Positions 1 through 64,000 of a DNA stretch of 64,000 nt are shown here, one piece after another (position 1 is the stretch's first letter; each line of letters starts with the position of its first letter). The notes beneath the pieces are model-generated. The model saw only the letters and a program-made list of their open reading frames with translations, was not told where the DNA came from and made no database searches. The position numbers and the translations under genes are program-made. Source of the DNA: Bacteroidales bacterium (GTDB taxonomy: Bacteria; Bacteroidota; Bacteroidia; Bacteroidales; UBA12077); the NCBI GenBank assembly GCA_030611105.1, contig JAUWQL010000004.1, positions 1 to 64,000 of the forward strand, in the 5' to 3' direction.

Positions 1-2
1 AA

Positions 3-131
3 AGAAAAACACCTGTTAAATTTGAAAATTTTTATATTTGTAACGAACAACAAACTTCGGGTTCTAATATCGCTCAAGAATTGAATATAAATAAAGTTAA
101 TAAGAAAGTAAAAGTGGTCAACCTTATTTAG
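3..131 (+). CDS. C-terminal fragment of an unidentified protein (begins before window)
   Basis: Open frame from the window edge reads RKTPVKFENFYICNEQQTSGSNIAQELNINKVNKKVKVVNLI* ending in TAG at 129-131; family not recognised. Confidence 0.35.
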   Translation, partial: RKTPVKFENFYICNEQQTSGSNIAQELNINKVNKKVKVVNLI

Positions 132-188
132 GCATTGACAAACTTTAACTCAGAACTCAAAACTCAAAACTCAGAACTCAAAACTATT

Positions 189-617
189 ATGAATAAATAC
201 ACAAGCAAGATTGGTAATATTAATAAATCGGATGAACTGATTTATAATTTTCTTACAGATTTCAATAACTTAAAATCAGTGATACCTTCTGATAAAGTAA
301 AAGATTTTGAAGCTACTGAAGACACTTGCAGGTTTAATATTGAGGGAGTTGGACAGGCCGGATTAAAAATTATAGAAAAAGAACCACATAAACTAATTAA
401 GATTACAAGTGATGGAAAATCACCTTTTAGTTTTTTCTTCTGGGTTCAATTAAAACCGATTGAAAATTCCGAAAATACAACAGCAATCAGGTTTACCATA
501 GATGCCAATTTAAATCCAATGATGAAAATGATGGTAGGCAAACATCTTCAAAAAGGAATTGATGCAATGGTCGATCAAGTTGTGGTTTTCTTTAACGAGA
601 AGGTAAAAGAAGAATAA
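189..617 (+). CDS. SRPBCC/START-like family protein
   Basis: ORF 135-617; likely start is the internal ATG at 189 (MNKYTSKIGNINKSDELIYNFLTDFNNLK...), because 135-188 is a low-complexity ACTCAGAACTC repeat. Typical SRPBCC pattern. Confidence 0.7.
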   Translation: MNKYTSKIGNINKSDELIYNFLTDFNNLKSVIPSDKVKDFEATEDTCRFNIEGVGQAGLKIIEKEPHKLIKITSDGKSPFSFFFWVQLKPIENSENTTAIRFTIDANLNPMMKMMVGKHLQKGIDAMVDQVVVFFNEKVKEE

Positions 618-740
618 TCTTCTAAATTCCAAACTCCTATTATTCCAAGCATAAAAAAGGGATAAATTTTAAAGATAATTTTTATAAATCCACAATATAT
701 TAAATAACAGCTATTCTTTATTAAAAGATAATATGTGTTT

Positions 741-790
741 TTACACAATTTATTGATGATATGCCAAATATGTTGTATATTTACACAATA
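741..790. promoter_or_regulatory. putative HipB operator region: two TTACACAAT copies 40 bp apart
   Basis: TTACACAATT at 741-750 and TTACACAATA at 781-790, upstream of the HipB-like gene at 802; the first overlaps the inverted repeat TGTGT-TTTT-ACACA (734-747). Confidence 0.45.
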
Positions 791-801
791 AAATTTAAGA
801 T

Positions 802-1119
802 ATGATAAACTTTCATCCATGGTACAGCTTAACGGAACAGCAAATTCTTGAAGAATTAGGCAAAAGATTAAAATCTATCCGTTTAAACAATAATATGTCT
901 CAAAAAGAATTGGGTGATATTATTGGAAAAAGACCGGATGAGATAAGCAGGATAGAAAATGGTAAACCTATTACATTAATTAGCCTGCTTAGAATTTTAA
1001 GAGCTTTAAATAAACTGGAAAATCTGGAGCAAGCCATTAAGCCACCTGGAATAAGCCCCGTAGAAATGCTTAAACTGGAAGAAAAAAAACGTAAACGGGC
1101 TTCTAAAAGGAAAAAATGA
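802..1119 (+). CDS. hipB: HipB-like XRE-family antitoxin/transcriptional regulator
   Basis: HTH_XRE signature LGKRLKSIRLNNNMSQKELGDIIGKRPDEISRIENGK; ATGA overlap with the downstream HipA-like gene. Confidence 0.85.
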   Translation: MINFHPWYSLTEQQILEELGKRLKSIRLNNNMSQKELGDIIGKRPDEISRIENGKPITLISLLRILRALNKLENLEQAIKPPGISPVEMLKLEEKKRKRASKRKK

Positions 1120-2402
1120 TAGCAAAAGTTAAAATATGGAATAACCTGGTTGGAATAGTCTATTGGGATAAGAATAGAAATATAGGAGTTTTTGAATATG
1201 ATAGTTCGTTTGTTGATAAAGAGCTTGAAGTATCCCCCTTTCTTATGCCTGTGAAAGAAGGCGTTATATATGATTTTCCTGCTCTTAACTTCGAAACCTT
1301 TAAAGGTTTGCCTCCTATGATAGCTGATTCTTTGCCCGACGATTTCGGAAACCATATTATGAACACATGGCTCTCACAGCAAGGTAAAACAATTGATGAT
1401 TTATTGCCCACAGAGCGGTTAGGGTATGTTGGGAAACGGGGTATGGGAGCTTTAGAATATGAGCCGATTTTGGATAAATCTGAGGAATATACCAGTGATA
1501 TTAACCTGGAAGAATTGGTTAATATTGCCAATAAAGTTCTTGCATCTAAAAATAGTGCTGAATTCCACTCCCTTGACTCGGAAGCTTTATCCAAAATATT
1601 AAGAATAGGAACTTCGGCAGGCGGGGCAAGGGCAAAAGTTATATTAGCTTTCGATGAAAAAAACAAAATTTATAAACCGGGCGATATTATCCATGATGAA
1701 AACCATAGTTATTGGTTATTAAAATTAGACGGGGTTTCTGATAAGCAATTAGGCGATCCAAAAGGATATGGAAAAATTGAATATGCATATTATAATATGG
1801 CCAAAAAATGTGGTATTGAAATGTCATTTTCTAAATTACTTCATGAACATAACAGGGCGCATTTTATTACAAAAAGATTTGACCGTACAGATGAGGGAGG
1901 GAAAGTCCATTTACAAACTTTATCCGGGTTAACAGGAATGGATTATAAACAAGCTAATATGTACTCGTACGAACAAGTGTTTACTGTCCTTCGACAGTTA
2001 CGTTTGCCCTATAAAAGCATTGAGCAACAATTCAGGCGCATGGTTTTTAATATTGTTGCCCGTAACCAGGACGACCATGTGAAAAACATCTCCTTTTTAA
2101 TGGATAAAACCGGAACATGGTCACTATCTCCCGCCTATGATCTTACATATAGCCATAATCCGGGTGGAACATGGACTAATAAACACCAATTATCTGTAAG
2201 CGGGAAAAGAGATGAATTTACTATTGATGATCTTCTTAAAGTTGGGAAAGAAAACAATATTAGAAACCGGAAATCTATTATATCAAATATTGTTGAAGTA
2301 GTAAGCAATTGGAAACAATTTGCCCAAAATGCCGAAATTAAACAAGCCAGAATAAAAGATATTGAATCAAATCATAGAATAATTACAAACAAAAACCAAT
2401 AA
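1116..2402 (+). CDS. hipA: HipA-like serine/threonine kinase toxin (type II TA)
   Basis: 428 aa with HipA hallmarks: GTSAGGARAKVILAF, FITKRFDR, VFNIVARNQDDHVKNISFLMD, WSLSPAYDLTYSHNPGG. Confidence 0.9.
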   Translation: MIAKVKIWNNLVGIVYWDKNRNIGVFEYDSSFVDKELEVSPFLMPVKEGVIYDFPALNFETFKGLPPMIADSLPDDFGNHIMNTWLSQQGKTIDDLLPTERLGYVGKRGMGALEYEPILDKSEEYTSDINLEELVNIANKVLASKNSAEFHSLDSEALSKILRIGTSAGGARAKVILAFDEKNKIYKPGDIIHDENHSYWLLKLDGVSDKQLGDPKGYGKIEYAYYNMAKKCGIEMSFSKLLHEHNRAHFITKRFDRTDEGGKVHLQTLSGLTGMDYKQANMYSYEQVFTVLRQLRLPYKSIEQQFRRMVFNIVARNQDDHVKNISFLMDKTGTWSLSPAYDLTYSHNPGGTWTNKHQLSVSGKRDEFTIDDLLKVGKENNIRNRKSIISNIVEVVSNWKQFAQNAEIKQARIKDIESNHRIITNKNQ

Positions 2403-2423
2403 AGAAATGAGTTTAGTTTTTTT

Positions 2424-2447
2424 AACAGGCAGGTTAACCTGTCTGTT
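2424..2447. terminator. bidirectional hairpin terminator between hipA and birA
   Basis: AACAGGCAGG-TTAA-CCTGTCTGTT between convergent genes; T-runs on the flanks. Confidence 0.6.
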
Positions 2448-2454
2448 TGTCATT

Positions 2455-3195
2455 CTAAATTACAAATTCAATTTCTTTAAAATCAAACTCCTTTTTCTCC
2501 TGGTCTTCAGTTAAAATTTGCAGATGCCCAAACTCATTAATCCCGGTTATTTTGGCTTTAAATATTTTATTATTACTTGAGTAGTTATAAAATTCATTAT
2601 ACCTGTAAAGGCATTTTATATATTCTTTATTAATTTCTTCAAATTTTCCGGCTTTAAGTTTATCATAAAAGAAACGGATATTACTCCTTATTTTAACAAT
2701 TTCCTGATCAATAGAATAAGTCTTTTTAGTAATTTGATTTAACGAAACAGGATTAGGAGCATCACTTAAAAATAGTGTCTGGTTAAGATTTAACCCAATG
2801 CCAATAATACTTTGATTTATATTCGATCCTTTAATAATATTTTCAATTAAGATTCCGGCAAGTTTTTTATTTTGGTAATATATATCATTTGGCCATTTAA
2901 TTTTAATGTAATTTGTTTTTGCCCGCATATAATTAACAATACCTAATGATACTACTTTTGATAAAAGAAAGTTTTTTTCAACTGGTAAAAAATCAGGATA
3001 TAATACAAGACTAAATAAAAGGTTCTTTCCTTTTTCACTTTCCCAGGTATTATTTTCCAGTCCTTTTCCCGAACTTTGAAATAAAGTAGAAATTATTGAT
3101 CCTTCGGGATATTTTGATTTTTTTAAAAGATCAGAAAAATAATTATTGGTCGAATCTACCGTATTGAGTTTAATTATTTTTTGCCAGCTTTCCAT
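2455..3195 (-). CDS. birA: biotin--[acetyl-CoA-carboxylase] ligase
   Basis: BirA/BPL motifs: VDSTNNYFSDLL, GKGLENNTWESEKGKNLLFS, IKWPNDIYYQNKKLAGILIEN, IGIGLNLNQ. Confidence 0.9.
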   Translation of the reverse strand: MESWQKIIKLNTVDSTNNYFSDLLKKSKYPEGSIISTLFQSSGKGLENNTWESEKGKNLLFSLVLYPDFLPVEKNFLLSKVVSLGIVNYMRAKTNYIKIKWPNDIYYQNKKLAGILIENIIKGSNINQSIIGIGLNLNQTLFLSDAPNPVSLNQITKKTYSIDQEIVKIRSNIRFFYDKLKAGKFEEINKEYIKCLYRYNEFYNYSSNNKIFKAKITGINEFGHLQILTEDQEKKEFDFKEIEFVI

Positions 3196-3429
3196 TTCTA
3201 TTTTTTGGTAAAGTTATCTTGAAATATGACAAAAGTTAAAAAATCATGACAATTTCTTTAAAAATGGTTTAATAAATCCTAAAAAAATGACAATTTTACC
3301 GTCTAAACAAATCATTACTTATAACTGTTTAAAAGGAATGATTTTTGATTAGTGAAGACTTTCAGACATAAAATTTGGAAACAATAATCGGAAGATAAAC
3401 AGAGTTTTAAAAATAAATGGTAATTTTAT

Positions 3430-3437
3430 TACCTTTG
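3430..3437 (+). promoter_or_regulatory. TAnnTTTG -7 promoter box of the rsfS operon
   Basis: TACCTTTG just upstream of the rsfS ATG; matches the Bacteroidota -7 consensus TAnnTTTG. The -33 box is not convincing. Confidence 0.35.
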
Positions 3438-3453
3438 CCAAAAAATTGATTGA

Positions 3454-3852
3454 ATGGTTAAACAAAAAAATAAGCTTAAATTAAATACAAAAGAAATAGT
3501 TAGCGCAGCGATTGAAGGTATATTAAAGAAAAAGGGGAAGGATCCTATAAGTTTAAATTTAACAAAAATAGAAAATTCAGTTTGTAAATATTTTATAATT
3601 TGTCATGGTGATTCAAACACTCAGGTTGAAGCTTTGGCAGATTCAGTTATAGAAACAGTACGAGAAGAAACAGGCGAAAAAGTTTGGCATAAAGAAGGTC
3701 TGAACAATGCAACATGGGTATTGCTTGATTATAGCGATGTTGTAGTTCATATATTCCAAAAAGAATACAGAGACTTATATAACTTAGAAGAACTGTGGGC
3801 TGATGCAAAACTTACCCGGTATGATGACACCAAAAATAATGGAGAATTTTAA
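3454..3852 (+). CDS. rsfS: ribosome silencing factor RsfS
   Basis: RsfS/Iojap-like: VCKYFIICHGDSNTQVEALADSVIETV..., W.LLDYSDVVVHIFQKEYRDLYNLEELWADA. Confidence 0.93.
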   Translation: MVKQKNKLKLNTKEIVSAAIEGILKKKGKDPISLNLTKIENSVCKYFIICHGDSNTQVEALADSVIETVREETGEKVWHKEGLNNATWVLLDYSDVVVHIFQKEYRDLYNLEELWADAKLTRYDDTKNNGEF

Positions 3853-3854
3853 TA

Positions 3855-5963
3855 ATGGTTGATAATAAACAAAATAGCAAAAAGCCAATTAATAGGCCAG
3901 GTTCAGATAAACCAAAACCAAAATTTAATGTTTACTGGATTTATGGATTAATAGCAGTAGTCTTTATTGGATTACAACTTTTAAGTTTTACGCCAAAACC
4001 AACTGAAATTTCAATGCAGGAGTTTGAGCGTAATATGCTTAAAAACGGAGACGTTGCAAAAATTGTAGTTGTTAATAAAGAAAGAGCGAATATTTATATT
4101 AAAAAAGATCGATTAACCGATGCAAGGTATAAGGACTTACTTGAAAATAAGTTTGCTCGTACTTCTGAAGATGGACCACATTTTTTCTTCACCATTGGTT
4201 CAATGGAATATTTTGAGCGATGGATAAGCGAAGCTCAGGAGGATTATTTAAGAGGGGAGTATATAGAAATTAGTTATAAATCGCAACCTAATTATATGCG
4301 TGATATTATTGGATGGTTACTTCCAATATTTATTATTTTGGCTATATGGCTTTTTATTTTTAGAAGAATGTCGAAAGGTGGCGGTGGCCCCGGTGGAGGT
4401 AATATATTTAGTGTTGGCAAATCAAAAGCTCAGCTTTTTGATAAAGAAAGCGATATAAAAGTCGACTTTAAGGATGTGGCTGGTTTAGAAGAGGCCAAAG
4501 TTGAAGTTCGCGAAATAGTTGATTTTTTAAAAACACCAAAAAAATACACAGATCTTGGAGCTAAGATTCCAAAAGGAGTTCTTCTGGTTGGCCCTCCTGG
4601 AACAGGTAAAACATTAATGGCAAAAGCTGTTGCCGGCGAAGCTAATGTTCCTTTCTTTTCAATGTCGGGTTCCGATTTTGTTGAAATGTTTGTTGGAGTT
4701 GGGGCTTCGCGTGTTCGCGATTTATTTAAGCAAGCAAAAGAAAAAGCTCCATGTATCATTTTTATTGATGAGATTGATGCTATTGGTCGGGCTCGTGGAA
4801 GAAATCCAAATTTTGGTGCTAACGATGAACGTGAAAATACTTTAAACCAGTTATTGACCGAAATGGATGGTTTTAGCAATAATGTTGGTGTAATAATTAT
4901 GGCTGCTACAAATCGTGCTGATATTCTTGATAAAGCTTTAATGAGAGCAGGCCGTTTCGACCGTCAAATACATCTTGAGTTACCGGATATTAACGAACGA
5001 AGAGATATTTTCAAGGTACATTTAAAACCAATTAAAATGGAAAAAAACCTTGATATTGATTTTCTGGCAAAACAAACACCGGGATTTTCGGGTGCTGATA
5101 TTGCTAATGTTTGTAACGAATCGGCATTAATAGCAGCCCGTAAGGAAAAGAAGACTGTTGAGCGCCAGGATTTTCTTGATGCAGTTGACAGGATAGTTGG
5201 TGGCATGGAGCGCAAAACCAAAATTATTACTAAAGAAGAAAAACGAACCATTGCATTTCACGAAGCAGGCCATGCCACTGTAAGTTGGCTGTTAGAGCAT
5301 GCTCATCCTCTGGTAAAAGTAACTATTATTCCTCGCGGACGTTCATTGGGTGCTGCCTGGTATTTACCCGAAGAAAGACAAATTACAACACGTGATCAGT
5401 TATTGGACGAAATGTGTGCTGCCCTTGGCGGAAGAGTTTCAGAAGAGTTGATGTTTGGGAAAATATCGACAGGAGCAATGAATGATCTGGAAAAAATAAC
5501 CAAGCAGGCTTATGCTATGATTGCGTATTTTGGAATGAGTGAAAAAGTGGGGCATGTGAGTTTTTACGATTCTTCCGGTCAAACTGATATGACATTTACA
5601 AAGCCTTATAGCGAAAAAACTGCTGAACTTATTGATAAAGAAGTTAAGAATTTGATTGAAGAAGCTTATAAGCGTTCTTTTGAAATCTTAAAAAAACACA
5701 AAGATGGCTTAACTAAACTTGCAGAAATCCTTTTAGAAAAAGAAGTTATTTTCGCCGAAGACCTTGAAAAGATTTTTGGTAAACGTCCATGGAAAACTCA
5801 ACATGAGAAGGAAGCCGAAGTAAGAAAGGAGCTTGAAGAGAAAAAGAAAAATAATAAATCTGCCCGCCAGTCTGCCTTGCCTCGCCGGCAGGCAGGCGAC
5901 AAGGCAGGTCCGTCAGGAAGAAAAACAAAAGCTAAAAACCCTGTAAGCAAAAAGGGTAAGTAG
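3855..5963 (+). CDS. ftsH: ATP-dependent zinc metalloprotease FtsH
   Basis: Walker [12 protein letters not shown] region, Zn motif HEAGH ([29 protein letters not shown]). Confidence 0.98.
5872..5907. repeat. GC-rich palindromic repeat inside the ftsH 3' coding region
   Basis: CTGCCTTG (5872-5879) pairs with CAAGGCAG (5900-5907); inner CGCCGGCAGGCAGGCG. Reads in-frame as [20 protein letters not shown]. Confidence 0.7.
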
Positions 5964-5986
5964 AATTTTGAATAAAATTTATAGAA

Positions 5987-6799
5987 TTGAGTAATTTAGT
6001 TCAACGCACCATAACCGGAATAATACTTTTAATAGTAGTAGTAGGTGCAATAACATTCGGGAAAATAAGCTTTTTTATATTATTCGAATTAATAATAATT
6101 GGTGCACTGTATGAGTTTTATACATTAGCCGAAAAGAAAAAGTTTAATCCTTTAAAAGTTTACGGAATAGTAATTGGCACAACAGTTTTTGCTGCCAATT
6201 ATTTTTTTGTAAATGATTTGATAAGTGCTCAGGTATTCTTAGCAATAATTCCGATAGTAATAAGTGTTTTTATAATTGAACTCTATCGTAAGTCAGAATA
6301 TGTTTTTTTAAATATTGGGTTTACTTTATTAGGTGTTTTGTATATCGCAATACCATTTTCTTTTGCAATTTACATTGTGTTTTCAGATGAAATAAATTAC
6401 AATTCACATCTATTACTTGGCTTTTTCTTTTTAACATGGGCCTTTGATACTTTAGCTTATGTTTTTGGAGTGTCATTTGGTAAACATCGTTTGTTCGAAA
6501 GAATTTCTCCTAAAAAATCATGGGAAGGTTTTATTGGTGGAACATTGTCCAGTTTAGGTGTAGCTTATGTAATATCAATTTTTTATACTGAATTGAGCTT
6601 TCTTCATTGGGCCGTATTATCAGTAATAATTTCAGTTTTTGGTACTTATGGCGATTTAGTCGAATCATCTTTCAAAAGAAATATTGATGAAAAAGATTCC
6701 GGAAATATCTTACCGGGACATGGAGGTGTTTTAGATAGATTTGATGCCGTGTTGTTCACCTTGCCGCTATTTTATGTATATTTGCAGCTCATACAGTAA
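5987..6799 (+). CDS. cdsA: phosphatidate cytidylyltransferase
   Basis: C-terminal CDP-diglyceride synthetase signature SPKKSWEGFIGG...FGTYGDLVESSFKRNIDEKDSGNILPGHGGVLDRFDA; TTG start. Confidence 0.93.
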   Translation: MSNLVQRTITGIILLIVVVGAITFGKISFFILFELIIIGALYEFYTLAEKKKFNPLKVYGIVIGTTVFAANYFFVNDLISAQVFLAIIPIVISVFIIELYRKSEYVFLNIGFTLLGVLYIAIPFSFAIYIVFSDEINYNSHLLLGFFFLTWAFDTLAYVFGVSFGKHRLFERISPKKSWEGFIGGTLSSLGVAYVISIFYTELSFLHWAVLSVIISVFGTYGDLVESSFKRNIDEKDSGNILPGHGGVLDRFDAVLFTLPLFYVYLQLIQ

Positions 6800-6817
6800 C
6801 CCTTAATATTTTTTAAA

Positions 6818-7471
6818 ATGACTATACATAAAGAAGGACGGCCAATAGTTGCTCTGGTTTTTATTGTGTTAGTGGCTAGTAATCTACTAGTGTATTTTTT
6901 ATCAAGTTATCTAATGTTAACATGGGCGATAGGTGTAGTATCCTTTTTATTTTTTTTATTTATTGTTCGTTTTTTCCGTAAGCCAAACAGACCATTAATT
7001 ACAGATGACAATACTATTTATGCTCCTGCCGATGGTACTGTTATGGTGATAGAAGAAACCACTGAAGATGAGTATTTTAAAGATAAACGAATACAAGTAT
7101 CAATATTTATGTCGGTTTGGAATATTCACATAAACTGGTTTCCTGTAGCAGGAATTATAAAATACTTCAAATATCACCCTGGCAAGTTTTTAGTTGCCCG
7201 CTTACCAAAATCTTCAGCAGAAAATGAGTGTACTACAGTTGTGTTAGAAGATAAAAACAAAAGACAAATTCTTGTAAGACAGATTGCCGGAATTCTTGCC
7301 CGACGAATTATTTCTTATGCCAAAGAAGGAATCGAAGTAAAACAAAATTCAGAATTAGGGTTTATCCGTTTCGGATCGCGTGTTGATGTTTTCTTACCGC
7401 TTGATGCAAAAATTAATGTTCAGTTAGGTCAAAAAACCAAAGGAACCCAAACAGTTGTTGCTACATTTTAA
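6818..7471 (+). CDS. psd: phosphatidylserine decarboxylase family protein
   Basis: PSD motifs FMSVWNIHINWFPVAG, YHPGKF, and processing-site region ELGFIRFGSRVDVFLP. Confidence 0.9.
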   Translation: MTIHKEGRPIVALVFIVLVASNLLVYFLSSYLMLTWAIGVVSFLFFLFIVRFFRKPNRPLITDDNTIYAPADGTVMVIEETTEDEYFKDKRIQVSIFMSVWNIHINWFPVAGIIKYFKYHPGKFLVARLPKSSAENECTTVVLEDKNKRQILVRQIAGILARRIISYAKEGIEVKQNSELGFIRFGSRVDVFLPLDAKINVQLGQKTKGTQTVVATF

Positions 7472-7962
7472 TCAAAATAATTATCAATATTAATACGGTA
7501 GAGTTTTTCCTTATCGAAAATGAAAGTGTATTTTGTTCCTTCGCCTATCATTTGCAGGCTGTCTGACTTAAATTTTAGATTATCTGAGAATCTACTTGTG
7601 AATTCATCTTTAGTTATTCCTACCCGAATACCATTCTTTAATACTATTTGTTTGTTTACAACTTTTCCGGCAAGTAAAAATTCTTGTCCCAGGTGAGTTT
7701 TATAAAAGAAAATTTCCGAATTTTTATAAGTAAACTGATAGATGGTATCTGTTTTTTCAGGATAGTGCTTGTTTTTTCGTAATAATTTTTGCGTATTAAA
7801 TTTAGGTCTGGAAAGATTGGAGAAATTCTCTATGCTTTCTTTAAAACCAAAAGGATTTTCCAAAAACTCTTTTTGACTTATAGATTTATATTCAATAGTT
7901 GACTTTTGAGAAGAGCATCCAAACAGGCTAATAATTAAAATAATTGTAAAATATTTTTTCAT
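7468..7962 (-). CDS. hypothetical lipoprotein
   Basis: N-terminal lipobox MKKYFTIILIISLFGCSSQK. Confidence 0.6.
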   Translation of the reverse strand: MKKYFTIILIISLFGCSSQKSTIEYKSISQKEFLENPFGFKESIENFSNLSRPKFNTQKLLRKNKHYPEKTDTIYQFTYKNSEIFFYKTHLGQEFLLAGKVVNKQIVLKNGIRVGITKDEFTSRFSDNLKFKSDSLQMIGEGTKYTFIFDKEKLYRINIDNYFD

Positions 7963-7987
7963 ATTTAGCTAAAATACGAAGAAATAT

Positions 7988-8938
7988 CTATATAAAGAAC
8001 AATGCAACACCGCCCACTGCTATAATTGATCCTATTACTTCTTTCAAAGTAATTTTTTCTTTAAAAAAGACAAGGGCCGGAGGTATAATTAGAACTGGAA
8101 CAATAGCCATTATGGTTGATGCAACTCCTGTTGTAATGTGTTTTACCGAAAGCAACGAAAAAGATACTCCAAGGAATGGTCCAAAAAAAGCACCTATGCT
8201 CAGTCGCGTCATTGCATCCCGATTCTTCATGGCTTCAATAACTTTTTTCCATCGTTTCATAAAAACAAATATTATTGCAAAACCAACGAATCCGGTAATT
8301 ACTCTAATTTGTGTTGCTGCAAAAGGATCAAAATCCTGCATTCCGTATTTACTCAAAACTAATCCCGCTCCTTGTCCGACAGCACCCCCAAAAGCAAGTA
8401 GAATACCTAAAACCGGATATGAAAGTTTAATTTTATTTCTCTTTCCACCTGCCCTGTCTGCCGAATAGGCAGGATTCTTTTCTTCATTTTGAGTTTTAGA
8501 TTTTCTATCCAGGACCACAATCATAATTCCCATAATGGTTAAAAACATTCCCAGTAAATTTTGAGGTGTTAGGGTTTCTCCCATTAAAAGCCATCCAAAA
8601 AAGGCTGTAATTGGAGGTGTAAGTGACATGATTAACATGGAAATGCGAGATCCAATTACAACGTACGCTTCAAATAATAAAAGATCTCCAATTACAAATC
8701 CTACAAAACCGGATAGTGACAACCATATCCAATTATGAGCCGAAGCATCAAATGGTATAAATGAGCCACGGGTTACCTGACTGTAAATGCCAATAAAAAT
8801 GAAAGCTATAAACAATCTTAAAAGGTTTGTCGATAATGATCCTACCTTTTTCCCTGCCGATTCAAAAGCTATGGCTGTTATTGTCCAGAATACGGCTGTT
8901 AGTAAAGCAGCGTACTCCCCTAAATGTGATTGAAACAT
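7988..8938 (-). CDS. EamA/DMT-family transporter
   Basis: About 10 TM segments with two EamA repeats (GLLLSxxP/GEKITL-like signatures). Confidence 0.85.
   Translation of the reverse strand: MFQSHLGEYAALLTAVFWTITAIAFESAGKKVGSLSTNLLRLFIAFIFIGIYSQVTRGSFIPFDASAHNWIWLSLSGFVGFVIGDLLLFEAYVVIGSRISMLIMSLTPPITAFFGWLLMGETLTPQNLLGMFLTIMGIMIVVLDRKSKTQNEEKNPAYSADRAGGKRNKIKLSYPVLGILLAFGGAVGQGAGLVLSKYGMQDFDPFAATQIRVITGFVGFAIIFVFMKRWKKVIEAMKNRDAMTRLSIGAFFGPFLGVSFSLLSVKHITTGVASTIMAIVPVLIIPPALVFFKEKITLKEVIGSIIAVGGVALFFI
8448..8473. repeat. GC-rich palindromic repeat inside the EamA transporter gene
   Basis: CCTGCC (8448-8453) ... GGCAGG (8468-8473) encoding the linker peptide NPAYSADRAGGKR (- strand). Confidence 0.6.
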
Positions 8939-9065
8939 GATTTATTATTCTTTCCCCGATTTATATTTCCAACAATATTTTATTATCGCTGAAAAAAACT
9001 TATTTTAGTTCAGATTTAAAATCTGATCAAAGCATTAGATATGAAATTTTAAGTAAAGTTTAATA

Positions 9066-10169
9066 ATGAACAGGAATTTACGCTATTTGTTTATTGCTAT
9101 TGGAGTTGGCATTGCCGGCTTTATTTTATGGTATTTTAAATCAATAGTTGCATATATTCTTATTTCTTCGGTATTTACATTAATTGGACGACCAATAGTT
9201 TCATTTTTAAATAAATTACATTACAAAAAACTAAAAATTCCCAATGCTATTTCTGCATTATTAACAGTAGTTCTTTTTTGGACTTTAATCCTCGTATTTT
9301 TCAGGGTATTTATTCCTTTAATTGCGAATCAGGCAAGCGAACTTTCTGGTATTGATGCGGAGTCCGTTATGAGTAATTTGCAGGGGCCAATAGATAAAAC
9401 AGAAGCTTTATTTGTTAAATACAATTTAAATTCAAACAATAATCAGTCGATGGATCAGTATTTAACAGAGAAAGTTATGTCCGTTTTAAACGTTTCGGTT
9501 TTATCAAACTTTTTTGGTTCTATCGCTGGTATTTTGGGAAATATATTTATTGCAGCATTTGCTATTTCATTTATTACATTTTTCTTTTTAAAAGATAGAG
9601 GTTTGTTAAATGATGGAATATTATTATTTGTGCCTGATAAATATCTTGAAAAAGCAGAGCATATTTTAATGTCTGTGAAAAAGTTATTAACAAGGTATTT
9701 TATTGGAATAATTGTACAAATCAGCGGTATTATTACACTGGTATCCATTGGATTAACAATTGTCGGGATTGATTTCTCGGATGCTTTGGTAATTGGTCTT
9801 GTTGTTGGGCTTTTTAATATAATACCGTATTTAGGTCCGGTAATAGGCGCAATACTTGGATTAGTGCTGGGTTTAGCTACAAATATTGACTTAGCATTTT
9901 ACTCAGAATTATTACCTTTATTAGGTTATATGAGCATCGTTTTTATTATTGTTCAGGTGATTGATAATGTTGTTTTTCAGCCGTTTATATATTCGAGTAG
10001 TGTTAATGCTCATCCTTTAGAGATATTTTTAGTAATAATAATGGCCGGAAGTTTATTCGGAATAACAGGTATGATACTTGCTATCCCAAGCTACACGATT
10101 TTAAGGGTTATAGCAAAGGAATTTTTCAATAATTTAAAGGTGGTTAAAAAATTAACCGAAAAATTTTAA
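9066..10169 (+). CDS. AI-2E family transporter (PerM-like)
   Basis: Multi-TM protein with the AI-2E transporter C-terminus: GLFNIIPYLGPVIGAILGLVLGL, NVVFQPFIYSSSVNAHPLEIFLVIIMAGSLFGITGMILAIP. Confidence 0.9.
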   Translation: MNRNLRYLFIAIGVGIAGFILWYFKSIVAYILISSVFTLIGRPIVSFLNKLHYKKLKIPNAISALLTVVLFWTLILVFFRVFIPLIANQASELSGIDAESVMSNLQGPIDKTEALFVKYNLNSNNNQSMDQYLTEKVMSVLNVSVLSNFFGSIAGILGNIFIAAFAISFITFFFLKDRGLLNDGILLFVPDKYLEKAEHILMSVKKLLTRYFIGIIVQISGIITLVSIGLTIVGIDFSDALVIGLVVGLFNIIPYLGPVIGAILGLVLGLATNIDLAFYSELLPLLGYMSIVFIIVQVIDNVVFQPFIYSSSVNAHPLEIFLVIIMAGSLFGITGMILAIPSYTILRVIAKEFFNNLKVVKKLTEKF

Positions 10170-10198
10170 GATAATAAAGTGGTATTTTATATATTTAC

Positions 10199-10846
10199 GT
10201 GTCTAAATGTAAATTAATGGGTAGAATTAAAGTTTTTATTTACTTCATATTTTTCTTAATTGCAAATAGTGCATTTGCTCAGGTTGATACAATTACTTTC
10301 CGGTTTGTACCGGATGTAGCAACATATAGAATTAGATGTCAAGCTCAAAAAGTTAATGTAGTCTCAGGCGATACCACTTTCACAGACTTTCAAATTGCAG
10401 ATACTGTTAATGGCGCATACACATTTGATTGGGGAGGAACAAAGAATCCAAATGTAGATGAAATACCATTAGTAACTTATGAGTTTGATGGACCAGGAGT
10501 ATATTCTTTTACTCTCTCTGTTTATGAGGACGCTTCAGGAAAAACTTTCATAGAAACTAAATCATTTGAGATTCGTGATTTAATTAGAGTCCCTAATGTT
10601 TTTACTCCTAATGGAGATGGTGAAAATGATCTTTTTGTGGTAAATTCAAACGGCATTGTTCCACTCGATATTTCAATTTATAGTCGTACAGGTACATTGG
10701 TTTATAGTGCAAGAGCTCCGATAATTATTTGGGATGGAAGAAATTCATCAGGATCAGAACTAAGCGAAGGAGTATATTTCTACATCTTAAAATCTGATGA
10801 TCCTGCGGTCCTTGATCAAAACGGATTTCTGCATTTGTACAGATAA
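10199..10846 (+). CDS. secreted protein with T9SS type B (gliding-motility-associated) C-terminal domain
   Basis: Signal peptide, then PNVFTPNGDGENDLFVVNSNGI...ISIYSRTGTLVYSA...WDGRNSSGSELSEGVYFYIL. The start may be the ATG at 10217. Confidence 0.85.
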   Translation: MSKCKLMGRIKVFIYFIFFLIANSAFAQVDTITFRFVPDVATYRIRCQAQKVNVVSGDTTFTDFQIADTVNGAYTFDWGGTKNPNVDEIPLVTYEFDGPGVYSFTLSVYEDASGKTFIETKSFEIRDLIRVPNVFTPNGDGENDLFVVNSNGIVPLDISIYSRTGTLVYSARAPIIIWDGRNSSGSELSEGVYFYILKSDDPAVLDQNGFLHLYR

Positions 10847-10987
10847 TCACCCAAATTAATTTAATCATTATACTATTTATACAGCAATATGACAAATTGT
10901 TGTCATACATGCTTATACGACTATTTGTAGTTTAAAATGGCTTGATATTGGGAAATGCGTACCGTATTACTTTTTTTAAATTTTCAT

Positions 10988-10995
10988 TATCTTTG
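10988..10995 (+). promoter_or_regulatory. TAnnTTTG -7 promoter box of the DUF4492-cydAB operon
   Basis: TATCTTTG about 18 nt upstream of the ATG at 11014. Confidence 0.35.
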
Positions 10996-11013
10996 GTTAA
11001 TAAATCTCATTTA

Positions 11014-11235
11014 ATGAAAAAAGGAAACATCTTTAAAAGAATATTTCTATTTTATTACGAAGGTTTTAAAAATATGACAGTTGGTAAAAGGCTTTGGTTT
11101 ATTATCATAATAAAACTTTTTATCATGTTTGCCATTTTAAAGATATTCTTTTTTAAAGATTTCTTAAATAATAAGTTTGATACTGAAGAAGAAAAAGGGA
11201 ATTATGTAATTGAGCAATTAACTAAGGGCTTGTAA
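11014..11235 (+). CDS. DUF4492-like small membrane protein preceding cydA
   Basis: MKKGNIFKRIFLFYYEGFKNMTVGKRLWFIIIIKLFIMFAILKIFFF...; position and pattern match DUF4492 proteins next to cydAB in Bacteroidota. The listed ORF start (10942) is probably too early. Confidence 0.75.
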   Translation: MKKGNIFKRIFLFYYEGFKNMTVGKRLWFIIIIKLFIMFAILKIFFFKDFLNNKFDTEEEKGNYVIEQLTKGL

Positions 11236-11386
11236 AGAAATAAAGTGGACAAAATTCATAAAGTTATTTTGTGCTATAACAAGGCGTAAAAGTTGCGAAT
11301 AGCCACAGTTTATTTAATAACTTTTACAACGCAGTTATAGTGCAAAAGAATAAGTGAAGATGTTCAGTTTATTTCTTTACAAGCCC
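11226..11386. mobile_element. MITE-like palindromic element (161 bp) with TAA target duplication
   Basis: GGGCTTGTAAAGAAATAAA (11226-11244) and its perfect reverse complement TTTATTTCTTTACAAGCCC (11368-11386); inner arms also pair imperfectly (TTTTGTGCTATAAC vs TTTTGCACTATAAC); flanked by TAA at 11223-11225 and 11387-11389. Confidence 0.75.
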
Positions 11387-11406
11387 TAACCCTAAAAATA
11401 CAAACA

Positions 11407-12972
11407 ATGATTGAACATCTTGATTTAGCCCTGGTCAATTGGTCGAGGGCGCAATTTGCACTTACAGCACTGTATCATTGGCTATTTGTTCCGCTTACTT
11501 TGGGGATTACATTTATTATAGCCTTTATGGAAACTCTGTATGTTAAAACAGGTGATCCGGAATGGAAAAAAATAACGAAGTTCTGGATGACACTGTTTGG
11601 TATTAACTTTGCCATTGGTGTTTCAACAGGTATTATTCTCGAGTTTGAATTTGGAACTAACTGGTCTAATTATTCCTGGTTTGTTGGGGATATTTTCGGA
11701 GCTCCTTTGGCAATAGAGGGTATTATGGCATTTTTTATGGAATCTACTTTTATTGCCATCATGTTTTTTGGCTGGAACAAAGTAAGTAAGAAATTTCATT
11801 TACTCTCAACCTGGTTGGTAGCTATAGGGTCTAATTTATCTGCATTATGGATTTTAATTGCTAATGGATGGATGCAATATCCTGTAGGGATGCATTTTAA
11901 TCCTGATACAGCCCGAAACGAAATGCTTGACTTCTGGGAGGTGTTTTTATCTCCGATAGGAATAAACAAGTTTTTACATACCATTACTTCTTCTTATGTA
12001 TTAGCATCGGTTTTTGTTATTGGTGTTAGTGCCAGGTTTTTATTAAAAGGAAGAGAGCAATTATTAGCTAAACGAAGTATCATAATAGCTACTATTTTTG
12101 GTTTAGTAAGTAGCATGTTTCTTATTTATACCGGCGACGGTTCTGCTTACCAGGTTGCCCAAAAACAACCGATGAAACTTGCTGCTATGGAAGGATTATA
12201 TGAAGGATCTGAAGGAGCCGGTCTTATTCTGCTTGGTATGCCAACTCCGGGAAAAGAAATTAATGATGGAAAAGACGATTATGTTTTTAAGTTTGAGATT
12301 CCAAAACTTCTTTCATTTCTTGGTTACAGAAATGCAGATGCATTTGTGCCCGGTGTAAAAGATATAGTTGAAGGAGGATTCGAATACGAAGATAAAAACG
12401 GAGAAACTCAGATTGCATTATCCGCTCTGGAAAAAATTGAGAAGGGTAAATTGGCAATTAATGCATTATCTGATTATAAGAAAGCTAAAGAATCAGAAGA
12501 TGTGGTTAAACAAGAAGAATATTTAAAAATTTTCAGAGAAAACTTTAAATATTTTGGATATGGATTTTTAAATGATCCTAAGAGTATTATTCCTAATGTT
12601 CCGATAACATTTTATAGTTTTCACATAATGGTTGCTCTGGGATTTTGGTTTATTCTGCTCTTTGCACTCGTATTATTTTTTATTTTAAAAGATAAACTGA
12701 TAGGGAAAAGATGGCTTTTACGTTTGGCAATAATTACTGTTCCTCTGGCTTTTATTGCTTCATTATCAGGGTGGATTGTTGCAGAGGTTGGTCGTCAGCC
12801 ATGGACCATTCAGGATCTTTTGCCTACTGTTGCTTCAGTTTCACAGATTGATGCAAGTGCTGTTCAAATAACTTTTTGGTTGTTTACTTTGGTGTTTACA
12901 GCATTACTAATTGCTGAGCTGAAGATTATGTTTAAGCAAATAAAAATCGGACCTAAAGAAGGAGGACATTAA
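11407..12972 (+). CDS. cydA: cytochrome bd ubiquinol oxidase subunit I
   Basis: CydA: WSRAQFALTALYHWLFVPLTLGI, FGINFAIGVSTGIILEFEFGTNWSNYSWFVGDIFGAPLAIEG, GWIVAEVGRQPWTIQDLLPT. Confidence 0.98.
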   Translation: MIEHLDLALVNWSRAQFALTALYHWLFVPLTLGITFIIAFMETLYVKTGDPEWKKITKFWMTLFGINFAIGVSTGIILEFEFGTNWSNYSWFVGDIFGAPLAIEGIMAFFMESTFIAIMFFGWNKVSKKFHLLSTWLVAIGSNLSALWILIANGWMQYPVGMHFNPDTARNEMLDFWEVFLSPIGINKFLHTITSSYVLASVFVIGVSARFLLKGREQLLAKRSIIIATIFGLVSSMFLIYTGDGSAYQVAQKQPMKLAAMEGLYEGSEGAGLILLGMPTPGKEINDGKDDYVFKFEIPKLLSFLGYRNADAFVPGVKDIVEGGFEYEDKNGETQIALSALEKIEKGKLAINALSDYKKAKESEDVVKQEEYLKIFRENFKYFGYGFLNDPKSIIPNVPITFYSFHIMVALGFWFILLFALVLFFILKDKLIGKRWLLRLAIITVPLAFIASLSGWIVAEVGRQPWTIQDLLPTVASVSQIDASAVQITFWLFTLVFTALLIAELKIMFKQIKIGPKEGGH

Positions 12973-12973
12973 A

Positions 12974-14104
12974 ATGTTTGAAAGTTTATCACATTTAGCA
13001 TTACAACAATATTGGTGGGTAATTATCTCACTATTAGGGGCTATATTAGTTTTCTTATTATTTGTTCAGGGTGGTCAAACACTGATTTACACTTTAGGAA
13101 AAACAGATATGGAACGTCGTCTCCTGATAAACTCATTAGGTCGAAAATGGGAATTTACATTTAGTACTCTGGTAACATTTGGAGGAGCATTTTTTGCATC
13201 TTTTCCATTGTTTTATGCCACAAGTTTTGGAGGAGCATACTGGGTTTGGATGTTAATCCTTTTTGCTTTCATTATTCAGGCTGTTTCGTATGAATTTAGA
13301 TCAAAGCCAAATAATTTTTTAGGAGCAAAAACATACGAGGTTTTTCTTTTTATAAACGGAGTATTGGGAACAATTTTATTGGGAATAGTTGTAGCAACAT
13401 TTTTTACGGGTTCCGAATTCTCGGTAAATGAAATGAATTTCTCAAAATGGGAAGGTGCTGCAATGGGACTTGAGTTAGTGTTAAATCCTCATAATCTTTC
13501 ATTAGGATTAGCTATATTCTTTCTGGCCAGAGTTCTTGCTATCCTTTATTTTATGAATAATATTGATGATGAGAATATCTTTAGCAGATCGAAAAAGCAG
13601 TTAATTTATAATGCAATTCCTTTTCTTGTATTCTTTTTAGTTTTTGTAATCTGGTTAATGTTTATCGATGGTTTTGCTTATGATCCTGTAAGTAAAAAAG
13701 TTTCATACGAATCCTATAAGTATCTGCATAACTTTTTACAAATGCCATTGGTATTGATCATATTCTTATTAGGAGTTGTTCTAGTTTTACTTGGAATTGG
13801 TAAATCGATATTCACAATTTGCACAAAAGGTATTTGGGTTGCCGGAGCAGGAACAATAATGACTGTTTTAGCTTTGTTTTTATTAGCAGGATTTAATAAT
13901 ACAGCATTTTATCCATCAACATTTGATTTGCAGAGTTCACTTACCATTGAAAATGCATCATCGAGTAAATATACGCTTAAAGTTATGGGCTATGTTTCTT
14001 TAATGGTGCCATTTGTGATTGCTTATATTTGGTATACCTGGAGGTTAATGAATAATAAAAAGATTGATGCAGATGAAATGAATGAAGATATTCACATTTA
14101 TTAA
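12974..14104 (+). CDS. cydB: cytochrome bd ubiquinol oxidase subunit II
   Basis: CydB N-terminus WWVIISLLGAILVFLLFVQGGQTL; multi-TM; directly follows cydA. Confidence 0.96.
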   Translation: MFESLSHLALQQYWWVIISLLGAILVFLLFVQGGQTLIYTLGKTDMERRLLINSLGRKWEFTFSTLVTFGGAFFASFPLFYATSFGGAYWVWMLILFAFIIQAVSYEFRSKPNNFLGAKTYEVFLFINGVLGTILLGIVVATFFTGSEFSVNEMNFSKWEGAAMGLELVLNPHNLSLGLAIFFLARVLAILYFMNNIDDENIFSRSKKQLIYNAIPFLVFFLVFVIWLMFIDGFAYDPVSKKVSYESYKYLHNFLQMPLVLIIFLLGVVLVLLGIGKSIFTICTKGIWVAGAGTIMTVLALFLLAGFNNTAFYPSTFDLQSSLTIENASSSKYTLKVMGYVSLMVPFVIAYIWYTWRLMNNKKIDADEMNEDIHIY

Positions 14105-14161
14105 GAACCACTGAATAAATATAAAATAACTTGGAACTCGAAACTTTTTAAATTTAAACTA

Positions 14162-14269
14162 ATGAATATGTATTTAACAGAAATAATATGGTTAATTGTT
14201 TGGCCGGTTCTGATTTGGATAAGCTATAAGCTTTCAGCTTTTGCTGTAAAAAAGTACGAAGAAAAATAA
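14162..14269 (+). CDS. 35-aa single-TM protein downstream of cydB (CydX/CydS-like candidate)
   Basis: MNMYLTEIIWLIVWPVLIWISYKLSAFAVKKYEEK*; one hydrophobic helix with a basic C-terminal side; between cydB and the operon terminator. Too short for the ORF track. Confidence 0.65.
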   Translation: MNMYLTEIIWLIVWPVLIWISYKLSAFAVKKYEEK

Positions 14270-14291
14270 AATTTATTAAGTGTATAAGATA

Positions 14292-14325
14292 AACCTGTTC
14301 TTAATTTTAAGGGCAGGTTGTTTTA
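14292..14325 (+). terminator. rho-independent terminator of the cyd operon
   Basis: AACCTGTTCTTAA / TTAAGGGCAGGTT stem (two G-U pairs) followed by GTTTTATTT. Confidence 0.7.
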
Positions 14326-14394
14326 TTTAAATTGGGTTCCTCAAATAAAAACTGTTACTTTTATTTTTTTAATTAAATCAATCCTTATTAATTT

Positions 14395-15342
14395 ATGAAA
14401 TACAAAATCAATTTATTTTTAGTTATTATAATTATTATAACCTTAATATCTTGTGAAGAGAGCGAAATAGGAATAAAGAAAAATTCACATAGAATTAAAG
14501 AAATTATTAAGCAAAGGGTCTCGAGTAGTGCTGTAGATGAAAAAACATTATTTACTTATAATGAAGAAAAAATTGTTAAAATAGAGTACCTGTATAAATT
14601 TGAAGAGGAATGGGAATTGATGGAGTTTGATTCAATTGTGTACACGGATAATAAGATTATTATCACACATTATTATGAGGTATCTGATGGGCCAGCCATT
14701 TCAGAAAAGGAAGAACTTATTATTAGAGATAATAAAATAATCGAAGCAACTCTATTTTATTATTCTCAATCATTTGAACCTACAGATAAAGTTGTTTATG
14801 GATATGAAGGCAAAAATGTAGTAAAAGCGGAATATTTTAGTTACCATAATGAAAATTGGGTATTGCGAGATAAAGATGAACTAAGCTATGATGATAACTT
14901 AGTTATTGAATATTGTAGTTATACAATAGATTATGAAGGGAACTCATATCTTGATTATAAAGAAATTTTTAGTTATGAAAATAAAAGATTGGTTGAATGG
15001 TATCGGTCTTACCCAACAGATTCTGAAAATTGGATAAATAGTTTGAAATTTGAATATTTGTATCAAGGAAATTTACAAATGGAATCTGCAATTTATGACT
15101 TTGTAGATAATGAATGGGTATATGATTATTCGTTTTATTACAATTACAATGAATTTGATTATTTAGAAAAAGAAGAGCTAGTAACAACCACTAAAACTTA
15201 TACTTATGAGAAGGGTCATGGAAATTATAGCTTATTCATCATAACTCCAGTATATAGAAGGTATAATTTACCTAGTCCAAAAAGTGATAATGATGATAAT
15301 AAATACAAAGAAAGCTTTTATCATTATATTTATTTATTTTAA
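14395..15342 (+). CDS. hypothetical repeat-containing lipoprotein
   Basis: Lipobox LVIIIIITLISCEE; degenerate ~45-aa repeats (Y..N.....Y.YH.ENW......Y). Confidence 0.6.
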   Translation: MKYKINLFLVIIIIITLISCEESEIGIKKNSHRIKEIIKQRVSSSAVDEKTLFTYNEEKIVKIEYLYKFEEEWELMEFDSIVYTDNKIIITHYYEVSDGPAISEKEELIIRDNKIIEATLFYYSQSFEPTDKVVYGYEGKNVVKAEYFSYHNENWVLRDKDELSYDDNLVIEYCSYTIDYEGNSYLDYKEIFSYENKRLVEWYRSYPTDSENWINSLKFEYLYQGNLQMESAIYDFVDNEWVYDYSFYYNYNEFDYLEKEELVTTTKTYTYEKGHGNYSLFIITPVYRRYNLPSPKSDNDDNKYKESFYHYIYLF

Positions 15343-16454
15343 TGGCCAAACTCAAAAGTATATCAAAACTAAATAAGTGGTTCGATGGTTTAAACGAACC
15401 ATTAATCATTGCAGGCCCGTGTAGTGCAGAATCAGAAGAACAAGTTATGCAAACCGCTAAAGAAATTGCTGCTTTGGGGAAGGTGAAAGTATTTCGATCG
15501 GGTATTTGGAAACCACGTACTCGCCCGGGAAATTTTGAAGGTGTTGGCGAAGAAGGATTACAATGGTTGCAACAAGTAAAAAAGGAAACAGGACTTTTAA
15601 CAACAGTAGAAGTTGCAAATCCTGAGCATGTCGATTTAGCTATTAAATACAATATTGATATACTTTGGATTGGTGCCAGAACAACTTCTAATCCTTTCTC
15701 TGTTCAGGAGTTAGCCGATCACTTAAAAGGATATGATAAACCGGTAATGGTTAAGAATCCTATTAACCCTGATGTTAACCTTTGGGTAGGGGCATTGGAG
15801 CGATTTCACAAAGCAGGCATTAATAAATTAGCTGCTGTTCATCGCGGATTTTACCCTTTTGAAGCTACTTCGTTGCGCAATATTCCAAAATGGGAAGTAC
15901 CGATTGAACTAAAAAGTATATGTCATGATTTGCCAATAATATGTGATCCAAGCCATATTGCAGGTAATACAGAATTCATTGCAGAAATAGCACAAAAGGC
16001 TATTGATATGAACATGGATGGTTTAATGATAGAAACACATTATAATCCAACGCTTGCTTTAAGTGATATGAATCAGCAGTTAACTCCACAACAACTGGGG
16101 AATCTTCTGGATAATCTGATTTTTAGAACAGCAACAACAAAAGATGAAGATTTTGCTGATATCCTGGACACACTGCGCAATCAAATTGATTCTATTGATC
16201 AGCAAATGCTTGAACTATTATCTCAAAGGATGAATATAGTGGAGGAAATTGGTAAATATAAAAGCAAAAATGAGGTTACTATACTACAGCTTCGTCGTTG
16301 GGAGAAGATACTGTCTACAAGATTAAAACTAGGGAAGAGCTTAGGACTATCAGAAGATTTTGTAAAAAATTTACTCCAACTTGTACACAAAGAATCTATT
16401 CAACGACAAACCGAAGTAATGAAGAAGCTTACTTCTTCAAAAAAGAAAGAATAA
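15342..16454 (+). CDS. bifunctional 3-deoxy-7-phosphoheptulonate synthase / chorismate mutase type II
   Basis: DAHP synthase (IIAGPCSAESEEQV, FRSGIWKPRTRPGNFEGVG, CDPSHIAGN) fused to chorismate mutase (LRNQIDSIDQQMLELLSQRMNIVEEIGKYK). Confidence 0.95.
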   Translation: MAKLKSISKLNKWFDGLNEPLIIAGPCSAESEEQVMQTAKEIAALGKVKVFRSGIWKPRTRPGNFEGVGEEGLQWLQQVKKETGLLTTVEVANPEHVDLAIKYNIDILWIGARTTSNPFSVQELADHLKGYDKPVMVKNPINPDVNLWVGALERFHKAGINKLAAVHRGFYPFEATSLRNIPKWEVPIELKSICHDLPIICDPSHIAGNTEFIAEIAQKAIDMNMDGLMIETHYNPTLALSDMNQQLTPQQLGNLLDNLIFRTATTKDEDFADILDTLRNQIDSIDQQMLELLSQRMNIVEEIGKYKSKNEVTILQLRRWEKILSTRLKLGKSLGLSEDFVKNLLQLVHKESIQRQTEVMKKLTSSKKKE

Positions 16455-16465
16455 ATAAATTTTTA

Positions 16466-16720
16466 CTATTTTACTTCCTTAAGAGTATAATCAAATCCTT
16501 CCATAATCGGATTCGATAATATTTTATTACAAGCTTCATTAACTCTTTCCATTGCAATTTCTTTACTCGCTGCTTCAATTTCCAAAGTAATATGTTTACC
16601 TATTCGAACATTCGAAACTTCGGTAAAACCAATATTTTTCATACTATTAGTTACAGCTTTTCCCTGAGGATCTAATAAAGCTTTTAGAGGCATTACGTTT
16701 ATTTCTGCAATAAATTTCAT
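16466..16720 (-). CDS. purS: phosphoribosylformylglycinamidine synthase subunit PurS
   Basis: 84 aa; MKFIAEINVMPLKALLDPQGKAVTNSMKNIGFTEVSNVRIGKHITLEIEA fits PurS. Confidence 0.88.
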   Translation of the reverse strand: MKFIAEINVMPLKALLDPQGKAVTNSMKNIGFTEVSNVRIGKHITLEIEAASKEIAMERVNEACNKILSNPIMEGFDYTLKEVK

Positions 16721-16731
16721 ATTGTTAATAA

Positions 16732-17481
16732 TTAATCAATGTTAAAAATCCAGTTGTTAATAGCTGATAATAAAATATATAATATAATAATAATAGGAAT
16801 GGCTATCGTATGCAATGATATTAATAAAATCACAGATAACACAATAAAAATATATCGAATTTTATTTCCTTGAAAACCTAAATTTTTAAATTTTAACGAA
16901 AACATTGGGAATTCTGCAACAAGTAATAAAGAAAATATAATTACTAAAACTGATAATACATATTTGTTTTTCAAAATTGTAAGTAAAAGATCATTTGTGG
17001 TAATTATACTAACTAAATAGAGTGATACAAAAAATATTGCATTTGCAGGAACGGCTAGTCCAATAAAATTTTCCGTTTGCCTTTCGTCTACATTGAATTT
17101 TGCTAATCTTACTCCCGAAAGAATTGCAACAAAAAACGGGATTAATAAAAATAGAATTTCAGTTATTGTTAGATTTTCAATTGGAGGTAAGTGAACTGTT
17201 TTGAACAGAGAAATTTTCATCAGATGGAAAATAATAACTGAAGGAGCAATACCAAAGCTTACTATATCAGCTAATGAATCTAATTCTTTTCCAACAATAG
17301 AATATGCTTTTAATAATCGAGCAGACATTCCATCCATGAAATCAAAAAAAGCTGCTAAGAATATCATATAAACTGAAAAAAGCATATAACCCTCAAAGGC
17401 CAAGGCAATTGATATGCATCCTGACAATAAATTTAATGAGGTTATGGTATTAGGAATGTGTTTTTTTATTTTAATTAGCAT
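16732..17481 (-). CDS. pssA: CDP-diacylglycerol--serine O-phosphatidyltransferase
   Basis: CDP-alcohol phosphatidyltransferase motif region DFMDGMSARLLKAYSIVGKELDSLADIVSFGIAPS; N-terminus HIPNTITSLNLLSGC. Confidence 0.93.
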   Translation of the reverse strand: MLIKIKKHIPNTITSLNLLSGCISIALAFEGYMLFSVYMIFLAAFFDFMDGMSARLLKAYSIVGKELDSLADIVSFGIAPSVIIFHLMKISLFKTVHLPPIENLTITEILFLLIPFFVAILSGVRLAKFNVDERQTENFIGLAVPANAIFFVSLYLVSIITTNDLLLTILKNKYVLSVLVIIFSLLLVAEFPMFSLKFKNLGFQGNKIRYIFIVLSVILLISLHTIAIPIIIILYILLSAINNWIFNID

Positions 17482-17611
17482 ATTTCTTTTTTGTATTAAT
17501 AACAATAATGTTCACAAAAATAAGTTAAAAAATATAGTTTGATAAATATTTTATTAATTACTAAGTTTATCGACTGAAAATTAGTTAAAGCATACCTGAT
17601 TTATATTAATC

Positions 17612-18688
17612 TTGATGAGGCGAAAAATTTTAATACCAATTTTACTTTGTATAGCTAATCTTACTTATAGCCAAACAGCTAAGTATAGTAATGAGTTTCT
17701 ATCCATTGGTGTTGGAGCAAGATCTTTAAGTATGTCAAATGCTATAGTAGCAAATGTTAACGATGTAACTTCAGGATATTGGAACCCCGCAGGATTAACC
17801 ATGTTACAAAATGATTTTGATGCCGGTTTAATGCATGCAGAGTATTTTGCCGGAATTGCCAAGTATGATTACCTTGCAGGTGCAATGGCTTTGGATACCA
17901 GTAGTTATTTGGGAGTAACAATAATCCGATTTGGTGTTGATGATATACCCAATACCACAGATTTAATTGATGGTGACGGAAATATTGATTATGACAGAAT
18001 TTCACGATTTTCGGCAGCCGATTATGCTTTGTTATTAAGCTATGCCCGAAAAACTAAAATCACGGATTTATCTTACGGAGCTAATGTTAAAATAATTTAT
18101 CGAAGCATAGGAAAATTTGCTCATTCCTGGGGTTTTGGACTTGATCTGGGTTTGCAGTACAAATTGAATGACTGGAGGTTTGGTGCAATGGCTCGTGATA
18201 TAACTTCGACTTTTAATGCATGGAGTTTTAACGAAGATGAATTAATTATTGAAGTTCAGGATTCTGTATTCAATTTTGCCCCGGATAATTCGTTGGAAAT
18301 AACATTGCCAAGATTATTGCTTGGTGTTTCGAGAGAATTTCCAATTTATAACAAGTTTAAAGGATTAGTAGAGATGGATTTGGATTTTACTTTCGATGGT
18401 CAGCGTCATGTGCTAATTGAAGGCGATCCAATTAGTATTGATCCTCACCTTGGAATAGAAATTAATTATAACCAGTTGGCTTTTATCCGGTTTGGAATTG
18501 GAAACTTTCAGCGTGTAGAAGAATTTGAAAATAAAGAATCAATGACTTTTCAGCCAAACTTTGGAATTGGAATTCAGTTTAAAGGTGTAAGTATAGATTA
18601 TGCTTTAACTGATATTGGAGATCAATCCTTGGCACTATATTCTAATGTATTTACTTTAAGATATTCATTTGATAAAAAGAAAAAATAA
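17612..18688 (+). CDS. PorV/PorQ-family outer-membrane protein
   Basis: Signal peptide; KYSNEFLSIGVGARSLSMSNAIVANVNDVTSGYWNPAGLTML is the PorV/PorQ (UPF0164) signature. Confidence 0.85.
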   Translation: MMRRKILIPILLCIANLTYSQTAKYSNEFLSIGVGARSLSMSNAIVANVNDVTSGYWNPAGLTMLQNDFDAGLMHAEYFAGIAKYDYLAGAMALDTSSYLGVTIIRFGVDDIPNTTDLIDGDGNIDYDRISRFSAADYALLLSYARKTKITDLSYGANVKIIYRSIGKFAHSWGFGLDLGLQYKLNDWRFGAMARDITSTFNAWSFNEDELIIEVQDSVFNFAPDNSLEITLPRLLLGVSREFPIYNKFKGLVEMDLDFTFDGQRHVLIEGDPISIDPHLGIEINYNQLAFIRFGIGNFQRVEEFENKESMTFQPNFGIGIQFKGVSIDYALTDIGDQSLALYSNVFTLRYSFDKKKK

Positions 18689-18693
18689 AGTTA

Positions 18694-18727
18694 AAACATT
18701 CGAAGTTTTTAAAACTTCAGATGTTTA
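18694..18727 (+). terminator. hairpin terminator
   Basis: AAACATtcGAAGTTTT-t-AAAACTTCagATGTTT. Confidence 0.55.
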
Positions 18728-18791
18728 AATACCTTATCTTTTATTAGCCAAAAAAATATCACTATTTTTGTTTAAAGCTAAATAATCAACT

Positions 18792-19214
18792 ATGATAATT
18801 GCCGTAGATTTTGATGGTACGATTGTAGATCATGAGTATCCTGATATTGGTAAACCAAAATTATTTGTATTTGAAACTTTAAAAGCTTTGCAAGAGCAAG
18901 GCCATCAGTTAATTTTGTGGACTTATAGAGCTGGCAAGGAGTTGGACGAGGCTGTAGAATATTGCAAAAAGAATGGAATTGAATTTTATGCAGTAAATAA
19001 AAATTATCCCGAAGAGATTTATGATGATTCTATAAGCAGGAAAATTTTGGCCGATATTTATATTGATGATAAAAATGCTGGAGGCTTTCCGGGATGGAGT
19101 GAAATTTGGCAAATGTTAAACCCTGAACTTTTCAATGACGATGTAAAAAAGCAAATGAAAAACATTCCGGTTTCGAAAAAAACATTCTGGCAAAAATTAA
19201 AATTGTTTCGTTAA
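18792..19214 (+). CDS. HAD-superfamily hydrolase
   Basis: N-terminal IAVDFDGTIVDHEYPDIGKPKLFVFETLKALQEQGHQLILWTYR with DxDGT motif. Confidence 0.85.
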   Translation: MIIAVDFDGTIVDHEYPDIGKPKLFVFETLKALQEQGHQLILWTYRAGKELDEAVEYCKKNGIEFYAVNKNYPEEIYDDSISRKILADIYIDDKNAGGFPGWSEIWQMLNPELFNDDVKKQMKNIPVSKKTFWQKLKLFR

Positions 19215-19298
19215 TTAAAAATGGTATCAGAAGATTTGTTAAATAATTTAGTGCAAACTTCGTGACTTTGAGACTTTGTGGCAAAAAATATATAAATT

Positions 19299-20411
19299 AT
19301 GGAAATAGCAAAATCAGCAATTTACAATTTCTTTCTTTTTTTACTTTTTTTATTACAAATATCTTGCTCACATCAAAAAAAGACTGATGTAAAACAAGAT
19401 ACTAATGTAAAATCAGAGAACGTAACAAAACGAGTTTCGGTAATTGAAATTGGTTCTCCTAAGTCGGGCGAGATGTTTACAATAGGAGATAATATAGAAG
19501 TGAAAATAGGATTGAAAGAATCAGATGTGAAAATAGATTCTTTAATTGTGGAATCAAATGGTTCTAAAACAGTTATAAACCCTGATAATTTAGATTATAC
19601 ATGGGAAACTAAAGATTTATATACAGGTGCTAATCAAATAAAAGTATTTGCATATTCGGGTAGCAATAAAATAGATAGTTATTACTTGAAATTACGATTT
19701 AAATCAGATATTAAACCAGAGCAATATGAATGTAAAATTATAAATACATATCCACATGATAAAAATGCGTATACACAAGGCTTGTTTTATGATAATGGAG
19801 TAATGTATGAAGGCACTGGACCAAGAGGCGAATCATCTTTAAGAAAAGTAAGATTTGAAACCGGAGAACTAATTTCAATTTTAAGCCTTGATGCTAAATA
19901 TTTTGGGGAAGGTATAACAGCTTTTAAAGATAAAATAATTCAGTTAACCTGGACATCTCGTACCGGATTTGTTTACGATAAAAAGAGTTTTAAATTAATT
20001 ACAACTTTGCAATATCCTACGCAAGGCTGGGGGATTACAACCGATGGCGAAAAATTAATCATGAGCGATGGTACTCAAACGATACATTTTCTTGATCCGG
20101 AATATTTTAATGAAATTGGAAAAATCGAAGTTTATGACCATGAAGGGCCTGTTCGCAATTTAAATGAGCTTGAATATATTGATGGTATTGTTTATGCCAA
20201 TGTTTATCAAACTGAATATATTGTTGCTTTTGATCTGACAAATGGGAAAGTATTAAAACGAATCGATTGCAGAAAAATCGTTCCTAATGGTTTTCATGGA
20301 GAAAGAGACAATGTATTAAATGGTATTGCATACGATAAAAAAAATGACAGGTACTTTTTAACCGGAAAACGTTGGCCAAGTTTATTTGAAGTTAAGTTTG
20401 TGAAAAAATAA
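19299..20411 (+). CDS. glutaminyl-peptide cyclotransferase (plant/bacterial type)
   Basis: INTYPHDKNAYTQGLFYDNGVMYEGTGPRGESSLRKV ... NELEYIDGIVYANVYQTEYIVAFD; lipobox LLQISCSHQ. Confidence 0.88.
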   Translation: MEIAKSAIYNFFLFLLFLLQISCSHQKKTDVKQDTNVKSENVTKRVSVIEIGSPKSGEMFTIGDNIEVKIGLKESDVKIDSLIVESNGSKTVINPDNLDYTWETKDLYTGANQIKVFAYSGSNKIDSYYLKLRFKSDIKPEQYECKIINTYPHDKNAYTQGLFYDNGVMYEGTGPRGESSLRKVRFETGELISILSLDAKYFGEGITAFKDKIIQLTWTSRTGFVYDKKSFKLITTLQYPTQGWGITTDGEKLIMSDGTQTIHFLDPEYFNEIGKIEVYDHEGPVRNLNELEYIDGIVYANVYQTEYIVAFDLTNGKVLKRIDCRKIVPNGFHGERDNVLNGIAYDKKNDRYFLTGKRWPSLFEVKFVKK

Positions 20412-20414
20412 GTA

Positions 20415-20456
20415 CAACGCGCATTTCTACCTGTCGGCAGACAGGCCTGCGCGTTG
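20415..20456. repeat. nested palindrome: 9-bp outer stem CAACGCGCA/TGCGCGTTG around CCTGTC-GGCA-GACAGG
   Basis: Outer 20415-20423/20448-20456; inner 20430-20435/20440-20445. Confidence 0.7.
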
Positions 20457-20505
20457 AAAAAATGAGTTGTTAAATCATCGGATAGGAATGTCGGATGTGC
20501 AAATT

Positions 20506-23094
20506 CTAATTTGCAATTCTAAACGTGAGTTTCACAAGAAAAACATTGTATGGATGAATATTAAATAAAGCATCAATATCATCATAAAAGGCAAAATCTC
20601 CCTGTCCAACACTCCCGGTTTTACTTTGAGTCCATACAAGATACAATAATGATCCGGGTCTGTATTCCCATCTTACAACTAAATTTGATCTGAATTGTCG
20701 GAAATTGAAATCGTAATCGTTTTCATAATCTTCAGTTGTAAAAGACATGTCTGTACTGTAACGATCTTCAAATTTATCGGCATTAGGATTTGTTATGTAT
20801 TTTGGATCGGAATAATCTACAGCAGTGATAAAAGGAGATCCATAATATTGAATCGTCAATTCCGGTGTAATGGTGTAATCAATTCGTACTGTTAAATCGG
20901 TTGTAATTTGATCAATTTGAGCAAATATATACCTGTCCTCGTTATTGTATTCTTCTGTAGTTACATATTGTAATTCTCTGTTTGACACAGAATAACTTGG
21001 CATAAATGACAGCTTTAATGCATCGAAAGGACGATAAACAAGATCAATACCATACCAGGAACTCTTCCTGGAATTCTCGAATCCCCAATTGCTTCCTGTA
21101 TTACCATAAACCTGTAGTTTTTTTCTACTATCTGTGCCAAAATGCATCCAATAATTAAAACTTCCGGGATATTTAATTGATGGCCCTCCTCTTAACATAT
21201 CATTTTGAGTACTTTCGCCTTCAATATTTGTTCCTCCACCAAACGACCAATGATTTTTGAATTGCATCCACATGTTAACATTTCCGCCATAAAAATTGTT
21301 GTTTAATCCAAAATCCCAGCCACTCCATTGATTAAAATTAAGACTCATATTTCTAAAAATACTAAATGGTTCACTCCATCGGTATCCTGCCCAAAATACC
21401 TGGAATATAGCATCGGAGTGATGTAAAAAGCCAATATCGTTAGTTTCAAATTCAGGCGATCTCCATGTAATCCAGGTCATCCATCTCCATTTACTACTTC
21501 CTTGTTTCCCTGCCTGAATTGTACCTGCATGGCCGGTCATTGAAGTAAGTGTAGAATCAAAAGTTGTATAATCGTTATCTGGTCGTTGAAAATATCTTCG
21601 TGATGATTCTTGTTGTGATATTATTGCAGTACTGTCACCTTGAATATGACTCATGGCATATTTTAATGTTATGTAGTATTTTTTATCTTTTAAATATTGG
21701 GTGAAATCAATGCCTCCTGTGTATGCATCGGTATTTAAATAATCAAGATGATCATCATTTATAAAACGATTTGTTGATGTAAACATACCTCCAATAATGG
21801 TATTGTTATCGTTTAGGTCTTTTTGAACTCTTGTAACAAAATAATTTGTTAGAGGCTCAACAGTTTCTTTTCTTCTTTCACCGTTATTATCAATCTCGGC
21901 CTTTTCTTCTGCTGTTACACTTTCGATAATCCCGATTGATAACCCGTTTTTCGTTTTGCCGGTTAGTTTTAGGGCACCTAAAATAGTTGTATTTTCCGGC
22001 ACATCTGCATATTCATTATCGTTTAAACTTGGATAATAATGAGGAGCCCTGCCAATACGTCTTGAATAAAATAAGTTATCACGAGCAAATGAGTTTCCTC
22101 CTCCCGAGAGTTGGAAATTTGTAATATTTCTACCTTCAATAAAGAAAGGTCGTTTTTCCTGGAAATAAGTTTCAAAGGCGGTTAAGTTAACATCAGATGG
22201 GTCAGCTTCTACCTGTCCGAAATCAGGATTTATAGTAAAATCTAAAGTAAAATCGTTTGTAATTCCAATTTTACCATCAATTCCGGCACCAAAACTAGGT
22301 TCAAATCCTTTAGAAAATGGATTATCTTCATCTTTTGTATAAGATTCTGTTTTCGCAAGAATATATGGTGATATTTCAATTTGGCGTTTTGGTTTAATAT
22401 TTTTTATCCCGTGTAATTCACCAAAATGGCGAACCCATCCTGAAGCATCCTGAGAAAAATAAGACCAATGAGATTTTTCTTCGTTTCTGAAAAAGCGTCT
22501 GTTTACCTGAAAACCCCAAATCTGGTTTTCTTTGTGATTGCTAAATCGTAATTGAGTAAATGGAATTTTCATTTCGGCTATCCAGCCAAGACTGTCAATG
22601 CTGGTTTCAAGATACCAAATCGGGTCCCAGGTTGAATCCCAACTATTACCATCGTTGCTTATCATTTCGTCTCCTTTCACTCCTGAAACGGATCCGGTAA
22701 ATGAGAAGGCCGTACGTTTATCAAAATAACTATCAATATTTACTTCAACCCAGTCGCCATCAAATCCATCGCGACGAGACATGCGCCTGACAATTTTTTC
22801 AGGTTCGGTATCAAAAGCACGAATTAATATATACAGATTATCATCATCGTATAAAACTTTAAAAGCTGTTTCTTGTGAAGGGGCTTCTCCATCATTGGGT
22901 GATCGTTGTATAAAATCGCCTGACCATTCAACAATATCCCAAATGTCATTGTCAATTAATCCGTCAATTTTAGGAGGCCCGTTACTAATTCTTTTAGTAT
23001 TGTAAAATCTTTTCTCTGTGGTATTTTCTTGAGCAACAGCAGTAAACATTATAAAAATTAAAATTGCCGTAATAAATAAGTGTTTTGATTTCAT
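20506..23094 (-). CDS. DUF5916 / CBM9-like domain outer-membrane beta-barrel protein
   Basis: Signal peptide; N-terminal carbohydrate-binding-like domain (PPKIDGLIDNDIWDIVEWSGDFIQRSPNDGEAPSQETAFKVLYDDDNLYI) and a C-terminal barrel ending in an aromatic-rich strand. Confidence 0.8.
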   Translation of the reverse strand: MKSKHLFITAILIFIMFTAVAQENTTEKRFYNTKRISNGPPKIDGLIDNDIWDIVEWSGDFIQRSPNDGEAPSQETAFKVLYDDDNLYILIRAFDTEPEKIVRRMSRRDGFDGDWVEVNIDSYFDKRTAFSFTGSVSGVKGDEMISNDGNSWDSTWDPIWYLETSIDSLGWIAEMKIPFTQLRFSNHKENQIWGFQVNRRFFRNEEKSHWSYFSQDASGWVRHFGELHGIKNIKPKRQIEISPYILAKTESYTKDEDNPFSKGFEPSFGAGIDGKIGITNDFTLDFTINPDFGQVEADPSDVNLTAFETYFQEKRPFFIEGRNITNFQLSGGGNSFARDNLFYSRRIGRAPHYYPSLNDNEYADVPENTTILGALKLTGKTKNGLSIGIIESVTAEEKAEIDNNGERRKETVEPLTNYFVTRVQKDLNDNNTIIGGMFTSTNRFINDDHLDYLNTDAYTGGIDFTQYLKDKKYYITLKYAMSHIQGDSTAIISQQESSRRYFQRPDNDYTTFDSTLTSMTGHAGTIQAGKQGSSKWRWMTWITWRSPEFETNDIGFLHHSDAIFQVFWAGYRWSEPFSIFRNMSLNFNQWSGWDFGLNNNFYGGNVNMWMQFKNHWSFGGGTNIEGESTQNDMLRGGPSIKYPGSFNYWMHFGTDSRKKLQVYGNTGSNWGFENSRKSSWYGIDLVYRPFDALKLSFMPSYSVSNRELQYVTTEEYNNEDRYIFAQIDQITTDLTVRIDYTITPELTIQYYGSPFITAVDYSDPKYITNPNADKFEDRYSTDMSFTTEDYENDYDFNFRQFRSNLVVRWEYRPGSLLYLVWTQSKTGSVGQGDFAFYDDIDALFNIHPYNVFLVKLTFRIAN

Positions 23095-23381
23095 GAAAAT
23101 AATTAATTTATAATTAGGAAAATTGCATTAAAGACGAAAGGAATTGCAAAATGTTGTATCATTTCTTTAATTTCTTTATTAAGATTTGTTTTAAGATATT
23201 TTATCAAAGCGAAACAAAACTTATGCCATGCACGGTAAGTATGTAACAGTATGCGGGTTGTGTTTTTGTTGCTAATAAATGTAGCAGTAAAAATGTACTA
23301 TTTCGGACAAATTTGTACGATTTTGGGGTAGTTTCGAAGTGTTGAAACAACTAGCAACGAAAGAATATTATTTAAAAAAGA

Positions 23382-23467
23382 AAAAGATTGTATGTTGAAT
23401 ATTTATGAATAATTTTAACTACTTATGAACCTAAAATTTCTTTAGGGGAAAGTACATACAATCTTTT
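23382..23467. repeat. 14-bp perfect inverted repeat with 58-nt spacer in a long intergenic region
   Basis: AAAAGATTGTATGT (23382-23395) and ACATACAATCTTTT (23454-23467). Confidence 0.6.
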
Positions 23468-23717
23468 CCGGTAGCTAAAGTAGGTAAAGTGTTCGGGGCT
23501 TAAAAATTAATTCTATAACTGTAGTTTATAAGTGTACTAAAAGCAATTAAATCAAAATAGCTGGAGTTAATAGTGGGGCATCCACTAAAAAAAGAGTAGA
23601 ATAATGCAGAAAGGTCGATAAAAAGGATTGTTTGTTTTTCCTTAAATGTTGTTTGTATGTGAATATAGGTTATTCCTTAATTTAAGGTAACAGTATAATT
23701 AATCATAAATTAGAAAA

Positions 23718-24947
23718 TTATAAATAATCCATTGCCGATTGTTTGGTTTTCATAAACGGAGCCACAGCTCGTTCATAAATTCCTTGTACATATGCGATTG
23801 CCATTCCGTAGTTTGTTACAGGTATTCCTGCATCAATGGCAGGACGTAACCTGTTTATCAATTGTTTTCGGGTAATAACACAACCTCCGCACTGCACAAC
23901 TAATGCATATTCTTTTATATCACGAGGCAAATTATCAAGTCCTGCAACTACATCATATTCAAGTTTCTTACCTGTAAAGTTAGAAATCCAACGAGGAATT
24001 TTTACCCTGCCAATATCATCGCATGATACATGGTGAGTACATGATTCCAGGCTTAACACTCGATCGCCATCTTTTAATTCTGAGATTTTAGGAGTGCCTT
24101 TCAAAAAATATTCAAACTCACCTTTATATCTTGCCAGAACAATGCTAAAACTTGTTAAAGGAATATTTCTTGGAATAGAAGCATCGGCTTTTGTAAAAAT
24201 CTGGCTGTCGGTTATGACAAGTGCAGGAGTAATTTTTGTTTTACGCAAAAAAGCATCTACTTCACGTTCTTTTAGAACAATAGCTACAGCATCATTGTCC
24301 AGAATATCGCGAATAGCTTGTACTTGTGGTAGAATCATTCTGCCAGCAGGGGCTTCAATATCAATAGGTGTAATTAATAAAACAATATCGCCATACGATA
24401 ATAAGTCACCAACTAATGATGGAGTCTTATATGCTGATTCCGGAATTGTTGTTTTTATTAAACGAATTAGTTTTTCAAGATTCTCGGCTTTTATGGTATC
24501 GAATTCGATAATTGTTGCATTCGTTTGTGAAACAATGGAAGTGCGTGAATCATCACTTAATTGCTTAATGTCAGATTTGTTATGAACGATAAAGAAAGGA
24601 GTATCTGTTTTCTTAAATTCTTCAATCAGTGATTTTTCAAATTCCCCAAATATATTTTCTGTGATAACAAGAATTGCTAAATCGATAGTTTTAATTGAAG
24701 CTAAAGTTTTTTCTATTCTTTTTGTTCCTAATTCACCTTTATCATCAATTCCTGCTGTATCAATTAAAATTACCGGTCCGAAGCCGGTAATCTCAAAAGA
24801 CTTTTTTACAGGATCGGTCGTTGTTCCCGCAAAATCAGAAACAATGGCTACATCCTGTCCCGCAAGACGGTTGATTAATGAACTCTTCCCGTTATTTCGT
24901 CGTCCGTAAATACCTATATGTGGTTTTGATTCTTTTCCTTTGGTCAT
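23718..24947 (-). CDS. hydF: [FeFe] hydrogenase H-cluster maturation GTPase HydF
   Basis: GRRNNGKSSLINRLAGQDVAIVSDFAGTTTDPV; C-terminal CTHHVSC...VVQCGGCVITRKQ...TNYGMAIAY. Start reassigned to ATG at 24947 (MTKGKESKPHIGIYGRRN). Confidence 0.92.
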   Translation of the reverse strand: MTKGKESKPHIGIYGRRNNGKSSLINRLAGQDVAIVSDFAGTTTDPVKKSFEITGFGPVILIDTAGIDDKGELGTKRIEKTLASIKTIDLAILVITENIFGEFEKSLIEEFKKTDTPFFIVHNKSDIKQLSDDSRTSIVSQTNATIIEFDTIKAENLEKLIRLIKTTIPESAYKTPSLVGDLLSYGDIVLLITPIDIEAPAGRMILPQVQAIRDILDNDAVAIVLKEREVDAFLRKTKITPALVITDSQIFTKADASIPRNIPLTSFSIVLARYKGEFEYFLKGTPKISELKDGDRVLSLESCTHHVSCDDIGRVKIPRWISNFTGKKLEYDVVAGLDNLPRDIKEYALVVQCGGCVITRKQLINRLRPAIDAGIPVTNYGMAIAYVQGIYERAVAPFMKTKQSAMDYL

Positions 24948-24948
24948 T
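24916..24948. repeat. direct repeat copy 1 (hydF N-terminal coding sequence)
   Basis: ATATGTGGTTTTGATTCTTTTCCTTTGGTCATT matches 26356-26388 with one mismatch. Confidence 0.85.
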
Positions 24949-25057
24949 ATTACTTTTTTAAAATGATAATTGAAAAACAAATATATATCACAATTATAAA
25001 TTAAAATTGTTTTTTCTCATTACAAAAGTATAAGTTTTTGGATAACACCATTTAAGC

Positions 25058-25117
25058 TTACAAAGTTGTAAGTTACAAGATTGTAAGTTACAAAGTTGTA
25101 AGTTGCAAATTTATAAC
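25058..25117. repeat. four tandem copies of a 15-bp palindromic unit
   Basis: TTACAAAGTTGTAAG / TTACAAGATTGTAAG / TTACAAAGTTGTAAG / TTGCAAATTTATAAC. Confidence 0.85.
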
Positions 25118-25118
25118 T

Positions 25119-25126
25119 TATATTTG
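25119..25126 (+). promoter_or_regulatory. TAnnTTTG -7 promoter box of the ATPase gene
   Basis: TATATTTG directly downstream of the 15-bp tandem repeats and 17 nt before the ATG at 25144. Confidence 0.4.
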
Positions 25127-25143
25127 TTTGTAAAATATAACCT

Positions 25144-26277
25144 ATGGAAACGCCTTTTGTTTTTGGGAAAATAGCTTCAGATAAGAATTTTACCAACAGG
25201 AAAACAGAACTTAATCAACTGATTTTAAACTTTACATCACTTGTAAATACGATACTTATTTCTCCGCGTCGTTGGGGGAAATCGTCATTAGTAATTAAAG
25301 CCGCAGAAGAAGCACAAAAAAAGGATAAATCATTACGATTTTGTTTTATTGATATTTATAATGTTCGTTCAGAAGAACAGTTTTATCAATTACTGGCACA
25401 AGAAATTTTACGGGCTTCTTCATCGAAAATTGAAGGCCTTATGGAAAATGCTAAAAAATTTATGGGGCATTTTATTCCACGAATTTCATTTAGCCCCGAT
25501 TCCTCTAACGAATTTTCGTTGGGATTGGATTGGCAAGAAGTAAAAAAACAACCTGATGATATTTTGAATTTAGCTGAAAATATTGCCAAAGAAAAAAAGT
25601 TGAAGTTCATTATTTGTATTGATGAGTTTCAGAATATTTCAGGATTTGAAGACCCTTTGGCTCTGCAAAAGAAAATGCGGTCGCATTGGCAAAAACACAA
25701 AAATACATCATATTGCTTGTATGGAAGTAAAAGGCATATGTTAATGGAAGTTTTTGCTTCGCCTTCGATGCCTTTTTATAAGTTTGGAGACATTCGGTTT
25801 TTACAGAAAATTGACAAAGAAGAATGGATTCCATTCTTAAAAAAACGTTTTTCTGAAACAGGGAAGAAAATAGGTAATAATAATGCTCTTTTTATTACAA
25901 ATCTTGCAGAATGCCATCCATATTATATCCAACAACTTGCTCAACAAGTTTGGTTAAGAACAGAAACGGAATGTAATAGCGAAATAGTTATAGCTGCTCA
26001 TGAAAGTCTTGTAATGCAGCTTAGTCTTCTCTTTCAATCCTTAACTGATGAATTGAGTAATACTCAAATAAACTTTTTAAAGGCTATTTTAAGCGAAGCA
26101 ACACAACTGAGTTCAAAAAAGACTTTGCAGGAATTTCGTTTAGGAACATCAGCAAATATATTGAGAATTAAGCAAGCCTTATTGAATAAAGAAATTATTG
26201 ATATACAGGGGAATGTGGTAAGTTTTCTTGACCCGATTTACAAATACTGGTTAAAGAATTATTTTTTCAAGATTTGA
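25144..26277 (+). CDS. archaeal-type AAA ATPase (ATPase_2 / PF01637-like)
   Basis: Walker A region LISPRRWGKSSLVIKAAEEA, Walker B FIICIDEFQNIS, CLYGSKRHMLMEVFASPSMPFYKFGD sensor region. Confidence 0.85.
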   Translation: METPFVFGKIASDKNFTNRKTELNQLILNFTSLVNTILISPRRWGKSSLVIKAAEEAQKKDKSLRFCFIDIYNVRSEEQFYQLLAQEILRASSSKIEGLMENAKKFMGHFIPRISFSPDSSNEFSLGLDWQEVKKQPDDILNLAENIAKEKKLKFIICIDEFQNISGFEDPLALQKKMRSHWQKHKNTSYCLYGSKRHMLMEVFASPSMPFYKFGDIRFLQKIDKEEWIPFLKKRFSETGKKIGNNNALFITNLAECHPYYIQQLAQQVWLRTETECNSEIVIAAHESLVMQLSLLFQSLTDELSNTQINFLKAILSEATQLSSKKTLQEFRLGTSANILRIKQALLNKEIIDIQGNVVSFLDPIYKYWLKNYFFKI

Positions 26278-26355
26278 GCAAGATAAGGGTATAGTTTATA
26301 TAAAAACGAATTTATTAACGAATGCTTTTCATTGTTATGTCTTTTGTAAATTTCA

Positions 26356-26388
26356 ATATGTGGTTTTGATTCTTTTCCTTGGGTCATT
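26356..26388. repeat. direct repeat copy 2 (orphan remnant of the hydF N-terminus)
   Basis: Reverse complement reads ATGACCCAAGGAAAAGAATCAAAACCACAT = M T Q G K E S K P H, cf. hydF MTKGKESKPH. Confidence 0.85.
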
Positions 26389-26395
26389 TTAATTC

Positions 26396-27244
26396 TTATA
26401 AACTGTCTTTGAAATAATTAATATTATCTGTTTGAATAAAATCGGGATGCAATGATAAAACTGATTTTAAATCATTTTTAGAATTAGGAGTCCATAGTTG
26501 AATAGATAAACCCTTTTTATGCGCAAGCTCCATACTTTTATTACTAACACATGAATCACGATAATTTTGTGAAACTCCAGTGTAATCTTTTTTATAAGCT
26601 TTTTTAATCAGTTTTTCAAAATTAGAGAAACCAAGCAAATAAGTGTTTATTTCAGAGTTATATCTAAAACGATCAAGTAAATATTCAGATTCAGTTTCAA
26701 CCATAATTTGTTTAGAAATTTTATATTCTTTTGTCAGCTGAATTACTATATCTGCAATCTGATTTAAATATTTGGCTGAAGCATAACCCTTGTTAAAACA
26801 ATTTGGATTAAATATGATTTTAACATCTAATGATATTACTTTGTTTATTTGGTTTTCACCAAAATACTTAAATATTTCGTTTAAAGTATTAATTTTTGTG
26901 TTTGGGTGAAGATATTCAAAATGTTGTGTTATCTGGTCATCCATAAGTTGAGGGATGCTAATTAATGTGGAGTCTTCAGTATAAAATTGAGGGTCGTGAT
27001 ATACCCACACAGTTCCATCCAAGCTCATTTGAATATCCAGTTCCACGCCATCAGCAATATCAAGTGCTTTAATAATTGCAGGTAAAGTATTATCCATTAA
27101 TGTATCGTTATATCCTTTTATTCCGTAAGCTCTATGACCTAGGATTTTTGTTTTATGGTTTGCATTGTCATATTTGTTTTGTGAGCAACCAAAAAATAAT
27201 AATAAAGTAATTACAAGTATTATTGGGATTTTAAATCTATTCAT
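26396..27244 (-). CDS. glycerophosphodiester phosphodiesterase family lipoprotein
   Basis: GDPD motifs GHRAYGIKGYNDTLMDNTLPAIIKALDIADGVELDIQMSLDGTVWVYHDP; lipobox LLLFFGCSQ. Confidence 0.9.
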   Translation of the reverse strand: MNRFKIPIILVITLLLFFGCSQNKYDNANHKTKILGHRAYGIKGYNDTLMDNTLPAIIKALDIADGVELDIQMSLDGTVWVYHDPQFYTEDSTLISIPQLMDDQITQHFEYLHPNTKINTLNEIFKYFGENQINKVISLDVKIIFNPNCFNKGYASAKYLNQIADIVIQLTKEYKISKQIMVETESEYLLDRFRYNSEINTYLLGFSNFEKLIKKAYKKDYTGVSQNYRDSCVSNKSMELAHKKGLSIQLWTPNSKNDLKSVLSLHPDFIQTDNINYFKDSL

Positions 27245-29282
27245 CTGATATTAAAAGATTGTTTTGAGTAATATAATTATTTAAGATCACAAAATTAGCA
27301 AGATCTTGTTTTAAAGAGTCAAGTAAATCTTGATTTTCGATTAATTGAAGATTTAGGTTATCTTGTAATAAAAATAACTCACCATTTGATAACAAATAAT
27401 CACCAGAAATATAATCAGTAATTTCTCGATTTGTTCTCATTAACGGAATAATATGAGTATTTCTAAATTTTTTTTCAAAATCAATTTGTTTACCCAACCA
27501 ATGTGCTTTTTCTGGCATCTTAAAATTGAAATTTTTAGATAAAAAAGGATAAAATGTAGGAGTGATGTTGGCATGAGATGATACCGATGAAAATCGAACT
27601 GGCTCTTTTAACATTGGAGAGAAAATAATAAAAGGGACATGATATATGTCGATTTTACTTTTTGCGTTTTGACTTCCTATTCGATGATCACCTGTAATAA
27701 CGAATATAGTGTTTTTATAATCTTCTCGTTTTTTATATTGGTTTAAAAAATATCTTAACGCATCATCGGTATAAAGTACAGTAGAAAATATTTCGGAATA
27801 ATTTTCAGCTTCTTTTTTCTGCGTTTCATTCATTCCAATTTCATCCAATCTTTCTAAAAACTGTTGACGATAATAATCATTGTTTGGAGGCCGAAAAGGG
27901 TGATGAAGACTTAGTGTAAGATAAATATCAAGTCGCGGTGTTTTTTGAATTGAGTCTAATATTTCAAAAGAACGCAGATATACTTTTTTATCTGGATAGC
28001 CCCAAGAAACGCCATTTTTATCCTTTTCAATTTTTGAGTATTTATTCCCAAAACTTTTCAAAATGAAGCCAATATTTTGGTAATTCATAAATTTCTCCAT
28101 ATTATCAAATCCTGTCCATCCGCCATAAAAAAAGTTGGTTTGATAATTATGATTATTTAGCCATTTAATAAGTGTGGAATGATTAATTGCAAAATCAGCT
28201 TGAATTAAATTCATAAAACCTTTTTCGCCATATGGAAGTGATCCGAAAATAGAAGGAATAACATTAAATGTTCTTTCAGAAGTACTTAAAAAGTTTTCCC
28301 AATACAAGCTTTTATTTATTAAAGAATCGATAAAGGGAGTAAAACTACCTAAATATGCATTGCTACCACAAAAAGCACTCGACAGACTTTCCATTATAAT
28401 GAAAACCAGATTTGGAGACTCTTTACTTAAATTAAAATATGAGCCCAGAATATCAGTGGTATCTGGTGTATGCTCCAATGGATATTTTCGGTTATTAAAT
28501 GGAATGTCAGAATGGACTTTTTGAAATTTTGAAACTATTTGATTAAACTCAACTGCATTAATATCTGATTTGCCCAAAAGATGATTAGCACAATTTTTTG
28601 AAAAGTATGATAATTTATTAATGGTAAGATTAAAGGCAATATCATTTGAAAAATTTCTACGGGCAGGATTCAAGTCCTTTGTTAAAAAAACACCACATAC
28701 TATAAATATGATACTAACAATAAATATTTTATTAAAAATTAATTTCCTAAAAATGATATATGCAAGAAATATTCCTAATACTATAGCAATTAAATACCTG
28801 ATAAAATCCCAAAATGTTAAATCGACAGATTCCTTGGCAATATATAAAAGCTCATTTAGTGGATAAGCAAAAACAGCATGGTCAAGCGGCACAGAGGTGT
28901 ATTTTAAATAATCTATTAAAATTAAAATAATTAGAATTAGAATTATATTGATAAAATAAAATACAACTCTGGATAGTCTTTGCGATATTTTAAAAAATAT
29001 TGTAAAAGGTAAAAAGAAGATTAAAGATATTAGTGTAATAAAGAGAAAATCATAATAAATACCATAAAATTCGAAGAATACAAAACTTAGTTTAAAACGA
29101 AAGTTATTGCTTAAATAAAAAAACTCATAAATACGAATCAGGAAAAATTCAGCAAAAAGGATTAATAGTATTATTCCATATTCGTTTAAGAATGGTTTTA
29201 GCCATCTAAAAACTTTGAGTATGTTTTTTAGAATTATATCTTTAGTGTTTTTAAAGATGTCCATCGAAAGAGTTTTTATCAC
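27237..29282 (-). CDS. LTA synthase-like sulfatase-family phosphoglycerol transferase
   Basis: N-terminal TM bundle; NLVFIIMESLSSAFCG, STSERTFNVIPSIFGSLPYGEKGFM, LSLHHPFRPP, FVITGDHRIG. Confidence 0.88.
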   Translation of the reverse strand: MIKTLSMDIFKNTKDIILKNILKVFRWLKPFLNEYGIILLILFAEFFLIRIYEFFYLSNNFRFKLSFVFFEFYGIYYDFLFITLISLIFFLPFTIFFKISQRLSRVVFYFINIILILIILILIDYLKYTSVPLDHAVFAYPLNELLYIAKESVDLTFWDFIRYLIAIVLGIFLAYIIFRKLIFNKIFIVSIIFIVCGVFLTKDLNPARRNFSNDIAFNLTINKLSYFSKNCANHLLGKSDINAVEFNQIVSKFQKVHSDIPFNNRKYPLEHTPDTTDILGSYFNLSKESPNLVFIIMESLSSAFCGSNAYLGSFTPFIDSLINKSLYWENFLSTSERTFNVIPSIFGSLPYGEKGFMNLIQADFAINHSTLIKWLNNHNYQTNFFYGGWTGFDNMEKFMNYQNIGFILKSFGNKYSKIEKDKNGVSWGYPDKKVYLRSFEILDSIQKTPRLDIYLTLSLHHPFRPPNNDYYRQQFLERLDEIGMNETQKKEAENYSEIFSTVLYTDDALRYFLNQYKKREDYKNTIFVITGDHRIGSQNAKSKIDIYHVPFIIFSPMLKEPVRFSSVSSHANITPTFYPFLSKNFNFKMPEKAHWLGKQIDFEKKFRNTHIIPLMRTNREITDYISGDYLLSNGELFLLQDNLNLQLIENQDLLDSLKQDLANFVILNNYITQNNLLISDE

Positions 29283-29358
29283 AATTATAAATTAAAAATA
29301 TTGTTAAACTAAGCAATCCTGAAAATAATTTATATTTTCGATTCATAAACTTAAAATT

Positions 29359-30285
29359 ATGTCTGAAATTTTATCAATCGTAATTCCTGCATATAACGAA
29401 GAAAATAATATTAATCTTATTTATCAGGAATTAAAAAAAGAACTTAAAGAAATTGAGTTTAAAATCATTTTTGTTGATGATGGAAGTAAAGACTGTACTT
29501 ATGATAAAATACAGGAATTAGCTGAAAAGGATAATAATATTTTTGGGATATCATTTTCCAGGAACTTTGGGAAAGAAGCGGCTATTTTAGCAGGACTAAA
29601 GGAATCTAAAACAGAATTAGTTGTTGTAATGGATTCAGATTTACAGCATCCACCTGAAGTTATTCATGAAATGGTTAAAGGAGTTGTTGAAGAAGGTTAC
29701 GATATTGTAACTACCAAAAGAATATCAAGAAAAGGTGATCCGTATTTTAAAAGTTTTATGTCGAAAAAGTTTTATAAACTAATTAATAGATTAAGCGATA
29801 CGAAAATTGTAGATGGAGCTCAGGATTTTAGAATAATGACACGACAGGTTGTTAATTCGGTATTAGAATTGGATGAATATCATCGTTTTTCAAAAGGTAT
29901 TTTTAGTTGGGTAGGTTACGATGTAAAATATATTGAGGTTGACTCATACAAACGAATAGAAGGAAAGTCCTCCTGGTCTTTCTGGAGTTTAAGTAAATAT
30001 GCTATTGAAGGGGTTGTATCTTTCTCAACCAGACCTCTGAGATTTGCTACAGTTTTTGGTTCAATAGTTTCAGTGTTATCATTTTTATATTTAATACAAG
30101 TTATCATTGAAGTATTGATTCTAGGAAAAATAGCACCTGGGTATGCCTCAACAATTGCAGTTGTGTTATTTTTAGGCGGGATTCAATTATTAGCATTAGG
30201 GATTATCGGAGAATATATTTCAAGAACTTATATGCAAGTTAAAAAAAGGCCGCATTATTTTATAAAAAAACGTTGCGGTAAATAA
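29359..30285 (+). CDS. GT2 family polyprenyl-phosphate glycosyltransferase (GtrB/DPMS-like)
   Basis: SIVIPAYNEENNINLIYQEL, FVDDGSKDCT, DSDLQHPPEVI, two C-terminal TM helices ending GEYISRTYMQVKKRPHYFIKK. Confidence 0.93.
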   Translation: MSEILSIVIPAYNEENNINLIYQELKKELKEIEFKIIFVDDGSKDCTYDKIQELAEKDNNIFGISFSRNFGKEAAILAGLKESKTELVVVMDSDLQHPPEVIHEMVKGVVEEGYDIVTTKRISRKGDPYFKSFMSKKFYKLINRLSDTKIVDGAQDFRIMTRQVVNSVLELDEYHRFSKGIFSWVGYDVKYIEVDSYKRIEGKSSWSFWSLSKYAIEGVVSFSTRPLRFATVFGSIVSVLSFLYLIQVIIEVLILGKIAPGYASTIAVVLFLGGIQLLALGIIGEYISRTYMQVKKRPHYFIKKRCGK

Positions 30286-30316
30286 ATCAACTACAAATAA
30301 ATCAAATTACATTAAG

Positions 30317-32623
30317 GTGAATATCAAAAGCATTAAATCATTTGGAGTTGTTGGTAATGTGGTATTATCATCAATTTTACTGGTAATTTTTTACGGTACA
30401 ATTTTAAAAAATGCAAACAACACCTATTTTTCTGCATCAGGTGATGGACTAAAAAGTACATTTGGATCGGCTTATCATTTGAATTACGATACTACCTATT
30501 TGCGAACTGCTTATATGAATTATCCCTTTGGAGAATCAGTTTTTTACACCGGAGGACAACCCGTAATCGTTAATTCTTTTAAATTGCTGAAAAGCATAGG
30601 AATAGATTTATCGTCAAATTTAGTGGGAATTATTAATATTTGGATGCTGTTTTCCATTGCCCTTGGTGCATTGTTCATCTATTTAATCTTAAGAGAATTA
30701 AATCTGCCGATAATTTATAGCATTGTGGTTAGTAATATTATAATTTTTATGTCTCCACAACTTGACAGGTTTGGCGGACATTATAATCTTGCATATTTGT
30801 ATTTTATTCCTTTAATGATTTATCTGTTTTTTCTTTTTTACAGAAAACGAAAACTCTATTTATCTATACTACTGGGATTAGTCGCATTGTTGTCATTAGG
30901 TACACACGCATATTTCTTTGGATTTTATGCCATTTTACTAATTTGTTTTTGGGTAGGAGCTTTTCTTTATGATAAAAAGTCTTTTGGAAATATTAAGTTT
31001 ATTTTATTAAATATTTTTATCCAGTTTATTTTACCGTTTATCATTTTTCAGGCATTAATGCTTTTATCCGGTGAAATGCATGATAGAACTTCATATCCCT
31101 GGGGATTCTTTTCTTTTATCGCATATCCACAAGGCATTTTTTATCCGTTAACAAGGGCTTATGGTAAGTTTATTTATGTAAAGCAGGTTCCCTGGGAAGG
31201 TATTTCCTATATAGGTTTGGTTTCGCTAATTGGATTCCTTTTTATAATCTACAATTCGGTAAAAAAACAAAGAAAAGATAAAGCTTGGAATTTTCTAAAG
31301 ATTACTGACAGTCCGTACCTTAATATTTTATTTTGGTCATCTTTTGTGGCATTATTATATAGTTTCGGGATGCCATTTACTTTGGGTTTACAAAAGCTAT
31401 TTAACCATATGGGAATGCTTAAACAATTAAGGGCTCCTGGCAGATTCGCCTGGCTTTTCTTTTACACCATAAATATTACGACATTCTATTTACTATGGAA
31501 CTATTATAAGCAAGGTAAAAAGATATTAGCACTGTCAATTTTGGGTTTTGCTTTAATTTGGGGAAGTTATGATTCATATCTGAATGTTAAATCTCAACCA
31601 AAATTTATTAATAACACAATTGAAAGTTTGAATGATAAAGAAAACGAAACTGAAATAAATCAGTGGTATAACGAAATTGATTTTGAAAAATATCAGGCAA
31701 TTATTCCACTTCCTTATTATCATGTAGGATGTGAGAATTACAGTCTTTACAAAGGTTCTGCCAGTATTGGGCAGTCTTTTATTACTTCCATGAAAACAGG
31801 ATTGCCTTTAACTTCTGTAATGTTAAGTCGTACCTCGATGGAACAGTCTGTTAAAAATATACAGTTGTTTTTAGAACCATATAACTCTTTTGATATTATT
31901 GATTTGTGGCCAAGCGAAAAACCTTTTCTGGTATTGTTTACAAAGAAAGATTTTTTAGATGAAAATGAAAGAAGAATTAAAAATAAAGCAAAACTTTTAA
32001 CTTATAACAGTGAGATGGAAATCAGAGAAATTACAATTGATGATTTTAAAGAAATTTTAAAAGAAACAAAGGAGAAAGTTAAAACAGAAATAGAGTTTGA
32101 AGAACTTTTTGATGTAGATGGATTTTTAAGTACAGATTCTATTTATAACTTTTATTACGAAAGTTTTGGAGACAAGTACTCTGGTGAATCTCCATTAGGT
32201 GAAAATTGCTATTGCGGTATTATTACTAAACAAAATTTGGTTCTGGAAACCAAAATTGCAAATATTGATACTACAAAAAATTATATTATTTCGCTGTGGG
32301 TGGAGAATATGGATAGGGATTTATATCCCAGAACAAAATTAACAGTATCTATTTTTAATGAATCGGGAAAAAAATACTATAATAATAAAATTGACATCTG
32401 GCGAAAAACTAAAATCATTGATTCAAATGGTTGGGGATTGGTAGAATTTGAGATTGAATTCAAAGAACCAACAGGTAAATTAAGTATTTCAATGAAGAAT
32501 AAGTTGATGACCAAGGGTGAACTTAAAGTTGATGAAATATTAATTAGGCCTTCAGGAATAGACCTGTATTATAAGGATGCAGACTTTATTTATAAGAATA
32601 ATAGATTTTATATAATGCATTAA
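30317..32623 (+). CDS. large GT-C-like integral membrane protein with C-terminal soluble beta-rich domain
   Basis: Many TM helices after an N-terminal periplasmic loop, followed by a ~150-aa C-terminal beta-rich region; directly downstream of a GtrB-like GT2. Start uses a non-ATG codon (GTG) or is uncertain. Confidence 0.6.
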   Translation: MNIKSIKSFGVVGNVVLSSILLVIFYGTILKNANNTYFSASGDGLKSTFGSAYHLNYDTTYLRTAYMNYPFGESVFYTGGQPVIVNSFKLLKSIGIDLSSNLVGIINIWMLFSIALGALFIYLILRELNLPIIYSIVVSNIIIFMSPQLDRFGGHYNLAYLYFIPLMIYLFFLFYRKRKLYLSILLGLVALLSLGTHAYFFGFYAILLICFWVGAFLYDKKSFGNIKFILLNIFIQFILPFIIFQALMLLSGEMHDRTSYPWGFFSFIAYPQGIFYPLTRAYGKFIYVKQVPWEGISYIGLVSLIGFLFIIYNSVKKQRKDKAWNFLKITDSPYLNILFWSSFVALLYSFGMPFTLGLQKLFNHMGMLKQLRAPGRFAWLFFYTINITTFYLLWNYYKQGKKILALSILGFALIWGSYDSYLNVKSQPKFINNTIESLNDKENETEINQWYNEIDFEKYQAIIPLPYYHVGCENYSLYKGSASIGQSFITSMKTGLPLTSVMLSRTSMEQSVKNIQLFLEPYNSFDIIDLWPSEKPFLVLFTKKDFLDENERRIKNKAKLLTYNSEMEIREITIDDFKEILKETKEKVKTEIEFEELFDVDGFLSTDSIYNFYYESFGDKYSGESPLGENCYCGIITKQNLVLETKIANIDTTKNYIISLWVENMDRDLYPRTKLTVSIFNESGKKYYNNKIDIWRKTKIIDSNGWGLVEFEIEFKEPTGKLSISMKNKLMTKGELKVDEILIRPSGIDLYYKDADFIYKNNRFYIMH

Positions 32624-32720
32624 AATAATTAAGAAGTAGAAAAATAAAAAAAAATGAGAAAATTATTTATAATTTAAGTTTAAAAAAGTTATTTTTAGTA
32701 AAATTAAACACAAATATATT

Positions 32721-33863
32721 ATGAGAAAAAAGACAATCGTATTATTACTATTTTTTTTAGGCATTAATTTTTTGAATGAACTCTATGCCCAAATTCCTGA
32801 AAATGACAAAAATTGGGAATTGATTATAAACGAAGAGTTTGATAACATTAATGTATTTAATAGTAGATGGCAAAAAAGTTATTGGGGGTGGAATACTAAT
32901 TTTGCCAACTGTACTCCTGAACTACAAGTATATAAGCCAGAAAACGTTGGGATATCAACAGTGAATGGCGGAAAGTTAACTTTAACAGCAAAGAAAGAGA
33001 CTGCCTGGGATTTAGTCTTTGAATGGGAAGATACTACTGAAGTTTTATGTGATGGGATACAAAATTACAGAAAATTTGATTACACATCTGGAGTAATTGC
33101 ATCAAAATCAAAATACTCTTATGGTTATTACGAGATTAAATGTAAACTACCTAAAGGAAAAGGTTTTTGGCCAGCATTTTGGTTATGGGCTGGTCCAGAT
33201 TGTAATTACGGGCATGAAATTGATATTTTAGAAGTACATGGAGGATTGAGTGAACATTTGGTTAGTTATGGAGCAAATAATTGGTGGTCTGAAGGAGTTG
33301 ATTGTGAAGATAATAGTGACCAGAAGTTAATTGAAAATATACCAAGAATGGATTTAAATTATTATACATATTCATGTGAATGGATTCCAAACCAATTATC
33401 TTGGTATTATAACTCAAATTCTAATCCTGTCAAAATATTTAAGGGGCAATATGTTCCTAGAAAACCTAGACATATAATAGCGAATTTAGCAATAGATCAG
33501 TATCATCCGCCAGATTATTCAGGTGTAATAATTCTTAAAAAAGAGCAATTTTTGCAAAAAGATGAAAAGATTTTAATCGAAAAACCAGGTACTAGTATTA
33601 CAATTTTTCCATCATCGGTGTATATTGATTATATTAGATATTATAGGCTAAAAATGGATTGTAATACTTCTATAAATCAAAGTGGATTTAATTTCACTTC
33701 GCATAATTATGCGGTTAAAAAATCATATACTTTATATAATTCAACAGTACCGACAAATAGCAAAAATACATTAAGAGCAACAGATTTTATTTTACTCGAA
33801 AGTAATTTTACTGTGCCGTTAGGGAGTGAATTAGCAATTATACCAACACCTTGTATTAATTAA
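32721..33863 (+). CDS. secreted glycoside hydrolase family 16 protein
   Basis: Signal peptide; GH16 catalytic motif HEIDILEVHG, YSYGYYEIKCKLPKGKGFWPAFWLWAG. Confidence 0.88.
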   Translation: MRKKTIVLLLFFLGINFLNELYAQIPENDKNWELIINEEFDNINVFNSRWQKSYWGWNTNFANCTPELQVYKPENVGISTVNGGKLTLTAKKETAWDLVFEWEDTTEVLCDGIQNYRKFDYTSGVIASKSKYSYGYYEIKCKLPKGKGFWPAFWLWAGPDCNYGHEIDILEVHGGLSEHLVSYGANNWWSEGVDCEDNSDQKLIENIPRMDLNYYTYSCEWIPNQLSWYYNSNSNPVKIFKGQYVPRKPRHIIANLAIDQYHPPDYSGVIILKKEQFLQKDEKILIEKPGTSITIFPSSVYIDYIRYYRLKMDCNTSINQSGFNFTSHNYAVKKSYTLYNSTVPTNSKNTLRATDFILLESNFTVPLGSELAIIPTPCIN

Positions 33864-33883
33864 TAATAGTTAAAATTTATATT

Positions 33884-34948
33884 ATGAACAAAAATAAAAT
33901 TAAAGTATTTACATTAATAATGATTAGTTTCATTTTAAGTAGTTTAAATGGATATTCTCAACTTAAAGTTATAAGTAATGGAAAGGTGGTATAGGAACAT
34001 ACAATCCAACAGCCAAGTTAGAAGTATTGGGTGATGGGACATCGGAAATTAGGTTGTGGGCTAAAAATTCAAATACAGCCAGAATATGGGCAATAAATTA
34101 TATTTATGCTTACGGTTTTGGCGTAGATGGTAACGGTATGGGACATATTTATTCTAATTTAAATAACCCATTATCATTAGTTAGTTTCTATCAAAATAAA
34201 GTTGGAATAAGGAGAACCCCATATTATACTTTAGATGTTAATGGTACTATCCGTGGAGTTGTGGTAACTCCGTCAGATGAACGTTTGAAAAGTAATATTA
34301 AACCATTGCAAAATAACCTTAAACTTATAAGAGGTATAAATGGTGTTTCATATAATTATAAAAATGATGAAGAATCTGATATGAAATCTCAAAAAGAACG
34401 TTTTGGTTTTATTGCCCAAGATCTTGAGAAAAGCATGCCAAATCTAGTGTATAAGGATGATGAAGGTTTATTGTCTATAGATTATATTTCTATGATACCT
34501 GTATTAGTAGAAGCTGTCAAGGAACTTGATATTGCTCAAAAAGAAAATGAAATACTAAAAACTAAATTGGATGTAATTACAGAGGAGCTGGAATATATAA
34601 AAGAAAATTATGAAGAATTAAAAGATAAGGTCATAACACTTGAGACATCAACAAATAAAAAGTTTAATATTGATGATATTAATTCTGACAATCCAAAATT
34701 ACTTCAGAATAAGCCAAATCCTTTTGATAAAGAAACCAAAATAAGTTTTTATTTACCCGTTGAAAAGAATAATGCATTTATATATATATGACATGCAGGG
34801 AACTCAAATAAAATCTTTTAACTTATCAGTTACTGGATACTCGGATATAACTTTAAGAAATACAGGGTTGCAACCAGGAATTTATATGTATTCATTAATT
34901 GTTGATGGACAAGAGATTGATACTAAACGCATGATTCTTACAGAATAG
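33884..34948 (+). pseudogene. tail-fibre/S74 (intramolecular chaperone) domain protein with T9SS type A sorting domain, split by two frameshifts
   Basis: Signal peptide ORF MNKNKIKVFTLIMISFILSSLNGYSQLKVISNGKVV* ; then frame GGIGTYNPTAKLEVLGDGTSEIRLW...TPSDERLKSNIKPL...; then frame with IYDMQGTQIKSFNLSVTGYSDITLRNTGLQPGIYMYSLIVDGQEIDTKRMILTE. Breaks near 33985-33990 and at the TA run 34780-34789. Confidence 0.8.
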
Positions 34949-34969
34949 CTAATTATATTCTTGAGATAG

Positions 34970-35002
34970 AAAACTCCCTTTCTTTTTAATAAAGGGAGTT
35001 TT
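34970..35002 (+). terminator. rho-independent terminator
   Basis: AAAACTCCCTTT ... AAAGGGAGTTTT. Confidence 0.75.
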
Positions 35003-35028
35003 GCTTTAAAATATTATAATGAATTTAT

Positions 35029-36516
35029 ATGTTAACAAGAAATAATTACCATACAATAATAAAAATACTTTTATTTATTGGAATTGTTTATTTCCCTATT
35101 TTCCTTCATTTAGAGTATTTACCTATAAGAATTTGGGATGAATCCAGATTAGCATTAAATGCATATGAAATGCATGAAAATGGCAATTTTCTGGTTACTT
35201 ACTTTAAAGGTAATCCTGATATGTGGAATACTAAGCCACCTTTAATGATTTGGTCTCAGGTGTTTTTTATAAAATTGTTTGGAGTAGGGGAATTGGCAAT
35301 TAGATTGCCTGCAGCACTTGCAGCATTCTTAACTTGCGTTGTTCTAATTATCTTTTCTTTAAAATATTTAAAGTCGTATTGGTTTGGATTGTTCGCGGTT
35401 ATTATATTAATAACATCAAAAGGATTTATTTCTGTGCACGGTGCCAAGACAGGAGATTATGATTCGTTATTAGTGTTTTTTCTGACACTTTCATCTTTGG
35501 CATTTTTCATGTATTTGCAGAACATTGAGAATAACAAAAAATACATATACTTTTTCTTCATAGGGCTGATTTTAGCTGTTTTAACTAAGGGAATCGTAGG
35601 TTTAATGTTAACTCCGACATTATTTTTATTTACTTTAATAAAGAAAAAACTGGTATTTATTTTAAAGGATAAACATTTTTATATTAATCTGGGAATTTTT
35701 ATAATTATTGTTTTTGGATATTACTTTTTACGAGAACTTAAAAACCCGGGATATATCAAGGCCGTTTTTGATAATGAGCTTGGGGGCAGATATATGGATA
35801 CATTAGGTGGGCATAAGCACGGATTCTGGTATTTTTATAAAAATATAATTAATGAGAGATTTAAGATTTGGTATTGGATCGTTCCAATTGGAGTAATAAT
35901 CGGGTTTATTCATAGGAATAAAAAGATTAAAAGCATAACACTTTTTACGTTATTAATAATAGTACAATATTTCCTGACAATCTCTTTCAGCCATACAAAA
36001 CTAAGCTGGTACGATTTACCATTATATCCATTTTTGTCGGTATTAGTTTCGATTCCAATATTCTGGATTTTTACGAAATTACGTTACAATAAATTTTTGA
36101 ATTCTAATTTATTTTATAAAACAATCCCTTTTTTAATTGTAATTGCAATATTTATTAGTTCGTATCAATCTATAATAAATAAAGTATTTAAACCAAAGGA
36201 AAACCCATGGGATCAGGAATTTTATAACATAAGCTATTTTATGAAGGATGCAGTAAAATCAAATAAAAATTTTAATAACCATTTACTAGTTTATCATGGG
36301 TACAATGCGCATTTGTATTTTTATACCAAGTTATTAAATGATAAAAAACAGAATATAAAAATAATTTCAAAAGAAGAGATAAAGGGAAGTGAGACAATTA
36401 TTGCTGACCAAAAAGAAACTAAAGAATATATTGAAGATAATTTCTTGTATGAAATTATAGAAAAATATAAAAACGTTAATGTTTACAAATTAGAAAAACC
36501 CCGGTTAAATGAATGA
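35029..36516 (+). CDS. ArnT/PMT-like GT39-family glycosyltransferase
   Basis: N-terminal WDESRLALNAYEMHENGNFLVTYFKGNPDMWNTKPPLMIWSQVFFIKLFGVGELAIRLPAALAAF (GT39/PMT_2 signature); multi-TM. Confidence 0.88.
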   Translation: MLTRNNYHTIIKILLFIGIVYFPIFLHLEYLPIRIWDESRLALNAYEMHENGNFLVTYFKGNPDMWNTKPPLMIWSQVFFIKLFGVGELAIRLPAALAAFLTCVVLIIFSLKYLKSYWFGLFAVIILITSKGFISVHGAKTGDYDSLLVFFLTLSSLAFFMYLQNIENNKKYIYFFFIGLILAVLTKGIVGLMLTPTLFLFTLIKKKLVFILKDKHFYINLGIFIIIVFGYYFLRELKNPGYIKAVFDNELGGRYMDTLGGHKHGFWYFYKNIINERFKIWYWIVPIGVIIGFIHRNKKIKSITLFTLLIIVQYFLTISFSHTKLSWYDLPLYPFLSVLVSIPIFWIFTKLRYNKFLNSNLFYKTIPFLIVIAIFISSYQSIINKVFKPKENPWDQEFYNISYFMKDAVKSNKNFNNHLLVYHGYNAHLYFYTKLLNDKKQNIKIISKEEIKGSETIIADQKETKEYIEDNFLYEIIEKYKNVNVYKLEKPRLNE

Positions 36517-37444
36517 TATTTCAGTAATCATACCAATTTATAATGAAGAAAGTAACCTAGATGAATTATACAATCGCCTTGAGAAATCTGTATTAAAGGT
36601 GTCATCAAATTATGAAATTTTATTTATAAACGATGGAAGTATTGATAATTCGTTAGAGAAAATTAAAGAATTTGCAGGTAAAAATAAAAATGTCCGATAC
36701 CTAAGTTTTAGCAGGAACTTTGGCCATCAAATTGCAATTTCTGCAGGAATTGATAAATGTTCAGGTGATACTGTTATTATTATTGACGGTGATTTACAAG
36801 ATCCCCCTGAACTAATTCCGGATTTATATAAAAAACACAAAGAAGGTTATAATGTAGTTTATGCCAAAAGGAAAACCCGAAAAGGAGAGAATCTTTTCAA
36901 GAAAATAACAGCAAAATTCTTTTATAGAATATTGTCAAAGATTACATCAGTTAATATACCCCTGGACACCGGAGATTTTAGATTAATTGATGATAAGATA
37001 CTAAAAAGCCTAAAATTAATGCCTGAAAAACACAAGTTCATTCGTGGTCAAATATCATGGCTCGGATTTAAACAAACTTTTATTGAATATGATAGGGATT
37101 CAAGAAAGCATGGCGAAACAAAGTTCACGTATAGAAAAATGATGAATTTTGCAATTGATGGGATTACTTCATTTTCTGCATTCCCATTGAAAATCGTTAC
37201 TTTCCTTGGTTTTATAGTTTCTCTTTTTTCTTTAATTGTTATTCTATATGCTATATATTCTAGGTTCATATTAGATAGAGTTATTACGGGCTGGACTTCT
37301 CTTATTATAAGTACAATGTTTATTGGAGGTGTTCAGCTTTTATCCATAGGAATAATAGGAGAATATATCAGCAGAATTAATAACGAAGTAAAGAACAGGC
37401 CATTATATATTGTTGAAGAGGATAATATAGACATGAAACTCTAA
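36509..37444 (+). CDS. GT2 family polyprenyl-phosphate glycosyltransferase (GtrB-like)
   Basis: SVIIPIYNEESNLDELYNRL, FINDGSIDNS, DGDLQDPPELIPDL, GEYISRINNEVKNRPLYIVEE; 8-bp overlap with the upstream GT39. Confidence 0.93.
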   Translation: MNDISVIIPIYNEESNLDELYNRLEKSVLKVSSNYEILFINDGSIDNSLEKIKEFAGKNKNVRYLSFSRNFGHQIAISAGIDKCSGDTVIIIDGDLQDPPELIPDLYKKHKEGYNVVYAKRKTRKGENLFKKITAKFFYRILSKITSVNIPLDTGDFRLIDDKILKSLKLMPEKHKFIRGQISWLGFKQTFIEYDRDSRKHGETKFTYRKMMNFAIDGITSFSAFPLKIVTFLGFIVSLFSLIVILYAIYSRFILDRVITGWTSLIISTMFIGGVQLLSIGIIGEYISRINNEVKNRPLYIVEEDNIDMKL

Positions 37445-37486
37445 ACTTTGAACTTTATACCATATATTTTTTAGGTCGAACTCAGG

Positions 37487-38932
37487 TTATTCAGTAATAT
37501 CTTTCAAGGTAAATCCCATCTTTAAAAGATTTTGCGGCGCAAGAATTTTATCCAGCTTTTCAGGTTCAACTAGCTTTAATTTACTGTTAACACTGAAAAC
37601 ATCTTGTTTAGTTTTTTTCATTTCTTTAGCTAATTTGACTGCATTGTTATATCCAATATACGGACTAAGTGCAGTTGTAATGGCGGGGCTTTTATACAAT
37701 AGGTCTTCGGCTGTGTTATTATCAATTTCCAGTCCTTTAAACAAGTTTTCTTTAAGTGTTTTGTTTGCTGCAATCAATAGTTTTATACTTTCTAATAAAG
37801 CATTCCCAATAACAGGTAAGTAAGGATTTAGATCAAGGCAACCTTGAGCGCTAAGCGATGTAATTAGAGAATCGTTCGAATAGATTTTATGTGCAGCACT
37901 TATAACAAATTCAGGAATAACCGGGTTTGCTTTACCCGGCATGATTGAACTTCCAACTTGTTTTTGAGGAATAGTAATTTCTTTTGTTCCGGTAATATCT
38001 GATGAAAGTAAGCGAATATCTGAAACCATCTTTTCAAGATTTACGGCATGAGATTTTAATATGGCATGTACCTCAACCAATGAGTCAATGTTATTGGTTG
38101 CATCAGGCATATTTTCACTTCGGGTAATTGGCAAGTTAGTTAGTTTTTGCAATGTTGGTACTACTTCCATTATAAAAAACCTTGGAACAGAAATTCCGGT
38201 ACCAATTGCGCTACCGCCAAGATTAACTACTTTAATACGTTCGAAACATTTGGATACTCTCCACCAGTCGCGCGATAAAGCTTCGTTGTACGAGCTAAAA
38301 AGCATAGCATAAGAAGATGGAACAGCTTCCTGCATTTGAGTGTAAGCAATTCGTAATTTGTTACGACTTTTATTTTCAATTGCTTCTATATCAAATCGTA
38401 AATCGTTTATTTTTTCTTCAAGCTCAACCAACAGTTTAATGCTTGCTACTTTTAGTGATGTTGGAATTACATCATTAGTCGATTGATAAATATTGGCATG
38501 TTCAATCGGATCAATAAAATTATATTCACCGGCATTATGACCAAGTTTCAAAAGTGATTCATTTGCAATTATTTCATTAACATTCATGTTAATGCTTGTG
38601 CCTGCACCGCCCTGAATAGCTGGTACAATAAAATGATTAAAATACTTACCTTCTGCAACTTCTTCGGCCGATTCAATTAAAGCAGTAATTATTGATTTGT
38701 CAAAAAGATTAATTGGGAGATCATTATCAGGATGTTTTTCCAGAACAGCTTTTTTAAAACTATCGTAAGTAAGGTAACAAGCCAGTTTTGTTAATCCGAT
38801 TGCTTTATACCATTCAATATGAAAAGGAGTATTGTCAGGGAAATTTTCTCTTGCTCTTAATGAATGTATTCCATACAAAGCATCTTTATTGATTTGCTTT
38901 TCGCCTAAAAAATCTTTCTCAATCCTATCCAT
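37487..38932 (-). CDS. aspA: aspartate ammonia-lyase
   Basis: Fumarase/aspartase superfamily signature GSSIMPGKANPVIPE; N-terminus RIEKDFLGEKQINKDALYGIHSLRARENFP. Confidence 0.92.
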   Translation of the reverse strand: MDRIEKDFLGEKQINKDALYGIHSLRARENFPDNTPFHIEWYKAIGLTKLACYLTYDSFKKAVLEKHPDNDLPINLFDKSIITALIESAEEVAEGKYFNHFIVPAIQGGAGTSINMNVNEIIANESLLKLGHNAGEYNFIDPIEHANIYQSTNDVIPTSLKVASIKLLVELEEKINDLRFDIEAIENKSRNKLRIAYTQMQEAVPSSYAMLFSSYNEALSRDWWRVSKCFERIKVVNLGGSAIGTGISVPRFFIMEVVPTLQKLTNLPITRSENMPDATNNIDSLVEVHAILKSHAVNLEKMVSDIRLLSSDITGTKEITIPQKQVGSSIMPGKANPVIPEFVISAAHKIYSNDSLITSLSAQGCLDLNPYLPVIGNALLESIKLLIAANKTLKENLFKGLEIDNNTAEDLLYKSPAITTALSPYIGYNNAVKLAKEMKKTKQDVFSVNSKLKLVEPEKLDKILAPQNLLKMGFTLKDITE

Positions 38933-39003
38933 TATATTTAACTTTTAGCTTTTAGTCATTAGTTCTTAGTTTAACTTTAAACCTGAAACAAGGAACTTTA
39001 AAC

Positions 39004-40170
39004 TTATTTAGAGATAGGTTGTGCATATGCAATTACATCTTTACCTGTAATTTCTTTTTCACATAAAATGATTAATCTTTCCAGTACGTTTCTAAACTCA
39101 CGAATATTTCCTGTCCAGTTTATTTTTTTTAATTCTTCAATAGCATCATCGTTAATTTCCTTTTTAGGTACACCATAGTCAGCACATATTAATTCATTAA
39201 AATGATTTGCTAATAATGGTATATCATCTTTTCTTTCATTTAATCCGGGAACTGAAATAAGTATAACACTTAACCTGTGATAAAGGTCTTCGCGGAAATT
39301 GTGATTTTTAATTTCTTCTTTAAGATTTTTGTTTGTTGCTGCGATTATACGTACATCAACATGAATATCTTTATCGCTGCCAACTCTTGTGACTTTCTTT
39401 TCTTCAAGTGCTTTTAAAACTTTTGCTTGTGCGTTAAGACTCATGTCCCCAATCTCATCAAGAAATATGGTGCCTGTATGTGCTTGTTCAAATTTACCTT
39501 TTCGTTGTTTATGTGCTGAAGTAAAAGCTCCTTTTTCATGACCAAAAAGCTCACTTTCAATTAATTCTGAAGGTATTGCAGCACAATTTACTTCAACGAA
39601 AGGAAATTCAGCACGGTCACTCTTTTCGTGCAACCAGCGTGCTACTAATTCTTTACCTGATCCGTTTGGTCCTGTAATTAAAACCCGCGCATTGGTTGGA
39701 GCAACTTTCTCGATCATATCTTTTACCTTTTTAACAGGTGCCGACTCACCAACTATATCGTAAGTTTTTGTTACTTTACGTTTTAATGTTTTGGTTTCTT
39801 TAATTAATGAAGATCTGTCCATTGCATTACGTATGGTAACTAACAAGCGATTTAAATCAAGTGGTTTTTCGATAAAATCGTATGCTCCCTTTTTTATGGA
39901 TTCGACTGCTGTATCAATATTACCATGACCGGAAATCATTATAACCGGAACATCGGTAGCAACTCCAAAAATATCTTCCAAAACTTCAATACCATCTTTT
40001 TTGGGCATTTTAATATCCAGAAGAACAATATCATATTTATTATTTTTAAATTGTTCCAATCCTTCTTCTCCATCTGCTGCAATATCAACCTGATGTTCTT
40101 CATATTCCAGTATTTCCTTTAGAGTATCTCTTATACTTTTTTCGTCGTCGATAACTAAAATTTTAGCCAT
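39004..40170 (-). CDS. NtrC-family response regulator, sigma-54-dependent, apparently lacking a C-terminal HTH
   Basis: Receiver domain (ILVIDDEKSIRDTLKEIL, DIVLLDIKMPKKDG) plus AAA+ domain with GESAPVKKVKDMIEKVAPTNARVLITGPNGSGKELVARWLH, ELFGHEKGAFTSAHKQRKGKFE; ends shortly after the R-finger region. Confidence 0.92.
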   Translation of the reverse strand: MAKILVIDDEKSIRDTLKEILEYEEHQVDIAADGEEGLEQFKNNKYDIVLLDIKMPKKDGIEVLEDIFGVATDVPVIMISGHGNIDTAVESIKKGAYDFIEKPLDLNRLLVTIRNAMDRSSLIKETKTLKRKVTKTYDIVGESAPVKKVKDMIEKVAPTNARVLITGPNGSGKELVARWLHEKSDRAEFPFVEVNCAAIPSELIESELFGHEKGAFTSAHKQRKGKFEQAHTGTIFLDEIGDMSLNAQAKVLKALEEKKVTRVGSDKDIHVDVRIIAATNKNLKEEIKNHNFREDLYHRLSVILISVPGLNERKDDIPLLANHFNELICADYGVPKKEINDDAIEELKKINWTGNIREFRNVLERLIILCEKEITGKDVIAYAQPISK

Positions 40171-40181
40171 AGAATTAAATT

Positions 40182-41111
40182 TTAACTGTTTAATATTTTA
40201 TCGACCATGCCTTCTTTAATTGCAAAAGCCGATTGTGTTAATGAATTAAGTTTAAATTTTCTGATGATAAAATTAACAAAAATACTTGCCAGAACAATCA
40301 TTTCAACCCGAACCAATTCCAGTCCTTCCATTTTTTTGCGTTCTTCAAGTGTCGATTTTAAAAGATCTTCGTGTAATATAGCATAATCCTCCAAATTAAT
40401 AGGATAGGACTTGCTCTTTTTTACTTCTTCCGGAATTCCACCGTTTTTAGCTATTATCATTGCCCGAAATGAATCGAAAGTGCCCGAGCAACCAATTAAT
40501 TTTTTAGCTTGGTATTTTTCAAAAGCTTCGTATAAGGGTTCAAGTTCAGAGTCAATGTATTGCTCAACTTTCTTTGTCTGATCTAAAGTAATCGGGTCTG
40601 ATGGTTTAAACATGTCAAGCAGTCTGGCCATTCCTAATTTAAAACTTTTTTTCCAAATCAGGCCTGTATTATTAGCTATAATAAACTCGTTGCTTCCACC
40701 GCCGATATCAAGAATTAATACATTCTCATTATTGAATTTTACTACTTGTTTTACACCACGATAAATTAATTCTGCTTCTTCATCACCTGAAATAATCCGG
40801 ACTTTTAATCCAAATTTATTTTCAATGGAATCGACAAATTCTTTTCCGTTCTCTGTACTTCTAACTCCGGATGTAGCGGTAGTAATAATATTTTCAGCAT
40901 TAAATCGTGTTATACTTTTCATATGTTGTGAAATCGCGTTTATTCCACGTTCAAATGCTTCGGGAGTAATTAATTTATTGTTAATCCCATCTTTGCCAAG
41001 CTTTACACCGGCTTTATCCTTAAAAATGATTTTATATTGATTATTATCAGAAGTTTCGACAATAAGTAAATTGAAAGTATTAGTACCCATGTCGATAATT
41101 GCGATTCTCAT
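40182..41111 (-). CDS. Ppx/GppA phosphatase family protein
   Basis: AIIDMGTNTFNLLIVE, TTATSGVRSTENG, NVLILDIGGGSNEFII. Confidence 0.93.
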   Translation of the reverse strand: MRIAIIDMGTNTFNLLIVETSDNNQYKIIFKDKAGVKLGKDGINNKLITPEAFERGINAISQHMKSITRFNAENIITTATSGVRSTENGKEFVDSIENKFGLKVRIISGDEEAELIYRGVKQVVKFNNENVLILDIGGGSNEFIIANNTGLIWKKSFKLGMARLLDMFKPSDPITLDQTKKVEQYIDSELEPLYEAFEKYQAKKLIGCSGTFDSFRAMIIAKNGGIPEEVKKSKSYPINLEDYAILHEDLLKSTLEERKKMEGLELVRVEMIVLASIFVNFIIRKFKLNSLTQSAFAIKEGMVDKILNS

Positions 41112-41132
41112 AATAACAAAATTTAAAATAAA

Positions 41133-41163
41133 AAAACTATCTGCTAAGTAAACAGATAGTTTT
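41133..41163 (-). terminator. hairpin terminator downstream of the ABC transporter genes
   Basis: AAAACTATCTG-ctaagtaaa-CAGATAGTTTT. Confidence 0.65.
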
Positions 41164-41197
41164 GAGAAAATAAAGCGTTTAATAGAAATCTTTTATA

Positions 41198-42538
41198 TTA
41201 AGACTTATATCGTAACCATTTCCACAACTCTTTGTAATTAACTTTTTTACCATACATAAGAATTCCTGTACGATAAATTTTACCTGCAAACCATGTAGAA
41301 CCAATAAATGTTAGTACCAATAATCCCATTGATAATGCAAGTTCCCAATATGGAACGCCAAAAGGAATCCGAACCATCATTACAATTGGAGAAGTAAATG
41401 GTATTATTGAAAACCAGAATGCTACAGAGCTTTCAGGATTTTGTACAACATTCATCATTACAAAAATACCCAGAATTAAAGGTATTGTAATCGGAAGCAT
41501 AAATTGCTGTGTATCTGTCTCATTATCAACGGCAGATCCGATAGCCGCAAATAAAGATCCATACAATAAATATCCACCTAAAAAGAAAAAGATGAACGAG
41601 CCAAATATTAAACCGAAATTCATTGATTTAGCAGAATTAAGCATGCTTGTAAACTTGTCCATATTTTGTGGTTCTATTGTTTCAACCTGAGGTATGTTTT
41701 GTTGTTCTAATAAATCCTGAACCACAATTTCCTGCGCATTTTGTGTTCCTGATTCAGGGAAGAATACTGTCTTAACTCCCGTTATAATAATAAAAGTAAG
41801 CAATATCCATAGCAAGAATTGTGTTAAACCAACCAGTGCAATTCCAACAATTTTCCCCATCATTAATTGAAATGGCCTTGCCGATGAAATAATAATTTCA
41901 ACTATTCTACTTGTTTTTTCTTCAATAACTCCACGCATTACCTGGGCACCAAACATGAAAATGAAGAAATAAATTAAAAAGCCACTGGCGTAACCAACAA
42001 CCATAGCTATTTCAGTTGAACTTTCTTTTTCTTCGCCATCATCGGTCCATTGAATTGTACGTATTGAAACATCTGATTTGATTGATTTCAATACCTCTTC
42101 ATCTATACCATGAGACCGCAGTTTTTTATTTTTTAATTCTTTTTCCATAGCATTTGCTATATGCGATTTTACTGAAAAACTTGGTTGCTTTTTTGAATAT
42201 AAACGAACTGCACTTGGTTCATGAGTAATGCTTGGAAGTATTTGTAAAACTGCATAATAATCTAATTCAGAAAAATTAGCTTTTAATTCTTCGAGTTTTT
42301 TATTCTCCAAATATTCGAACTTAATATAATCAGTATCGGCTATCTTATTTATAAAAATACCCGAGTTATCGATAACAGCAATGTTCTTTACATCGGTATC
42401 TTTCATTGATGCCAGCCATGCAGGAACAATCATCATTGCGGCAAAAAGAACCGGGCCAAGAATTGTCATTACAATAAATGATTTCTTTTTTACTCTTGTC
42501 AAATATTCTCGTGATATAATTAATTTGATTTTATTCAT
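41198..42538 (-). CDS. ABC transporter permease (NatB-like)
   Basis: ABC2-type: ISREYLTRVKKKSFIVMTILGPVLFA, GVIEEKTSRIVEIIISSARPFQLMMGKIVGIALVGLTQF. Confidence 0.92.
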   Translation of the reverse strand: MNKIKLIISREYLTRVKKKSFIVMTILGPVLFAAMMIVPAWLASMKDTDVKNIAVIDNSGIFINKIADTDYIKFEYLENKKLEELKANFSELDYYAVLQILPSITHEPSAVRLYSKKQPSFSVKSHIANAMEKELKNKKLRSHGIDEEVLKSIKSDVSIRTIQWTDDGEEKESSTEIAMVVGYASGFLIYFFIFMFGAQVMRGVIEEKTSRIVEIIISSARPFQLMMGKIVGIALVGLTQFLLWILLTFIIITGVKTVFFPESGTQNAQEIVVQDLLEQQNIPQVETIEPQNMDKFTSMLNSAKSMNFGLIFGSFIFFFLGGYLLYGSLFAAIGSAVDNETDTQQFMLPITIPLILGIFVMMNVVQNPESSVAFWFSIIPFTSPIVMMVRIPFGVPYWELALSMGLLVLTFIGSTWFAGKIYRTGILMYGKKVNYKELWKWLRYKS

Positions 42539-42545
42539 TGGTATA

Positions 42546-43466
42546 TTAATTTTTGTATTCGTTTACTACTTTTATAAAAATATCGTTCATGCTTGGAATA
42601 AGCTCTTTGAATGAGATAATTTCAACAGCAGGAATAATTAATGAAAGCAATTCGTTTTCATTTGTTTGATGTAGTAATTTTATACGAACCGCACTATGTC
42701 CGTCAACCTTCGTCTTATCAATAATCTCATAATACTGATTCAGTGATTTCTCAAGTTTTTCTACTTCTCCGTTAAAAGAGATTTCATAAATATTCGACTT
42801 GTATTTTTTTCGAATATCATCAATATGTCCTTCTAAAATGTTTCGTGATTGATTTATTAAAGTAATATGATCGCACAATTCTTCAACCGATGCCATGTTA
42901 TGAGTAGAAAATATTATGGTTGCTCCTTTTTTCTTCAAGTCTATAATTTCCTGTTTTAACATATTTGCATTAATAGGGTCGAACCCACTAAAAGGCTCAT
43001 CAAATATTAATAATTCCGGTTCGTGCAATATAGTAGTAACAAACTGTACCTTTTGAGCCATTCCTTTAGAAAGTTCTTCGACTTTTTTGTCCCACCAAGC
43101 CTCCATTTCAAATTTTCCGAACCAGTATTTTAATCGTTTTAGAGCATCTCGTTTTGATAATCCTTTTAACCTAGCCAGATACAATGCCTGTTCTCCAACT
43201 TTCATTTTTTTGTATAAACCACGTTCTTCAGGTAAATATCCAATAATATTTACATCTTCCGGCTGCAAAGGTCTTCCTTTTAATAAAATCTCACCTTTAT
43301 CGGGAGCGGTTATGCGGTTTATTATTCTGATAAGTGTTGTTTTTCCTGCTCCATTTGGCCCGAGCAAGCCATAAATGCTATTTTCGGGTATGCTAACATT
43401 AACATCATCCAAAGCCAGGTGATTCACAAACTTTTTCTCAATATTTTGTGCTTTAAGTAATTCCAT
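42546..43466 (-). CDS. ABC transporter ATP-binding protein (NatA-like)
   Basis: Walker A GPNGAGKTT, signature ELSKGMAQKVQ, Walker B LLIFDEPFSGFDP. Confidence 0.95.
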   Translation of the reverse strand: MELLKAQNIEKKFVNHLALDDVNVSIPENSIYGLLGPNGAGKTTLIRIINRITAPDKGEILLKGRPLQPEDVNIIGYLPEERGLYKKMKVGEQALYLARLKGLSKRDALKRLKYWFGKFEMEAWWDKKVEELSKGMAQKVQFVTTILHEPELLIFDEPFSGFDPINANMLKQEIIDLKKKGATIIFSTHNMASVEELCDHITLINQSRNILEGHIDDIRKKYKSNIYEISFNGEVEKLEKSLNQYYEIIDKTKVDGHSAVRIKLLHQTNENELLSLIIPAVEIISFKELIPSMNDIFIKVVNEYKN

Positions 43467-43659
43467 CGATTTTTTAACAGTTAAATTATTTAATTGATAA
43501 AGATATGAAATAAGTAGGCGTTTTGAATAAATTATTACATTGCCAACGTTAAAATTTGTTAAATATTCGAGGATAGTTCCAAAGTTCTGAGTTCCGAGTT
43601 TGAAAAGTTCAAAGTTTCAGATTTTTACTATTTTACTAATTTACCAGTAAACCAGTAAC

Positions 43660-45123
43660 CTATTTTATTGTCCAGTCTTTCCAAACACTTTCAACATCGG
43701 GACTAATATTTACCTGTGGATTTTGTTCTTTGTCGTTTATCATAACTGATTTAACTGCAACCTGTTTGTTTAAATAATCGGCTAATTCCGACAAACTAAC
43801 ATTACCATTTGTTTCCTGTAGTTTTTTTAAAAGGAAATAAGTAAATAATCCATGTTGCTGGTTTTTATATGGAAGCGATGATTGTGTTCCTGAGCTAGCT
43901 GTAAAAACAATCAGGTTGCCTTTTAATAAATTTTCTTTAGGTTGAATTTTGACTCCACGTGTAGCTAATAATCCCTGATTTCGGGCTCCGCCGCTAAAAC
44001 ATGCATCTAAAAATACCGTTACTCTTTTTACCGGATATTCAGCAAGTTTTTTATAAACATCATTCAATTTGATTGCGTATTCAAGATCAGTTCCGCTTAC
44101 ATCAACCGGAATTAGATACGGTTCTTTCGTTTCTTCATCAGGGAAACCATGTCCGGCATAATAGAAATAAATTTCAGCTTCGCCATCCAGATTTTTGGCG
44201 ATAACATTCATCTTTTCTATTGATTTGCTAAACTCAACAACTTGAGCATTAATTATTAATATTATATTTTCATCAGGAATACCTAATGTTTTTTCTGCAT
44301 ATTCTTTAAAAACTCTGGCATCTCTTTTAGCAAATTCAACATTTACTTCGCTGGTTAATCCTTTTTGATATGAATTATAATCTTCGTTACCAATAATTAA
44401 AGCATATCGATTATGATTTTTTTCGGTTGAGACAGGAATATTTATGTCAACGTTAGAAACATGCATCTCCTTTGTTTTAGTAATTGATTTTTTTTCTTCA
44501 GCAATGGTTTTATTATCAATTTGATTTCTTTTAGTTGCTTGAGTTTTTTGTGTTATTTGAACAAGTTCAAAGTTGCCTTCGCCACGAATAGATTTTTCAA
44601 TATAATTTATAGATTTTAAAACAGCAATTTTAAAGGATGAATTTAACGCCAGTTTAGCTGATTGAGCACCTTTTTTGTTAGGTTGTGTAGAAATTTGGCT
44701 TATCCGTTCTTTATATCTTTTTATTCTATTTCCTCTTAAATCAAATACAACAACATCTATGGTAGATTTTGCTATCCATTTTTTTTCTTTTCGAACTACA
44801 AAATAATCAACTATATCAATCTTAACAAAAACTTTATCAGGTTCAGGATTGAAATCATTTCTAATATTTCTGATTAAATTGATTTTGGTGCGGGGGTAAC
44901 TTTCTTTTATATAATCACCAATTGCTCTTATAATTTTTTCACTAAACAATTTCGAAGATGTTCTGTTGTCTTTTATTAAAACATCAATGTTAAGTTTTAC
45001 GGGAGTATTATAGGTTTTAACTACTTTTATTTTTATTGGTTCAAAAGCTTGATTATTTTGATCCTGAGAAAAAGAAATCTTTGCAATAAAAACTGTGATT
45101 AGAATAAATAGTAGTTTTTTCAT
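43660..45123 (-). CDS. secreted caspase-family (peptidase C14) protein
   Basis: Signal peptide MKKLLFILITVFIAKISFSQ; caspase-fold His/Cys dyad YFYYAGHG and FLDACFSGGA; ALIIGNEDY start of p20-like domain. Confidence 0.9.
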   Translation of the reverse strand: MKKLLFILITVFIAKISFSQDQNNQAFEPIKIKVVKTYNTPVKLNIDVLIKDNRTSSKLFSEKIIRAIGDYIKESYPRTKINLIRNIRNDFNPEPDKVFVKIDIVDYFVVRKEKKWIAKSTIDVVVFDLRGNRIKRYKERISQISTQPNKKGAQSAKLALNSSFKIAVLKSINYIEKSIRGEGNFELVQITQKTQATKRNQIDNKTIAEEKKSITKTKEMHVSNVDINIPVSTEKNHNRYALIIGNEDYNSYQKGLTSEVNVEFAKRDARVFKEYAEKTLGIPDENIILIINAQVVEFSKSIEKMNVIAKNLDGEAEIYFYYAGHGFPDEETKEPYLIPVDVSGTDLEYAIKLNDVYKKLAEYPVKRVTVFLDACFSGGARNQGLLATRGVKIQPKENLLKGNLIVFTASSGTQSSLPYKNQQHGLFTYFLLKKLQETNGNVSLSELADYLNKQVAVKSVMINDKEQNPQVNISPDVESVWKDWTIK

Positions 45124-45398
45124 GATGAATATGTGTTTGGGTAACTGTTGTTTGGTAATCAATGATCAATTCAATGTTGTTAAAATTACGAGTTTTTTAT
45201 GAAGATAAAATGAAGAATTTGTAATTTTTGTTTAAAATGATAAAATGAATTAAATGTTGATTTTGTAATAAGTGCTATAAGTGCAGATTAATTTTAATAT
45301 ATCATGTGATATTTAATCATTTATTTTAGTACTTTAATGTAAAATTTAGCATTAGGTGTAAAAATTATTATTTTGTCTGATATTTTTATATATTTTTA

Positions 45399-45406
45399 TA
45401 CCTTTG
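45399..45406 (+). promoter_or_regulatory. TAnnTTTG -7 promoter box of the TPR histidine kinase
   Basis: TACCTTTG about 17 nt before the ATG; TTTG at 45372-45375 is a possible, slightly distant -33 box. Confidence 0.35.
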
Positions 45407-45422
45407 AATATATGCTAATATT

Positions 45423-47312
45423 ATGAAAAAGAATATTTTACTCCTGATTTTTATAGCCTTATCCTTTAATTTGATTGCAAATATTAATACACAGGTTGAC
45501 AGCCTTTATAAAAAGCTGATCAATGTGGAAGACTCGTTAAAAGCAGAGCTCCTGAATGAGCTTAGTTGGGAACTACGAAATTCAGAACCTGAAAAATCTA
45601 TAGATTACGGTCTGGAAGCAATCAAATTTGCAGAAAAATATAATAACTATGAAGAACTTGTACAAGCCCATAGTTTTATTGGTGTAGCATATAGAATTTT
45701 AGGAAATTACTCAGAAGCAATAGATTTTAATTATAAAGGCTTAGAGCTTGCAAAAAAATATGGAGAAACAGAACAAGAAGGTTATGCATATATTAACATT
45801 GGGAATCTACATATTTATCAGGGGTACTATTATAATGCTTTAGAAAATCTTAACAAAGGAAAAAAAATTGCTGAAAAACTTGATCATAAAAGGATGTTGG
45901 GATATGTGTATTTAAATATGGGTCGGGCACAAATGTTAAGAGAAGAAAATATTGAAGCGCTGGAAAATTTTAATAAAGCACTTAAATTGAGAATTGAAAT
46001 CGATCAGGTTTCAGGTCAGGCTGTTTGCTATAAGTATATTGGAGATATTTATTTAGAACTGGGTGATAATACATTAGCGTTAGAAAATTACAGACGTTCT
46101 CTTGAAGTAGTAGATAAGAATATGGATAAAGATTTGTATGCAAATATTCATACTATGTTAGCTAAAGCTCATTTTTTAGTTGGGAATTACAACATGGCAA
46201 AAACTAATGCTGAGAAAAGCATGAAGATTGCAAAGGAAATAGGTGCTAAACTAATAATCCGAGACAATTTTAAGATTTTATCTGATATAGATTTAAAGAC
46301 TGGTAATTATAGGGCAGCTTCAAAACATTTAGAATGTATTATAAATTACAATGACACGCTCTTTAGCCAACAGCTTTCGGAGAAAATGTTTAATCTCGAA
46401 TATCAGTATGAAAAACAAAGGAAACAAGCTGAAATAGATTTGTTAAATAAGGATAAAAAAATTAAGGAATTGGGACTTCGTCGTGCGAGAACTTATAATT
46501 CTGCACTATTAATAATATTAGGATTAGTAACTGCCCTTTTTGTTTATGTTTTGATTTCATTAAAGCATAGAAGAGAGCAAAATATGTTGTTGGAAAAACA
46601 AAAAGAAGAGCTTGATAATATTAATAAGACTAAAGACAAAATGTTTTTAATTATTGGGCATGATTTGCGAGGCCCGATAGGAAACTTAAAGTCTTTGATT
46701 GAAATGTTGTTAGAAGATGAAGAAATAACTCAGGATAAAAGCTTACTTGAGACATTTAGGATTTTTATGAAATCTGTACAATCGATTAGTGACTTGCTTG
46801 AGAACTTATTGCTTTGGGCTAAAAGTCAAAGAGGAGAAATAAGTTTCTCACCAGAAAATATTAGTTTAAATACAATAATAAAAAGAAATTTACAATTATT
46901 TAGAACTATAGCGGATCATAAAAGAATAAAATTAACCGTTAAAATGGATGACAATTTTGACGTATTGGCCGATAAAAATATGTTATTGACTGTTGTTCGA
47001 AATATTATATCAAATGCTATTAAATATACCCCACGTGGAGGTTCAATTGATATTTGTGTTGAACGAGATGTTCAGTTTCATAAAGTTTCGATAAAGGATA
47101 CTGGCATTGGGTTCGATAATGAAACTGCGAGTAAAATATTCGATACTGCTAGTTTCTATACTACTTCTGGAACAAATAATGAAGCAGGGTCTGGTTTAGG
47201 ATTACTCTTAAGTAAAGAATTTGTTGAGAGAAATGGAGGAAAAATCTGGACAGAGAGTGTGCAGGGGGAAGGTGCTACATTCTATTTTACAACACCTGTC
47301 TCTAATTTTTAA
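45423..47312 (+). CDS. TPR-repeat sensor histidine kinase
   Basis: Signal peptide, 6-7 TPR-like repeats, TM (SALLIILGLVTALFVYVLISL), HisKA (IIGHDLRGPIGNLKSLIEMLL), HATPase (NIISNAIKYTPRGG, GSGLGLLLSKEFVERNGG). Confidence 0.93.
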   Translation: MKKNILLLIFIALSFNLIANINTQVDSLYKKLINVEDSLKAELLNELSWELRNSEPEKSIDYGLEAIKFAEKYNNYEELVQAHSFIGVAYRILGNYSEAIDFNYKGLELAKKYGETEQEGYAYINIGNLHIYQGYYYNALENLNKGKKIAEKLDHKRMLGYVYLNMGRAQMLREENIEALENFNKALKLRIEIDQVSGQAVCYKYIGDIYLELGDNTLALENYRRSLEVVDKNMDKDLYANIHTMLAKAHFLVGNYNMAKTNAEKSMKIAKEIGAKLIIRDNFKILSDIDLKTGNYRAASKHLECIINYNDTLFSQQLSEKMFNLEYQYEKQRKQAEIDLLNKDKKIKELGLRRARTYNSALLIILGLVTALFVYVLISLKHRREQNMLLEKQKEELDNINKTKDKMFLIIGHDLRGPIGNLKSLIEMLLEDEEITQDKSLLETFRIFMKSVQSISDLLENLLLWAKSQRGEISFSPENISLNTIIKRNLQLFRTIADHKRIKLTVKMDDNFDVLADKNMLLTVVRNIISNAIKYTPRGGSIDICVERDVQFHKVSIKDTGIGFDNETASKIFDTASFYTTSGTNNEAGSGLGLLLSKEFVERNGGKIWTESVQGEGATFYFTTPVSNF

Positions 47313-47361
47313 ACTTGATTTTTATTAATCGTAGCATTTTTTTTGTTTGCGACCTTAAAAT

Positions 47362-47394
47362 AAATCCTGCCATGTTTTAAATCAGGCAGGATTT
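47362..47394 (+). terminator. rho-independent terminator
   Basis: AAATCCTGCC ... GGCAGGATTT, followed by GTATTT. Confidence 0.65.
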
Positions 47395-47456
47395 GTATTT
47401 GCTGCTTTTAAGGTTTGAGCTGCAATAGTTAGCATACCAAAAATAATTATAGTGTT

Positions 47457-47687
47457 TTACCAATATTTTTCCAATTCCATTTCAGGAGAATGTTCAGCTC
47501 GGCTTTTAAATCCTAATTTCTCATAAAACCCAGTTTTGTCTTTAGCACAGACAGAAATATTGTGCCATGAGTTTTTCAAAGCAGTAAATAATTCTTCTTT
47601 TGTCAATTCATATTTTGTGTTCCAACCAGTTGTTTCGAAGATCTCAAAAAATTGTTCTGCCGTTGGTAATTTTTCAGAATATTTCAT
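47457..47687 (-). pseudogene. GNAT acetyltransferase remnant with internal deletion
   Basis: 76 aa: N-terminal part ...LKNSWHNISVC joined directly to the C-terminal GNAT tail AKDKTGFYEKLGFKSR...PEMELEKYW; the acetyl-CoA-binding core is missing. Confidence 0.6.
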
Positions 47688-47771
47688 TTTAAAAGAAGTT
47701 TAAATGCTTATCTAAAAACAATAAAAAAATATTTAATCACTTGACATTTAGCAATAATATTACTAATATTG

Positions 47772-47790
47772 CCTACTAGTACCTACTAGT
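47772..47790. promoter_or_regulatory. CCTACTAGT direct repeat upstream of the GntR regulator (putative operator)
   Basis: CCTACTAGT at 47772-47780 and 47782-47790 (10-bp phasing), 20 nt before the ATG at 47810. Confidence 0.45.
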
Positions 47791-47809
47791 TAGTTTTATT
47801 GTAAAATAT

Positions 47810-48817
47810 ATGATTACAAAGTTAATTAATATTGACGATTCGTTAAAAATTCCTAAATATAAACAGATAATTAATTCTGTTTTCTACGCTATTGAAAAAA
47901 AATACATTTTAAAAGGAGATCAAATCCCTTCTATTAATGAAATAAGCAAACTTTACAATCTTTCAAGAGATACTGTAATGACAGCCTTTAACGAATTAAA
48001 AGCAAAAGGAATAATAAAATCAGTTCCGGGGAAAGGATATTATATAAACAGCACGGAAATAAGGAGAGAAGAAAATATTTTTCTGCTTTTCGATGAATTA
48101 AATGCATTTAAAGAAATACTATATAATTCGTTTGTTGAAAATATTAAAGGTAGAGCAACTGTTGATATATATTTTCATTATTTCAATAAACGTATTTTCA
48201 AAAATCTGATTAACGAAAATATCGAAAAATACACTACTTTCATTATTATGCCTGTAGGCTTTAATGGAATTGCCGATGCGGTAAATCGTATAAAAAATGG
48301 TAAAACATATATTCTCGATCAGGCTAATCCCGAATTAATCAGCAAGTATCCGGCAATATATCAAAACTTCGAAAAGGATATTTTCAATTCTTTATCTTCA
48401 GGAGAAACATTACTTACGAAATATAAAACGTTAATAATGATTTATCCGGGAGGCAAAGAACCAAAAGGCCAGCTGAATGGGTTTGTGAAATTCTGCAAGA
48501 AGAAGAATTTTGATTATAAGATTATTCAAAATCCCAAAGAAAGGAAAATTCGAAAAGGAGATGTTTACGTTATTCCCAACGATATTGATTTGGTTAATAT
48601 TATAAAAAAAACCCGCGAACTAAATTATGCTATTGGTAAAGATATCGGAATAATATCATACAACGATACTCCTTTAAAAGAAGTTGTAGGAGATGGAATA
48701 ACAACAATATCAACTGATTTTAAATTAATGGGTAAAACTTTAGCCGAAATGGTACTAAATAACATCGATAAAAAGATTGAAAATCCGTCATCATTAATAA
48801 TTAGAAAATCATTATAA
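47810..48817 (+). CDS. GntR-family regulator with LacI-like ligand-binding domain (AraR-type architecture)
   Basis: wHTH IPSINEISKLYNLSRDTVMTAFNELKAKGIIKSVPGKGYYI followed by a periplasmic-binding-protein-like domain (GIISYNDTPLKEVVGDGITTISTDFKLMGKTLAEMVL). Confidence 0.9.
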   Translation: MITKLINIDDSLKIPKYKQIINSVFYAIEKKYILKGDQIPSINEISKLYNLSRDTVMTAFNELKAKGIIKSVPGKGYYINSTEIRREENIFLLFDELNAFKEILYNSFVENIKGRATVDIYFHYFNKRIFKNLINENIEKYTTFIIMPVGFNGIADAVNRIKNGKTYILDQANPELISKYPAIYQNFEKDIFNSLSSGETLLTKYKTLIMIYPGGKEPKGQLNGFVKFCKKKNFDYKIIQNPKERKIRKGDVYVIPNDIDLVNIIKKTRELNYAIGKDIGIISYNDTPLKEVVGDGITTISTDFKLMGKTLAEMVLNNIDKKIENPSSLIIRKSL

Positions 48818-48820
48818 AAT

Positions 48821-51259
48821 TTGATAGATATGAAAAAAATAACTTTTTTATTACTTGCAACAATTTTAACAGGATCATGCTTGAATAAAGATAATAACAT
48901 AAAAGATTATCCTGTTAAACCGGTAGCCTTTACAAACGTAAAATTTACAGACAATTTCTGGCTCCCACGGTTAGATACAAATAGAATTATTACCATTCCT
49001 TATGATTTTAAAAAGTGTGAAGAGACTCATAGAATTGACAATTTTGCAATTGCAGGAGGATTACAGGAAGGATCTTTTGTAGGAATCAGATATAATGATT
49101 CCGATGTTTTTAAAGTTATAGAAGGAGCATCATACTCGTTGAATATCCATCCTGATCCGGAATTAGAAAAGTATTTAGATGGTTTAATTGCAAAAATTGC
49201 TGCAGCACAGGAAGATGATGGTTATTTATATACTTGCAGAACCATAAATCCCGACAGTTTACCACGGCATACAGGAGATACAAAATGGTCGCAATTAAAA
49301 GACAGTCACGAACTTTATAATATAGGACACATGTACGAAGCTGCCGTTGCATATTATCGGGCAACCGGTAAAAAATCTTTATTAGATGTAGCAATTAAGA
49401 GCGCAAATTTAGTTAATGAAATTTTCGGACCGGGCAAAGATCAGTTACATGGGGTTCCCGGGCATCAGGAAATAGAAATGGGCTTAGTAAAATTATACAG
49501 AGTTACTGCTGATGAAAAGTACTTAAAACTTGCCAAATATTTCTTAGATCAAAGAGGAAATGCCAATGGCCATGAACTATACGTTTATGGCGAAGATGGA
49601 AATAACAAAGTATATACTCAGGATCATAAACTGGTTACTGAACAATTTGAAGCTATAGGGCACGCAGTAAGAGCCGTTTATATGTATTCCGGAATGGCAG
49701 ATATTGCTGCTCTTACAAACGATAAAAAATACAATTCAGCAATTGATATTTTATGGAATAATGTAGTATCGAAAAAATTATATATTACCGGAGGAATTGG
49801 TTCTAAACATGCAGGTGAAGCATTTGGTGAAAATTACCATTTACCAAACCTGAGTGCTTATAACGAAACCTGTGCTGCTGTTGCCAATATGCTATGGAAT
49901 CAAAGAATGTTCTTATTAAACGGAGATGCAAAATATATTGATGTTTTAGAACGTACTCTTTATAACGGATTTCTTTCGGGAGTTTCAATTCACGGTGATA
50001 AATTTTTCTATCCGAATCCACTAGAATCTGATGGTAGCCACCAAAGAAAACCATGGTTTAGTTGCTCGTGTTGCCCTACAAATGTTGTTCGCTTTTTACC
50101 ATCATTACCCGGATATGTTTATGCACACACAAAAGATGATTTATTTATAAATCTGTATATCGGGAATAAGGCAAATATTAATATGAATTTCGGGGAAATA
50201 AGTATATCGCAAAGCACCGATTATCCTTGGGACGGAAATGTAAAAATCAATATTGAACCTGAAACCAAATCTAAATTTACTGTATCGTTAAGAATTCCGG
50301 GATGGGCTCAAAACAAACCCGTACCATCTGATTTATATTGTTATATGAATGAATCGGATCTGAAAGCTGTAATTAAAATCAATAACAAAGAAACTTCATA
50401 CAATATTACCAATGGATATGCTAAAATAAACAGACAGTGGGAAAAAGGAGATATTATAGAAATTAATTTCCCGATGCCTGTACGAAAAGTTGTTGCAAAC
50501 AAAAAAGTTGAGGAAGATAAAGGGAAATTTTCTATTGAAAGAGGCCCTTTGGTATATTGTGCTGAATGGCTTGATAATGGAGGGAAAGTACGAAATCTGT
50601 TATTAGATAAAAATACTGATTTTACATATGAATTTAAAGAAAACCTAATTAACGGTGTTAATATTTTAAGAGGAATGTCAAAATCGTTATCCATCGATAA
50701 AGCAGGTAATTCTACAATAGAAACAGAACAAGATTTTATTGCTATTCCATATTATGCATGGGCTCACAGGGGGAATGGCGAAATGACAGTGTGGTTTCCG
50801 TACGAAAAATCGGCAACTAACCCGACTCCACCACCAACTATAGCATCTGAAAGCAAGGTGTCTGCATCTTATATTTACGATCAAGTTTTGGCAGTTAACG
50901 ACCAGATTAATCCTAAAAACTCTAACGATCATGATATTCCAAGGTTAACATTTTGGGATCATAAAGGAACAACAGAATGGGTACAATATGATTTTAAAGA
51001 AGAAACAATAATTAGTAATATTCATATATATTGGTTCGATGATGGGCCTGATGGTGGTTGCAGAGTTCCTGAAACATGGAAGGTAACATATCTGAAAAAC
51101 GGTGAATGGAAAGAAATATCAACACATGGTGAATATCCGGTTTTAAAAGATGAGTTTACTTCTATCGAAATTTCTAACGTAAGAACAAAATCGATGAAGT
51201 TAGAAATTAAACTACAGGAAAACTTTTCCGGGGGTATTCTCGAATGGAAACTTGATTAA
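48821..51259 (+). CDS. glycoside hydrolase family 127 (beta-L-arabinofuranosidase-like, DUF1680) lipoprotein
   Basis: Lipobox LLATILTGSCLN; GH127 signatures FTDNFWLPRLDTNRIITIPYDFKKCEET, GHMYEAAVAYYRATGKKSLL, ETCAAVANMLWNQRM, WFSCSCCPTNVVRFLPSLPGYVY. Confidence 0.9.
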   Translation: MIDMKKITFLLLATILTGSCLNKDNNIKDYPVKPVAFTNVKFTDNFWLPRLDTNRIITIPYDFKKCEETHRIDNFAIAGGLQEGSFVGIRYNDSDVFKVIEGASYSLNIHPDPELEKYLDGLIAKIAAAQEDDGYLYTCRTINPDSLPRHTGDTKWSQLKDSHELYNIGHMYEAAVAYYRATGKKSLLDVAIKSANLVNEIFGPGKDQLHGVPGHQEIEMGLVKLYRVTADEKYLKLAKYFLDQRGNANGHELYVYGEDGNNKVYTQDHKLVTEQFEAIGHAVRAVYMYSGMADIAALTNDKKYNSAIDILWNNVVSKKLYITGGIGSKHAGEAFGENYHLPNLSAYNETCAAVANMLWNQRMFLLNGDAKYIDVLERTLYNGFLSGVSIHGDKFFYPNPLESDGSHQRKPWFSCSCCPTNVVRFLPSLPGYVYAHTKDDLFINLYIGNKANINMNFGEISISQSTDYPWDGNVKINIEPETKSKFTVSLRIPGWAQNKPVPSDLYCYMNESDLKAVIKINNKETSYNITNGYAKINRQWEKGDIIEINFPMPVRKVVANKKVEEDKGKFSIERGPLVYCAEWLDNGGKVRNLLLDKNTDFTYEFKENLINGVNILRGMSKSLSIDKAGNSTIETEQDFIAIPYYAWAHRGNGEMTVWFPYEKSATNPTPPPTIASESKVSASYIYDQVLAVNDQINPKNSNDHDIPRLTFWDHKGTTEWVQYDFKEETIISNIHIYWFDDGPDGGCRVPETWKVTYLKNGEWKEISTHGEYPVLKDEFTSIEISNVRTKSMKLEIKLQENFSGGILEWKLD

Positions 51260-51275
51260 TTCTTAAACATATCTA

Positions 51276-51311
51276 CCTGTCGCCTACCTGACGGCAGTCA
51301 GGGTAAACAGG
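51276..51311. repeat. GC-rich palindrome in the GH127-galM intergenic region
   Basis: CCTGT(51276-51280)...CCTGAC-GGCA-GTCAGG (51287-51302)...ACAGG (51307-51311). Confidence 0.65.
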
Positions 51312-51338
51312 CAATAGAATGATTATATCAAAAATATC

Positions 51339-51428
51339 AAATATCGAACAAGGAATAATGAATTACGAAGTAAAAAAATGAAGTAAAAATTTCATTATTC
51401 GATATTCGGTGTTCATTATTCGATATTT
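51339..51428. repeat. imperfect inverted repeat built from ATATCGAA..AATAATGAA words
   Basis: AAATATCGAACAAGGAATAATGAAT on the left; TTTCATTATTCGATATTCGGTGTTCATTATTCGATATTT on the right. Confidence 0.6.
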
Positions 51429-51469
51429 ATAAATAACAGAACATGAATGAACTATAAAAATATAAACAG

Positions 51470-52585
51470 ATGAAAGGAAACATTTTAAAATTCGCATTAT
51501 TCTTTTTGTTAATATCAATTTTTTCTTGTACAAGAGAAAACAAAAACAACAATATGAAAAAAGAATTAAAAACCTTTATCCTGTCGAATAAAACCAATTG
51601 TTCTGTTAAAATTACAAATTTCGGGGCAAAAGTTATGTCAATAAATGTGCCTGATAAGAATGGTAATATTGATGATGTTGTATTAAGCTACAATACTCCT
51701 GAAGAATATATTAGTGGAAATCCATACTTTGGAGCAATAATAGGACGATACGGAAACCGGATTAATAAAGGGAAATTTGTTTTAAACAACACGGAATATT
51801 CTTTAGCTACCAACAACGGCAACAACCATCTTCATGGTGGGCCAAATGGTTTTCATAATGTAATTTGGGAGGTGGTAGAATATAAAAACGATGATGATCA
51901 ACATTTTGTAAAATTCAAATATTTCAGTAAAGATGGCGAAGAAGGATATCCGGGCAATTTAACTGTTTATGTAAAATATTCATTTACCAACGAAAATGAA
52001 TTAATAATTGATTATGATGCTACATGCGATAAAACTACAATTATTAATCTTACTCATCATTCATTTTTCAATCTTAAAGATGCAGGAAAATCTGATATTC
52101 TTGAACATGAGTTTAAAATTTTTGCCGACAGTTATACTCCTGTAAACAATGAACTAATTCCTACAGGACAAATACTAAAAGTAAAAGAAACTCCAATGGA
52201 CTTCACTAAATTTACAACTATAGGCAAACGAATTAACGAGGAATATGTACAGCTTCAATATGGAAAAGGCTATGATCATAACTGGGTTTTAAATAAAATA
52301 TCAGATTCATTAAGCTTGGCTGCAATTGTTCGTGAGCCTGTTTCGGGCAGAAAAATGGAAGTATTTACTACAGAACCGGGATTACAATTCTACTCCGGCA
52401 ACTTTCTTGATGGTTCCGATATTGGAGAAGACAGTACAAAATATAATCACAGAACTGCATTTTGTCTGGAGACACAACATTTTCCTGATTCTCCAAATCA
52501 TAAAAATTTTCCATCAACAGTACTTGAGGCAGGGAAAGCATATAAACAAAAAACGATATATAAATTTTCAACCTATCTGCCCTGA
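51470..52585 (+). CDS. galM: aldose 1-epimerase (galactose mutarotase) lipoprotein
   Basis: FGAKVMSINVPDKNGNIDDVVLSY, GRYGNRINKGKF, LHGGPNGFHNVIWEV, NLTHHSFFNL, GLQFYSGNF. Confidence 0.93.
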   Translation: MKGNILKFALFFLLISIFSCTRENKNNNMKKELKTFILSNKTNCSVKITNFGAKVMSINVPDKNGNIDDVVLSYNTPEEYISGNPYFGAIIGRYGNRINKGKFVLNNTEYSLATNNGNNHLHGGPNGFHNVIWEVVEYKNDDDQHFVKFKYFSKDGEEGYPGNLTVYVKYSFTNENELIIDYDATCDKTTIINLTHHSFFNLKDAGKSDILEHEFKIFADSYTPVNNELIPTGQILKVKETPMDFTKFTTIGKRINEEYVQLQYGKGYDHNWVLNKISDSLSLAAIVREPVSGRKMEVFTTEPGLQFYSGNFLDGSDIGEDSTKYNHRTAFCLETQHFPDSPNHKNFPSTVLEAGKAYKQKTIYKFSTYLP

Positions 52586-52607
52586 CTGCCGTTAGGCAGG
52601 CGATAGG
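52572..52607. repeat. GC-rich palindrome containing the galM stop codon
   Basis: CCTATC (52572-52577) ... GATAGG (52602-52607), inner CTGCC..GGCAG; the TGA stop is inside. Confidence 0.65.
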
Positions 52608-52629
52608 CAAGATAATTAAATAAACAATT

Positions 52630-54195
52630 ATGGATTTTGGAACTATAGATTTCATAGTATTTGCTTCGTATTTACTCCTAATAATTTTTATTGGTTTGTG
52701 GGTATCACGAACAAAAAAGGGCGAAAAGAAAACCTCGTCAGATTATTTTCTGGCAAGTAAATCGTTACCATGGTGGGCAATTGGGGCATCGCTTATAGCA
52801 GCAAATATTTCTGCCGAGCAATTTATTGGAATGTCGGGTTCGGGATATGTTATTGGTTTAGGAATAGCTTCTTACGAATGGATGGCAGCAATTACATTAA
52901 TTATTGTTGCAAAATATTTCTTACCTATATTTCTTGAAAAAGGAATTTATACCATGCCTCAATTTCTCGAATTAAGATTTGATAACAGAGTTAGAACAAG
53001 CCTTGCTGTATTTTGGTTGTTAGTTTACATTTTTGTAAATCTTACATCGGTGCTTTATTTAGGCGCATTAGCATTACAAACCATAATTGGAGTAAAGTTA
53101 ATATACGGCATTATTGGTTTGGCTCTTTTTTCGGCAATTTATTCAATTTATGGTGGATTAAAAGCAGTAGCATGGACAGATGTTGTTCAGGTAATATTCT
53201 TAATTGGAGGTGGATTAGTTACAACATATTTGGCTTTGGATTATTTAGGTGGTGAAAAAGGTGCTTTTGCCGGTTTTGGAAATTTGTTACATCAGGTTCC
53301 CGAGAAATTCGATATGATACTTGATAAGACACACTCAAATTACCCTGAATTACCGGGTATATGGGTTATATTAGGTGGTATGTGGATAGCGAATATAAGT
53401 TATTGGGGATGTAATCAATATATAATTCAACGAGCTTTAGCTGCTAAAAGCCTTAAAGAAGCACAAAGAGGCTTAGTTTTTTCGGGATTTTTGAAGATAA
53501 TTATTCCATTAATTGTTGTAATACCTGGTATTGCAGCTTTTGCACTTAATGCCGACATTACAAAACCCGATGAGGCGTATCCATGGTTATTAGACACTTT
53601 TGTTGTATCAGGACTAAAAGGATTAGCATTTGCTGCTCTGATTGCAGCTGTAGTATCGTCATTAAGCTCGATGATAAACAGTACTTCTACGATTTTTACA
53701 ATGGATATCTATAAAAATTATTTCAATAAAAATGCTTCTGAAACAAACCTGGTTACAACAGGTAGAATTACAAGCGGAGCAGCGTTATTAGTAGCTGTAT
53801 TAGTCGCCCCACAACTTGTAACACTCGAACAGGCATTTCAATTTATTCAGGAATTTACCGGTTTTGTAAGTCCCGGAATTGTTGCAATATTTATTGTAGG
53901 ATTATTCTGGAAAAGAGCAACATCAAATTCAGTTCTTTGGGCAGCACTAACAACAGTTCCATTATCGTTTGGATTTAAATTTTTAACTCCCGATATGGCA
54001 TTTCTTAACAGAATGGGATTTGTATTTCTTATTTTATTGGCTATAATATTTTTCATTTCAATAATTGAAAGCAAAACAGATGACCCTAAAGGAATAGATA
54101 TTAGCAAAAAACTATTTCATACAGGTACAAAATTTAATATATCTGCAATAGGTATTTTAATTATTTTATCTGTTTTATATACTTTATTTTGGTAA
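52630..54195 (+). CDS. sodium/solute symporter family (SLC5) sugar transporter
   Basis: SSS family: TSSDYFLASKSLPWWAIGASLIAANISAEQFIGMSGSGY, ALIAAVVSSLSSMINSTSTIFTMDIYK. Confidence 0.93.
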   Translation: MDFGTIDFIVFASYLLLIIFIGLWVSRTKKGEKKTSSDYFLASKSLPWWAIGASLIAANISAEQFIGMSGSGYVIGLGIASYEWMAAITLIIVAKYFLPIFLEKGIYTMPQFLELRFDNRVRTSLAVFWLLVYIFVNLTSVLYLGALALQTIIGVKLIYGIIGLALFSAIYSIYGGLKAVAWTDVVQVIFLIGGGLVTTYLALDYLGGEKGAFAGFGNLLHQVPEKFDMILDKTHSNYPELPGIWVILGGMWIANISYWGCNQYIIQRALAAKSLKEAQRGLVFSGFLKIIIPLIVVIPGIAAFALNADITKPDEAYPWLLDTFVVSGLKGLAFAALIAAVVSSLSSMINSTSTIFTMDIYKNYFNKNASETNLVTTGRITSGAALLVAVLVAPQLVTLEQAFQFIQEFTGFVSPGIVAIFIVGLFWKRATSNSVLWAALTTVPLSFGFKFLTPDMAFLNRMGFVFLILLAIIFFISIIESKTDDPKGIDISKKLFHTGTKFNISAIGILIILSVLYTLFW

Positions 54196-54251
54196 AACAA
54201 GTAACCTATAATAACGCAGAAGTTTGCATTTTTAGAGGTTGCCATAATTTT

Positions 54252-55406
54252 ATGATAAAAGAAAAAATTTACAAGCAATTTAAAGCAAAATTCGAAGGTG
54301 AACCAATAATGGTAGAGTCGCCGGGAAGAATAAATCTTATAGGTGAACATACTGATTATAACGATGGATTTGTTCTCCCTGCTGCTATAGATAAATACAT
54401 TTATATAGCAATAAATAAATCTGAAGATAATTCGTGCAATGTATTTTCATGCGATTTTAATGAATCTGTTACATTTCAGATAGATACGCAACAGAAATCT
54501 GAAAAACACTGGGCAAATTATTTAATAGGTGTTATTAATGAAATTGGTAACAGAGGAAAAAAGTTAAATGGTTTCAATCTTGTTTTTGGAGGAAATATAC
54601 CAATCGGTACAGGATTATCATCATCGGCTGCCTTGGAAACAGGTTTGGCTTTTGCTTTAAACAAACTATTTAATCTGGGATTCAATACACTTGAACTAAT
54701 AAAAATGTCGCAAGATGCCGAAAATAATTTTGTAGGTGTAAATTGCGGAATTATGGATCAGTTTGCTGCAATAATGGGCAAAAAAAATCATTTTGTAAAA
54801 CTCGATTGCCGAAGTCTGGAATTCGAATACTTTCCTTTTAAAACCGATAACTATCAACTATTACTCTGCAATAGTAATGTTAAACATAGTTTGGTAGATT
54901 CGGAATATAACGACAGAAGACTGGAATGCGAAAAAGGAGTGAAAATATTAAGTAGGTATTTAAATAATATTACCAAATTACGTGATGTTTCATCGGAGGA
55001 ATTGGAAAACCATAAGGCAGATTTTCCCATAAGTACATACGAGAAATGCTCTTATGTAATCGAAGAAAACTCAAGACTAATCGAAGCGTGCGAGCAACTA
55101 AACAATAAAAACTTAAGCTATGTCGGGAAGTTGATGTATGAAACTCACGAGGGTTTAAAAAATAAATATAAAGTAAGTTGTAGCGAACTTGACTTTCTTG
55201 TCGATTTTACAAAACAATACAATGAAATACCAGGCTCAAGAATGATGGGTGGAGGATTTGGAGGTTGTACTATTAATCTCATAAACAAAGATTTTAAGAA
55301 AGATTTTATTCAGCTAATTTCTGAAGCATATAAAGAGAAATTTAATATCGAAGCCGAATTTTATAATATTAATATTGTTGATGGCACAAGAATAATCGAA
55401 ATATAG
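54252..55406 (+). CDS. galK: galactokinase
   Basis: ESPGRINLIGEHTDYNDGFVLPAAID, GNIPIGTGLSSSAALETGLA, GCMGGGF-like SRMMGGGFGGCTI. Start likely ATG 54252 (MIKEKIYKQFKAKF). Confidence 0.95.
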   Translation: MIKEKIYKQFKAKFEGEPIMVESPGRINLIGEHTDYNDGFVLPAAIDKYIYIAINKSEDNSCNVFSCDFNESVTFQIDTQQKSEKHWANYLIGVINEIGNRGKKLNGFNLVFGGNIPIGTGLSSSAALETGLAFALNKLFNLGFNTLELIKMSQDAENNFVGVNCGIMDQFAAIMGKKNHFVKLDCRSLEFEYFPFKTDNYQLLLCNSNVKHSLVDSEYNDRRLECEKGVKILSRYLNNITKLRDVSSEELENHKADFPISTYEKCSYVIEENSRLIEACEQLNNKNLSYVGKLMYETHEGLKNKYKVSCSELDFLVDFTKQYNEIPGSRMMGGGFGGCTINLINKDFKKDFIQLISEAYKEKFNIEAEFYNINIVDGTRIIEI

Positions 55407-55421
55407 GATTCCATATATATA

Positions 55422-55452
55422 AGACCTTAAGGTTTTTTAAACCGTAAGGTCT
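55422..55452 (+). terminator. terminator of the galactose/arabinose operon
   Basis: AGACCTTAAGGTTT ... AAACCGTAAGGTCT. Confidence 0.65.
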
Positions 55453-55610
55453 AAGTTAAAATAAAAAAATCCGGTGCAGTTATAAATATTTAACTACGCC
55501 AGACTTCCTGTATTATTTAGTATTTCAAAAAACCTTATCTTTTTGGTTTAGGCTTATAAATAAAAAAAGGATGTGAAATTATTGAAGAAGTTTGAATAAA
55601 AAAGCCAGAC

Positions 55611-56012
55611 CTAAATCCAGCTGTTATAATTTCTGAAGTCGATAAAAATTTCGCTGGTTTTATTTTCTTTTACAATGAATTTCCCCTTGATTGATTTGCT
55701 GGGTTCTCCGTTATACGAATAAACTTTAACCTCATAAGTATGTACACCTGCTTCCAGTTTTTTCTTCAGTTTGAACGTGGTGTTAGTTCCTGCCTCCGGA
55801 AAATCACTGTTATTATTTAAAGATCCAAGCTTTTTTTGATCAACGTAAATATCGATATCAAAAGAACTATTCATTATATCCTGATTCGTTTCGAAAGAAA
55901 CTTCTCCGATTTTCTGATCAACCCTGCCTGCCGGACAGGCAGGCTGTTCCTCCATTTCACAACTTAGAAGCAATGTAATAAGCATTATTCCTATGAATTT
56001 TTCAGGTTTCAT
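55611..56012 (-). CDS. small hypothetical lipoprotein with PEGA/FN3-like beta domain
   Basis: Lipobox GIMLITLLLSCEMEE; YVDQKKLGSLNNNSDFPEAGTNTTFKLKKKLEAGVHTYEVKVYSYNGEPSKSIKGKF. Confidence 0.6.
   Translation of the reverse strand: MKPEKFIGIMLITLLLSCEMEEQPACPAGRVDQKIGEVSFETNQDIMNSSFDIDIYVDQKKLGSLNNNSDFPEAGTNTTFKLKKKLEAGVHTYEVKVYSYNGEPSKSIKGKFIVKENKTSEIFIDFRNYNSWI
55923..55943. repeat. GC-rich palindrome inside a lipoprotein gene
   Basis: CCTGCCTG-CCGGA-CAGGCAGG, encoding PACPAGR (- strand). Confidence 0.75.
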
Positions 56013-56116
56013 TTTTTTGTAATTTTTAAATTATATTTATAAGATGTTTATATCCTTAAAAAAGTTGCTTTTAATTAAATATATCTTTTAAACATATAAT
56101 TAACACCCTAAACAAA

Positions 56117-56923
56117 ATGACAAAATTTAAAGACAAAACAGTCCTGATTACTGGTAGTGCTGCCGGTATTGGGAAAATAATGGCAGAAAAAATTTTACAT
56201 CTTGGAGCATCGAAAATGATTCTCTGGGATATTAATAAAGAGAATCTTGACACAACAACAAAACAGCTTAAAGAGTCAGGCTTTGATGTTTACTCGTATA
56301 TTGTTGATGTATCCAATCTTGAGATAGTGAAACAAACAGCTCAAAAAGTAAAAGATGAAGTTGGTAAAGTTGATATTTTAATTAATAATGCGGGAGTTGT
56401 TGTGGGAAAATATTTTCATGAGCATTCGCACGATGATATTGACTTTTCGATGAATATAAATATATCAGCTTTAATGCATATCACTTTAGAGTTCTTAAAT
56501 GATATGATTGAAAAGGGAGAAGGACATATTGTAAATATAGCATCAGCTGCTGGAATGACTGCAAATCCGAAAATGTCGGTTTATAGCGCCAGTAAATGGG
56601 CTGCTATTGGATGGTCTGATTCTTTACGTTTGGAGTTAGAACTTATTAGTAAAAATGTAAAAGTAACTACGGTTACTCCTTATTACATAAGCACCGGAAT
56701 GTTCGATGGTGTAAAATCGCGAATAATACCTATTGTAAAACCCGAAACGGCAGCAAATAAAATTATTAAGGCAATAAGAAAAAACAAACTGATTATTCGT
56801 ATGCCATGGTTGGTTTACGTTCTTCCGTTTGTTAAAGGAATTTTGCCTGTGCGTTGGTTTGATTTTGTTGTAGGTAAAGGCTTTGGGGTTTATAAAAGCA
56901 TGAACGAATTTAAAGGACATTAA
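56117..56923 (+). CDS. short-chain dehydrogenase/reductase (SDR)
   Basis: TVLITGSAAGIGKIMAE, NNAGVVVGK, SVYSASKWAAIGWSDSLRLEL. Confidence 0.93.
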   Translation: MTKFKDKTVLITGSAAGIGKIMAEKILHLGASKMILWDINKENLDTTTKQLKESGFDVYSYIVDVSNLEIVKQTAQKVKDEVGKVDILINNAGVVVGKYFHEHSHDDIDFSMNINISALMHITLEFLNDMIEKGEGHIVNIASAAGMTANPKMSVYSASKWAAIGWSDSLRLELELISKNVKVTTVTPYYISTGMFDGVKSRIIPIVKPETAANKIIKAIRKNKLIIRMPWLVYVLPFVKGILPVRWFDFVVGKGFGVYKSMNEFKGH

Positions 56924-56935
56924 AAATAAATTACT

Positions 56936-58306
56936 ATGACCACATTAGAAATAATTAATCTGCAACGAGACTATTTTTTTTCAAATAAAACAAAGTCTGT
57001 AAAATTCAGGATTGAACAACTAAAAAAGTTTCGTAAAATCCTAAAAGATAATGAATCATTGCTTTATGATGCAATTGATAAGGATTTTGGAAAATCAAAA
57101 TACGAAACATATTTAACAGAGCTTTCTTTAGTTTATCACGAAATAAATCTGGCGATTAAAAAAGTTCGTAAATGGTCACGGCCAAAATATGTATGGACTA
57201 ATATGGCAAATTTTCCCGGTAAAAGCCGAATATTTTCTGAGCCATTAGGTAATTCATTAGTTATTGGAGCCTGGAATTATCCTTATCAGCTTTCACTTAT
57301 ACCTGCAATTACTGCTATTGCTGCGGGGAATACGGTAATAATAAAACCAAGCGAATTATCAGAGCATACTTCAACGGTTATGAGCAAATTGATTAATGAA
57401 AACTTTGATTCGGGATTATTATATGTAAAAGAGGGAAGTGTTAAAGAAACAACCGAATTGTTAGAGCAAAGATTTGACAAAATTTTCTTTACCGGAAGTA
57501 CTGCCGTAGGGCGAATTGTAATGCAGGCTGCAGCAAATCATCTTACTCCTGTTACCTTGGAACTTGGAGGTAAAAGTCCGGTATTTGTTTTGCCGGATGC
57601 CAGTTTAAAAATGACAGCCAAACGAATTGCATGGGGTAAATTTTTAAATGCAGGACAGACATGTGTCGCTCCGGATTATGTGTTGGTTCATAAGGATATT
57701 AAAGAAAAACTTTTACAAGAACTTAAAAAGCAAGTTGAGATTATTCATGGGAAAGAACCAAAAGGAAAAGAAACTTATGTTCGTATAATTAACAAACGAC
57801 ATTTCGATAGATTAAATGAATTAATTCATCGTGATAAAATTTATTACGGGGGTGAAACAGATGAGGAACATTTATACATTAGTCCAACCATACTTGATAA
57901 TATTTCTTTTGACGATAAAGTAATGGAGGATGAAATATTTGGACCGATCCTTTCTGTAATTGAATTTGATAATTTGGATGATATTATTAAAAAAGTAAAA
58001 ACAAGGCCAAATCCATTGGCATTATATGTATTTACTAAGAAAAATAAAATTAAGAAAAGACTTATTAAAGAGATTTCCTTTGGAGGCGGAACTGTGAACG
58101 ATACTATTTTGCATTTATCTAATTCAAAACTCCCATTTGGTGGTAAAGGATTTAGCGGAACAGGCAATTATCATGGTAAAGCCGGCTTCGACACTTTTAG
58201 TCACAAAAAAAGCATTCTGTTTAAAGGATTATGGTTTGAACCATTTCTAAAGTATAAGCCTTATAATAAGTTTAAACTTAAATTATTGAAATGGATTATT
58301 GAGTAG
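56936..58306 (+). CDS. aldehyde dehydrogenase family protein
   Basis: GAWNYPYQLSLIPAITAIAAGNTVIIKPSE, FTGSTAVGRIVMQAAA, VTLELGGKSPVFV, LNAGQTCVAPDYV. Confidence 0.95.
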   Translation: MTTLEIINLQRDYFFSNKTKSVKFRIEQLKKFRKILKDNESLLYDAIDKDFGKSKYETYLTELSLVYHEINLAIKKVRKWSRPKYVWTNMANFPGKSRIFSEPLGNSLVIGAWNYPYQLSLIPAITAIAAGNTVIIKPSELSEHTSTVMSKLINENFDSGLLYVKEGSVKETTELLEQRFDKIFFTGSTAVGRIVMQAAANHLTPVTLELGGKSPVFVLPDASLKMTAKRIAWGKFLNAGQTCVAPDYVLVHKDIKEKLLQELKKQVEIIHGKEPKGKETYVRIINKRHFDRLNELIHRDKIYYGGETDEEHLYISPTILDNISFDDKVMEDEIFGPILSVIEFDNLDDIIKKVKTRPNPLALYVFTKKNKIKKRLIKEISFGGGTVNDTILHLSNSKLPFGGKGFSGTGNYHGKAGFDTFSHKKSILFKGLWFEPFLKYKPYNKFKLKLLKWIIE

Positions 58307-58350
58307 TTGAATTATAAATTCAGGATGTTTAAAAAGTGAAAAAAATATTA

Positions 58351-58427
58351 AACCGCAAAGACACAAAGACGCAAAGCAAGAAATAATAAGTTCAATATAC
58401 TTAGCGTCTTGGCGACTTAGCGGTTAA
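58351..58427. repeat. inverted repeat of CGCAAAGAC-type 8-mer arrays between convergent genes
   Basis: AACCGCAAAGACACAAAGACGCAAAGC ... CTTAGCGTCTTGGCGACTTAGCGGTTAA. Confidence 0.65.
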
Positions 58428-58437
58428 TTATGTTTTA

Positions 58438-60531
58438 TTACTTCAATCCGTTTCTTTCTAAGAAAGCATCTAGTTTTGGTTCTGAGCCACGATATTTTTT
58501 GTAAAGCTCCATTGCTGGTTCCGTATTTCCTCTTGAGAAAATATTATCGCGTAATGATGCCGCAGTTTCCTGATCGAATAATCCTTTTTCTTTGAAAACA
58601 CTAAACGCATCAGCATCTAAAACTTGTGCCCACTGGTAACTGTAATATCCTGAAGAATATCCACCAGCAAAAATATGTGCAAAATAAGGACTGCGATAAC
58701 GAACAACAATCTCGTCAATCATTCCTATTTTAGTTAAAATCTCATTTTCGAATACAGTAGCATCTTTTTCAACAGCTTCATTCATTGTATGCCAATACAT
58801 ATCTAATAATGCAGCCGAAGTATATTCTAACACAGTAAATCCTTTATTGAATAATCCGCTATTCGAAATTTTATCGATTAATTCTTGAGGAATAACTTCA
58901 CCTGTTTCATAATGCTTAGCATACATTTTCATCACTTCTGGTTCTGCAGCCCAGTTTTCCATAATTTGTGATGGTAACTCTACAAAATCTCTTGCAACAG
59001 AAGTTCCTGATAGGGAATGATACTTACACTTTGATAATAATCCATGTAAAGCATGTCCAAACTCGTGGAAAGTAGTTGTAACTTCATCAACTGATAATAA
59101 AGCTGGCATATCTCCAACAGGAGCTGTGTAGTTAAAGTTTGTAGTAATAATTGGATCAATACCTTCTGATTGTCTTCTGAACGCATCCATCCAGGCACCA
59201 CTTACTTTGCTTTCACGTGGATACCAGTCCATATACAGAATTCCTAAGAAGGTTCCATCAGGATTTTGAACCTCAAAAACTTCAACATCAGGATGATATT
59301 TTGGAATATCTGTTCTTTCAACAAAATTTAATCCCCATAGTTTTGTTGCAACAGCAAAAGCTCCATTACGAACATTATTCTTTTCAAAATAAGGACGAAG
59401 CATTTCTTCATCAAGGTCATATTTTTCTTTACGTAATTTTTCTGCATAATACCACCAATCCCAGTGTGCTAGTTTGAAATCTTCGCCTTCTTTGTCAATC
59501 ATTTTTTGTAGTTCGGTTACTTCTGCTTTTGCAATAGGTAAAGCAGCATCCCACACCTTGTTTAGAAATTCAAAAACAGTTTCAGGATTTTTAGCCATAT
59601 TAACATCTAAAACATATTCTGCATGGTTTTTAAATCCGAATAAATTAGCTTTCTCAACGCGTAAAGCAGCCATTCGTGATAGTATCTTTTTATTATCATA
59701 TTCGTTGTTGTTATCACCACGCATAATATATGCAGTGTGTAATTTTTCTCTTAATTCACGATTCTCGGCATAAGTTAAGAATGGCAGCATACTTGGTTTA
59801 TGAGTGGTAAAAATCCACTTATCCTCCATGTCTGCTTTTTTTGCAGTTTCAGCAGCAGCCTGAATAACTGATTCCGGCAAACCAGCCAAGTCTGTCTGAT
59901 TCTCAATAACCATTTTGTAATTATTCGTCTCAGCTAAAATGTTATCGCCAAATTGTAGTGTAAGTAATGAAAGATCTTCGTTAATTGCTCTAAGCTTATC
60001 TTGTTTTTCAGTGTCAAGATTAGCTCCGCCTCTTTCAAAGTTTTTATATGAAACCTCTAGTAATCTGTTTTGTTCTGGAGTAAGGTCAAACTCATCTTTT
60101 TGTTCGTATATAGCTTTTACTTTTTTGAACAGCTGAAGGTTTAAAGAAATATCATCGCTATGTTTTGATAATAAAGGAGCTACTTTTTTTGCCACGTTTT
60201 GCATTTCATCGCTGGTTAACGAAGCATTCAAATTATTAAATGTATAATCAACCTGAGTTAAAAGTTTTCCGCTAAAGTCCAGTGCTTCAATTGTATTTTC
60301 AAAAGTTGGAACTTCAGGATTATTAACAATTGCAGCAATTTCATCATCGTGATGCTTGATTGCTTCCTGGTAAGCAGGAACAAAATGTTCAACTTTAATT
60401 AACTCAAAGGGTGGAACACCATAAGGCGTTTCAAATTTACTTAATAATGGATTTTCCATTTCAACGGGTTTTTGAGTACATGATGCAAGGAAGAGTCCAA
60501 ACGCAAGTACCATTAATGTAATTTTTTTCAC
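58438..60531 (-). CDS. M3 family metallopeptidase (peptidyl-dipeptidase Dcp-like) lipoprotein
   Basis: Zn motif TFHEFGHALHGLLSKCKYHSLSGTSVARDFVELPSQIMENW; lipobox GLFLASCTQK. Confidence 0.94.
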   Translation of the reverse strand: MKKITLMVLAFGLFLASCTQKPVEMENPLLSKFETPYGVPPFELIKVEHFVPAYQEAIKHHDDEIAAIVNNPEVPTFENTIEALDFSGKLLTQVDYTFNNLNASLTSDEMQNVAKKVAPLLSKHSDDISLNLQLFKKVKAIYEQKDEFDLTPEQNRLLEVSYKNFERGGANLDTEKQDKLRAINEDLSLLTLQFGDNILAETNNYKMVIENQTDLAGLPESVIQAAAETAKKADMEDKWIFTTHKPSMLPFLTYAENRELREKLHTAYIMRGDNNNEYDNKKILSRMAALRVEKANLFGFKNHAEYVLDVNMAKNPETVFEFLNKVWDAALPIAKAEVTELQKMIDKEGEDFKLAHWDWWYYAEKLRKEKYDLDEEMLRPYFEKNNVRNGAFAVATKLWGLNFVERTDIPKYHPDVEVFEVQNPDGTFLGILYMDWYPRESKVSGAWMDAFRRQSEGIDPIITTNFNYTAPVGDMPALLSVDEVTTTFHEFGHALHGLLSKCKYHSLSGTSVARDFVELPSQIMENWAAEPEVMKMYAKHYETGEVIPQELIDKISNSGLFNKGFTVLEYTSAALLDMYWHTMNEAVEKDATVFENEILTKIGMIDEIVVRYRSPYFAHIFAGGYSSGYYSYQWAQVLDADAFSVFKEKGLFDQETAASLRDNIFSRGNTEPAMELYKKYRGSEPKLDAFLERNGLK

Positions 60532-60712
60532 GGCTTTAAGATTTATTAAGTTTTAATATTAAATACTGATATTTAGGTTTCAAATTTATAAAATTCTCAT
60601 GAATAAAAAACCGTAATTTATTTCACCTTTATTAAATTTATCATAAAGAGCTATATTAATAAAGGCTCCAAAGAAAAGGAATATAACTACATTAAAATTA
60701 ACATATATGGTG

Positions 60713-60720
60713 TACATTTG
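60713..60720 (+). promoter_or_regulatory. TAnnTTTG -7 promoter box of truA
   Basis: TACATTTG 17 nt upstream of the ATG at 60738. Confidence 0.35.
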
Positions 60721-60737
60721 ATCTCTTTCAAAATAAA

Positions 60738-61550
60738 ATGATCAGGTATTTTATACATATAGCTTATAACGGAACAAATTATCGGGGTTGGCAAAGACAA
60801 CGTAATGTGCTCTCTATTCAAGAGATCTTTGAAAATAAGCTGGAGCAAGTTTTTAAATATAAAATACCCTGCCTTGGATGTGGCAGAACTGATGCGGGAG
60901 TACATGCATCTCAATATTTTTTCCATATCGATTTGAAAAACGATTTGCAACCTGACTTAAAATTTATATTAAATAAAATGTTGCCAAAAGATATTTCTGT
61001 TTTTGATATAATAAGAATGGAAGGGGAGCCTCATGCACAATTTGATGCCACAGAACGAACTTATGACTATTTTATTCATACAACAAAAGATCCATTTATT
61101 GCTGATTTAAGCTCGTTTTATTTATTGGAAAATATCGATTTAAATAAAATAAAGAAAGCTATTCTAATAATTCCAAATTACACTGATTTTCGAGCTTTTT
61201 GTAAAACTCCGGACAGACATAACAACACAATTTGCAATGTTAAATCAGTAAAGTTTTTTTATAACCAAAATAAAAATCGTTTACGTTTTCAGTTTACTTC
61301 TAATAAATTCCTAAAAAGTATGATTAGGATTATTGTTTACAAACTTCTTGAAATTGGAACGGGAAAATTAAGCGTCGAAGAATTTGAGTACTTTTTAAAA
61401 AGCAAAGAGATACCACGATTCAACGATCTTGCTTATCCACAAGGACTTTATCTTTCAAAGATTACTTATCCATTCATAAATATTGTACCAAGGACCGAAA
61501 TGTTTACAATATTTCAAAGCGGAAAAGAGAGTTTTTGGCAGGAAGTATAA
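60738..61550 (+). CDS. truA: tRNA pseudouridine synthase A
   Basis: IAYNGTNYRGWQRQ, CLGCGRTDAGVHASQYFFHID, FLKSMIRIIVYKLLEIG. Confidence 0.94.
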   Translation: MIRYFIHIAYNGTNYRGWQRQRNVLSIQEIFENKLEQVFKYKIPCLGCGRTDAGVHASQYFFHIDLKNDLQPDLKFILNKMLPKDISVFDIIRMEGEPHAQFDATERTYDYFIHTTKDPFIADLSSFYLLENIDLNKIKKAILIIPNYTDFRAFCKTPDRHNNTICNVKSVKFFYNQNKNRLRFQFTSNKFLKSMIRIIVYKLLEIGTGKLSVEEFEYFLKSKEIPRFNDLAYPQGLYLSKITYPFINIVPRTEMFTIFQSGKESFWQEV

Positions 61551-61629
61551 TTTTATTAGGTTTGTTTATTATTGGAGCAATAAGTCTTCTTTGGGCAAAT
61601 AAAAGAAATTTTCCGAATAAGTAATTTAT

Positions 61630-62391
61630 ATGACTAAATATCAACCTGAACCATATTGGTCGGAAGTAGCAAAAAGAATAAAATCACGAAAAGGGGAAAA
61701 TATTATTGCAGGTGATGATGAACCTTTTTACAGATATAAGCGCAAGAAATTTCTTTCAATGCTTAATTCTGTAAATTTTAAAGACAAAAGTGTTCTTGAG
61801 ATAGGATGTGGACCAGGAGGAAATTTGCAAGAGATATGGAAGAAGTCACCTTTGAGATTAGCAGGAGCTGATATTTCTGCCGAAATGATTGAGCTTTCAA
61901 GAGATAAATTGCCCCGGGAAATAGAATTGATAAAGATTGATGGTACCAGTCTTCCTTTTAAAGATCAGGAATTTGGATATGTATTTACTGCAACGGTATT
62001 ACAACATAATACAAATGAGGAAATGTTGAAAAAAATCATGGCTGAATTATGCAGAGTTGCTGGTGATAAAGTTTTTCTTTTTGAACGGATAGAAAAAAAG
62101 ATAAAAGGAGACGAATTGTGTTATGGCAGACCCATTAGTTATTATGAGCAAATTTGTAATTCACATGGTTTTGAATTGATTAACAAAGAGTTTATTAATA
62201 TCCGTATAAGTTATTATATTTCAGGAATAATAAGGAAAGTATTTAGCCCTAAAACAAGACAAGAAGGGGAGCCTTTAAGTAGAACTGCAATTTTATTACA
62301 AAATATTACTCTTCCTATAACAAAGCAACTTGATAAACTATTTACGTCCAGAAAGGATGTTGCTAAATTGGAATTCAAACGCAAAAACTAA
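61630..62391 (+). CDS. class I SAM-dependent methyltransferase
   Basis: Motif I VLEIGCGPGGNLQEI; GADISAEMIELSRDKL; FKDQEFGYVFTATVLQHN. Confidence 0.88.
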   Translation: MTKYQPEPYWSEVAKRIKSRKGENIIAGDDEPFYRYKRKKFLSMLNSVNFKDKSVLEIGCGPGGNLQEIWKKSPLRLAGADISAEMIELSRDKLPREIELIKIDGTSLPFKDQEFGYVFTATVLQHNTNEEMLKKIMAELCRVAGDKVFLFERIEKKIKGDELCYGRPISYYEQICNSHGFELINKEFINIRISYYISGIIRKVFSPKTRQEGEPLSRTAILLQNITLPITKQLDKLFTSRKDVAKLEFKRKN

Positions 62392-62417
62392 TCTGTTTTA
62401 TATTGAGTTAATTAGTT

Positions 62418-64000
62418 TTATCTAACCTTTAATTTATCACCGGTTGTTTCTATGATATTTTTATAATATTCTTCAGAGTATCCTGGTTGTTCTATCCCGG
62501 GTGTGGAGAACTCTTTATCAAACAATCGTCTGACATAATTGGAGCTATCACCCTGGTGTTTTTTAATGTTTCCATCGGAGAAAGTAACTAAAAGTTGATT
62601 TCCAAAATTATACCATGTATTAAATGTTTGAGTTGATTTTTTAATTGAGAATTTGCTAACTAATTCTATGGCTTCATTAGGATTTGTTTTGTAAAGTTCA
62701 TCGGCTTTTTTGTCCATGGTATTTACTTCTTCCATATAACTTAATTCCAGTTCATCTTGCTTAGCTTTAATCGTTGGCATTACTCTGTCCATAATAGCAT
62801 AAGCAAAATTTGAAACCCGGTTAAATAACCAGAATGCAGAAGTTTCGCTGTAATTCATTATATCTCCATTCCCCATTTTGAAATTTTCAGGTGCTTTTTG
62901 TAATCCGGCATATAGAGGAGTGTAAACAGTTAAATAAGTGTCATCTACTCCAAACCAACAAATACCACCAATAGGATCAGGTAAATGTGAGCGAGATTGT
63001 GTTACAATAGAGTATGCAGTTTGTTGTGTCGATATTGCTCTTTCATTAAAATATTGCTGGTCATCTACTTTCCAGTATAATGGCCGCCAACGAACCGTAC
63101 AACCAAAAGAGCCGGCACCAACATCTTTTGTCATATCCATTGGTGTGTTCTGGTAATAATCGCGCATCATATTCATAACATCTCGCACTCCCAGTTTTCT
63201 GTCAGGTTTTATATATAAAGGAAACCTATTTTCCAGGTTTTCACCCATTGCATAATCCAGGTATTTGTCCATACCACTTGCTACTTTATTAAAACCTGCA
63301 TAAACTCGTGCTTCGCAAAATCGTGTAGCACCAAAACTTATTGGATTGTACGCAGCAGCAAAACTAAATTCTTCATGTTTTACATTGTCATTAATAAATC
63401 CCATTTCTTTTGCGAAAGTGATAACATCTTTATCATATATGCAATCAAGTTCTGGTAAATACAAGTATTTATCGTTGTTTATGTATTTTGTTGATATAGA
63501 ATTCTTTTTATTTTCTTTAGGGAAATTAGTAATCCTGGCATGGTTTGCATGACCTGATATAAATCCGTCAGGAATTTTTTGTGCTACCCAAACAGCTCCT
63601 TTTTTACCATGATCTTTACTTATCAGTTCTAAAATCCAAACTTCATTTTTATCTGCGATTGTGAACGATTCACCTGAACTTGCATAACCATAGTTTGAGA
63701 CTAAAAAATGGAATGTTCGTATGGCTTCGCGAGCATTGCTTGCACGTTGTAAGCTTAGCCAAATTAAACTACCAACATCAATTATTGCGGTACTGTCAAC
63801 ACATTCGGATCTGCCACCCCATGTCGATTCGCTGATAACTACCTGATGTTCGTTCATATTGCCAATTACCCGGTATGTATGACTTACTTGAGGAATGGCA
63901 CCTAATTTTTTACCTGTTATCCAATCAATTATTTCTACCTGAGTATTTGCAGCATGGTCTTTTGCTGCCCAAAAATAGAGTGCTCCATAAATATCATGCG
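62418..64000 (-). CDS. C69-family peptidase (dipeptidase), 5' end beyond window
   Basis: The frame stays open past the listed ATG (63857) to the window edge: HDIYGALYFWAAKDHAANTQVEIIDWITGKKLGAIPQVSHTYRVIGNMNEHQVVISESTWGGR. Confidence 0.85.
   Translation of the reverse strand, partial: HDIYGALYFWAAKDHAANTQVEIIDWITGKKLGAIPQVSHTYRVIGNMNEHQVVISESTWGGRSECVDSTAIIDVGSLIWLSLQRASNAREAIRTFHFLVSNYGYASSGESFTIADKNEVWILELISKDHGKKGAVWVAQKIPDGFISGHANHARITNFPKENKKNSISTKYINNDKYLYLPELDCIYDKDVITFAKEMGFINDNVKHEEFSFAAAYNPISFGATRFCEARVYAGFNKVASGMDKYLDYAMGENLENRFPLYIKPDRKLGVRDVMNMMRDYYQNTPMDMTKDVGAGSFGCTVRWRPLYWKVDDQQYFNERAISTQQTAYSIVTQSRSHLPDPIGGICWFGVDDTYLTVYTPLYAGLQKAPENFKMGNGDIMNYSETSAFWLFNRVSNFAYAIMDRVMPTIKAKQDELELSYMEEVNTMDKKADELYKTNPNEAIELVSKFSIKKSTQTFNTWYNFGNQLLVTFSDGNIKKHQGDSSNYVRRLFDKEFSTPGIEQPGYSEEYYKNIIETTGDKLKVR

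Follow-up and report, generated by a model that had tools for sequence, protein, structure and literature searches.

A Bacteroidales family of hairpin MITEs with ISAzo13-type ends, one copy of which is inserted ahead of cydA

The window, i.e., the whole stretch of 64,000 nucleotides analysed from a Bacteroidales genome (G000; G, C and L numbers denote genomes, contigs and loci), encodes the small protein DUF4492 followed by subunits I and II of cytochrome bd oxidase (Table 1). Ahead of cydA, a 161-bp near-complete hairpin flanked by TAA and featuring a perfect 19-bp terminal inverted repeat (TIR) was found, with GGGCTTGTAAAGAAATAAA at 11226-11244 and its perfect reverse complement at 11368-11386; the repeat reaches 20 bp once the flanking A/T is counted. 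The element has a G+C content of 31% and contains no ORF of at least 60 aa, in agreement with the initial annotation. In the whole 64-kb window, perfect 19-bp inverted repeats with a gap below 400 bp were detected for this element only (the scan counted two pairs, both fitting overlapping registers of its one repeat), and 20 shuffles of the window yielded none. The 167 nt comprising the element and its TAA flanks fold into one hairpin of -68.6 kcal/mol (z = -12.2), which none of 200 shuffled sequences equalled, confirming the pairing of the inner arms that had been described from the sequence. Covariance model R1 scored the element at 172.5 bits on the plus and 64.7 bits on the minus strand. 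Rfam covariance models gave no match at E<=1 in 10800-11700, and the window element had no match in plasmid and phage collections.

Table 1. Features of the DUF4492-cydAB locus and of the inserted hairpin element (window coordinates).
Feature	Position	Strand	Evidence or remark
DUF4492 ORF	11014..11235	+	PF14899, E 1.1e-28; C-terminus swapped by insertion (..EQLTKGL* vs ..EQLTNPKNTNND*)
Target-site duplication, left copy, TAA	11223..11225	.	Single TAA in empty site of L022/L019, TTAACTAATCCTAAAAATA
Hairpin MITE, 161 bp	11226..11386	+ (orientation used in modelling the family)	Fold, BLAST, covariance model
Left TIR, presumed transposase-binding end, GGGCTTGTAAAGAAATAAAGTGGACA	11226..11251	+	Best window site, ISAzo13-family IS-end matrix
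Apical core of hairpin, AGGCG..AATAGC..TTATT..CAACG	11282..11332	+	Common to hairpin elements with other ends
Right TIR, GGGCTTGTAAAGAAATAAACTGAACA on minus strand	11361..11386	-	Second-best site, same IS-end matrix
Target-site duplication, right copy, TAA	11387..11389	.	Comparison with empty sites
cydA, cytochrome bd oxidase subunit I	11407..12972	+	PF01654, E 2e-168
cydB, cytochrome bd oxidase subunit II	12974..14104	+	PF02322, E 2e-71

The element had been placed between DUF4492 and cydA, which holds for its site but not in the sense of a strictly intergenic position, as the DUF4492 ORF takes its final codons and its stop (..LTKGL*) from the left end of the element. In 12 of the relatives compared across L019 to L032, the frame of DUF4492 continues to a stop overlapping the cydA start (ATGATTGA). 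In the window, KGL stands in place of the eight tail residues NPKNTNND, and the gap between DUF4492 and cydA now amounts to 171 nt. Judged by these reading frames, the insertion truncated DUF4492, broke an ancestral 8-nt overlap with cydA and moved the stop 171 nt upstream. The long hairpin is separated by 20 nt from the cydA start codon downstream and is probably transcribed, since the flanking genes point in the same direction; a Bacteroidota-type promoter (TTTG..TANNTTTG) was not found in 10801-11410. An 8-nt DUF4492/cydA overlap is seen in many Bacteroidales (window 11014-11407 compared with relatives L019-L032), which suggests a translational coupling of the uncharacterised small protein DUF4492 with the bd oxidase. 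Moreover, locus L024 (G016:C238) carries a family copy at 118-275, approximately 2.2 kb upstream of cydA, at a site differing from that in the window.

Loci of close CydA relatives were compared at the site of the element. An empty site, TTAACTAATCCTAAAAATA, with a single TAA was observed in L022, of which cydA shares 94.8% nucleotide identity over 1,500 bp, as well as in L019, L023, L025 and more distant relatives. Among the relatives examined, an identical filled site occurs only in L018 (same contig as G010:C87), where the element is 98% identical. The empty site in a close relative and in many others identifies the element as a genuine insertion, and the single TAA upholds the initial annotation's reading of the two flanking TAA triplets as a 3-bp target-site duplication. 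Conservation of the hairpin at this site across distant relatives, named there as evidence against mobility, was not observed, as those relatives carry plain sequence. The quartet including the window, L018 and L022 is balanced (26/29/28 informative sites), and such contradictory site patterns in the three closest species make it unnecessary to suppose a precise excision in L022. Presence and absence of the element among these species were probably sorted by recombination or reflect a young polymorphism.

Further copies were sought by BLAST and model searches. At other loci, family copies with TTA/TAA duplications were detected in the window's own genome (two), in G018 (at least seven, full or partial) and in G014 (at least ten, many of them at contig ends because repeats break assemblies), with additional copies in G010 and G016. 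The element is thus not a singleton, absence of a second copy having been named in the initial annotation as evidence against its proposal. In G000, one copy lies at C152:78779-78943, the sequence at C82:13888-14053 matches the model with differing ends, and C69 retains a decayed trace. Full copies measure 158-167 bp including the duplication and are flanked by TAA/TAA or TTA/TTA; TTA or TAA on both sides was recorded for G018 C172, C316, C82, C111, C61 and C273, G014 C84 and C127, G010 C111, G016 C238 and C338, and G000 C152. Within 394 genomes of the order, the TIR pattern was present in 23, at most 13 times per genome, and the reversed control pattern in about 17, at most twice per genome. 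The TIR pattern clusters in G136, G193, G277 and G366. The same ends enclose other interiors in L184, L185, L187 and L203, and L201 (G366:C45) has lost its interior, leaving approximately 46 bp flanked by TTA; sharing of the ends only, together with the interior-less copy, suggests that it is the ends that the transposase requires.

Several variants were noted beside the typical copies. L201 and G366:C203:5285-5322 are derivatives of approximately 46 bp comprising little beyond two ends back to back. G193 features 13 matches to the TIR pattern, and its elements L187 (294 bp) and L203 (211 bp) have ISAzo13-type ends and interiors with different palindromes. Furthermore, L112 (G014:C187:1311-1629) is an element copy with another palindromic sequence of approximately 150 bp (AGAAAACGTCA..TGACGTTTTTT..) in its apical loop, bordered by CTATA on both sides and thus representing an element within an element.

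Insertion sequences with matching terminal repeats, for which a search had been recommended, were found in the ISAzo13 family, in six families of the class other than that of the window. L177, obtained from the search with the MITE TIR pattern, spans 1,283 bp (TAA at both ends counted) with inward ends, possesses the TIRs GGCGTTGTAATTAAATAACATGTACA / GGCAATGTAACAAAATAATGTGTACC and encodes a 415-aa protein matching NF033519 transpos_ISAzo13 (E 4e-163) and PF07592 (E 5e-131). The other ISs originate from an independent PF07592 search. Among them, L226 (1,279 bp, TAA/TAA, perfect 18-bp TIR GTATCTGTAACGAAATAA) was also found without the MITE pattern, and L227, L228 and L229 are further ISAzo13-family ISs with such ends; the two flanks of L228 differ (TTA and TAA), not every copy being clean. 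On nine contigs of G216, GGGATTGTAACGAAATAAA lies beside the transposase C-terminus, preceded by TAA or TTA in eight of the nine. Based on a matrix of ISAzo13-family IS ends, the element ends ranked first and second of all window positions on both strands (21.1 and 17.4 bits; next 10.6 bits), a matrix not wholly independent in that some ends were located via the MITE-derived pattern, L226 being independent. Pattern matches in transposase loci were 7 to 33 fold above the shuffled expectation in all of the seven loci but L232, where there were none. The ends and the TWA flanks, seen in MITE and IS copies, are accordingly common to the element and to ISAzo13-family ISs, and 3-bp duplications have been reported for ISAzo13 and its eukaryotic counterpart Zator (PMC10045372). 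The at least nine near-identical IS ends at contig breaks of G216 (L215, L217, L219-L225) suggest recent ISAzo13-family activity in that genome.

It is very likely that the window carries one copy of a Bacteroidales family of hairpin MITEs of approximately 160 bp moved in trans by an ISAzo13-family transposase. Such a transposase would recognise ends of approximately 18-26 bp (about GGNNTTGTWANNNAATAANNTGTACA) and would insert the element at TWA (TTA/TAA) with a 3-bp duplication; from the shared ends and flanks we infer that it may actually have moved this copy. The empty sites, the multiple copies, the duplications and the matching IS ends all speak for a non-autonomous element that is mobilised in trans and generates a 3-bp duplication on insertion. 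No PF07592 / ISAzo13 transposase was found in G000 and 19 congeners, the assemblies of which are fragmented and incomplete, hence no autonomous ISAzo13 partner was identified in the window's own genome; likewise, an intact ISAzo13-type IS was not found together with the exact MITE subfamily in one genome. IS copies in G136 and G216 are frame-broken or cut by contig ends, and the G136 ISAzo13 genes were discarded as partner ISs, being frame-broken with no clear ends. The copy ahead of cydA is probably immobile and stranded now, as the genus yielded no such gene. The covariance model had no match inside L177, L226 and L228, and the element therefore did not arise from these ISs by simple internal deletion.

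A different partner had initially been considered, namely IS5-related groups. For the IS5/ISL2/IS1031 group, TNA duplications are known, to which the 3-bp TWA duplications conform, and IS4/IS5-type DDE genes are present in the genus. However, no examined PF01609 or PF13586 locus has GG..TTGTWANNNAATAA ends, PF13359 is absent from the genus, and both the ends and the duplication occur in ISAzo13-family ISs. These three protein families were therefore rejected as partners, no IS4/IS5-type locus checked in the genus having matching ends, and movement by an IS5/ISL2/IS1031-type transposase is regarded as very improbable. An apparent IS between two ends on G060 C197 was also dismissed, as it encodes a sigma-factor-like protein and has repeated contig ends. 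Instead of a mobile element, the strong covarying hairpin just upstream of cydA could moreover represent a cis-regulatory RNA fixed in the cydAB operon, but only one relative among those examined has the site filled, and the same sequence occurs at unrelated sites with duplications. A cis-regulatory origin is refuted by the empty sites and scarcely credible, whereas a secondary regulatory effect at the cydA locus is possible.

The ISAzo13-mobilised MITE reading is compatible with more than one origin of the conserved stem. Alignment A1 comprises 18 copies drawn from four families; of its 65 pairs, 30 have changed on both sides while remaining paired. Such changes occupy 107 cells vs 32 in shuffles (0/500), a count that is no probability since the copies are related; the equally related slid-register controls gave far fewer such pairs (6-12). 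RNAalifold, unaided, returned 27 of 53 pairs with both-side changes. As compensatory changes keep the stem, the folded strand (RNA or single-stranded DNA) itself is probably under selection. In the test for the strand that folds, G-T and A-C mismatches numbered 68 to 41, a non-decisive excess from counts that are not independent. Quasi-palindromes are correctable by template switching, and the stem of the MITE might instead be maintained by templated correction from arm to arm during replication, in line with the tolerance of both G-T and A-C mismatches. Yet unpaired positions and asymmetric internal loops, which such correction would be expected to remove, persist at constant places across copies from several families, and in the apical core the sequence is preserved besides the pairing. 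Templated correction therefore appears unlikely, though it retains some weight.

When 398 genomes of the phylum were scanned with the model, two of the matches, G000:C82 (L236) and G727:C22 (L234, right end ATACCATTTCTGCTTCAATATGTCGCATA), proved to have ends quite unlike those of the family, and their scores partly reflect plain hairpin pairing. Similarity of L234 to a G014 copy, residing mostly in the apical core, reached 45, with at most 28 in 300 shuffles; that of L236 was marginal (38, matched by one shuffle). A BLAST search with L234 against plasmids retrieved one and the same 49-nt stretch from Martelella (E 1e-7), Ralstonia and Cupriavidus; searches continued from those matches led to Mitsuaria, Comamonas and Diaphorobacter. 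Each plasmid core forms the tip of an extended hairpin whose arms and ends do not resemble those in the window, most sharing the stem/internal-loop pattern, and the annotated plasmid hairpins lie outside annotated genes. Over 15 sequences, core pairs covary in 59 cells vs 19 in shuffles (0/500). Among Pseudomonadota loci, the window model reached only L237 (Martelella, E 5e-4), the other plasmid hairpins being linked via L234 and via each other, and homology across phyla thus depends on successive matches that pass through L234. Rfam had no match over the hairpins in L233, L234 and L236-L239, and six 14- to 16-mers of the core were not found in papers. A Cupriavidus plasmid hairpin element with the ends CTAGTCCACTGAATCA(T/C)TGAAAT was located at approximately 2434-2616 of L239/L240. 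The different hairpin ends would presumably correspond to different transposases. We tentatively consider, with somewhat more doubt than confidence, that the core of approximately 48 nt (asymmetric internal loop, AGGCG../..CAACG shoulder) is a module on putatively mobile hairpins of approximately 160 bp with unrelated terminal repeats in Bacteroidota and Pseudomonadota. If this is true, the module rather than the ends is conserved and probably serves the element, e.g., in transcript protection or processing or as a single-strand folding aid in transposition.

Compared with the ISAzo13 family (PF07592 / NF033519), the element shares ends of about GGNNTTGTWANNNAATAA and the 3-bp TWA duplication seen in L177, L226-L229 and the G216 copies, but it encodes no transposase, and those ISs are not the source of its interior. 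The nearest precedent for a structured mobile hairpin of approximately 167 bp is YPAL / RU-2, palindromic MITEs of Yersinia that form a hairpin over their full length and lie between genes, strong conservation of the RNA structure having been reported for YPAL (PMC2267715; PMC2759123); in contrast, the target duplication of these enterobacterial elements is TA (PMC2759123), and RU-2 as printed differs from the element in both ends and core. MITEs of Porphyromonas gingivalis (BrickBuilt, MITE239, MITE464/PgRS, MITE700) are likewise non-autonomous Bacteroidota elements with ends common to ISs, but share these with IS5-family ISPg, their printed ends differ from those of the element, and BrickBuilt and 464/PgRS contain internal tandem repeats (PMC4596501). 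The Cardinium MITE, from the same phylum and with a named partner IS, derives from a defective IS982-family IS (PMC9769881), whereas the window element combines ISAzo13-type ends with an unrelated interior.

The element represents a new MITE family, and the initial annotation was right as to its kind and wrong only in the tentative IS family. No paper linking ISAzo13 with a MITE family was found in the open literature searched, most subscription papers being outside its scope. The results contribute a MITE family whose ISAzo13-type partner is well supported, a modest novelty; the recurrent structured core is of more interest. Bacterial MITEs are usually seen as passive IS remnants. If a covarying core is indeed common to elements with different ends and from different phyla, at least some MITEs would be structured and would themselves fulfil a conserved function, a proposition open to direct testing.
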